DNA of 37,556 nucleotides from Pseudomonadota bacterium (GTDB lineage Bacteria > Vulcanimicrobiota > Xenobia > RGZZ01): NCBI GenBank assembly GCA_010028905.1, contig RGZZ01000007.1:1-37556 (forward strand), in the 5' to 3' direction. The notes under the pieces are model-generated. The model made no database searches. It was given only the letters and a program-made list of their open reading frames with translations, and was not told the DNA's origin. This document shows, piece after piece, positions 1 to 37,556 of the stretch. The position numbers and the translations under genes are program-made. Within the stretch, counting starts at the first letter, position 1. Every line of letters begins with the position of its first letter.

Positions 1-53
1 GGGCCTGGCTTCTCCTTCCCCGCGACAGCGAGGCGAGCGCCCGCTCTCGCCGA

Positions 54-788
54 TCAGGGCATGCCGGCTGACATGACATGCGAATCGACCCAGACTGCGC
101 CGCACGTGCGCAGGTTCTCACCGTGCGAGCGCACGCCAGAGACGCTGAACCACGCGCTGCGCAGCGCCGAGACCGAGAAGCGGACGGGCGGCTTCATTCC
201 CTGAACGGTTCGCCAGGGCACCACGTCAACGTCGACCTCCCGAAGAGACGGCACCGTATCGAATGCGACCTGCACCGCGCGATCGACGCTCTCCTCGATC
301 GCCTCGCGACGCATCGGTTCCCCGCTGTAGATCTCGATGAGACCGATCTCCCCCACCGGTCGACGGGTCTTGTCCTTCGCGCTGGCACGAACACCGCTGC
401 GCGTGGCGATGCCCACCTTGAGCACCTTGTTCGGCAGGCGGGCGTGTTGCAGCGCCTTGGCCAGGGCGAGCTCGTGCGGCGTGTCGAGGAACATCATCTC
501 GGTGGTGCCGCGCAGGGGATCGGTTCTCTTGTCGCGCGGGCGAGGGCGGTGCTCGATGTCCTCCCACGAGGCGCGCTTCACCATGCTTGCGCCCCCGTGC
601 GTCTTCATGGCCTCGAGAGGAACGACACGGGCCTCGTCCGGATCGGGTCTGCCCTGCAGCCACGCGAGCGGGTTGATGGCTTCCGAGGAGATGCGGAACA
701 CCCGTCTGAGCTCGTCGTTCGACAGCAGGCCGAGGGCAAGAAGCACCCCCAGCAGAGCCAGCGCGATGAGTGCGGCGATGGTCCTCAC
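54..788 (-). CDS. Hypothetical single-pass membrane protein downstream of argF
   Basis: Unrecognised protein of 244 residues. The first ~22 residues are a hydrophobic segment (MRTIAALIALALLGVLLALG), so it is probably anchored in the membrane by its N-terminus. The rest is soluble, charged and without a motif I know. The start is GTG and overlaps the argF stop as GTGA, so the two are cotranscribed and probably translationally coupled. The last ~45 residues are rich in Ser/Val/Arg and look less ordered. After the stop, the minus strand holds a GAAGGAG sequence (12-18) near the window edge, which could be the ribosome site of a further gene outside the window. The link to arginine synthesis is by position only. 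Confidence 0.7.
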   Translation of the reverse strand: MRTIAALIALALLGVLLALGLLSNDELRRVFRISSEAINPLAWLQGRPDPDEARVVPLEAMKTHGGASMVKRASWEDIEHRPRPRDKRTDPLRGTTEMMFLDTPHELALAKALQHARLPNKVLKVGIATRSGVRASAKDKTRRPVGEIGLIEIYSGEPMRREAIEESVDRAVQVAFDTVPSLREVDVDVVPWRTVQGMKPPVRFSVSALRSAWFSVSGVRSHGENLRTCGAVWVDSHVMSAGMP

Positions 789-1717
789 GGGACGACGAGC
801 GCCATGACCGCCTTCTGCACGTGCAGGCGGTTCTCTGTCTGATCGAACACGATCGACTGGGCGCCATCCATCACGGCGGCGGACACCTCTTCTCCCCGAT
901 GTGCCGGCAGGCAGTGCATGAACACCGCGTCGGGCCGCGCACGCGCCATGGCCTGCTCATTCACCTGGTAGGGCGCGAACACCGAGCGGCGGGCCTCCTC
1001 CTCGCCCTCCTGCCCCATGCTCGTCCACACGTCGGTGTAGACGGCGTCCGCCTGGTGCAGGGCCTCCTGCGGATCCTGCGTCACGCAGGCGGAGCGTCCA
1101 CGCGCCGCAGCGATCTCTGCCGCGCGAGCCGCGATGGCCTCGTCCGGCGCATACCCCGGGGGGTGTGCGACGGCGCAGTCGAGCCCCGCGATGGCAGCCG
1201 CGAGCAGAAGCGAGTTGGCCACGTTGTTGCCATCACCCAGATAGGCCAGCTTGAGGCCCTCGAGCCGGCCGAAGCGCTCCTGCAGCGTGAGGAGATCGCC
1301 CAGCGCCTGGCAGGGGTGCTCGAGGTCAGACAGCCCGTTGATGACCGGGATGCTCCCCCAGCGCGCCAGCTCGGTCAGGGTCTCGTGGGCGAACGTGCGC
1401 GCCATGACCGCGTCGACGAAGCGGCTCAGGACGCGAGCCGTGTCGGCAACCGTCTCTCCGCGCCCGATCTGCATGTCTCGAGACGAGAGCAGGATGGCCT
1501 GCCCTCCGAGCTGCATCACCCCAGCCTCGAACGAGATGCGCGTGCGTGTCGACGGCTTCTCGAAGATCATGGCCACCACGCGTCCCTGCAGCCAGGGGTG
1601 GGCCAGGCCTCTTCTCCGCTGCTGCTTCAGGTCAAGGGCCAGGGAGAGCACCTTCTCGACCTCGTCTTGCGTGAGATCGGCCATCGAGATGAGGCTGCGC
1701 CCCTTGAGATTCGCCAT
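785..1717 (-). CDS. argF: Ornithine carbamoyltransferase
   Basis: Condenses carbamoyl phosphate with ornithine to give citrulline in arginine biosynthesis (cytosolic, trimeric family). The carbamoyl-phosphate loop STRTR is at residues 56-60, HPCQ at 134-137, and the ornithine-side HCLP motif at 268-271; all expected catalytic elements are present. The length of 310 residues is normal for the family. I chose the ATG of MANLKGRSL because family similarity begins there and a GGAG lies ~11 nt upstream; the frame stays open 23 codons further up but that part is not family-like. The downstream membrane-protein gene overlaps by 4 bases. No other arg gene is in the window. The divergent pilT gene starts 249 bp away, and that gap must hold both promoters; I found no convincing -35/-10 pair in it. 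Confidence 0.96.
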   Translation of the reverse strand: MANLKGRSLISMADLTQDEVEKVLSLALDLKQQRRRGLAHPWLQGRVVAMIFEKPSTRTRISFEAGVMQLGGQAILLSSRDMQIGRGETVADTARVLSRFVDAVMARTFAHETLTELARWGSIPVINGLSDLEHPCQALGDLLTLQERFGRLEGLKLAYLGDGNNVANSLLLAAAIAGLDCAVAHPPGYAPDEAIAARAAEIAAARGRSACVTQDPQEALHQADAVYTDVWTSMGQEGEEEARRSVFAPYQVNEQAMARARPDAVFMHCLPAHRGEEVSAAVMDGAQSIVFDQTENRLHVQKAVMALVVP

Positions 1718-1966
1718 TCGAACAGGCTCCACTACGAGGTATGCTGCAACGGCATCGCTGTTCGTGCTTGCAGGTTCGCCAGCCACGCCGAGCCGTGCTG
1801 TGCCGGGCCGCTGTTCTTTTCGTCGACGGCGGCCGCCTCCTCCCCCCCGTCCCCTCTTCGGGCAGGACTCCCTGACAGTGGTGCGAATAATCCGATCGAC
1901 GCATCAGCGCGTCCGCCCACCCCGGTCCACGCGATCCTTGCCGATCAGCCGCATTGACAGGCCAGC

Positions 1967-3058
1967 ATGACCATCAAATCGAGCCCGAAGAACCAGATCG
2001 ACGAAACGCTCAAGGACCTCCTGAAGCGCGTCGTCCAGCAGAATGCAAGCGACCTGCATCTGTCCGCCACCAACTTCCCCATTCTGCGAATCAAGGGGCA
2101 ACTGGTTCCATTGCACACCCTCGAGCGGCTGACGCCGGACAAGATCCAGAAGATGCTCATCGGTCTGCTGACGGGCGTGCAGTACGAGCGCCTGGTGAAC
2201 GACAAGGAGCTCGACCTGTCCATCGCGCTGCCAGACGTTGCGCGCTTCCGCGCCAACCTGTTCTTCGAGCAGGACGCCATGGGAGCCGTGTTCCGCGTCA
2301 TCCCGAACATCCCGCGCGATCACCAGGAGCTGGGCGTCCCCCTCATCATCCGTGAGCTGGCGCAGCGCAACCAGGGGCTCATCCTCGTCACCGGACCCTC
2401 GGGGAGCGGCAAGACCACGAGTCTTGCCAGCACCATCGAGTACATCAACATGACGCGCAACTGCCACATCATCACGATCGAAGACCCCATCGAGTACACC
2501 TACGTCAACAAGAAGTGCTTGATCCGGCAGCGTGAGGTGGGCATCCACACCAACTCCTTCTCGGCCGCACTCCTCTCCGCGCTGCGCCAGGACCCCGACA
2601 TCATCCTGGTGGGCGAGATGCGCGATCTCGAGACCATGAAGACCACGCTGACGGCGGCCGAGACGGGTCACCTGGTGTTCTCGACCCTCCACACCAACGG
2701 CTCCATCGATACCATCAATCGCATCATCGACGTGTTCCCCGCGCACCAGCAGTCGCAGGTGCGCATCCAGCTGGCGACAACCCTCGAAGGGGTGTTCTCA
2801 CAGCTCCTCATCCCGCGCTCCCGCGGGAAGGGCATGGTTCTGGCGACAGAGATCCTCATTGCAACGCCCGCCGTGAGAAACCTGATCCGCGACTCCCGTG
2901 CCCATCATCTGCGCAGCATCATCGAGACCGGCGCGGAGTATGGCATGCAGACGATGGAGTCGTGCCTCAAGCAGCTGGTGACCTCCGGGCTCATCACCTA
3001 CGAAGACGCGCTCGCTCGGGCCTACGACGTGGAGAGCTTCAAGCAGATCATGGCCTGA
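1967..3058 (+). CDS. pilT: Type IV pilus twitching motility ATPase PilT
   Basis: Hexameric cytoplasmic ATPase that powers retraction of type IV pili. Visible motifs: Walker A GPSGSGKT at 143-150, the acidic 'Asp box' around IEDPIEY (171-177), Walker B DIILVGEMRD at 211-220, the His box STLHTN at 239-244, and the PilT-type C-terminal AVRNLIRD at 302-309, which separates retraction ATPases from PilB-like extension ATPases. The length of 363 residues is typical. The start has only a weak AGG upstream. The gene stands alone on the plus strand between minus-strand genes. Pseudopilin genes lie ~32 kb away in the same window, so the organism probably has a full pilus or secretion system. Orthologues called PilU cannot be excluded. 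Confidence 0.95.
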   Translation: MTIKSSPKNQIDETLKDLLKRVVQQNASDLHLSATNFPILRIKGQLVPLHTLERLTPDKIQKMLIGLLTGVQYERLVNDKELDLSIALPDVARFRANLFFEQDAMGAVFRVIPNIPRDHQELGVPLIIRELAQRNQGLILVTGPSGSGKTTSLASTIEYINMTRNCHIITIEDPIEYTYVNKKCLIRQREVGIHTNSFSAALLSALRQDPDIILVGEMRDLETMKTTLTAAETGHLVFSTLHTNGSIDTINRIIDVFPAHQQSQVRIQLATTLEGVFSQLLIPRSRGKGMVLATEILIATPAVRNLIRDSRAHHLRSIIETGAEYGMQTMESCLKQLVTSGLITYEDALARAYDVESFKQIMA

Positions 3059-3091
3059 CCCGAGGGGGCGCGTCGAGCACGCGACCCAGGG

Positions 3092-3712
3092 TCAGCGGAA
3101 CTCCGTTCCGGTCCCCGATCGGTTCGGCCTCGGATCGACACCGCCCAGCCAGCCGCCCTTCACCTCGACCGCCGCGTCGGCCGCAATGATGCGTGACAGC
3201 ACCGCGTTCGTCTTGGCGGTCTCCACGGTGAAGAGAAAGGCCAGCTTGAAGCGGTCTGCGTGATAGACCCACTTCTCGTCGTGCTGCCACGGCATCAGCC
3301 CAAGCTGGACGCGGAACTGGAACTCCCCCGCGCGCACGAGCTGCTGCCCGTCACGATAGAGCTCAGTGCCCACGACCGCGCAGACCACCCGACGTGTCTT
3401 GTCGATGGCGACGACCACATCACGGTCGCGACGCGGAGACCAGAGCTCGAACCGCTTGTCGCCATCGATCTCAGGCACGTCGCTCGACTCAGCCCGTATC
3501 AGCGACCCCAGGGCACGCTGCAGATCGGCCTCTGACATGCCCACGTAGATGCCCTGCACGCAGTACGCGCGCGGATCGGCACCCGCCCTCGCCGGATGGG
3601 GACCGAGCGCCAGCGCGGCGGCCAGGAGCAGCAGCGAGAGCGCGCTGGTTCGCAGGCACGCACCCGCGGATGCAAAGCGACGAAGCGTCATGGTTCTGGC
3701 TCGCATTGCCAT
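3092..3712 (-). CDS. Hypothetical exported protein
   Basis: About 206 residues. A basic start (MAMRARTMTLRR), a long hydrophobic stretch (about residues 19-36) and an ARAGA-like cleavage site indicate a signal peptide. The mature part contains a 'GIYVGMSEADLQRALG' segment that resembles the short helix-turn pieces of SmpA/OmlA-like or other envelope proteins, but the similarity is too slight for a family call. The first ATG is only 7 bp after the stop of the upstream TPR gene; ATGs at 3706 and 3691 are equally possible starts and none has a good ribosome site, which fits coupling to the TPR gene. A longer frame upstream is open only as a shadow of that gene. Both proteins are exported, so they may act together in the envelope. 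Confidence 0.75.
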   Translation of the reverse strand: MAMRARTMTLRRFASAGACLRTSALSLLLLAAALALGPHPARAGADPRAYCVQGIYVGMSEADLQRALGSLIRAESSDVPEIDGDKRFELWSPRRDRDVVVAIDKTRRVVCAVVGTELYRDGQQLVRAGEFQFRVQLGLMPWQHDEKWVYHADRFKLAFLFTVETAKTNAVLSRIIAADAAVEVKGGWLGGVDPRPNRSGTGTEFR

Positions 3713-3719
3713 CTGGGCG

Positions 3720-5189
3720 TCAGTGGGGCATCTCAGCTGACTTCTTCGCGAGGAGGCGCTCCTGGTCAGTTCGCGCCTCGGCGTAGTCAGCCTTGATGCG
3801 GATGGCGCTCGCAATGCACTCGAGCGCACGCTCGAGATACTGCGGGCTCTTCGTGGAGTCATACACCTTCTCGCAAGCCAGGCCGAGATACCGCAGCGGG
3901 AGGGGATTCGCGGGCGAGAGCTTGGTTGCCGTGTTGTACTCGTCGATGGCCTTGAGGAAGTCTGACTGGCGGAAGTAGAGGTCACCGAGCCTGATGTGCG
4001 GGCGTGCATCGGTGGGGCGCAGCATGACAACCCGTTCGAAGGCCTTGCGCGCCTCTTCCAGGCGACTCGCCTGCATCGCCTCTTCCGCGGTGAGCAGAAC
4101 CGCCTCTGCCGCATCGGCGGTGGTATCGACGCCCAGCGGCGTGATCGACGGATCGCTGGGAGGAGGAAGCTGCTGCGGATGGTCGAGCTTGTCGAGGAGC
4201 TGCTTCGCCTCTTCTGTGCTCCCGCCGCTGGTGCAGGCAACCGCATTGCGGAGAGCGTCCTTCGCCTTGCGGAAGTCGGAGACCAGGAGGTGCGCCTTGC
4301 CGATGGCGGTCCAGGCCTCGGCGTTGTTCGCGTTTCTGCGCAGCACCTTCTCGTACTGCGTCATGGCCCCGTAGTAGTCACCGATCTTCGAGCGGATGCG
4401 CGCCGACAGCGCGAGCGCCTCGTAGTTGTCCTTGTCGGTGACGAGGATGTTGCCCACGATGGCCAGCGCCATGTGCGCGCCGTTCGGAGACGCCATATAG
4501 CGCTCGGCAAGCTTGATGCGACAGGTGTCCGGGCGGTGGATCTCGGCGGCCGCGAGATCGCCGAGCAGGGCGTAGCGGAAGCTGATCTCGACATATCCGC
4601 TGCTGGCCCGCTCCGCGCGGTTTCGCTGCTCTGTGAGCCGAGCGGCCGTCTGGGAGTCGTGGGCCGCGTTCGCCTTGTCGATCTGGCCGTTCAGCTGGCG
4701 AACCGACGTGAACGACGTCACCGCCTTGCGCATCGCGTCTTCGCTGCGATTGCCCATCACGCTGATGAACTCGTCATCGAGAATGGCGTGGTTTCGCTTC
4801 AGCACCACCGTCCACAGCGACATGTCGGCCGTCGCAAGGCTGTTGAGCAACAGGATCTGCTCCGCGTTCTTGAGCATGAGCGGACCGATGGGCTGGCCGA
4901 CGAACAGGTCGTTCTCGACCGGCGTCTTCGGATAGGGCACGGCTGCGGGAACGGGCCTGGGCTTGATGTACGGCGCGGGCCTCTCGGTGCTGGCTTCGTT
5001 CTTCGCGGGGGCCGATGGCTGCGGCGTCGACGCGGGAGTCGCCACGGGTCGAGGCTTCGGGGCGGTCACCGGCGCCAGGTCGGTCTGGAACTGCACCGGC
5101 GCGGCCTGCGCCGCGCCACTCGCTCCCCCGATCGCCGCGGAGAGCGCAAGCACGGTGAGCATTCGATTGAAGTTCAGCTTGCCAGACAA
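3720..5189 (-). CDS. Exported TPR-repeat protein
   Basis: About 489 residues. I take a TTG start because GGGAGGTG (5197-5204, minus strand) lies about 8 nt before it; the resulting N-terminus (basic, then a hydrophobic stretch ending GAAQAA) is a good signal peptide. A Pro/Ala-rich linker follows, then a helical region. Tetratricopeptide-like helix pairs are clearest near 'YGAMTQYEKVLRRNANNAEA' and again in the C-terminal third ('EEARKAFERVVMLRPTDARP', 'AIDEYNTATKLSP'). The role is probably protein-protein scaffolding in the periplasm or on the surface; partners are unknown. The small exported protein follows 7 bp later. The tRNA-Ala promoter lies divergently ~130 bp upstream. Confidence 0.85.
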   Translation of the reverse strand: MSGKLNFNRMLTVLALSAAIGGASGAAQAAPVQFQTDLAPVTAPKPRPVATPASTPQPSAPAKNEASTERPAPYIKPRPVPAAVPYPKTPVENDLFVGQPIGPLMLKNAEQILLLNSLATADMSLWTVVLKRNHAILDDEFISVMGNRSEDAMRKAVTSFTSVRQLNGQIDKANAAHDSQTAARLTEQRNRAERASSGYVEISFRYALLGDLAAAEIHRPDTCRIKLAERYMASPNGAHMALAIVGNILVTDKDNYEALALSARIRSKIGDYYGAMTQYEKVLRRNANNAEAWTAIGKAHLLVSDFRKAKDALRNAVACTSGGSTEEAKQLLDKLDHPQQLPPPSDPSITPLGVDTTADAAEAVLLTAEEAMQASRLEEARKAFERVVMLRPTDARPHIRLGDLYFRQSDFLKAIDEYNTATKLSPANPLPLRYLGLACEKVYDSTKSPQYLERALECIASAIRIKADYAEARTDQERLLAKKSAEMPH

Positions 5190-5319
5190 GATCAGGCACC
5201 TCCCAGGTACGTGGATTGGCGCGTGTTGCACCGCTCCATCGGTCTGGGCGAGATTCGACGCCCGACGCGCGCTCCCTCCCCTGCACGCCGCGATCATGGG
5301 TTCTGCTGCGGGTGGCGCA

Positions 5320-5348
5320 TTGACACGGAGAATGGAGTTGGCTATAAT
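5320..5348 (+). promoter_or_regulatory. Consensus sigma-70 promoter of tRNA-Ala
   Basis: TTGACA at 5320-5325 and TATAAT at 5343-5348, separated by exactly 17 bases, so a perfect match to the primary sigma factor consensus. It lies 44 bases before the first base of the tRNA, giving a short 5' leader of about 38 bases. It probably also transcribes the small membrane protein and surE, since no terminator is visible between them and the tRNA. Confidence 0.93.
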
Positions 5349-5392
5349 CTGTGCGTCGGTCGGCTGCAACGCCGCCGCAGGTCGTGTCTCAT

Positions 5393-5468
5393 GGGGCTGT
5401 AGCTCAGTTGGGAGAGCGCTTGAATCGCACTCAAGAGGTCGTCAGTTCGACTCTGATCAGCTCCACCA
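5393..5468 (+). tRNA. tRNA-Ala (anticodon CGC)
   Basis: A 76-base cloverleaf with the CCA end encoded. Acceptor GGGGCTG pairs with CAGCTCC and contains the G3-U70 wobble that is the alanine identity element. The D stem is GCTC/GAGC, the anticodon stem CTTGA/TCAAG encloses loop ATCGCAC, and the T arm carries TTCGACT. Anticodon CGC reads GCG codons, which are common in these genes. The encoded CCA means no CCA addition is needed after 3' processing. Confidence 0.96.
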
Positions 5469-5504
5469 CACAGATTTCTGACACGAGAAAGCGGTAACGC
5501 CTGA

Positions 5505-5711
5505 ATGCAGACGGGCAACAGATGGCTGTGGGTCGGCGTGGGAGCGCTCGGCCTCGCACTGACCTCGGCCCTGGTGGTCCGCCACTACCGGCACGATCAG
5601 CGGCGCGCCCGTGCGTCCAACGACCCGCGCGCCCAGCAGGTCAGAGCCCTCATCGAGGAAGCCGAGAAGCTTCTCGTCATGGGCCGTCGCGGCTCCACCG
5701 AAGCGCTCTGA
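5505..5711 (+). CDS. Small single-pass membrane protein
   Basis: 68 residues, unrecognised. Residues ~8-25 (WVGVGALGLALTSALVVR) form one membrane helix, followed by a basic, helical cytoplasmic tail ('RALIEEAEKLLVMGRRG'). It begins 36 bp after the tRNA and ends 28 bp before surE, so it is probably on one transcript with both. The ribosome site is weak. Codon use matches the neighbours. Confidence 0.6.
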   Translation: MQTGNRWLWVGVGALGLALTSALVVRHYRHDQRRARASNDPRAQQVRALIEEAEKLLVMGRRGSTEAL

Positions 5712-5739
5712 CCCTGCGCCACGTCCCCCCCTCCTCCCG

Positions 5740-6492
5740 ATGAACATTCTCGTCTCGAACGACGACGGGGTCTCTTCTCCCGGACTGCACGCCCTCGTAA
5801 ACGCGCTAAAATCGCTCGGGCACGTCACCGTGGTGGCCCCGGACCGGGAGCGCAGCGCAGTCGGCCACTCTCTCACCTTCTTCCACCCGCTGCGCGTGCG
5901 CGAGCTCTCACGAGACGAGCACAGCATCGTCTACGCCTGTGACGGTACCCCCAGCGACTGCGTTCTCCTCGGCATCTACGATCTGATGGCGCAGCGCCCC
6001 GACCTGGTGGTCTCTGGCATCAATCGCGGGGCGAACCTCGGCGATGACCTCACCTACTCCGGAACCGTGTCGGCGGCCATGGAAGGGCTCATCCACGGGG
6101 TCCCCGGGTTTGCCATCTCGCAGGCAGCCTATGAAGACCTGCACTGGGAGACGGGCGCGGCGGTCGCACGACGCATCGCTGTCGCGCTCCAGCGTCATCC
6201 CCTCCCGCCACGCACCTTTCTCAACGTGAACGTACCGAACGTACCCCTCGACGCACTCAAGGGATTGGAAGCCACCGTCCAGGGGGAGAGCATCTACGAG
6301 CAGCGTCTCATCAAGCGCGAAGACCCCCGCGGCAGCGAGTACTACTGGATCACGGGCGCCATCCCGCGAGGAGAGCGCGTTCCGGGCACAGATTTCGCCG
6401 CCGTTCTCGACAACCGCGTCTCCATCACGCCCGTGCAGCTCAACCTCACGAACCGGGAGTTCGTGAACGAGCTCTCGACCTGGAACATCTAG
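5740..6492 (+). CDS. surE: 5'/3'-nucleotidase SurE
   Basis: Metal-dependent phosphatase acting on nucleoside 5'- and 3'-monophosphates, linked to stationary-phase survival in other bacteria. The start MNILVSNDDG carries the metal-binding Asp8-Asp9; SAVGHS (serine ligand/phosphate site) and SGINRGANLG (Asn ligand) follow in the family order. The 250-residue length is normal. The ATG is fixed by the family N-terminus. The frame is open further upstream but that part is not SurE-like. No Shine-Dalgarno is visible (the bases before the ATG are C-rich), so translation may depend on the preceding small gene 28 bp away or be leaderless-like. Confidence 0.95.
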   Translation: MNILVSNDDGVSSPGLHALVNALKSLGHVTVVAPDRERSAVGHSLTFFHPLRVRELSRDEHSIVYACDGTPSDCVLLGIYDLMAQRPDLVVSGINRGANLGDDLTYSGTVSAAMEGLIHGVPGFAISQAAYEDLHWETGAAVARRIAVALQRHPLPPRTFLNVNVPNVPLDALKGLEATVQGESIYEQRLIKREDPRGSEYYWITGAIPRGERVPGTDFAAVLDNRVSITPVQLNLTNREFVNELSTWNI

Positions 6493-6605
6493 CGGCCTTC
6501 ATCGCCCCCACCCTGCTCTGGCAGGCCGATGCGCGGTCCCAGGCAGGAAACCTGGCCGTCTCGCTTAATCCCTGCGAACCTCATGTGGAAGGAAGTCCCC
6601 CCCAG

Positions 6606-7211
6606 ATGTCAGTGTACACCGCCAAGAAATGGACCCTCACCCTCGATGGCCTCAGCCAGGAGCAGCTTGAGCAGCACTACAAGCTCTACGAAGGGTATGT
6701 GAACAACACGAACACGCTCCTCCAGAAGATCAAGGAGCAGATCGACGGTGGCGCCAACGGCCTCACGCCCGGGCTCGCCGAGCTGCGTCGGCGCCTCGGA
6801 TGGGAGTACAACGGCATGCGCCTTCACGAGCTCTACTTCGACAACCTCGGCGCACCGGCCGCCCTCGACCCGAGCTCGGCGCTCGCGTCCCGCATCAACG
6901 AGCAGTGGGGCTCGTTCGACGCATGGCTCGCCGATTTCAAGACCGTCTGCACCATGCGTGGGGTGGGCTGGGCGATTCTCTACGCCGACCCCCACACCGG
7001 CCTGCTGCAGAACTTCTGGGTGACCGAGCACGAGCAGGGGCACCCCGCGGGATTCGTTCCCGTGCTCGTCATGGACATCTGGGAGCACGCATTCACCGTC
7101 GACTACAAGCCCACCGAGCGGGCAAAGTACGTTGAGGCGTTCTTCAAGAACATCAACTGGAGCGCCGCAGCAGACCGGTACCGCACGGTGTCGGCCCTGG
7201 CCGCGCACTGA
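6606..7211 (+). CDS. Superoxide dismutase, Fe/Mn family
   Basis: Converts superoxide to oxygen and hydrogen peroxide. The four metal ligands of the Fe/Mn family can be placed at His24, His74, Asp157 and His161 (the last two in MDIWEHAF). The length is 201 residues, as usual. It is divergent at the N-terminal helix: the common HH...HHxxYV pattern is reduced to 'QHYKLYEGYV', with only one of the usual histidines. The ATG chosen has GGAAGGA ~12 nt upstream; an in-frame GTG seven codons earlier is inside that ribosome site and less likely. I cannot tell Fe from Mn preference. No signal peptide, so cytosolic. A strong hairpin follows the gene. Confidence 0.9.
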   Translation: MSVYTAKKWTLTLDGLSQEQLEQHYKLYEGYVNNTNTLLQKIKEQIDGGANGLTPGLAELRRRLGWEYNGMRLHELYFDNLGAPAALDPSSALASRINEQWGSFDAWLADFKTVCTMRGVGWAILYADPHTGLLQNFWVTEHEQGHPAGFVPVLVMDIWEHAFTVDYKPTERAKYVEAFFKNINWSAAADRYRTVSALAAH

Positions 7212-7248
7212 TCGGCACCCGGCAGCCCCCACGGGCCACCCCATTGAT

Positions 7249-7280
7249 GCGGGGCCGGCAGCACAGCCTGCCGGCCCCGC
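7249..7280 (+). terminator. 13-bp GC-rich hairpin after the superoxide dismutase gene
   Basis: Perfect inverted repeat: left arm 7249-7261, right arm 7268-7280, six-base loop. The stem is almost all G-C. No T tract follows, so it is either a hairpin-only terminator or an mRNA 3' stabiliser. It lies 38 bp after the sod stop and 40 bp before the next gene. Confidence 0.7.
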
Positions 7281-7319
7281 GTCCATGAACCCCACCTCAA
7301 GAATCGGAGAGCACGACCC

Positions 7320-7625
7320 ATGCTGCCCACCCGCCTCGGAATCAACGCAATCGACATCGCGCAGTGGCTCGACAGCCCGGCTGTGAAGGAGCGCCTCGAA
7401 GCCGCGCATCTGGCGCACGTCGACGAGAGCCTGAAGCTGTTCGGCATCCTCGATCTGCCGCGCAGCCTGACCGTGGCGTTCGAGGCCGCGGAGCTCGTGG
7501 CCCGCCGCGACACCATCGCCATCGTGACCGCGATCATCCATCGCAACAACGAGATCCTGGCGGGCCAGCTCGAGCAGCTCGGCATCGACACGACGAGCGT
7601 GAGCGCACCGAGCGCCTCCCCGTAG
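7320..7625 (+). CDS. Small hypothetical protein
   Basis: 101 residues, unrecognised, predicted soluble and mostly helical, with an acidic/amphipathic core and a Ser/Pro/Ala-rich tail. A GGAGA ribosome site lies 9 nt before the ATG, so the start looks sound. It stands alone between the sod hairpin and the regulatory region of the opine dehydrogenase. No signal peptide, membrane helix or catalytic motif is visible. Confidence 0.65.
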   Translation: MLPTRLGINAIDIAQWLDSPAVKERLEAAHLAHVDESLKLFGILDLPRSLTVAFEAAELVARRDTIAIVTAIIHRNNEILAGQLEQLGIDTTSVSAPSASP

Positions 7626-7724
7626 AACGAAGCGACCGCGCGTCATCTGGCCGAAAGAAGGGGCTGCCGGCACGTCGTGCGACCCACCTCGGCGCGTGAT
7701 CGCAAGGACACCTTCGCAGAGCCA

Positions 7725-7751
7725 TTGACCGCATGTTGACGCACTGTTGAC
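7725..7751 (+). promoter_or_regulatory. Three TTGAC direct repeats at 11-bp spacing (possible response-regulator site)
   Basis: TTGAC occurs at 7725-7729, 7736-7740 and 7747-7751, exactly one helical turn apart. A TAAAAT (7767-7772) follows and could be a -10 element; the last TTGACG lies only 14 bases before it, too close for a normal -35, so an activator bound to the repeats may replace the -35 contact. OmpR/PhoB-family regulators typically bind direct repeats of ~11 bp; which one acts here is unknown. The downstream genes are the opine dehydrogenase and exporter. Confidence 0.5.
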
Positions 7752-7883
7752 GATTTAGTGATGCGCTAAAATTTTCACCCGGAACACTTGACTTCGCACG
7801 TTCGCTTCGACAACAATACGCGCAACGTGGCGACCCGCACATGCACCGCCGCGCCCCAATGCAAGGGAGATCGGTGCTTCCCC

Positions 7884-8999
7884 GTGACGCTCACACTCGA
7901 CGCCCCCGACGCTGTCCTGGCCCGCCCTGCTTCGCAGCAGACCATTGCCGTCATCGGCGCGGGCAACTCTGCACGAGCCCTGGCGGCCTACCTGAGCGCC
8001 CAGGGCCATGTCGTACACATGCTCGTGCGAGATCTCTCGCGCACCGGCAGCCTGGCCGCAACTCGACAGGTCCGCGCGAGCGGAGGGGTGCAAGGCACCT
8101 TCGATCTGCAATCGGTCACCACCGACTGGAAGGCCGTCACGCACTGCGACACCGTCTTCATCGCCACCGTCACCACGGCATACGGCGAGGTGATCCGACG
8201 CCTCGCACCGCACCTGCGAGCAGGACAGACCCTGATCCTGTTCAGCAGCAAGCTGGCTGGCTCGGTCGAGGCGCAGCGCATCCTCGACGAGATGCAGGCA
8301 TCGCGCGTGGCCGTGGTGGAGACCGACGCGCTGTTCGCCTGCCGAATCCAGCCCGACGACTCGGTCTGGATTCGCGGCGTCAAGGGATGGACGCTGTACT
8401 CCGCTCCCCAGGCCGGTCGAACCGTCGCTGACGGCAGGCAGCTCCTCGCCTTCTTCCCTCGGCTGGAACCCGCTCGCAACGTGCTGCAGCGAGGGCTCAC
8501 AGACTTCGGGGCGCTCTGCCATCCGACGATCATGCTGGCCAACCTGAACACCATCGATCGAAAGTCACCCTTCCGATTCTACTACGAAGGACTCACCGAC
8601 CGAACGGTCTGCCTGCTCGAGCAGATGGAGTCAGAGTTCCAGCTCCTCGCGCGTGCCTATGACACACCGCTCATCGACATGACCGAGCTGCTGCATCGCT
8701 ACTACGGCTGCAACCGCAGCTCTCTGCTCGCGGCGATCCAGTCGGTGCCGAACTACCGGCACAGCCTCGCTCCCGACACCCTCTCGCATCGCTATCTGCT
8801 CGAAGACGTGCCGAACACGCTGGTTCCCCTGTATGAGCTGTCACGCCTGGCCGGACTGCGAACCCCGATGATCGATGCCGCGGTGAACATCGCGTCCATC
8901 GTGACGGGAATCGACTTCCTGCGCACCGGGCGAACCCTTGCGGCGCTGGGACTCGATGGGATGTCTGCCTCCGGGATCGTCGAATGGATGCTCGCATGA
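7884..8999 (+). CDS. NAD(P)-dependent opine dehydrogenase (octopine/nopaline family)
   Basis: About 371 residues. The N-terminal Rossmann domain (IAVIGAGNSARAL, residues 21-33) binds NAD(P); the C-terminal helical domain has the family's 'CHPTIMLANLNTID' substrate/catalytic region and 'TPMIDAAVNIASI' near the end. Such enzymes reductively join an amino group to a 2-oxo acid to make an opine; substrates cannot be read from sequence. The start is uncertain: the GTG used has AAGGGAGA ~14 nt upstream and gives a normal family length, while a TTG 96 bp earlier has little support. The stop overlaps the next gene, an EamA-type transporter, as ATGA. In staphylopine/pseudopaline loci an opine dehydrogenase (CntM) pairs with an EamA-type exporter (CntI), but no nicotianamine-synthase-like CntL gene is seen here. 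Confidence 0.85.
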   Translation: MTLTLDAPDAVLARPASQQTIAVIGAGNSARALAAYLSAQGHVVHMLVRDLSRTGSLAATRQVRASGGVQGTFDLQSVTTDWKAVTHCDTVFIATVTTAYGEVIRRLAPHLRAGQTLILFSSKLAGSVEAQRILDEMQASRVAVVETDALFACRIQPDDSVWIRGVKGWTLYSAPQAGRTVADGRQLLAFFPRLEPARNVLQRGLTDFGALCHPTIMLANLNTIDRKSPFRFYYEGLTDRTVCLLEQMESEFQLLARAYDTPLIDMTELLHRYYGCNRSSLLAAIQSVPNYRHSLAPDTLSHRYLLEDVPNTLVPLYELSRLAGLRTPMIDAAVNIASIVTGIDFLRTGRTLAALGLDGMSASGIVEWMLA

Positions 9000-10036
9000 G
9001 CGCATCGACCGAAGAGCGCACGCCCGCGTCCCCATCTGATCCCGAGCAGGCGGCCGTCTCCGCTGCGGGCGCGTGCCCGGCGGAGCGCCCCGCAGATGAC
9101 GCGTCCACGCCTCCCCCGCACCGCAGCGCGGTGGTCGGGTGGACCCTTCTGGCCCTTCTGGCGGCCGATGTCGAACCCATCCTGGTGAAGATCGGGTATC
9201 AGTCGCACGCCACGCCGCTGCAGCTGCTCACCGTGAAGACGATGTTGTCCGGACTTCTCATCTATCCGATCACCCGACGCTGGAGGTGGATGGGCTGGCG
9301 CAGATGCGCAGAGATGGCACGGGTGAGCGTGCTCCTGCTCATGACCAATCTGCTCATGCTGGCGGGTCTGTCACACGCAGGAGTGGTCACCGCGCTCACC
9401 ATCGTCACGACCACGCCGGCCCTCGTGGCACTCGTCAACAGGGCGCGGGGAAGAGAGGTGCACGATCTTCGGTTCTGGTGTGGATTCGTGCTCTGCTTCG
9501 GAGGCGTGCTGGTGACCCTCGATCCGGGAAGACAAGGCGGCCTGTCGTGCTCGGCGCTCGGCCTGGCGCTGCTCGGAGGGGCGGTGATATCGTCGACCCT
9601 GTACCGAACCGCCCTGGAAGATCTCACACGCCGCCACGAACCGCTGCTCATCTCGACCTGGTTCTTCATCATCAACGGAACCCTCGTGACCGTGCTGCTT
9701 CTGCCCTTCATCGGCCCCGTGCCCCCGACAGCCATCGGCATCGGCATGTGGATCGGCCTCACCGGCGCCCTGGCCAACGTCGCATTTGTCGCAGCCGTGT
9801 CGATGCTCGGCGCGACACGCATGTCGATCATCAACATGCTGCAGCGCCCGCTGATCATCGTGACCGCGGCCGTGATCCTCAACGAGCCGTTCTCTGCCTT
9901 GCAGGCCGTGGGCGTGGCGCTGGTCGTATGGGGTGTTCAGCTGGCCCGTGTGAAACGGAACGACCACGCTCGAAACGATGATTGCGCGCCCCTATTGCGT
10001 CCGGTCAGACGAGATGCTATAATACCGAGGCTCTGA
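8996..10036 (+). CDS. EamA/DMT-family transporter
   Basis: 346 residues with about ten hydrophobic helices in the two-fold EamA pattern, after a ~45-residue Pro/Ser/Ala-rich cytoplasmic N-terminal tail that most family members lack. The second repeat shows the usual 'MLQRPLIIVTAAVILNEPFSALQAVG' region with the conserved Glu-Pro. DMT transporters move small metabolites, often outward. The ATG overlaps the stop of the opine dehydrogenase, so the two are made together; export of the opine (or import of its precursor) is the natural guess. The 3' end contains the rpsT promoter, and the last ~20 residues are basic and probably cytoplasmic. Confidence 0.88.
   Translation: MSASTEERTPASPSDPEQAAVSAAGACPAERPADDASTPPPHRSAVVGWTLLALLAADVEPILVKIGYQSHATPLQLLTVKTMLSGLLIYPITRRWRWMGWRRCAEMARVSVLLLMTNLLMLAGLSHAGVVTALTIVTTTPALVALVNRARGREVHDLRFWCGFVLCFGGVLVTLDPGRQGGLSCSALGLALLGGAVISSTLYRTALEDLTRRHEPLLISTWFFIINGTLVTVLLLPFIGPVPPTAIGIGMWIGLTGALANVAFVAAVSMLGATRMSIINMLQRPLIIVTAAVILNEPFSALQAVGVALVVWGVQLARVKRNDHARNDDCAPLLRPVRRDAIIPRL
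9995..10023 (+). promoter_or_regulatory. Promoter of rpsT inside the 3' end of the transporter gene
   Basis: TTGCGT at 9995-10000, a 17-base spacer, then a perfect TATAAT at 10018-10023. It lies ~105 bp upstream of the rpsT start, leaving an untranslated leader of about 100 bases that could take part in S20 autoregulation. Confidence 0.8.
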
Positions 10037-10128
10037 ACCCCGAGACGCGCATCTCCTGCGCGAGGCGACAGAGAACGAGCGGTCGCGACATCCGCCGGCT
10101 GCCACAGAAAAGCTGTGAGGTGCCTCTT

Positions 10129-10398
10129 TTGGCCAACACGAAGTCTGCAAAGAAGTCCATCAAGGTGAACGAGCGACGCCGCGTTCGCAACCAGGCCGCT
10201 CGTTCCGCGGTGAAGACCGCCGTCAAGCGCACGGTCGATGCGGTGAAGAAGAATGTCGAAGAGGGCAAGACGATTGCCAACGCCGCATTCTCGGTGATCG
10301 ACAAGGCGGCCGTCAAGGGCATCATCCACAAGAACACGGCAGCCCGCAAGAAGTCACGCCTCGCCCGCAAGCTCAACAAGGCAGCGGCCAACGCCTGA
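10129..10398 (+). CDS. rpsT: 30S ribosomal protein S20
   Basis: 89 residues, very rich in Lys, Arg and Ala, beginning MANTKSAKKSIKVNERRR, the standard S20 N-terminus; it binds 16S rRNA in the small subunit. The start codon is TTG, with GAGGTG (10117-10122) six bases upstream. A TTG start is also found in E. coli rpsT, where it is part of autogenous control, so it may be functional here too. The gene is a monocistronic unit with its own promoter and terminator. Confidence 0.97.
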   Translation: MANTKSAKKSIKVNERRRVRNQAARSAVKTAVKRTVDAVKKNVEEGKTIANAAFSVIDKAAVKGIIHKNTAARKKSRLARKLNKAAANA

Positions 10399-10421
10399 TC
10401 TCCTGAGACACTGACGGGTCA

Positions 10422-10458
10422 GCCGCCCCGAGATCGAATCGATTCGGGGGCGGCTTTT
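10422..10458 (+). terminator. Rho-independent terminator of rpsT
   Basis: GCCGCCCCGA (10422-10431) pairs with TCGGGGGCGGC (ending 10454, one bulged G), and TTTT follows at 10455-10458. It sits 24 bp after the rpsT stop. The convergent psuG gene ends ~100 bp further on; nothing else is seen in between. Confidence 0.88.
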
Positions 10459-10555
10459 GCGTTCCGTGGGCAGTGCTCGCCCTCGCATCACACAAGCAGC
10501 GCCCTGAGGCGCCCCCCCCTGCGCGATGCGGGCGATGGTCGTGCGCAAGACTCCT

Positions 10556-11476
10556 TCAGCGCGACGGAGACCGCCCTGCGGCGGTCAGGGCCCCCGCGAT
10601 GCGCGCCCCCAGCCGTGCATTCGCCTCGACCAGTGACAGGTTGGCGCGCAACGTCGCCCCCTCGCTGTGGCGGTGCAGCCAGCCCAGCAGGAAGGGGGTC
10701 ACGTCCTTGCCTTTGACCTGCGCCAGGGCAGCCTCGGCAAGTGCTTCCGCCACCCACCGATCAATCAGGGCGGCATCGATGGCGTCGGCCTCGGGCACCG
10801 GATGGGCCACCAGCATCGACTGCCGCAGCCCTGTGGCGCGTGCGGCGCGCCAGGCGGCAGCCACCTCGGCGGGGTCATCGAGCCGAACGCTCACCGGCCA
10901 GCGACTGGTGGGGCTGTAGAACACGGGAAAGCAGTCGGTGCCATATCCGATGACGCAGACCCCGAGGCTCTCGAGTCGCTCGAGCGTGGCATCTACGTCG
11001 AGAACCGACTTGGCGCCGCTCGAGACCACGCACACCGGATGCTCCGCAAGCGCAGCGAGATCGGTGGAGACATCGTGCCCGCCTGTATCCAGGTGAACGC
11101 CCCCGATGCCGCCGGTGACGAACACCTCGATCCCCGCTGCCGCGCAGATGGCCACCGATGCCGACACCGTGGTCGCCCCCCGAATCCCACGCGCAAGAAC
11201 CCATCCGATGTCACGCATGCCCATCTTCACCGCGTCGCGCGACTCACACCACGCCGCGAGCTCGTCATCCTCGAGGCCCACGCGCACCTCTCCGTCAGAG
11301 ACCGCCAGCACCGCGGGCACGGCCCCCTCAGAGACGACCGCCTGGGCCACACGCCGGGCCCCCTCGAGGTTCTGGGGCCACGGAAGCCCCTGGCACCAGA
11401 TGCTCGACTCCAGGGCCACCACGGGCCTGCCTGTCTCCCTAGCCCGCACGACCTCCGCCGACATGCGCATCTTCAT
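10556..11476 (-). CDS. psuG: Pseudouridine-5'-phosphate glycosidase
   Basis: Splits pseudouridine 5'-phosphate into uracil and ribose 5-phosphate (or the reverse), allowing recycling of this RNA-derived nucleoside. Family signatures: ALESS with catalytic-region Glu23 and 'GLPWPQNLE', VTGGIGGVH, 'VVSSGAKSVLDV', and 'GYGTDCFPVFY'. 306 residues, normal. The pseudouridine kinase partner PsuK is not in the window. The ATG overlaps the stop of the cyclodeaminase gene (ATGA), so it is the last gene of a hutI operon, an unusual partnership. The last residues are a variable Ala/Arg-rich tail. Confidence 0.94.
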   Translation of the reverse strand: MKMRMSAEVVRARETGRPVVALESSIWCQGLPWPQNLEGARRVAQAVVSEGAVPAVLAVSDGEVRVGLEDDELAAWCESRDAVKMGMRDIGWVLARGIRGATTVSASVAICAAAGIEVFVTGGIGGVHLDTGGHDVSTDLAALAEHPVCVVSSGAKSVLDVDATLERLESLGVCVIGYGTDCFPVFYSPTSRWPVSVRLDDPAEVAAAWRAARATGLRQSMLVAHPVPEADAIDAALIDRWVAEALAEAALAQVKGKDVTPFLLGWLHRHSEGATLRANLSLVEANARLGARIAGALTAAGRSPSR

Positions 11477-12096
11477 GCCGCACCCATCCGCTCGGCGATC
11501 TTCACCCGCACCTGCTCAAAGCAGGCGTGACAACGCTCCTGGATCGCGACGGCACGACTCGAGGCAGACGCAACGAAGTCGTCGTCGTCCACATGCTCGA
11601 GGTTCACCTGCACGTTGAGAAGCGCCCCCATCGCTGCTGAGAGCGCCAGGAAGTTCGCGGTGCCCGCGTCACTGATGGCTGAAGGTCGCCCCAGCACGAC
11701 GACGTCGATGGCCGATTCGAGCAGCTCCACGCACCGCTGGGCCACCTCGAGCGGCACATTGGTGGCCTCACGCATCGCCAGCTGGATCTCCATGGCTCGG
11801 CGGATCCGCTGATCTTCGGCGTCCTTGGGCATCTGATAGGCGTGACGCACCCGCTGATAGGCGTCAGCGTCACGGGTCACCAGTGCCCCCAGATCCGTCG
11901 CGAGATCGTTGAGGCGCGCCTCGACCGGCGCAAGAAGGTCGTTCTTGTCAGCTTCCTTCTGACGCGTCAGCGCCACCACCATCTTGAACAGGTTTGCCGC
12001 GAGCGCTGCGGCAAGCGCACTGGCTGCCCCTCCCCCTGGCACGGGGTCTGCCGACCCGAGGCGGTCGAGAAACGACCGCAGGCTGTCATCGAGCAT
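11473..12096 (-). CDS. Cyclodeaminase/cyclohydrolase family protein (FTCD C-domain type)
   Basis: 207-residue all-helical protein of the family that includes the cyclodeaminase half of formiminotransferase-cyclodeaminase, which turns 5-formimino-tetrahydrofolate into methenyl-tetrahydrofolate and ammonia. The N-terminal folate-loop motif PVPGGGAASA is clear. The start used (MLDDSLRSF) has GGGAGAGG five to eight nt upstream; an ATG five codons earlier sits within that ribosome site. The position right behind hutI supports a role in using formiminoglutamate from histidine. The formiminotransferase half is absent here, so it must be encoded elsewhere or the pathway differs. The protein overlaps psuG by 4 bases. 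Confidence 0.88.
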   Translation of the reverse strand: MLDDSLRSFLDRLGSADPVPGGGAASALAAALAANLFKMVVALTRQKEADKNDLLAPVEARLNDLATDLGALVTRDADAYQRVRHAYQMPKDAEDQRIRRAMEIQLAMREATNVPLEVAQRCVELLESAIDVVVLGRPSAISDAGTANFLALSAAMGALLNVQVNLEHVDDDDFVASASSRAVAIQERCHACFEQVRVKIAERMGAA

Positions 12097-12123
12097 CTGC
12101 ACCTCTCCCATCGATCATGCTTC

Positions 12124-13407
12124 TCAAGACCCTGACGGGCCACCGTCATCGATCGCTGCCCTGCGCACCCGTCGCTCCCCGCCGGTCCAGACCTCGGCCA
12201 CCAGATTGACGCCGAAGTGGTAGAGCCACTCCCGCGGGTCAGCGCAGTCGATCACGAGAAAATCTGCCCGCTTCCCCGGCTCGAGGCTGCCGACATCGGC
12301 GCCTCGTCCCACAGCATGGGCTGCGTTCACGGTGCCGGCCACAATGGCTTCCTCGGGCGTGAGGCGCATCTGGAGGATGGCGACCGACAGCGCCATGGGA
12401 AGGCTCTCCGTCATGCACGACCCGGCGTTGAAGTCGGTGGCAATCGCCACGGGAACATCGGCCTCGATGAGCCCTCTCGCGGGCGCATACGCGGTCTTCC
12501 CCAGGAAGAAGGCCGTGCCGGGCAGCAGAACGGCAATGCTGCCTCCTGCGCGGATGGCATCGAAGTCGGACGAGGGAAGGCTGAGCAGGTGGTCGACCGA
12601 GACCGCACCGAGAGAGGCCGCCATGCGCGCCCCCCCGAGATAGGCGAACTCCTCCGCATGGATCTTCAGGCCCAGTCCCCTCGCCCGAGCCGCCTCCAGG
12701 ATTCGGCGCGACTCTTCGAGGGTGAAGGCGCCGTCTTCGCAGAACACGTCACAGTACGCCGCCAGCCCCTCCTCGGCCACACGCGAGATCATGGGGCCCG
12801 CAACGAGATCGATGTACGCTGCCCGCGACGAGGCATGCTCAGACGGTACGGCGTGTGCCCCCATGAACGTCGGCACGACCTGCATCGGAAGCGACCGCGC
12901 CGCCTCACGCAGAACGCGGAGATCGCGCAGCTCGGTGTCCAGATCGAGGCCATAGCCGCTCTTGGCTTCCACCGTCGTGGTCCCGTGGGTCAGCATGCGG
13001 GTGAGGTGGAGACGCGTTCGCAAGGCGAGAGAGGCTGCGTCGAGGGCCCGGGTCGCGCGCACCGTGCTCATGATGCCGCCCCCGGCTCGGTGGATGTCGA
13101 GATAGGTCGCTCCCGCGGCGCGCATCTCGAACTCCCCTGTCCGGCTGCCCCCCCATATCGGATGCGTGTGCGCGTCGACGAGGCCCGGCACCACGCACTG
13201 GTCTGCCTGCACAGCGTACCGCGGCCCCACGAGACACGCGCTCTGCGCGCGCGTCCCCACCCAGGCGACGCGACCGTCGATGATGCCGAGGGCTGCGTCC
13301 TCCACGCACCCGATGTCGCGCATGCCCCGGCCCGTCCGAGGGCGATCACCTGGAGCGCAGGTGACGATGTGGGGGGCAGTGACGATGAGGTCCATCTTAT
13401 GTGACAT
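12124..13407 (-). CDS. hutI: Imidazolonepropionase
   Basis: Metal-dependent amidohydrolase that opens imidazolone propionate to N-formimino-glutamate, the third step of histidine breakdown. Motifs: metal-binding VDAHTHPIWGG, 'HGTTTVEAKSGYGLD' with the substrate-binding region, TFMGAHAVP, KIHAEEFA (metal His), LLPGTAFFLG, and ATDFNAGS (metal Asp). 427 residues from the ATG of MSHK; the ATG four codons later (MDLIVTAP) is also possible. The frame is open much further upstream but that part is not family-like and overlaps the divergent promoter area. The cyclodeaminase gene follows after 27 bp. Histidase and urocanase genes are not in the window. Confidence 0.94.
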   Translation of the reverse strand: MSHKMDLIVTAPHIVTCAPGDRPRTGRGMRDIGCVEDAALGIIDGRVAWVGTRAQSACLVGPRYAVQADQCVVPGLVDAHTHPIWGGSRTGEFEMRAAGATYLDIHRAGGGIMSTVRATRALDAASLALRTRLHLTRMLTHGTTTVEAKSGYGLDLDTELRDLRVLREAARSLPMQVVPTFMGAHAVPSEHASSRAAYIDLVAGPMISRVAEEGLAAYCDVFCEDGAFTLEESRRILEAARARGLGLKIHAEEFAYLGGARMAASLGAVSVDHLLSLPSSDFDAIRAGGSIAVLLPGTAFFLGKTAYAPARGLIEADVPVAIATDFNAGSCMTESLPMALSVAILQMRLTPEEAIVAGTVNAAHAVGRGADVGSLEPGKRADFLVIDCADPREWLYHFGVNLVAEVWTGGERRVRRAAIDDGGPSGS

Positions 13408-13567
13408 GGCTCGCCCACGGTTCGTCACCACGGCGCTCCCCCCCCTGCCATCCCGCCGAACAGGGGATCCGTCTTCGCACCGGGAACTTCTAACCGCGAG
13501 CTTCTCGCAACGACCCCGCTCTCGACCCAGAATACCGCGGAAGCCTCCAGGATTGGGTGACGCCCCT

Positions 13568-14788
13568 GTGGATCTCCTCATCGCAAAGCTGATACTCCCC
13601 TTCGCGGCCATCTTCGGCCTCGGGGCCATCGGCATTGCCTTTCTGGCGTTCACCGCCCCGCCCTCGGGCGAGCCTCTCATCGACGCGCTCGCGGAAGAGC
13701 CCCCCGCACCTCCCACGCCACCCGCGCGAGAGGTTCGGGGCCGAATCCCCACCAGCCTCGACCAGGAACCCCATCAGACCCTGGTGATCGAGCGTCGCGC
13801 GCGGCGCGACAACGCAATGCCGAGCGGCGCGCGCGATCGCGATCTGCGTGGCCCCGACGCCGATTTCAGCCGCCTCGGCGGACCGTCCGCCCGCCCCTCG
13901 GGCAGCGCAGACCGTGGCCCGGATGACACCAGCGAGTCGAGGCCAGCCCGTGCCGACCTCGTCATCCCGTCGAACCGGGAGGTCGACCCTCGAACCTCAT
14001 CCACGGCACGCGCAGGCGAACGCGATGACACGCCCAGGGCGCGCCCCTCTGGCACCACGCCGTCGCGCATCGATCTCTCATCTCTGCCCGACGCGCCTCC
14101 AGACCGCACCTTCCGCGCCCAGCGCAACACCGCAGGCGGTTCTGAGCCCGAGCGGGGCGGATCCCGCGACATGTTCGACGCCACGCGTCCCAAGGCGCGT
14201 GACCGCGCCTCCATCGATCCCTCACAAGCGCCGCGCTTCGAGACCCGCGACCTCCACAAGGCACGCGAGACCCGGGAGATGGATCCGCCCAGCCCACCTG
14301 GCGAGAGCCGCACCCGTCCCCCATCCGCGGGCGACGCCGGTCCCCCCACGCGTCCGAAGCAAGGGGAGCGCCGCTACGAGGCTGTTGGCGTGAACATCGT
14401 GCTGCAGCAGCCAGAGAACCCGAACACATTCAAGCGCCTGGGGCACCTCGAGGTTGTCTACGGGAACTTCTCCCCACGCGACCCGCGAGAGATCCCCCTG
14501 GTCTGGCCCGCGGGAGACGGCAGCGCCCCCCGATTCGTGTTCTCGAAATCGCCGGGCGAGACGCAGAGCCACATCCAGCTGAACCACTACACCATCAGCT
14601 CAGCCGAGCAGGCCGAGCTGCGGTTCGACAACGGTCAGCACATCTTCGTGAGCCTGGTCGAGGGTGAAGACGCCGAACGCTACCAGATACGCGTCAACGG
14701 TGTCGCGCTCGACCCCCACGAACGCGTGGTGCTGAGAAGCGGTGACATCATCTCCATGGGCATCTACCGCCTGAAGCTGAGCATCTGA
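13568..14788 (+). CDS. Membrane-anchored protein with long disordered linker and FHA-like C-terminus
   Basis: About 406 residues from a GTG with GGGTGA ~12 nt upstream; a TTG five codons earlier is also possible. One membrane helix lies near the N-terminus (about residues 4-27). About 250 residues of Pro/Arg/Asp/Ser-rich low-complexity sequence follow. The last ~100 residues contain 'LNHYTISSAEQAELRFDNG' and 'RVNGVALDPHERVVLRSGDI', which resemble the C-terminal strands of FHA domains. I do not see the canonical Arg/Ser phosphothreonine-binding residues in clear positions, so binding to phosphopeptides is unproven. It is the first gene of a plus-strand run of envelope proteins and is divergent from hutI. 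Confidence 0.72.
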   Translation: MDLLIAKLILPFAAIFGLGAIGIAFLAFTAPPSGEPLIDALAEEPPAPPTPPAREVRGRIPTSLDQEPHQTLVIERRARRDNAMPSGARDRDLRGPDADFSRLGGPSARPSGSADRGPDDTSESRPARADLVIPSNREVDPRTSSTARAGERDDTPRARPSGTTPSRIDLSSLPDAPPDRTFRAQRNTAGGSEPERGGSRDMFDATRPKARDRASIDPSQAPRFETRDLHKARETREMDPPSPPGESRTRPPSAGDAGPPTRPKQGERRYEAVGVNIVLQQPENPNTFKRLGHLEVVYGNFSPRDPREIPLVWPAGDGSAPRFVFSKSPGETQSHIQLNHYTISSAEQAELRFDNGQHIFVSLVEGEDAERYQIRVNGVALDPHERVVLRSGDIISMGIYRLKLSI

Positions 14789-14795
14789 GGACACC

Positions 14796-15119
14796 TTGAG
14801 CAAGAAACCGTTTCCCACCGGCATCGTCGTCACGCTCGTGATCCTGTGGATCGGCACGCTGGCCGCTGTAGCCGCTGGCTGGTATGTGATGCGCCAGGAC
14901 ACCGAGAGCATATCGGACCGGCCGGCTCTGAAGAAGGCTGCATCGAAGGCGACCTCGTCCGGATCAGCGCGCCTTCCCGCCCTCACCTGGAGACCCGAGG
15001 CGACCCGCCGATTCGCCATCGAGGTGGGCGGCGCGTCGCTCGGCGCGGTGCTGTTCCTGCTGCTGGCCGTGGGCGCGGGCTTCCTGATGCAGGAGAAGAT
15101 CGAAAGCCTCAACGAATAG
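14796..15119 (+). CDS. Small two-helix membrane protein
   Basis: 107 residues, unrecognised. Two hydrophobic helices, at about residues 9-31 and 76-95, are separated by a basic Ser/Ala-rich loop. The start is TTG with GAGG five bases upstream, and it lies only 7 bp after the stop of the FHA-like gene, so they are cotranscribed. Together with its neighbours it suggests a membrane complex, function unknown. Confidence 0.68.
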   Translation: MSKKPFPTGIVVTLVILWIGTLAAVAAGWYVMRQDTESISDRPALKKAASKATSSGSARLPALTWRPEATRRFAIEVGGASLGAVLFLLLAVGAGFLMQEKIESLNE

Positions 15120-15162
15120 CCTAGCAACAGACAGGGCTCAGGTTTCGGAGGCTTCTCTCGGA

Positions 15163-15942
15163 ATGGACATCGCGCGACTGGCCGTCGTCGTCATCGTCTC
15201 GTACATCCTCGGCCTGGGCACAGGGGTCGTAGGCGGCGTTGTCTTCTCGTTCCGCGAGTTCTCAGCGCCGGCATCCGTTGCCGCCACCGAAGAGGCCTCT
15301 CCGCAGCCCGCGAAGAGCGCGACACCCATCGACGACGGGAAGTCCACCGCATCACCGTCCGCCGTGTCGACCCTTCCTTCGAGCGAGCCCGAGCCCGCAT
15401 CTCCGGCGCCCGTGAAGAGCGCCACGCCGAGCACGCCACCGAGCGCGGCACCCTCGACGCCCGATCCGGAGACAAAGCCCGTCGAGACACCGAGCAGCAC
15501 CCCGGGCGCCGTGCCCGAGACCGACCCCGCACCCACGGCTTCCACCTCCCCTTCCAGCGAGCCCTCCTCGAGTCCCGAGAAGAAGCCGCTGCCGTCGGTG
15601 CTCTCCATCAGCGCCAACAAGGGCAAGGGGTTCGCGGTGTTCGTCGACGGCAACAAGGTCGGCGCGACCCCGCTCGTGATCAACGTCTCGCCGGACAAGA
15701 CCCACCTCGTGAAGGTGGCGGGGGGAGACAAGTACAAGTCGTGGGAGCAGAAGGTTCATCCCACGGCCGGCGAGAAGCGCGCCATCGAGGCCACGCTGAC
15801 GTTCGTGCCGCCGCCGGAGCCGCCTCCCGTCGCTGCACCCGCGCCTCGCTACTACCCTCCCGCTCCGCGATACTATCCGCCTCCGGGCGGCAGCGTCAGT
15901 GGCGGCGGGCGCCCAGGCGTCTCTGGCAACACGCGCTGGTAA
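15163..15942 (+). CDS. PEGA-domain protein with N-terminal anchor
   Basis: 259 residues. A membrane helix at ~5-27 is followed by ~115 residues of Ser/Thr/Pro/Ala/Glu-rich linker, then a compact domain at about 145-210 ('FAVFVDGNKVGATPLVINVSPD', ending in a 'WEQKVHP...' strand) that fits the PEGA type, a small beta domain common on bacterial surface proteins. A Pro/Tyr-rich tail with a repeated 'APRYYPP' motif closes the protein. The linker could span the cell wall. A GGAGG lies ~14 nt before the ATG. It belongs to the same run as the FHA-like and two-helix proteins. Confidence 0.78.
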   Translation: MDIARLAVVVIVSYILGLGTGVVGGVVFSFREFSAPASVAATEEASPQPAKSATPIDDGKSTASPSAVSTLPSSEPEPASPAPVKSATPSTPPSAAPSTPDPETKPVETPSSTPGAVPETDPAPTASTSPSSEPSSSPEKKPLPSVLSISANKGKGFAVFVDGNKVGATPLVINVSPDKTHLVKVAGGDKYKSWEQKVHPTAGEKRAIEATLTFVPPPEPPPVAAPAPRYYPPAPRYYPPPGGSVSGGGRPGVSGNTRW

Positions 15943-15976
15943 AGGCCTTTCACGCAATCCACTCTCGGAGGTCGTC

Positions 15977-16927
15977 ATGTCCCTTGTCACGCACCGCATG
16001 CGCCTGCTTGCACTCTCGCTTCTCGTCTCGTTGCTCCTCCCGCGCGCGGCCGCTGCGGCAACACCGGAAAACAAGGTCTTCGTGTATGTCGTCTACAGCG
16101 GCAACAGCCAGAACCAGCGCACCTTCGCCCAGGCACTGCTGAAGCGCTTCAACATGCTCGGTTTCACCGAGCGAATGAAGAAGAAGGGGGTGTCGTGGGT
16201 CGAGAACAGCTACGGCAATCTCGGCGCCGCTGCATCGTACCTTCACATCGCGCCTGACGACATCGTCTACGTGGGCATCCTCATGGCCGACCGCAGTGAC
16301 CGCATGACGCGCGAGATGTACCGCGGTCACGTCACCATCGCCGCCACCGCGACACCCAAGCAGATCAATTCCGCCGCCGACGCCTGTGCCCACGAAGCGT
16401 ACTTCGCACTCGCCGATGTGGTTGACAATCTCCAGAGCAAAGGGCGCTGGGCCCGCCAGCAGGCGCTCCTCGACTGGCGCGACGAGAAGGCTGGAGAGGT
16501 CAAGCTGATCATCGACGGCAAGGACGTCTCGAACAACAAGGACCTGCTCCCCAAGGCTCCGTACAAGCGTCAGAACATCCACCTCGTCATGGTGGCGTTC
16601 TCTCCAGCGCTGTTCAAGAAGCTCGGCGCCGACGACGCCGGGATCTCCACCGCCAGCGGCAACCGGCAGCTGCTGTGGATCAAGAAAGGCGCCCAGCGCC
16701 TCCAGTTCGAGGTCGGACCTCAGCTGACCGACATCAAGACCTACGTGGTGAGCCACGGCGCAGGTGCAGAGAAGAAGTTCATCTCCCCCATCAAGGCAGT
16801 GTTCGCCTATCCCGAGATGAACGGGAGCACCACCTTCGTGCCCCTGAACCTCGTGATCAAGTCGCTCTACCTCCCCTATGACGTAGAGGCAGATGGCATG
16901 ACGGAGACCCTGACATCAAAGAAGTAG
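15977..16927 (+). CDS. Exported protein of unknown function
   Basis: 316 residues from an ATG with CGGAGG five bases upstream, an excellent ribosome site. A signal peptide (residues ~1-28, 'LLALSLLVSLLLPRAAAAA') is clear. The mature protein has 'VFVYVVYSGNSQNQRTFAQALLKRF', which looks like the start of an alpha/beta fold, and a later region of beta strands. I know no family for it. Codon use matches the neighbours. It is 34 bp behind the PEGA gene, and both are exported, so a shared envelope role is plausible but not shown. Confidence 0.78.
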   Translation: MSLVTHRMRLLALSLLVSLLLPRAAAAATPENKVFVYVVYSGNSQNQRTFAQALLKRFNMLGFTERMKKKGVSWVENSYGNLGAAASYLHIAPDDIVYVGILMADRSDRMTREMYRGHVTIAATATPKQINSAADACAHEAYFALADVVDNLQSKGRWARQQALLDWRDEKAGEVKLIIDGKDVSNNKDLLPKAPYKRQNIHLVMVAFSPALFKKLGADDAGISTASGNRQLLWIKKGAQRLQFEVGPQLTDIKTYVVSHGAGAEKKFISPIKAVFAYPEMNGSTTFVPLNLVIKSLYLPYDVEADGMTETLTSKK

Positions 16928-16971
16928 CCAGCCGAGCGCGGATGGCATCTGCAGAGCGAGGAGCAGACGAG

Positions 16972-17304
16972 ATGAGCCTTGGTGGATCGGTCCCCGGACC
17001 GGATTGGAACCCCGAGATGCGGGCCATGATGGAGAAGGTGCTGCCCCGCGACGTCACCGCACTGGTGAAGTCGCTCATCCCCATGCTCGCAGGCCAGGCC
17101 TTTGTGTTCATGGGGCGGGTCGAGAACCCCCTGCAGGGGCGCAAGACGCGCGACCTGACGCAGGCCCATCTGGCCGTAGAGTGCGCCAAGGCCCTGTTCG
17201 AGAAGCTGGAGGGCATGCTCCCCAATGACGAGCGACAGCAGATGCTTCAGATGGTGACCGAGCTCCAGATGCAGTTCGTGCAGGCCCGCCAAGAAGGGCC
17301 GTGA
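16972..17304 (+). CDS. DUF1844 family protein
   Basis: About 110 residues. The pattern 'VMGRVENPL..RKTRDLTQAHLAVECAKALFEKLEG' in its middle (a short membrane-proximal helix, N-P-L, then a long amphipathic helix) matches the uncharacterised DUF1844 family. The ATG chosen has AGGAG eight bases upstream; an ATG ten codons earlier has none. The stop overlaps the GTG start of the next gene (GTGA). The function of the family is unknown. Confidence 0.75.
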   Translation: MSLGGSVPGPDWNPEMRAMMEKVLPRDVTALVKSLIPMLAGQAFVFMGRVENPLQGRKTRDLTQAHLAVECAKALFEKLEGMLPNDERQQMLQMVTELQMQFVQARQEGP

Positions 17305-17819
17305 AGCCGCCGCCGCGTTCGACCCGAGGGCGGCTGGTGCCGCACCTGGTGGTCGATGGCGTTCAAGAGCTCGACCCCGTTCTGCTTCTTGAGATGGGGC
17401 GCACCTGCGTCCTTGTCGATCTCGACAACACGCTTCTCGCGTGGGGATCGCGACGACTCGACCCCGCAGCCTCGCAGTGGGTGGCGCACGCGCGTCAGGC
17501 GGGCCTGCGGGTCTGTGTCCTTTCGAACAGCCGCTCGAATCGCGTGGCCGAATATGCAGCGGCCCTCGACGTGCCCTACGTGGCCTTTGCGCTCAAGCCC
17601 CGCAGAGCTGCAGCGCGCGCCGCCATGGCGCTGCTCGGAGCAACGCAGCAGAGCACGGTCATCATCGGCGACCAGATCTTCACCGACATCCTGCTGGGAC
17701 ACCGGCTCGGCATCTTCACCATTCTCGTAAGACCGCTGGCCCTGCGCGAGCAGCTCTGGATGCGCCTCGTGCGACGCGTGGAACGTCGCTTCTGGCCGCC
17801 CACGGGCGGCGTCACCTGA
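17301..17819 (+). CDS. YqeG-type HAD phosphatase (subfamily IIIA)
   Basis: 172-residue HAD-superfamily phosphatase. Motif I is VDLDNTLLAW (nucleophile Asp and the Asp two residues later), motif II the Ser in VLSNSRSN, motif III the Lys in ALKPRRA, and motif IV IIGDQIFTD. The 'GDQIFTDILLGHRLG' block is characteristic of the YqeG group found in Firmicutes, Cyanobacteria and related phyla. The substrate is unknown; phosphatidylglycerophosphate phosphatase activity is known for related proteins. The GTG start overlaps the DUF1844 stop. Confidence 0.9.
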   Translation: MKPPPRSTRGRLVPHLVVDGVQELDPVLLLEMGRTCVLVDLDNTLLAWGSRRLDPAASQWVAHARQAGLRVCVLSNSRSNRVAEYAAALDVPYVAFALKPRRAAARAAMALLGATQQSTVIIGDQIFTDILLGHRLGIFTILVRPLALREQLWMRLVRRVERRFWPPTGGVT

Positions 17820-17827
17820 GGGAGGGG

Positions 17828-19420
17828 CTACAGGGGGATGTTCCCATGCTTGCGCGAGGGTCGTTCCTCGCGCTTGCCATCGAGGGTCTCGAGCGCCTCG
17901 ATGAGACGGGGGCGGGTCTCCTCCGGCTCGATGATGTCATCGATGTAGCCGCGTGCAGCCGCGGCATAGGGCGAAGCAAACTTGTCGGTGTAATCAGCCA
18001 CGAGCTCGGCCCGGCGGGCCTGCGGGTCATCAGCGGCCTCGAGCTCGCGACGAAAGATCACGTTGATGGCGCCTTGTGGGCCCATGACCGCAATCTCTGC
18101 CGTGGGCCACGAGAAGTTGTAGTCGGCGCGGATGTGCTTCGAGCACATCACGTCGTAGGCGCCGCCATAGGCCTTGCGCGTGATGACGGTAACCTTTGGA
18201 ACGGTGGCCTCGCAGTAGGCGTAGAGCAGCTTGGCCCCGTGCTTGATGATGCCGCCGTGCTCCTGCTGTGTGCCCGGGAGGAAGCCTGGCACATCGACAA
18301 ACGTCACCAGCGGAATGTTGAACGCGTCGCAGAAGCGCACGAATCGCGCCGCCTTGAGACTGGCATCGATGTCGAGCACGCCGGCCAGCACCTGGGGGTT
18401 GTTGCCCACCAGACCCACGGGCCGGCCGCCCAGGCGCGCGAAGCCAACGACGATGTTCTGGGCCCACTCGCCCTGCACCTCGACGAAGTGCCCATCGTCT
18501 ACCACGCGCTCGATGACATCGCGCATGTCGTAGGGCTTGTTCGGATTCGCCGGCACCACCCCGCGCAGGTCGAGATCACGACGGTCGACGGGGTCGGAAA
18601 CAGGCAGGCGCGGCGGGTCACTGAGATTGTTCGAGGGCATGAACGAGAGCAGCTCGCGCAGCAAGGCATAGCACGCGTCTTCATCCGGCACCGAGAAATG
18701 CGACACACCGCTGGTTGCCGCGTGCGTGTGCGCGCCGCCCAGGGCCTCGAAGGTCACGTCTTCGTTGGTCACCGTCTTGATGACATCCGGCCCCGTGATG
18801 AACATGTGGGCGATCTCCTCGACCATCACCACGAAGTCGGTGATGGCCGGCGAGTACACCGCGCCTCCCGCGCAGGGCCCCACGATGGCCGAGAGCTGCG
18901 GAACCACGCCGCTGGCGCGGGTGTTGCGCCAGAAGATCTCGGCATAGCCACCCAGGCTCACCACGCCCTCCTGGATGCGCGCGCCCCCGGAGTCGTTGAG
19001 CCCGATGATGGGGGCGCCGTTCTTCACCGCGGCATCCATCACCTTGCAGATCTTTGCCGCGAACATCTCGCCCAGCGAGCCGCCGAAGACGGTGAAGTCT
19101 TGTGCGAACACATAGACGAGACGGCCCTCGATACGTCCATGCCCCGTGACCACGCCATCGCCATAGAACTTCTTGTCGGCCAGGTCGAAGTCGTGACAGT
19201 TGTGCGTCACGAACATGTCCATCTCGCGAAACGTCCCCGGATCGAGCAGCGCGGTGACGCGCTCGCGCGCGGTGCGCTTGCCGCGCTTGTGCTGGGCGGC
19301 GACGCGGGCTTCACCGCCCCCGCGATGCGCCTCTGCGCGGCGCTCCTGAAGCTGCTCGATCTTGCCTTCCATGGTCGGTTCGGCAGCAGGTGCGACCGCT
19401 GCGTCGGCAGTTCGTTGCAT
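17828..19420 (-). CDS. pccB: Acyl-CoA carboxyltransferase, propionyl-CoA carboxylase beta / methylmalonyl-CoA decarboxylase alpha type
   Basis: 530 residues, two crotonase-fold halves. N half: '[10 protein letters not shown]', '[13 protein letters not shown]', '[12 protein letters not shown]' and '[14 protein letters not shown]'-like oxyanion loop. C half: '[22 protein letters not shown]' and '[17 protein letters not shown]'. It moves CO2 between biotin and propionyl-CoA. The direction cannot be read: a biotin carboxylase would make it PccB, a membrane decarboxylase MmdA. Neither partner is in the window. The ATG has GAGGAG six nt upstream and lies 14 bp behind the UPF0173 gene. As last gene of the methylmalonyl-CoA run it supplies or uses the same intermediate. 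Confidence 0.93.
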
Positions 19421-19434
19421 GAGAGGCTCCTCGG

Positions 19435-20088
19435 CTACATGGTGGGGGTGAGAACGAAGATGGTCTGCTGCACCGGAAGCGAGGCGCGCGTGATCTCGAG
19501 AACACCTGAGCGAACGCGCTCGACGCGTCTGTGGCCCTCGAGAAACGGCTCGACATCGTCGATGGGGAAGCGATCGCGGCGGGTGCTGGCGGTGCGATAG
19601 TGCATGGGAATGACCACACGAGGGTCGAGCATGTCGACCACCGCTCGGGCGGCCCGTCCATCTACGGTGAACGGGGGGCCGCCAACGGGCACCAGGGCGA
19701 TGTCGACCGGGCGAAGCTCGGCCACCTGATCGACATCGAGCAGGTGACCGAGATCGGAGAGATGCGCCACACGGAGCCCGTCGAGCGAGAACGTCATCAT
19801 GTTCACCATGCCCCGCTCTCGCCCGCCCACGGCATCGTGGGCGGCGAGAACGCCGTGCACGGGCAGGCGCGCGTCGCCCCGCGCACCACTCCCCTGCACC
19901 ACCGTGGTGCGCCCAGTGACCGCCGACAGGTTGTCGTGGTCGACGTGCGCGTGGGTGATGAGCGTGTAGTCGGCGCGGCGCGACGGCACCTTGGGGCCGA
20001 CGCTCTCGTCGTACGGGTCGATGAGCACCGTCATCCCCCCTGCGTCACGCAGGTGGAAGCACGAGTGCCCGAGGTACTCGATGATCAA
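19435..20088 (-). CDS. UPF0173-type metal-dependent hydrolase (MBL fold)
   Basis: 217 residues of the metallo-beta-lactamase fold. The metal motif is THAHVDHDN; the N-terminus [13 protein letters not shown] and the C-terminal 'VVIPMHYRT' are typical of the UPF0173/YtkL group. The substrate is unknown. Its ATG overlaps the sucD stop (ATGA) and pccB follows 14 bp later, so it is held between two pathway genes; a repair or proofreading hydrolase for a CoA-ester side product is conceivable but purely inferred from position. Confidence 0.9.
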
Positions 20089-21008
20089 ACAGCAGCGCCC
20101 GCGGGAGGGGCAAAGACCACACCCTGGGCCTTCAAGAGCTCGGCGACCTTCTCCACCAGTTCGCTGGTGGTGTCGGCCACGTGCACCCCGGCCTGCTGGA
20201 ACGCCTCGACCTTGGCTTTGGCGGTTCCCTTGTTGCCAGAGACGATGGCGCCCGCATGACCCATGCGCTTTCCGGGCGGAGCCGTGCGACCTGCGATGAA
20301 CGCAACGGTGGGAATCTTGTGCAGACCGATGTACTCGGCCGCCTCTTCCTCCTGGGTTCCACCGATCTCGCCGACGAGCACCACGACCTTGGTCTCGGGA
20401 TCCTTGTGGAACTGCTCGAGCGTCTTCTTGAACGACGTGCCGTTCACCGGGTCGCCCCCGATGCCCACGCAGGTCGACTGACCGAGACCCGCGCGGGTGA
20501 GCTCATCGACCACCTGGTAGACCAGGGTCCCGCTGCGCGAAACGAAGCCCACCGGCCCGCGAGAGAAGATGTTGCCCGGCATGATGCCGATCTTGCACTC
20601 GCCCGGCGTGATGAGGCCCGGGCAGTTGGGGCCGATGAGCTGCACGCCGCACTCCTCGACCACCGCGCGGGCTCGCACCATGTCGTGCACGGGGATGCCC
20701 TCGGTGATGCACACGATGAGACCGACCTTGTTCATCGCGGCCTCGATGATGGCGTTCGCGGCGAACGGCGGGGGCACGAAGATCACCGAAGCGGTGACCT
20801 TCGGGTGGGCGGCGAGGGCCTCGCGCACCGAGTTGTAGACGGGCACGGAGTGCTCGCCCTCGACGAAGTGCGTGCCGCCCTTGCCCGGCGTGACGCCGCC
20901 CACGACGAGGCTGCCGTAGCCGAGCATCTGGCGGGTGTGAAACCCGCCTTCCTTGCCCGTGATGCCCTGAACGATGATCTGGGTGTCCTTGTTGATCAGA
21001 ATGCTCAT
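20085..21008 (-). CDS. sucD: Succinate-CoA ligase alpha subunit
   Basis: 307 residues. With SucC it interconverts succinyl-CoA and succinate with substrate-level NTP formation. Seen: '[16 protein letters not shown]' (CoA-binding start), '[13 protein letters not shown]', '[14 protein letters not shown]', and the phosphohistidine loop in '[12 protein letters not shown]'. The length is slightly above the ~290 usual because of a Pro/Ala tail. It follows sucC by 10 bp and overlaps the UPF0173 gene by 4 bases. Confidence 0.97.
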
Positions 21009-21018
21009 GCGACTCTCC

Positions 21019-22167
21019 TCAGTTGGCGGCCGAGCCGTTGATCAGCTCGACGATCTTGCGGGCGGCCTCGCCCATGGTCTCAGCGGGGACGAAACGGCTG
21101 CCCTCGAGCAGCTTGCGCCCTTCTTCAGAGCGGGTGCCGGAGAGACGCACCACGATGGGCACCTTGATGTCCATCTCAGCGGTGGCCTCGAGCATTCCCT
21201 TGGCCACCTCGTCGCCTCGGGTGATGCCGCCGAAGATGTTGAACAGCACGCCCTTCACGTTGGGGTCGCCCAGCACCGTCTCGAGAGAGGTGCGCACCAC
21301 CTTGGCGTTGGCGCCGCCCCCTACGTCGAGGAAGTTGGCCGGCTTGCCGCCCTCGCGGCTCACCATGTCGAGGGTGGTCATCACAAGGCCCGCGCCGTTG
21401 CCGATGATGCCCACGTTGCCGTCGAGGCGAACATAGGCGAGCCCTTTGGCCTGCGCCTCGCGCTCGATAACGTCATCGTTGGCGATCTCCTGCATCTCGT
21501 GCATGTGCGGCAGGCGGAAGAGCGCATTGTCGTCAACGTTGAACTTGGCGTCAGCCGCCATGACACGGCCGTCCTTGGTGATGGCGAGCGGGTTGACCTC
21601 GGCCAGCACCGAGTCGTTGGCCATGTACGCCGCATAGAGCGCCTTCACCAGACCGCTCAGCTCCTTGCGTGCTTCGGGCGTGAGCTCGTCGACGCGCCAG
21701 GCCAGATCGCTGACCTGCCAGTCGAGAAGACCGAGCACCGGATGAATCGGGTAGCGGAAGATCATCTCCGGGTTCTTCTCGGCCACCTCTTCGATGTCGA
21801 CGCCGCCCATGGGGCTGAACATCATGAGGTGCTGGTTGTTGCTGCGGTCGAGCACGAAGCCGAGATAGAACTCGCGCGCGATCTCGATGGCCTCCTCGAC
21901 CAGCACCTTGTGCACGGTGAGGCCCTTGATGTCCATGCCGATGATGGCCTGCGCCGCCGCCAGCGCCTCTTCTTTGGTACCGGCCAGCTTGATGCCGCCG
22001 GCCTTGCCGCGGCCGCCGACGTGCACCTGGGCCTTCACAGCCACCTTCTTGCCGATCTTGGCGGCGATCTCGGCGGCCTCTTCGGGCGTCGAGGCCACCT
22101 GGCCCTGCGGTTGCGGCACGTTGTGCTTGCGCAGCAGGTCCTTTGCCTGGTACTCGTGGATCACCAT
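21019..22167 (-). CDS. sucC: Succinate-CoA ligase beta subunit
   Basis: 382 residues: N-terminal ATP-grasp domain ('HEYQAKDLL', '[17 protein letters not shown]') and C-terminal flavodoxin-like CoA-ligase domain ('[15 protein letters not shown]', '[15 protein letters not shown]'). The N-terminal part binds nucleotide. An AGGAGGAG lies 7 nt before the ATG. It follows the B12-binding mutase subunit after 78 bp, so mutase product succinyl-CoA can be turned directly into succinate by enzymes of the same run. Confidence 0.97.
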
Positions 22168-22245
22168 GTGGGTTTCTCCTCCTGTATGCCGTTCACGCGC
22201 TCGGGCGTGGGTTCTGGAACTGCGATGGGGTGTGCGATGGGTGCC

Positions 22246-22701
22246 TCAGCCTCGAGCGGCGCGTCGCGCGGCCAGGGTCGCTCGCAGGTAGGCGACGATG
22301 TCGTCGAGCGGTGAGCCAGGGCCGAAGAGCCGACCGATGCCGCGCTCGCACAGCACGCGGGCGTCTTCATCAGAGATGATGCCGCCACCCGTCACGAGGA
22401 CGTCGCCGGCCCCCTTCTCGTCGAGCAGGGCCTTGACCCGCGGGAAGATGGTCATGTGGGCGCCGCTCAAGATGGAGAGGGCCACCGCGTCGACATCTTC
22501 TTGAAGGGCCGCTTCGACGATCATCTCCGGGGTCTGGAACAGCCCGGTGTAGATGACCTCGAACCCAGCGTCGCGCAGGGCTCTGGCCACCACCTTCACC
22601 CCTCTGTCGTGACCATCGAGACCCGGCTTTGCCACCAGCACCTTGAAGCGGTGCTCGGTCTCCTGCGCAAGGGGGTGCTGCAGCGATTCGGTCATGGTCA
22701 T
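22246..22701 (-). CDS. mcmA2: Methylmalonyl-CoA mutase B12-binding subunit
   Basis: 151 residues, the cobalamin-binding domain as a separate protein. The B12 motif is '[18 protein letters not shown]' (Asp-x-His-x-x-Gly, His ligand to cobalt), followed by 'SILSGAHMT' and 'VTGGGIISD' for the nucleotide tail. In most bacteria this is the C-terminus of one long mutase; here it is free, as in many archaea and some bacteria. The ATG overlaps the meaB stop (ATGA) with GGGAG ~7 nt upstream; it must assemble with the large subunit encoded at 24-26 kb. Confidence 0.95.
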
Positions 22702-23768
22702 GTCCTCTCTCCCGTACACACGCTGTGGGCGCGAGCGCTCCCGTTCCAGACCTGATCGAGAAAGGCAGAGGCGGCGTCGAAGGCCGGCACCGCTCCCTCG
22801 ACCACCTCGCCCGCGAGCCGATCGAGCAGGGCGGCGTGCGCGGGACGAGCCCACACCGCCTCCTCGATGCGCGAAGCGATCATCTCGCGCAGGCGCGCGC
22901 GGGCCTGTCGCACGCGACGCTGGCTCCAGATGCCCGTGGCCTCGAGCCACGCGCGATAGCGCAGGCAGGCCTCAACCAGCTCGCTGACGCCCGCGTCTTC
23001 AGTCGCGGTGGTCTTGAGCACGGGCACCTCCCACGGGGTTGCGCCCGTGGGCGTGAGCGCGCCGTAGCGACCGCGCATGAGGGCGCCGCTGCCCACGATG
23101 TCGAGGAAGTCGAGCAGCTCGGCCTCCATGCGCTCGGCACCTGGGCGGTCGGCTTTGTTCACGACGAGGATGTCAGCCACCTCCATGAGGCCGGCCTTGA
23201 TCATCTGCACCCCGCTACCCGATTCCGGCGTGAGCACCACGCAGGTGACGTCGGCGCCCCGAGACACCTCGAGCTCAGACTGTCCCACCCCCACCGTCTC
23301 AAAGAAGATGACGTCTTGCCCCAGGGCATCGAGCACGTCGGCCGCCTCCACCGTGGCGCGGGCCAGTCCGCCCAGCGCCCCGCGGCTCGCCATGCTGCGC
23401 ATGAACACGCCCGGATCAGACGTCGCCGCGTTCATGCGCACCCGGTCGCCGAGCAGCGCGCCGCGGGTGAACGGGCTCGACGGATCGACCGACAGGATGC
23501 CCACGCGCAGGCCCCGACGGCGGCAGTCGACGGCAAGGCGGTCGACCAGCGTGCTCTTGCCCGCGCCCGGGGGGCCCGTCACCCCGATGCGAAACGCCCG
23601 CCCGGTGTGCGGCATGAGGGCCGACAGCAGGTGCGGCGCGATGGGGGCGGCGTCTTCGAGCCACGTGATGGCGCGCGCGGCTGCGATGCGGTCGCCCGAG
23701 GTGATGGCGTCCACCGCGGCGCGGGCGCGCGCTACCAGATCAGACGCCAGGGGGGAGGTGTCGGTCAA
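22698..23768 (-). CDS. meaB: Methylmalonyl-CoA mutase-associated GTPase MeaB
   Basis: 356-residue G3E-type P-loop GTPase that guards and reloads the B12 cofactor of the mutase. Walker A '[17 protein letters not shown]', switch region '[20 protein letters not shown]', Walker B-like '[12 protein letters not shown]', and 'VVNKADRPG' for guanine recognition are all in place. The start is TTG with AGGAG nine bases upstream. It overlaps the B12-binding subunit by 4 bases. The upstream gap of ~320 bp separates it from the mutase large subunit and holds a 52-codon ORF on the other strand. Confidence 0.95.
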
Positions 23769-23955
23769 TGCGGAGGGCTCCTGTGAAATCCGACGGGTAT
23801 TGGCAGGTGCGCGGGCCGATTCCTGTCACGCTCCACGCCGACCTGCAATTCGCACGGCGGCACAGTGACGCCCCCACGACCAGACCCGTCCGCGACACCG
23901 ATGTAACAATCTGCCAGACCGACGGTCAGTACAAGCAGTGAAGGAGAGACACCCG

Positions 23956-24089
23956 ATGCGCCTGCAACCCTCGCTCGTGACCCAGGCCCAGCTGAAAGCC
24001 CTGCAGCTCAATCGCGCGCTGACACGCCAGAGCCGCGCGCCGCAGCGCAGAATCGTCCCCTCGCCTGCTCGTGCCGCCGAGGCGGGCGA

Positions 24090-24114
<25 letters not shown>
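23956..24114 (+). CDS. Possible 52-residue basic protein, antisense to the mutase 3' end
   Basis: An ATG ORF with GAAGGAGAG about 6 nt upstream, better than most ribosome sites in this window. The product is 52 residues with many Gln, Arg, Ala and Leu ('[18 protein letters not shown]'), net positive, no membrane helix, no known family. Its last 25 bases overlap the end of the mutase large-subunit gene on the other strand. It is the only candidate in the 23769-24089 gap; I see no tRNA, hairpin or clear promoter there. It could be a real small protein or chance, and only conservation would tell. Confidence 0.4.
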
Positions 24115-25784
<1,670 letters not shown>

Positions 25785-25879
25785 GGGTGAGCCTCCTGTG
25801 TGTGCGCTGTGATGTTCAGGAGGTGCCTTCGCCTCGGCCTGCACGCGATCCCTGCGCCGTCACCCCCTCGGCGCCTGTC

Positions 25880-27007
25880 TCAGACGACCGCCTCGGCGTC
25901 CCACGGGTGACGCGGGATGGGCTTTATGAGGCCGCGTTGCAGCTGACGCCACTTGTCAGCGTCGGTGGGTGAGAGCAGCGTGACGGCCCGCCCCTTGCGC
26001 CACATGCGCCCCGTTCGACCCACCCGATGGGTCAGCAGCTCGGCGGTCTCGGGAAGCTCGTAGTTGATGACCAGATCGACATGGTCGACGTCGATGCCCC
26101 GTGCGGCCACGTTCGTGGCGAGCAGAATCGGAACCGCGCCGCTGCGGAAGTCGGCCATGACCCGGTCACGGGCGTTCTGGCTCAGGTTGCCCTGCAGCGC
26201 CGCGGCGGGATAGCCGAGCGCAACCAGCTGTCGCGCAAGCTTCTTGACCCCGTGCTTGGTGCGACCGAACACGATGGCTGATCCGCCGCTCGAGCGCGTG
26301 TCGAGCAGCCGACGAAGCGCATCGAGCTTTCCCGTGCCGGCGAGCTCGTAGGCGCGATGCTCGATGTCGGGCTGCTCGCGCGGGGCCGTGTCGAGCTGCA
26401 CCCGCACCGGATCAACCAGGTGCTTCGTGCTGGTGTCGAGCACCCACTTCGGGACCGTGGCCGAGAAGAGCGCCGTCTGGCGGCTCTTGGGAAGGCGAGC
26501 GAGGATGCGCTCGACGTCGGGCGCAAATCCGCGGTCGAGCATCTCGTCGGCTTCATCGAGCACGAAGTAGTGCACCTTGCTCACATCGAGAGAGCCGCGG
26601 TTGATGAGATCGAGCACGCGCCCCGGCGCGCCCACCACGACCTGGGCGCCACGCTTCAGCGCGGTCTCCTGGGTGCTGATGGCGCGCCCACCGAACGCGA
26701 GAACGGTGCGGATGCCGCAGGGGGTGCCCAGCGCTTCGACCACGCTGCCCACCTGGGTGGCCAGCTCGCGGGTGGGCGTGAGCACGAGCGCCTGCACCTC
26801 GCGCCGGCGGGGACTGACGAACTCGATGAGAGGAATGGCAAAGGCGAGGGTCTTGCCGGAACCGGTGCGGGCCTGCCCGATGACGTCGCGCTCCTCGAGC
26901 AGCGGCGGCAGCGCCTGCGATTGAATGGGGGTGGGCGTGGTCACGCCCATCGCGGTGAGCGCCGCCATGGTGGTGGGGCGGAGCTTGAAAGGTCTGAAGT
27001 CGTCCAA
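25880..27007 (-). CDS. DEAD-box RNA helicase
   Basis: 375 residues. Q motif region (F...PTPIQ), Walker A ARTGSGKT at 46-53, PTRELA, 'APGRVLD', DEAD box 'VLDEADEML', SAT, then helicase-C motifs 'IVFGRTK', 'LLATNVAARGID' and 'HRVGRTGR'. It unwinds structured RNA, e.g. in ribosome assembly or mRNA decay. The TTG start used has AGAGGAA eight nt upstream and begins right at the conserved domain; 22 more open codons upstream are not family-like. There is no long C-terminal tail, so it is a minimal helicase. Relation to the mutase genes is only positional. Confidence 0.93.
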   Translation of the reverse strand: MDDFRPFKLRPTTMAALTAMGVTTPTPIQSQALPPLLEERDVIGQARTGSGKTLAFAIPLIEFVSPRRREVQALVLTPTRELATQVGSVVEALGTPCGIRTVLAFGGRAISTQETALKRGAQVVVGAPGRVLDLINRGSLDVSKVHYFVLDEADEMLDRGFAPDVERILARLPKSRQTALFSATVPKWVLDTSTKHLVDPVRVQLDTAPREQPDIEHRAYELAGTGKLDALRRLLDTRSSGGSAIVFGRTKHGVKKLARQLVALGYPAAALQGNLSQNARDRVMADFRSGAVPILLATNVAARGIDVDHVDLVINYELPETAELLTHRVGRTGRMWRKGRAVTLLSPTDADKWRQLQRGLIKPIPRHPWDAEAVV

Positions 27008-27228
27008 GTGTGGTGTTCCTCTGTTCTTGTGAGTCCACTGCGCCGCTGGCGAAAGATCCAGCAGAGGGGGCACGCATGCCCGTCATCGTGTGAACGCGTT
27101 GATGCTATCACAAGTTGTCAAGACACGGGGAAAGCCCTCCTCCGAGGGGGGAGGCTTGCCGCTGCCCACCAGGACGAACGCATCGTGCAATGGAAGACAG
27201 CGCCATCTCACCGTCGGAGGCCACATCC

Positions 27229-28254
27229 TTGCGCATCTCCCGCCTTCTCTGCCTGCTGACTCTCCTGCTGGCCATCGCTGCCCCCGCCAGCGCAGCCCCT
27301 GCTGACCCGTCGGTCGGGCTCGAGGTGCTCTCACCCGCCGACAAAGCCAGGATCATGCCCGGAGAGCGCATCGACGTCCGGATAAAGGTGAGCGATCCGC
27401 TGCAGCTGGTGCGTCACGTGTTCGTGCGCGTGGCCGCCCCAGGCAACCACATCCTGAACGCCGAGCAAGACGCATCTGCCCCTCGTGGCGGCCAGGGCGA
27501 CACCTGGTCGAAGACCATCGACCTTCCCGTGTCGGCAGCCTCCGGGAGATACGTGCTGCGTGTCGAGGCGATGGGTGACGGCAACACGCCCCTGCAGTGG
27601 AGCACCCTGTCGTTCGAGGTGGGCAGCGCGGCCTTCGGCCTTCGCCTGATCAGCCCCGCAGATGGCACGGTGGTCAGTCGAAACGACACCATCAACGCGA
27701 CGATCCAGCTCGAAGACCCTCGTCGCAAGGCCCGCCGGGTCTTCATCACCCTCGAAGATCCAAAGACGAAGCAGATCCTCAACGGCGATCGGGAAGCCGA
27801 CCGTAAGGGCAACCTCTGGATCCGCAGCATCCATGTGCCCGCCACCGCGGCGCCTGGGGTCTACCGCATCGTGGTCATCGTCTACGGCGAGGGACGGGAG
27901 GTGCTCGCCACCCAGACCCGTCCCGTGAACGTCTCGATGGCGCCGGTGCGCCTGTCCGACGTGGTGCTCGACCCGTCTGGGGGGATTCGTCCCGGCAGCA
28001 TCGTCAAGCTTCAGGCGACACTGGCCGACCCTCGTGGCATCGTGCGCCGCGTTGCGGTCACGGTGCTGCCTCCAACGGGCCGCGCGCTTGCCCGAAGCCA
28101 GTCGGCGAAGCGCAGCGGCGACACGTTCAGCTACGAGATCTCGCTTGACGATGACGCGCCCGGCGGCACCTACACGGTGGAGGTCGAGGCCCTGGGGCAA
28201 GGCGACGAGGTGGTGGCCAGCCGCCGGCTCAGCTTCCCTGTGCGGCTGCGCTGA
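27229..28254 (+). CDS. Exported protein of three Ig-like repeats
   Basis: 341 residues. The TTG start has GGAGG (27216-27220) eight nt upstream; the resulting N-terminus is a typical signal peptide ending ASAA. The mature chain is three repeats of ~103 residues (see repeat entry), each starting with a 'SPADG..'-like or 'DPSGG' strand, with R-x-V/F in strand B and a late 'G.Y.V.V...G.G' strand, so a beta-sandwich resembling bacterial Ig-like or macroglobulin-like modules. An ATG 13 codons earlier gives a longer, less convincing signal peptide. It ends 23 bp from the convergent oxidoreductase. Likely a structural or adhesive surface protein; the partner is unknown. Confidence 0.8.
   Translation: MRISRLLCLLTLLLAIAAPASAAPADPSVGLEVLSPADKARIMPGERIDVRIKVSDPLQLVRHVFVRVAAPGNHILNAEQDASAPRGGQGDTWSKTIDLPVSAASGRYVLRVEAMGDGNTPLQWSTLSFEVGSAAFGLRLISPADGTVVSRNDTINATIQLEDPRRKARRVFITLEDPKTKQILNGDREADRKGNLWIRSIHVPATAAPGVYRIVVIVYGEGREVLATQTRPVNVSMAPVRLSDVVLDPSGGIRPGSIVKLQATLADPRGIVRRVAVTVLPPTGRALARSQSAKRSGDTFSYEISLDDDAPGGTYTVEVEALGQGDEVVASRRLSFPVRLR
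27319..28251 (+). repeat. Three diverged ~103-codon repeats inside the exported protein
   Basis: Repeats run at about residues 31-135, 136-238 and 239-341. Shared positions include the opening hydrophobic strand with SPAD/DPSG, D-P-x-x-x-x-R(H/R)V(F/A) near position 30, a W/F-x-x-x-I segment, and A-x-G-x-Y-x-(L/I/V)-x-V-x-A/V-x-G-x-G near the end. They have diverged too far for DNA identity, so the duplication is old. Confidence 0.75.
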
Positions 28255-28277
28255 GTCTCAGGGCGCGGCCGCCTCGT

Positions 28278-29690
28278 TCAGCGGGGACGGGCGTCGTCGA
28301 AGCGATCTGCGAGCTTCATCGCCCCGCGAATGCCCTGGGCCAGCACCCAGCGAAACGGATCGGGAGGCGTTGGGGGCACGAAGCGATTGACGAAGAACTG
28401 CCGCGTCAGCTCGGTGTCACGCTCGAGAACGAGGTCGCTGAGCACGTTTCCCGCCATGGTCATGAGCGCCACGCCGTGCCCCACGCAGCCCAGGCTGTAG
28501 ACGATGCGCCGATCGCTGCCGAGCCAGCCCATGGCCGGGGCGAAATCGAGCGGAACCGACACCGGTCCGCCCCAGTGATGGGTGAATCGCACGCCCCGCA
28601 GCGATGGAAAGACGCGCGCCACGTGCGCCCGAAGCGCGGCGGCCGCCGCCTCGTTCTGGTCGCGCCCGAACCCACCCCCGAGGTAGTAGAACGCGTCTCC
28701 GCCGCCCATGAGGAGTCGGTTGTCTGGGGTGAGGCGATAGTAGTGGATGAGGGCGCGTGCGTCTTCGATGCCCTCGCGACCGTGCCATCTGATGGGCGCA
28801 AGACGAGCGTCGTCGAGAGGCTCGGTGACCACGATGTAGGTGAAGACCGGGAACTGCTTCGACGCGAGCGACGGGAACAGCGATGACCATGCATTGGTTG
28901 CCAGAACCACACGTGCGGCCTCGATCTGCGCTTCCTCGGTCTCGACGAGCACCGGTGCGGTGAAGGGTCGCGACACGCGCACAGCGCGAACCGGGACGCC
29001 CTCATGAATCTCTGCCCCCGCTTCGCGAGCCAGCCTTCCGAGCGCATGCGCGAGACGGGCCGGATTCACCAATGCGCTATGCGCCTCCCATCGCGCCCCC
29101 CGATATGCGGGAGACTCGACGCGCGCTCGCGTTGCCGCCGCGTCGAGCCACTCCACATCGTCGATGCCCGCGCTCCGTGCCGTCGCGATCTCGCTCTGCA
29201 GGCGCTTCTCGTAGGCTTTCGAGGTCGCGACCGTGAGCAGACCGCTCATCTCGAAATCGCACTGTACGCCGTCGTCGCGAACAAGACGCTCCACATTTGA
29301 GACCGCACGCTTCATGAACGCGTGCGCCTCTCTCGCCCGCTGCTTGCCGAACCGCAGCACCGTGGTCTGCACCGTGAGGCCGAACAAGGTCATGGCAAAG
29401 CCCGCGTTTCGACCACTGGCACCGTGACCGATGGCACACCCGTCGAGCACCAGAACCCGAAGGCTCGGCTCGCTGCGACGCAGGGCAAGCGCCGTAGACA
29501 GGCCGGCAAATCCGGCGCCGACCACGACCACATCGACCCGATGACGCCCACGCAACGGCGGGGTAGGGGCATCGACGACGCCACAGGTCTCGAGCCAGAA
29601 GCTCGGAGGAGGGGGTGGAACAGTCACCCGGAGCCCTTCTGCACCCGCGCCATCGCCTCCCTCCACGGCCGCCCCGACACCCGTGATCAT
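28278..29690 (-). CDS. FAD-dependent oxidoreductase, D-amino-acid/glycine oxidase (DAO) family
   Basis: 470 residues. The dinucleotide-binding motif 'VVVVGAGFAGLSTALAL' is at about residues 54-70, the family's 'GRNAGFAM' segment follows, and 'GGDAFYYLGGGFGRDQNE' and 'GPVSVPLDFAPAMGWL' make the C-terminal substrate/FAD part. Such enzymes oxidise secondary or primary amines such as sarcosine, proline, polyamine derivatives; the substrate cannot be named. The ATG overlaps the stop of the preceding gene (once its frameshift is repaired) as ATGA, which favours this start; a GTG 21 codons later has AAGGG in front and is an alternative. The open frame upstream of the ATG is a shadow. Confidence 0.88.
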   Translation of the reverse strand: MITGVGAAVEGGDGAGAEGLRVTVPPPPPSFWLETCGVVDAPTPPLRGRHRVDVVVVGAGFAGLSTALALRRSEPSLRVLVLDGCAIGHGASGRNAGFAMTLFGLTVQTTVLRFGKQRAREAHAFMKRAVSNVERLVRDDGVQCDFEMSGLLTVATSKAYEKRLQSEIATARSAGIDDVEWLDAAATRARVESPAYRGARWEAHSALVNPARLAHALGRLAREAGAEIHEGVPVRAVRVSRPFTAPVLVETEEAQIEAARVVLATNAWSSLFPSLASKQFPVFTYIVVTEPLDDARLAPIRWHGREGIEDARALIHYYRLTPDNRLLMGGGDAFYYLGGGFGRDQNEAAAAALRAHVARVFPSLRGVRFTHHWGGPVSVPLDFAPAMGWLGSDRRIVYSLGCVGHGVALMTMAGNVLSDLVLERDTELTRQFFVNRFVPPTPPDPFRWVLAQGIRGAMKLADRFDDARPR

Positions 29691-30180
29691 TCGTCGGCGG
29701 GCGCACTGTACCAGGTCGCAGCCGCGACGTTGTGAGGTCGCCGCCCATGGCGTGATGGAGCCTGCGCCCCAGGTCTTGCGCCAGGAATCGCGTGGTGGTG
29801 ACCACCTCGAGACCGTCGGGGGTGGTCTCAATGTCAATGATGCGCCCCAGGGGATTCTTGCGCATCTCGCGATGCGCCTCTGCGTGTAGCAGATTGAGAA
29901 TCTCGTCGGCGCGCCGCAGCGCCCCCTTGCCGCGAAGCGAGAGGATGCCATCCGCGCGCCTGTGCCGCACGGCGAGGCATCCGGGACAGGTGACGCGGTG
30001 GGTTTCAGCCTGCTCGAGCAGCGTCGACGCGCGCGCGTCGTCAAATCGCCAGTGCTTGTCATCGTGAATGGCGTGGCACTGCTGGCAGATGGCGAGACCG
30101 TCGACCTCCTTGTGCTTGAACTCGCGCTGTGGGTACAGCTCAGACTCGACATGGGTGACATTTCGGGTAGGTCTGTGCAT
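29687..30180 (-). pseudogene. BCAM0308-like zinc-ribbon protein with an apparent frameshift near its 3' end
   Basis: The ATG has GGAGGAG ~10 nt upstream. Cys pairs at 32/35 and 65/68 make a zinc ribbon, followed by 'LRRADEILNLLHAEAHREMRKNPLGRI' and 'VTTTRFLAQDLGRRLHHAMGGDL', the pattern of the BCAM0308 family (NMD3-like N-domain). After Leu149 (29734-29736) the frame runs on into the oxidoreductase gene as a shadow. Adding one base at about 29733-29737 gives HNVAAATWYSAPADE and a stop at 29687-29689 that overlaps the next ATG as ATGA, total 164 residues, the expected family size and ending. So either a one-base sequencing error (CC read as C) or a recent real frameshift. A role in RNA or protein quality control is only inferred from the family name. 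Confidence 0.7.
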
Positions 30181-30434
30181 GATGGGCCGTCTCCTCCACT
30201 CACAGTCTACCCGTTCCGGTCGATACCGCCGCGGCCTGCTCTGGTCGGCTTCTCAGCGCGCGCATGCGCTGCCCGGCGCAGATTCGCACGCGGGAGGAAT
30301 CAGGTGAGGCCTGACGGAAAAAGGGGGCGACCGAATCGCACCCTCAGAGAATGGTGCGCGTGCGACGCTCCCAAAGGGCTGTCCCCGCGGGAAGGCTGAG
30401 TGCAATCCGGATTCGGCCAGGGAGGTGAAAGACG

Positions 30435-30536
30435 ATGGCAACCGGCAAGAAACCCGCGGGCAGCGCCCCGGCGAAGAGTACGACCGAGAAGAAGGCCCCC
30501 CCCAAGAAGGGCGGCGGCAAGGCGAAAGAGATGTGA
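30435..30536 (+). CDS. 33-residue lysine-rich basic protein
   Basis: Very short ORF with GGAGGTG (30421-30427) seven nt before its ATG, one of the best ribosome sites in the window, and a clean terminator 23 bp after its stop. The product has nine Lys and two Glu in 33 residues, with Ala, Gly and Pro filling the rest ('KKAPPKKGGGKAKEM'), like histone H1-type tails. It may bind nucleic acid or be an unstructured basic peptide. It lies between the frameshifted zinc-protein gene and cytidine deaminase; the 30181-30434 stretch before it holds no other gene I can support. Confidence 0.62.
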   Translation: MATGKKPAGSAPAKSTTEKKAPPKKGGGKAKEM

Positions 30537-30558
30537 TCGCCGCACGGGCGAGAACGAC

Positions 30559-30586
30559 GAAGGCGCGACCAAAGTCGCGCCTTCTT
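30559..30586 (+). terminator. Terminator hairpin after the lysine-rich small gene
   Basis: An 11-bp perfect stem (30559-30569 with 30574-30584) closed by the loop CAAA and followed by TTGCATTCT. The stop of the small gene is 23 bp upstream and the convergent cytidine deaminase gene ends ~50 bp downstream, so it may serve both strands. Confidence 0.82.
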
Positions 30587-30637
30587 GCATTCTGCGCACC
30601 GTCCGCAGACCGCGCCCCCGTGGTCGGGTCGCTCGGC

Positions 30638-31819
30638 TCAGGCTTGATCCGCCAGGCGCACATCGAAGCGCGCCTGCGGCTGAACGGCATCGAGCAGCGC
30701 CCGTGTCGCCGCCTGCTGCGAAGCAGGGGCGCCAGCCTTCTCGACGAGCACCACGTGCGCGATGTCATCGTAGCGACGTCCTTGCGCCACCAGCTCCACC
30801 AGGGCCGCCTGCAGCGGCGACAGGCTCGGATTGAAGGCCGCGTTCTCGGCGTAGCGCCCGCTCAGCACGGTTGCGTCAGACAGGCGCACCGCCACACCAG
30901 ACGGGCTGTGACTGTAGGGCGCGTACGACGCGCGCGCCGCCTCGAGAGCCGCGGCATCGAGGGCTTCGTCATCGCCAGACGCGGGGGGGCGCCCTTGGAG
31001 CGAATTCATCTGGTGGGTGAGAAGCCCCCCCGTCACGCCCAGGTCGCCCGGCCCGAACGACGCGGGAAGCAGCTCACGAAGCGGCGTGGGCGGGCTGCTG
31101 GGGGTGAGTATCATCAGATCGCTCCCCCCGTTCACCTCGTTGAGCCACTGACGGCAGTGCCCGCATGGAGCCGCTGAGACGGCCAGCATCTCGAGGCGCT
31201 CCTCCCCGTTTCGAAGCGCATTCGCCACCGTGAACTGCTCGCCGTGAACCGTCTGGTTGAGGGCGTTCCCTCCGAACTCGAGATTGACACCCAGGTAGAT
31301 GTTGCCGCTCTTTCCGAGGCCCGCCGCCCCCACCTGGTAGTTCGAGATGGGCGGTCGCGCATACTCCCGCGCGACGGGAACCAGGGCCTGCAGCAGCGCG
31401 GCGCGATCGATGCCGAGACGGCGCTGCAGCTCGGCCACCTTCTCGGCCGAGATCACGAACGGGTGCTCCGGGAGAAGGGCTTTGAGACGCGCCGTGAGAT
31501 CAGCGGGCTGCGGTGCGGCAGCGCTCATGAGCGACACCGCCACACCGGCCGTGCCGCCGGCAAGCGCGCACGCCGCGGTGGCTGACCGGGCATGGCTGCC
31601 TCCCTGGGCACCCGGACCAGCGCTGCACACGCAGACGGGTCCGCAGGAGCACCGCGCAGCAGACGCGGTGGGTGAAGAGACGCCGCACGATGCACCGCCC
31701 GAGATGCGCACCGCATCATCGACAGGCACGTTGCCCTCGTGACCATCTGCTTCGCGGGGTGAGCCGGCTGAACGCGCGCTCGAGACCGATGTCGATGAAG
31801 GGGTGCGCTTGATCTGCAT
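30638..31819 (-). CDS. cdd: Cytidine deaminase, E. coli-type two-domain, with N-terminal extension
   Basis: Hydrolytic deamination of cytidine/deoxycytidine to uridine forms. The core (from ATG at 31528, 296 residues) has the zinc motif VHGEQF (the His-x-Glu with Gly where Ala is usual) and PCGHCRQW with the two zinc cysteines, plus a second, non-catalytic domain ('ARASYAPYSHSPSGVAVRL'), so the dimeric type of ~294 residues. The 31528 ATG has no ribosome site. The ATG at 31819 has GGAGG nine nt upstream and stays in frame with coding-like GC3, giving 393 residues: a basic Ser-rich start, a Cys cluster (CSCGPVCVC) and a hydrophobic stretch before the core. I use the longer start; the shorter one is possible. 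Confidence 0.88.
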   Translation of the reverse strand: MQIKRTPSSTSVSSARSAGSPREADGHEGNVPVDDAVRISGGASCGVSSPTASAARCSCGPVCVCSAGPGAQGGSHARSATAACALAGGTAGVAVSLMSAAAPQPADLTARLKALLPEHPFVISAEKVAELQRRLGIDRAALLQALVPVAREYARPPISNYQVGAAGLGKSGNIYLGVNLEFGGNALNQTVHGEQFTVANALRNGEERLEMLAVSAAPCGHCRQWLNEVNGGSDLMILTPSSPPTPLRELLPASFGPGDLGVTGGLLTHQMNSLQGRPPASGDDEALDAAALEAARASYAPYSHSPSGVAVRLSDATVLSGRYAENAAFNPSLSPLQAALVELVAQGRRYDDIAHVVLVEKAGAPASQQAATRALLDAVQPQARFDVRLADQA

Positions 31820-31913
31820 GGACGACTGCCTCCAGGCATTGAAACTGGAGCCCCAGCGTACCACACATGACAGGTTCGGTCGAGGGGGGAGGTGTGAACG
31901 GGCCGCACAACTC

Positions 31914-33146
31914 TCATCGAGCTCCCCCTTCCACCGGCATGAGATCGCCCTCCCCATCGACGGCATAGACCTGGGGGGTGAGCGCCATCGGATCTTCGAG
32001 CCAGGCATCGAACAGGTCTTCGCCCACAAACTCGAGCCAGGCGTCAAAATCTGCAGAGAACGCAATCAGCACACTGGCGCTCGGCACGACCACGCGCCAG
32101 CCGTCTCCGAGCGCGCGCGTGAGCGTCTCGCGACGTTCCTCGAGCAGGAGAAGCGAGGGGGCCAGGCCTTCACCATCCTCGCAGACCACGACGCGCCCCC
32201 CGCACGGCGCCCGCGTGACGTCGAAACGGCAAGGCGCAAGTCGGCGCCGCAGGTTCTCGCGCGCCTCGGCCTCGACATCGGCCGCCGCCGTGCGCCACCC
32301 CGCGCACTCCGCCCGCGTCACGAAGCGCAGGCCGTCCGGGACGTCGACAGCGAGATAGACGAACAATCCTGGCGCAAGCAATCGCCTCGCCATGACGTCA
32401 CCGCACACGGCCGCCTGGTCGCCACAAGACGGCGCTTCTGCTTCAGGGGCGAGACCAACGCGCTCTCGCAGGACAGACGTACGAACCACGGGCAGGAGAC
32501 CCGTTCTCACCGCCTCGAACGAGGCGCTTCCACGGTGCAGGCCATCGAGCCTGCGAATGCCCTCCACCTCGCGGGCGAGCTCGACCGCTCGGGCCTCTGG
32601 TCTCACATCCCAGGTGCGCACCAGGTTCTCGAGGGTGACCTCCCAGCCACGCTCTGAAGAAGCGATGCGAAACGGCTGGCTCGGACGCCAGTCCACTCCC
32701 ATCGAAGGGCGCGAGGTGGCGCGAAGCGCTCGAAGCACCGCGAGCACGGCGGGATGCGGGGCCGGATCGATGCGAAGCCCCCCGAGAAGCGCGTCGACAC
32801 GCGCGTCCTCGTCGTTCCGCGCAATCGCGTCAGCGGGTCGCTCGTGCTCGATGTGCACCACCGAGTGCGGACCAGCAACGACCCAGCGGCGGCGGACACG
32901 GCCGTCACACGCCTGCACCCGCAACCGCGCGGGCGCATCGCCAACCCGGCACGCCTCCCCTTCTCCGTCCACAGCGGCGCTGACAGCCCCCCCATCGTGG
33001 CACACCTCGGAGATGCGCACCACGCCACATCCGTCGGGGAGGTGCATGACGAGAGAGGCGTCCTCCCCGTCCTGCTCGTAGCGCCACGCTGCCGGCACGT
33101 CGAGGGAGAAATGCCCTTCCGGGCTCGAGAGCCGTCGCGCGGGCAC
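31914..33146 (-). CDS. DUF1444 (YtpQ)-like protein
   Basis: About 410 residues from a GTG four bases after the stop of the PilX-like gene; there is an AGGG close before it. The C-terminal half ('LRFVTRAECAGWRTAAADVEAEARENL', 'GEGLAPSLLLLEERRETLTRALGDGWRVVVPSASVLIAFS') follows the layout of the DUF1444/YtpQ family of unknown function. The N-terminal half ('EGHFSLDVPAAWRYEQDGEDASLVM') looks like a DcrB-type lipid-associated beta fold. No signal peptide is visible with this start. It closes the pseudopilin operon, but a pilus role is inferred only from position. Confidence 0.78.
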   Translation of the reverse strand: MPARRLSSPEGHFSLDVPAAWRYEQDGEDASLVMHLPDGCGVVRISEVCHDGGAVSAAVDGEGEACRVGDAPARLRVQACDGRVRRRWVVAGPHSVVHIEHERPADAIARNDEDARVDALLGGLRIDPAPHPAVLAVLRALRATSRPSMGVDWRPSQPFRIASSERGWEVTLENLVRTWDVRPEARAVELAREVEGIRRLDGLHRGSASFEAVRTGLLPVVRTSVLRERVGLAPEAEAPSCGDQAAVCGDVMARRLLAPGLFVYLAVDVPDGLRFVTRAECAGWRTAAADVEAEARENLRRRLAPCRFDVTRAPCGGRVVVCEDGEGLAPSLLLLEERRETLTRALGDGWRVVVPSASVLIAFSADFDAWLEFVGEDLFDAWLEDPMALTPQVYAVDGEGDLMPVEGGAR

Positions 33147-33150
33147 CGCC

Positions 33151-35811
33151 CTACTTGGTGCCAGCCTTGGTCCCCGCGCTGTCGCCCAGCGCCACCACCA
33201 CCCAGGTGATGGGAGCACGCAGCTGCTCGCGGGAGAAGGTCGGCAGCATGGGAGGGAGGGCGCTGCGCAACGAGAGATCGGAGTTGATGTTCTGCGTGAT
33301 GTAGCCCGTGCCATCGGTGGTCGATTCGACGTCGGCGTACTGCCCCACGATGGAACCATTGAGCGTGAACTTGTTCGACCCCTTGTACTTCAGCCTCGGG
33401 CGCGGGATGCTCCCCTTGATGGCCCCCGTGGTGGCATCTGGCTGCGCGCCCAGGGCACGGTAGTACGGGTTGTTGCCGTTGCCCGACGTGCTCGACACCT
33501 GATTGAGGAAACCGCCATACTGAACGGAGCGGGTCATGCTCATCAGCACACCGTCGACTTTGAGCTCAGCGCTGGTGGTTGACTTCGACGATGACTGATC
33601 GCTGAGCAGGATGTAGTTCTGGGCCACGATGCCGAACGACCCGGTAGCCCCCGACATTGGCTTCGTGATGTTCCCCGTGATGCTCACGTTGCCCTCGCGC
33701 ACGAGCGGCGCCTCGCTGGTGATGGCCGAAGGGTCGCTCGGGTTATAGTTCTTCTTCACGATGGTGCCGTTGGAGTCCTTCACGTTCACCGTTGAGGTGA
33801 TGAGGTTGCCGCTCGAGTCGACAGAGGCGCACTGGGTGCCGATCTTCGACGGGTCATAGGCGGGCCACACGTACTTGTTGCTCACCGGATCAAGCACGGG
33901 CACCTGGGTGATGGCCCCTGAGATGGGATCGTGGGGGAAGAGGTAGTTGCCGCCGATCTTCGTCTCCCCGTCCACGTAGATGCCGCCACCGTTGCGCGTG
34001 AGATTGGTCTGATCATCCGGACGGATGAGCACGGGCTGGCCCTGCTGCGGGGTGAGCACGCCGTTCACCATCTTGGCGGGCGTGGCCACCGTGGGCCGAT
34101 CGCTCGAGGCCGCTGCAACCACAGTGAAGTTCGGAGGCGCGGTGCCCTCGACCTCGACATTGCCGCCGTCGACGTAGAGCATGCCGTTCTTGAACTCGCT
34201 CACGGAGTGGCCGTTGGGGTCGAAGACACCGGAGGTGTCGACATCCTTGCCGGAGTAGGCCCCGATCTTGCGCACCGTGACCTTGCTGTTGCCACTGGTG
34301 TCGGTGCTGAAGGTTATCTTGACCCGGGCCACGCCGGGCGCCTTGATGGGCGATGACGACGTGTTGTCGAACTCGACATCGGAACCGGTGTTCGTCGATG
34401 ACGTCACGGCCACCGCCCCCGTGCCGGGCGTGGCGACCTTGATGTACCCCAGCGAGTCCTGCTGGGCGACCTGCGACGCCCAGCCCGCTTTGAGCTGAGG
34501 AGCCCCCGTAGCCGAGCTGCACGACGCGTCGGTGGCGGAGTTCTGCACCACATAGCCCGTCATGTAGTCTGCGAGCGCGGGGAGTCCGCGGGTGGTAGAC
34601 GCAAACGTCGGCGACTTCTGCCCGCCGAAGATCTTGCTCTTGTCGGCGTCAGAGATGTTGGCGTCGGTGAAGCTGAACGCGTCTGGCTGCGTTCCGCTGG
34701 GCGAGGTGGGCACCGTGAGATTCTGGTTGGCGTAGAGCTTGGCGGCAAAGCCGGACGAGTTACCGTTGATCTGCACCGAGTTGAGATCGGCCTGCGACGC
34801 GAGCACCTTCAGGCTGCCGGCCTTGCTCGCGAACTTGTCGCCGGGGGTGAGCGAACCGTCGGCGCGCATGTTGCCGTTGAGCTTGTAGTCCTTGGGAATG
34901 CCCACGGTATCGAGCTCCACGGTGTTGAACAGCTGCTGCAGCAGCCCCTTCTGCGACGCGTCGTTGACCGTGAGGCCGTTGTCTGCATAGCTGTTGTCGC
35001 CGTACTGGGCATTGATTCCAGGGGTGGTCCACGAGCGCATGTTCGACTCGTAGAGGGCGAAATCGACCGGGCTCTGGGGGCGGATGCGCACCGTGATGGA
35101 GCGCACGGCGGCGGCCTTCCCCATGTTGGGCTTCAGCTTGCCGTTCTCGGTGACGTAGAGCCCGGTGGTGTCTGCCTGGTGGAACACATAGGCAGTGCTC
35201 TTGAGCTTGTACTGCGCCGGCTGGCCCTGCATCTTGTTGCTGTTGCTGGCGTCGGGCGTGAGCCGCGAGAACTCGAGATCGAACACCCCGATGAGGTCTG
35301 CGGTGAGCTGCACCACAGCGCCGCCCTGAATCGCGGTCGTGAGCGCGCCGATGCTCTCGACGAACACGGGGTAGCCGTTGCTGTCATCGGTGACCGTGGC
35401 CGGAACGATGTCGAGGGTGCGGCCCATCCAGCTGATCTTCTTGTTGTTGGCGTCGTCCGCCTGACTCGTGTCGGTGCCCTGGAGGGTGTAGAGCTTATCG
35501 GCATAGCCCGTGGCCTTGTCACGCCCCGTGTAGCTGGCCCCGCTGGCATTGTAGGCCGAGGCGGCCCGCCACGCGCCGGGCAGCGACATGTACGAGGTGA
35601 GCCAGTTGATGCCGTACATGGCCACACCGCGCGCGGCCTGCAGCTCGCGATCGTTGCGGGTCTGACGGCTCTCGCCCACCGAGATGGCGATGAAGGTGGT
35701 GCCCAGGGTGAGCAGCGCCACGATGGTGAACATGGTGAGCAGCAGTGCCGACCCTCTCGTGGGTGCACCGCGACGACCGCGGGCGCGCTGCAGAGACCTT
35801 CGTGCTGACAT
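33151..35811 (-). CDS. Large PilX-like pilus/secretion protein
   Basis: 886 residues from an ATG with GAGGAG nine nt upstream. The N-terminus 'RGSALLLTMFTIVALLTLGTTFIAI' followed by 'GESRQTRNDRELQAARGVAMYGINW' matches the membrane helix and start of PilX-type minor pilin-like proteins, though the usual FTLIE cleavage signature is replaced by SALLL. The rest is a very long Ser/Thr/Asn/Gly-rich region with predicted beta structure, far longer than ordinary PilX (~200 residues), so perhaps an adhesin or assembly tip. The frame continues open upstream of the ATG across the next gene as a shadow. The prepilin gene lies 20 bp upstream and the DUF1444-like gene 4 bp downstream. Confidence 0.85.
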   Translation of the reverse strand: MSARRSLQRARGRRGAPTRGSALLLTMFTIVALLTLGTTFIAISVGESRQTRNDRELQAARGVAMYGINWLTSYMSLPGAWRAASAYNASGASYTGRDKATGYADKLYTLQGTDTSQADDANNKKISWMGRTLDIVPATVTDDSNGYPVFVESIGALTTAIQGGAVVQLTADLIGVFDLEFSRLTPDASNSNKMQGQPAQYKLKSTAYVFHQADTTGLYVTENGKLKPNMGKAAAVRSITVRIRPQSPVDFALYESNMRSWTTPGINAQYGDNSYADNGLTVNDASQKGLLQQLFNTVELDTVGIPKDYKLNGNMRADGSLTPGDKFASKAGSLKVLASQADLNSVQINGNSSGFAAKLYANQNLTVPTSPSGTQPDAFSFTDANISDADKSKIFGGQKSPTFASTTRGLPALADYMTGYVVQNSATDASCSSATGAPQLKAGWASQVAQQDSLGYIKVATPGTGAVAVTSSTNTGSDVEFDNTSSSPIKAPGVARVKITFSTDTSGNSKVTVRKIGAYSGKDVDTSGVFDPNGHSVSEFKNGMLYVDGGNVEVEGTAPPNFTVVAAASSDRPTVATPAKMVNGVLTPQQGQPVLIRPDDQTNLTRNGGGIYVDGETKIGGNYLFPHDPISGAITQVPVLDPVSNKYVWPAYDPSKIGTQCASVDSSGNLITSTVNVKDSNGTIVKKNYNPSDPSAITSEAPLVREGNVSITGNITKPMSGATGSFGIVAQNYILLSDQSSSKSTTSAELKVDGVLMSMTRSVQYGGFLNQVSSTSGNGNNPYYRALGAQPDATTGAIKGSIPRPRLKYKGSNKFTLNGSIVGQYADVESTTDGTGYITQNINSDLSLRSALPPMLPTFSREQLRAPITWVVVALGDSAGTKAGTK

Positions 35812-35831
35812 GCCGACACGCTCCTCGTGGG

Positions 35832-36686
35832 TTATTGGAAGTGCTGGAGGGTGACCTCGGTGCTGATGTCCTTGCGGACCCGATCGTTCTGGTTGTCGGT
35901 GTTGTCCTGCGTGGTGCCCAGGTCGAAGAGATCGATGTGGGCGTTGCGCAGCGAGCCGAGATATCGCGATGCGGCGACCTTGACGGTGAAGTGATAGGGG
36001 TCGTAGACCGGATCGATGGTGGAGGCAGGGACGAGCGCGGCGTGGCTCACGCTGAACGACACCAGGTCGTCTGGCCCGGTGCAGGTGAGAACCTCCTGCC
36101 AGCCGGTGTCGGTGGTCGCGAGCCCCTGCGTGTTGCCAGGCGCGCCATACGTTGTGTCGAGGGCGCCCGGGTCGATGTACCAGCACGAGAGCCCCGCGTT
36201 CCCTGTCTTCTTCGGATCGCTGCCGTCGTACTTCACCTTGTTGTACCACGCCGCATACGGATAGGCCCGGCGGACGATGGCCCGCTTCGTCAGGGGCCCC
36301 GTCGTGCAGCGCGCGTAGCGCACGAGCACATAGCTGGTGCCGCTGGTGAGATCGAGATCTTCCACCTTCTGGAGCGCCGGCACGATGAAGGCGATGTCGT
36401 TCACGTTCGTCGGGTTCAGTGTCGACGGGCAGAGCACGGGGCTCTGAACGGCTGCAACACTGACCAGGGCAGGGAGCTGCAGCGCCATCGACGACTGGAG
36501 ATCGCTGGAGAGGCGGTTCACGAACTCGCGCGTGCTCCGCTGGACATCGGTTCCCAGAACGCCGCGCTGGTGGGCGGTCATGCCGTACTTGAACAGTGCG
36601 AACGTGAGAAGCCCCGCAAGGACGAACCCGCCGATGGCGAAGAGTGTCTCGATGAGGGTGAACCCTCGGCGTGCAATGCCCTTCAT
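35832..36686 (-). CDS. PilW-like prepilin
   Basis: 284 residues. The type III signal MKGIARRGFTLIETLF is complete: basic leader, Gly at the cleavage site, Phe and the +5 Glu, then a hydrophobic helix. The body is beta-rich with Cys pairs ('VLCPSTLNP', 'RYARCTTGP', 'LSCWYID') that could form disulfides. It is processed by prepilin peptidase and probably sits at the pilus or pseudopilus tip with its neighbours. The ATG overlaps the stop of the preceding prepilin gene (ATGA). Confidence 0.9.
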   Translation of the reverse strand: MKGIARRGFTLIETLFAIGGFVLAGLLTFALFKYGMTAHQRGVLGTDVQRSTREFVNRLSSDLQSSMALQLPALVSVAAVQSPVLCPSTLNPTNVNDIAFIVPALQKVEDLDLTSGTSYVLVRYARCTTGPLTKRAIVRRAYPYAAWYNKVKYDGSDPKKTGNAGLSCWYIDPGALDTTYGAPGNTQGLATTDTGWQEVLTCTGPDDLVSFSVSHAALVPASTIDPVYDPYHFTVKVAASRYLGSLRNAHIDLFDLGTTQDNTDNQNDRVRKDISTEVTLQHFQ

Positions 36687-37294
36687 TTCGCGATTGCGCT
36701 GGTCGACAGCGTCTTCACCGTGACCGAGCGGTTCTGCTTGCCCGAGGTGGCGGTGCCGCCAATGCGGAAGCCCGACATGGCCGCGCCTCGACGATACTCG
36801 AACCAGTAGACCGTGACGGTGATCTCGTCGCCCACGATCTGGGGGAGCAGCTGGCCGACCACGTTGGGGTCGGGAACGGAGTTGCTCGAGAAGGGGTTGG
36901 TGGTCTGCGAGCGGTTCACGATGGTGACGCTGGTGGCGTCGATCCAGAACTGGTTTGGCTGGGTGACCGCCGCTGCCGCGATGATGACCCCCTCCGGCAG
37001 CGATAGGCTGTGACCGGTGGCGGTGAACAGCGTGTTCAGGTTGGCCGTGGTGAGTGCGGTCGGATTGGTCGACGACGACTCGTACGCAGTCAGCGCATTG
37101 ACCGAGAGGTTGGAGAACTGCTCGGCGATGGCGTTGGCGGCGCCGGTGGCCTTGGCCTGGGTGTGACTGGCGTAGTTCAGCCGATACCCGCTGGGAAAGG
37201 TGGCCGCAAACGCGATGATCACAACCGACATGAGCGACATGGCGATCATGATTTCGAGAATGGTGATGCCGCCGCGACGACGCAACCGAGACAC
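36683..37294 (-). CDS. Type IV pilin-like minor pseudopilin (PilV-like)
   Basis: 203 residues from a GTG with GGGGAGG five nt upstream. The signal is 'RLRRRGGITILEIMIAMSLMS': Gly cleavage site, Ile at +1, Glu at +5, then the transmembrane helix. The body is Thr/Asn/Ser-rich and beta-structured. It is first of the prepilin, prepilin, PilX-like, DUF1444-like set. The open frame further upstream is not protein-like and overlaps the start of the histidine-kinase region. Confidence 0.9.
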   Translation of the reverse strand: MSRLRRRGGITILEIMIAMSLMSVVIIAFAATFPSGYRLNYASHTQAKATGAANAIAEQFSNLSVNALTAYESSSTNPTALTTANLNTLFTATGHSLSLPEGVIIAAAAVTQPNQFWIDATSVTIVNRSQTTNPFSSNSVPDPNVVGQLLPQIVGDEITVTVYWFEYRRGAAMSGFRIGGTATSGKQNRSVTVKTLSTSAIAK

Positions 37295-37400
37295 GCAAGC
37301 CTCCCCTGCAGGCACCCGTACGGCCCTGCTTCGGCAGATTATCGCCACAAACCGGGGAAGAGTCAAGGGCATGGCGTCATCGCCACCCGCCTGCACTCGC

Positions 37401-37556
37401 CTACCCCGCGCTGGAAACGCCGTCCGCCTCATCGGCGTCCGCCAGGAGCGGGAAGCGCAGCCGGACCGTGGTCCCCTGCCCCACCTCGGAATCGACCTTG
37501 ATGTCGCCGTCGTGCGCGGCCACCAGCTCGGCCACGATGGCAAGGCCCAGCCCCGT
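37401..37556 (-). CDS. Histidine kinase, C-terminal fragment (cut by window edge)
   Basis: The last 51 codons of a sensor kinase whose start lies outside the window. The first residues TGLGLAIVAELVAAHDG are the G2 box and following helix of the HATPase domain, then 'SEVGQGTTVRLRFPLL' gives the final strands, followed by a short acidic tail and TAG. It lies ~106 bp upstream of the prepilin genes on the same strand and may regulate them, as two-component systems often do for pili; that is inference. Confidence 0.88.
   Translation of the reverse strand, partial: TGLGLAIVAELVAAHDGDIKVDSEVGQGTTVRLRFPLLADADEADGVSSAG

Follow-up and report, generated by a model that had tools for sequence, protein, structure and literature searches.

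The 37,556-nucleotide stretch of contig RGZZ01000007.1 analyzed here (the window) contains two overlapping genes, one for an opine dehydrogenase-like enzyme and the other for an EamA-family transporter, with no CntL-like gene, and raises the question of what such a pair might synthesize and export. Opines have been described in crown galls and marine animals and in a few metallophores. The reading favored here, which we consider rather likely, is that the pair represents a stand-alone two-gene cassette for opine synthesis and export that would convert a free (most likely acidic) amino acid and a 2-oxo acid into an exported opine.

The dehydrogenase gene occupies positions 7884 to 8999 of the forward strand, from a GTG start codon at 7884 to a TGA stop codon at 8997 to 8999, and codes for a protein of 371 amino acids; its reading frame and that of the transporter are both intact. 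The C-terminal domain matches the Pfam family PF02317 (Octopine_DH) with 119.2 bits (curated cut-off, 30), and a genome-wide search found no other PF02317 gene in the window genome. The opine dehydrogenase of Arthrobacter sp. 1C (ArODH or CENDH; PDB 1bg6) is the top match both by sequence, with an E value of 1.5e-49 over almost the whole length, and by predicted fold, the match to the scallop octopine dehydrogenase being far weaker. In Foldseek, the AlphaFold model of the enzyme (pLDDT 93.6) superimposes on 1bg6 with TM scores of 0.88/0.93 (about 0.9), as expected of the two-domain opine dehydrogenase fold, and 1bg6 outranks the octopine, yersinopine, and pseudopaline dehydrogenases, as well as ketopantoate reductases, in fold superposition. 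Gly25, Gly27, and Asn28 of the Rossmann GxGN motif and the His213-Asp308 dyad align with their counterparts in ArODH, and His213, Asp308, and Arg303 are retained in all 54 aligned sequences. Judged by sequence and model, this is a genuine octopine dehydrogenase-fold protein carrying the catalytic His-Asp dyad.

Two other family assignments were rejected. The initial annotation had allowed that the enzyme might fall into an unrelated clade, for instance that of plain ketopantoate-like reductases (ApbA/PanE). The PF02317 domain, the dyad, and the ArODH fold speak otherwise: only the N-terminal Rossmann part resembles those reductases, the C-terminal ApbA domain is absent from the matches, and the ketopantoate reductase model TIGR00745 scores 24.5 bits against a cut-off of 141. 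Assignment to the CntM-type staphylopine dehydrogenases fails as well, as the PF10100 and NF033600 models match only the Rossmann stretch and remain below their cut-offs (16.9 bits versus 25; 18 bits versus 675). In a quick tree that also contained ArODH, the scallop enzyme, octopine and vitopine synthases, and other PF02317-type enzymes as references (CntM sequences were left out, and some reference branches are long), the window enzyme and 53 relatives make up one clade (SH-aLRT 100), distinct from ArODH, the octopine/vitopine synthases, and the other PF02317 enzymes. ArODH is homologous to the window enzyme over its whole length but only ~32% identical to it. The octopine and vitopine synthases of Agrobacterium, which are expressed in plant tumors, are likewise PF02317-type enzymes with the same catalytic residues but sit on their own branch.

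The transporter gene (positions 8996 to 10036, forward strand; ATG at 8996, TGA at 10034 to 10036) codes for 346 amino acids with two EamA repeats. Its product matches PF00892 in two stretches (61.7 bits) and contains hydrophobic segments, in agreement with the EamA/DMT superfamily. The ATGA overlap of the dehydrogenase stop codon with the EamA start codon, pointed out in the initial annotation, is confirmed at positions 8996 to 8999 of the forward strand. Read from 8996, the protein has a stretch of ~45 residues ahead of the first membrane span that is missing in several homologs. Translation could also begin at a GTG codon near 9130, but a similar N-terminal extension is found in several relatives whose overlapping ATG is clear. 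Upstream of the pair, at positions 7788 to 7817 of the forward strand, there is a weak sigma-70-like promoter match (9 of 12 consensus positions), which reflects the consensus only and is not evidence of function.

The flanking genes are housekeeping or unrelated to the pair, as had been supposed. Upstream lie the genes for SurE and an Fe/Mn superoxide dismutase and a small open reading frame; downstream come the genes for ribosomal protein S20 (rpsT), an Indigoidine_A (PF04227) protein, FTCD_C, and an amidohydrolase resembling imidazolonepropionase; TPR and FHA proteins were also among the neighbors scanned. An M4/M36-like peptidase encoded upstream was considered as a conserved partner and rejected, being found in two f2 genomes and not more widely. 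G002 was considered as an empty site and proved uninformative, its rpsT gene not being syntenic with that of the window.

A class-level search of 98 genomes (the window's own and 97 relatives) found the enzyme at 46 to 53% identity in eight other genomes and as a contig-edge fragment in a ninth. A homologous EamA gene directly adjoins the enzyme gene in all eight class genomes in which this could be checked, and class genomes without the enzyme contain zero matches to this EamA. G004, the genome with the enzyme fragment, has a piece of EamA ahead of a ligase gene (see below) and a further EamA copy elsewhere; G005 also has a second EamA copy. In G008, the order of the two genes is reversed. 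A fusion of EamA with the dehydrogenase was considered there and discarded, because the long stretch is simply an open frame in another register that overlaps EamA; only the order is swapped.

A wider scan of GTDB genomes with an alignment query yielded 57 loci, eight of them on the same contigs as in the class genomes. These loci come from Melainabacteria/Obscuribacterales, Myxococcota, Eremiobacterota-type MAGs, rumen bacteria, and actinomycetes. EamA is adjacent to the enzyme in 29 of the 36 nonactinomycete loci, and the other flanks vary. In 22 of these 29 loci, as in the window, a start codon for EamA is positioned between −7 and +3 relative to the dehydrogenase stop codon, and six closely related loci show a longer overlap. 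Protein distances of the dehydrogenase and of EamA are correlated (r = 0.69, with none of 2,000 permutations as high), shared descent contributing to this value. The two genes form a conserved unit and are not accidental neighbors. Even a single adjacency would be unlikely by chance, because the window genome has only 12 EamA-domain matches (in fewer genes than that) among some thousands of genes, and chance is excluded because the pairing recurs in relatives. The unlinking of the transporter in related genomes, which the initial annotation had named as a finding against its reading, is not what these genomes display.

In the flanks fetched, no such EamA is seen near the enzyme in the 21 actinomycete loci or in 7 others, so the enzyme does not require it. 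The partners of the enzyme vary, given the actinomycetes without EamA and three loci (L097 to L099) with an AccC-like gene. The latter belong to a deep branch comprising Calescibacterium and related MAGs, where an AccC-like (biotin carboxylase-like) gene abuts or overlaps the dehydrogenase gene and is followed by a PdxT-like gene, with no EamA (L098, 1195 to 2559; L099, 1284 to 2648; L097, 8063 to 9415; identified by eye). In Amycolatopsis (L072, 3826 to 6886), a PF01663 phosphodiesterase is encoded just upstream of the dehydrogenase, with a Cys/Met PLP enzyme and an Lrp/AsnC regulator further up. In L091, L101, L102, and L103, the dehydrogenase gene is broken into two reading frames, representing either a pseudogene or a sequencing error.

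The substrate pocket offers a hint that goes beyond the initial annotation. In ArODH, positions 111 and 198 switch the substrate from Phe to Asp, with the A/N pair in Phe-using and the R/G pair in Asp-using enzymes (Telek 2024, PMC10787698). The gap-free alignment of these sites places Lys123 and Gly209 of the window enzyme there. This K/G pair is found in none of 15 reference enzymes and is invariant in all 54 sequences of the clade, although the invariance of Gly209 in the wide sample is partly built in, as one of the two search patterns included it; the class genomes, found without patterns, also carry K/G. With moderate strength, the pair suggests an acidic amino acid substrate. Lys in place of the published Arg counts against this reading. 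The Asp-preferring metagenomic enzymes (mODHs) share with the window enzyme a positive residue and a Gly at the two specificity positions; by their published description (PMC10787698, the main text of which does not contain the word transporter), they are set apart from it, being close to 40% identical to ArODH, and they probably belong to another branch, closer to ArODH than the window enzyme is. After strand 2, the window enzyme has Val48-Arg49, the Arg being invariant, where ArODH has an Asp at the NAD-ribose position, which is in line with a preference for NADPH.

Some lineages add a third gene, which is also new relative to the initial annotation. In the rumen-type genomes G005, G006, and G015, EamA is followed by a protein of ~480 to 490 amino acids (in G006 ended by the contig end), and in G004 this gene lies behind the EamA piece on one contig. 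The same enzyme-EamA-ligase order is found in two Myxococcota loci (L049 and L080). The third protein matches FolC models weakly by sequence; the best matches to its predicted fold (pLDDT 76.5, from a model built from five sequences) are folylpolyglutamate synthases. It retains a P-loop, GSxGKAS, and a Lys that we take to match the one in the FolC "KAG" motif. These features suggest that a putative FolC-type ligase extends the acidic opine through an ATP-dependent amide bond in those lineages. As a conserved third gene of the window genome, the ligase was rejected: the window genome has no FolC-like gene, which means that the two-gene form has to manage without one. In G014, a ligase of this FolC-like type is encoded (C354, 2432 to 3766; L042 and L046) on a contig different from that of the dehydrogenase-EamA pair.

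What the exported compound would be for can be read in several ways. Animal octopine dehydrogenase serves as a redox overflow enzyme. The pair might similarly act as an overflow valve for redox equivalents or nitrogen, as in octopine or alanopine formation, with NAD(P)+ regenerated at low oxygen and EamA expelling the waste opine. Two genes would suffice for this role, with no need for an uptake system, and several carriers are rumen bacteria or belong to Melainabacteria-type lineages. However, the enzyme is also found in soil actinomycetes (Amycolatopsis) without EamA, and the FolC-type ligase of some lineages would consume ATP to modify the product. All in all, this reading appears unlikely.

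Slightly less probable still is an opine-type metallophore, in which an acidic opine would chelate zinc or another metal and be taken back up through importers whose genes lie elsewhere in the genome. A polycarboxylate opine could indeed chelate metals, and the cntKLM-I zincophore loci (staphylopine, pseudopaline, and yersinopine) likewise link an enzyme of the opine dehydrogenase fold to an exporter, which is an EamA protein in the clusters of the Pseudomonas aeruginosa and Yersinia pestis type (PMC7438024). That survey, the only item on opine (or octopine) dehydrogenase together with EamA found in a literature search that left most subscription journals outside, defines a zincophore cluster by a nicotianamine synthase (NAS) gene directly upstream and an importer and an exporter within six open reading frames. 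The window pair does not qualify: the exporter is linked, but the dehydrogenase is of a different family than CntM, there is no upstream NAS, and no importer is seen among the approximately four genes scanned on either side. The absence of a CntL-like gene, noted initially, holds genome-wide, with zero matches to the NAS/CntL family PF03059, and the family is absent from 13 of the 14 genomes with this dehydrogenase, the window genome included. In the Melainabacteria genome of L064, which has the pair, an NAS-family gene is present on another stretch (L111). A look for a TonB receptor elsewhere in the window genome, as initially proposed, turned up one TonB-receptor-type match, on another contig. 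In the flanks examined, neither an importer nor a TonB receptor nor a metal regulator was recognized beside the pair, which leaves "metal carrier," one of the roles first proposed, only a guess, and an Rfam search found no RNA family match near the operon. The comparison with CntM/CntI is an analogy that does not establish membership.

Catabolism, with EamA importing an opine or amino acid compound that the dehydrogenase would oxidize, is the least likely reading and a very improbable one, because EamA is the conserved partner and degradative genes are not; several plasmid-encoded PF02317 enzymes do have importer genes (AbgT, Na+ symporter, ABC, and TRAP) as neighbors or close by, but those enzymes are ~25 to 29% identical to the window enzyme and fall on the other side of the tree, and the EamA carriers of known opine systems export. 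Two plasmid octopine dehydrogenases of one clade (L107, 6403 to 7791; L108, 2306 to 3658) are encoded near MATE efflux genes, in L107 directly upstream of one, a possible enzyme-exporter pairing.

The initial interpretation thus stands as regards a conserved pair without CntL and a genuine opine dehydrogenase-fold enzyme; the kinship with CntM does not. As the pair is conserved, NAS/CntL is absent, and the enzyme has the octopine dehydrogenase fold, the natural reading of the sequences and models is that a free amino acid and a 2-oxo acid would be joined directly into an opine. In the favored synthesis-and-export cassette, the dehydrogenase would reductively condense a small pyruvate-like 2-oxo acid with the amino group of a free amino acid, which is most likely an acidic one (Asp or Glu), at the expense of NAD(P)H. 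The resulting N-(carboxyalkyl) amino acid would be exported by the cotranslated EamA carrier and, in some lineages, extended by the FolC-type ligase. EamA proteins handle many substrates and some of them import, which counts against taking export for granted. We infer the directions of reaction and transport, the substrates, the NADPH preference, the product, and its role, which may be that of a chelator, an overflow compound or redox valve, a signal, or something else. The prediction of an acidic substrate from Lys123 and Gly209 is concrete and open to a simple enzyme assay.

More tentatively, and with somewhat less than even confidence, the pairs of Eremiobacterota, Melainabacteria, and Myxococcota might constitute a cross-phylum family of opine cassettes, secreting opines of free acidic amino acids without CntL and, where the FolC-like ligase is present, opine-amide conjugates, which would be a new class of metabolites. 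An enzyme-exporter pair that is kept across several phyla, largely of uncultured organisms, would suggest that a class of exported small molecules has been overlooked.
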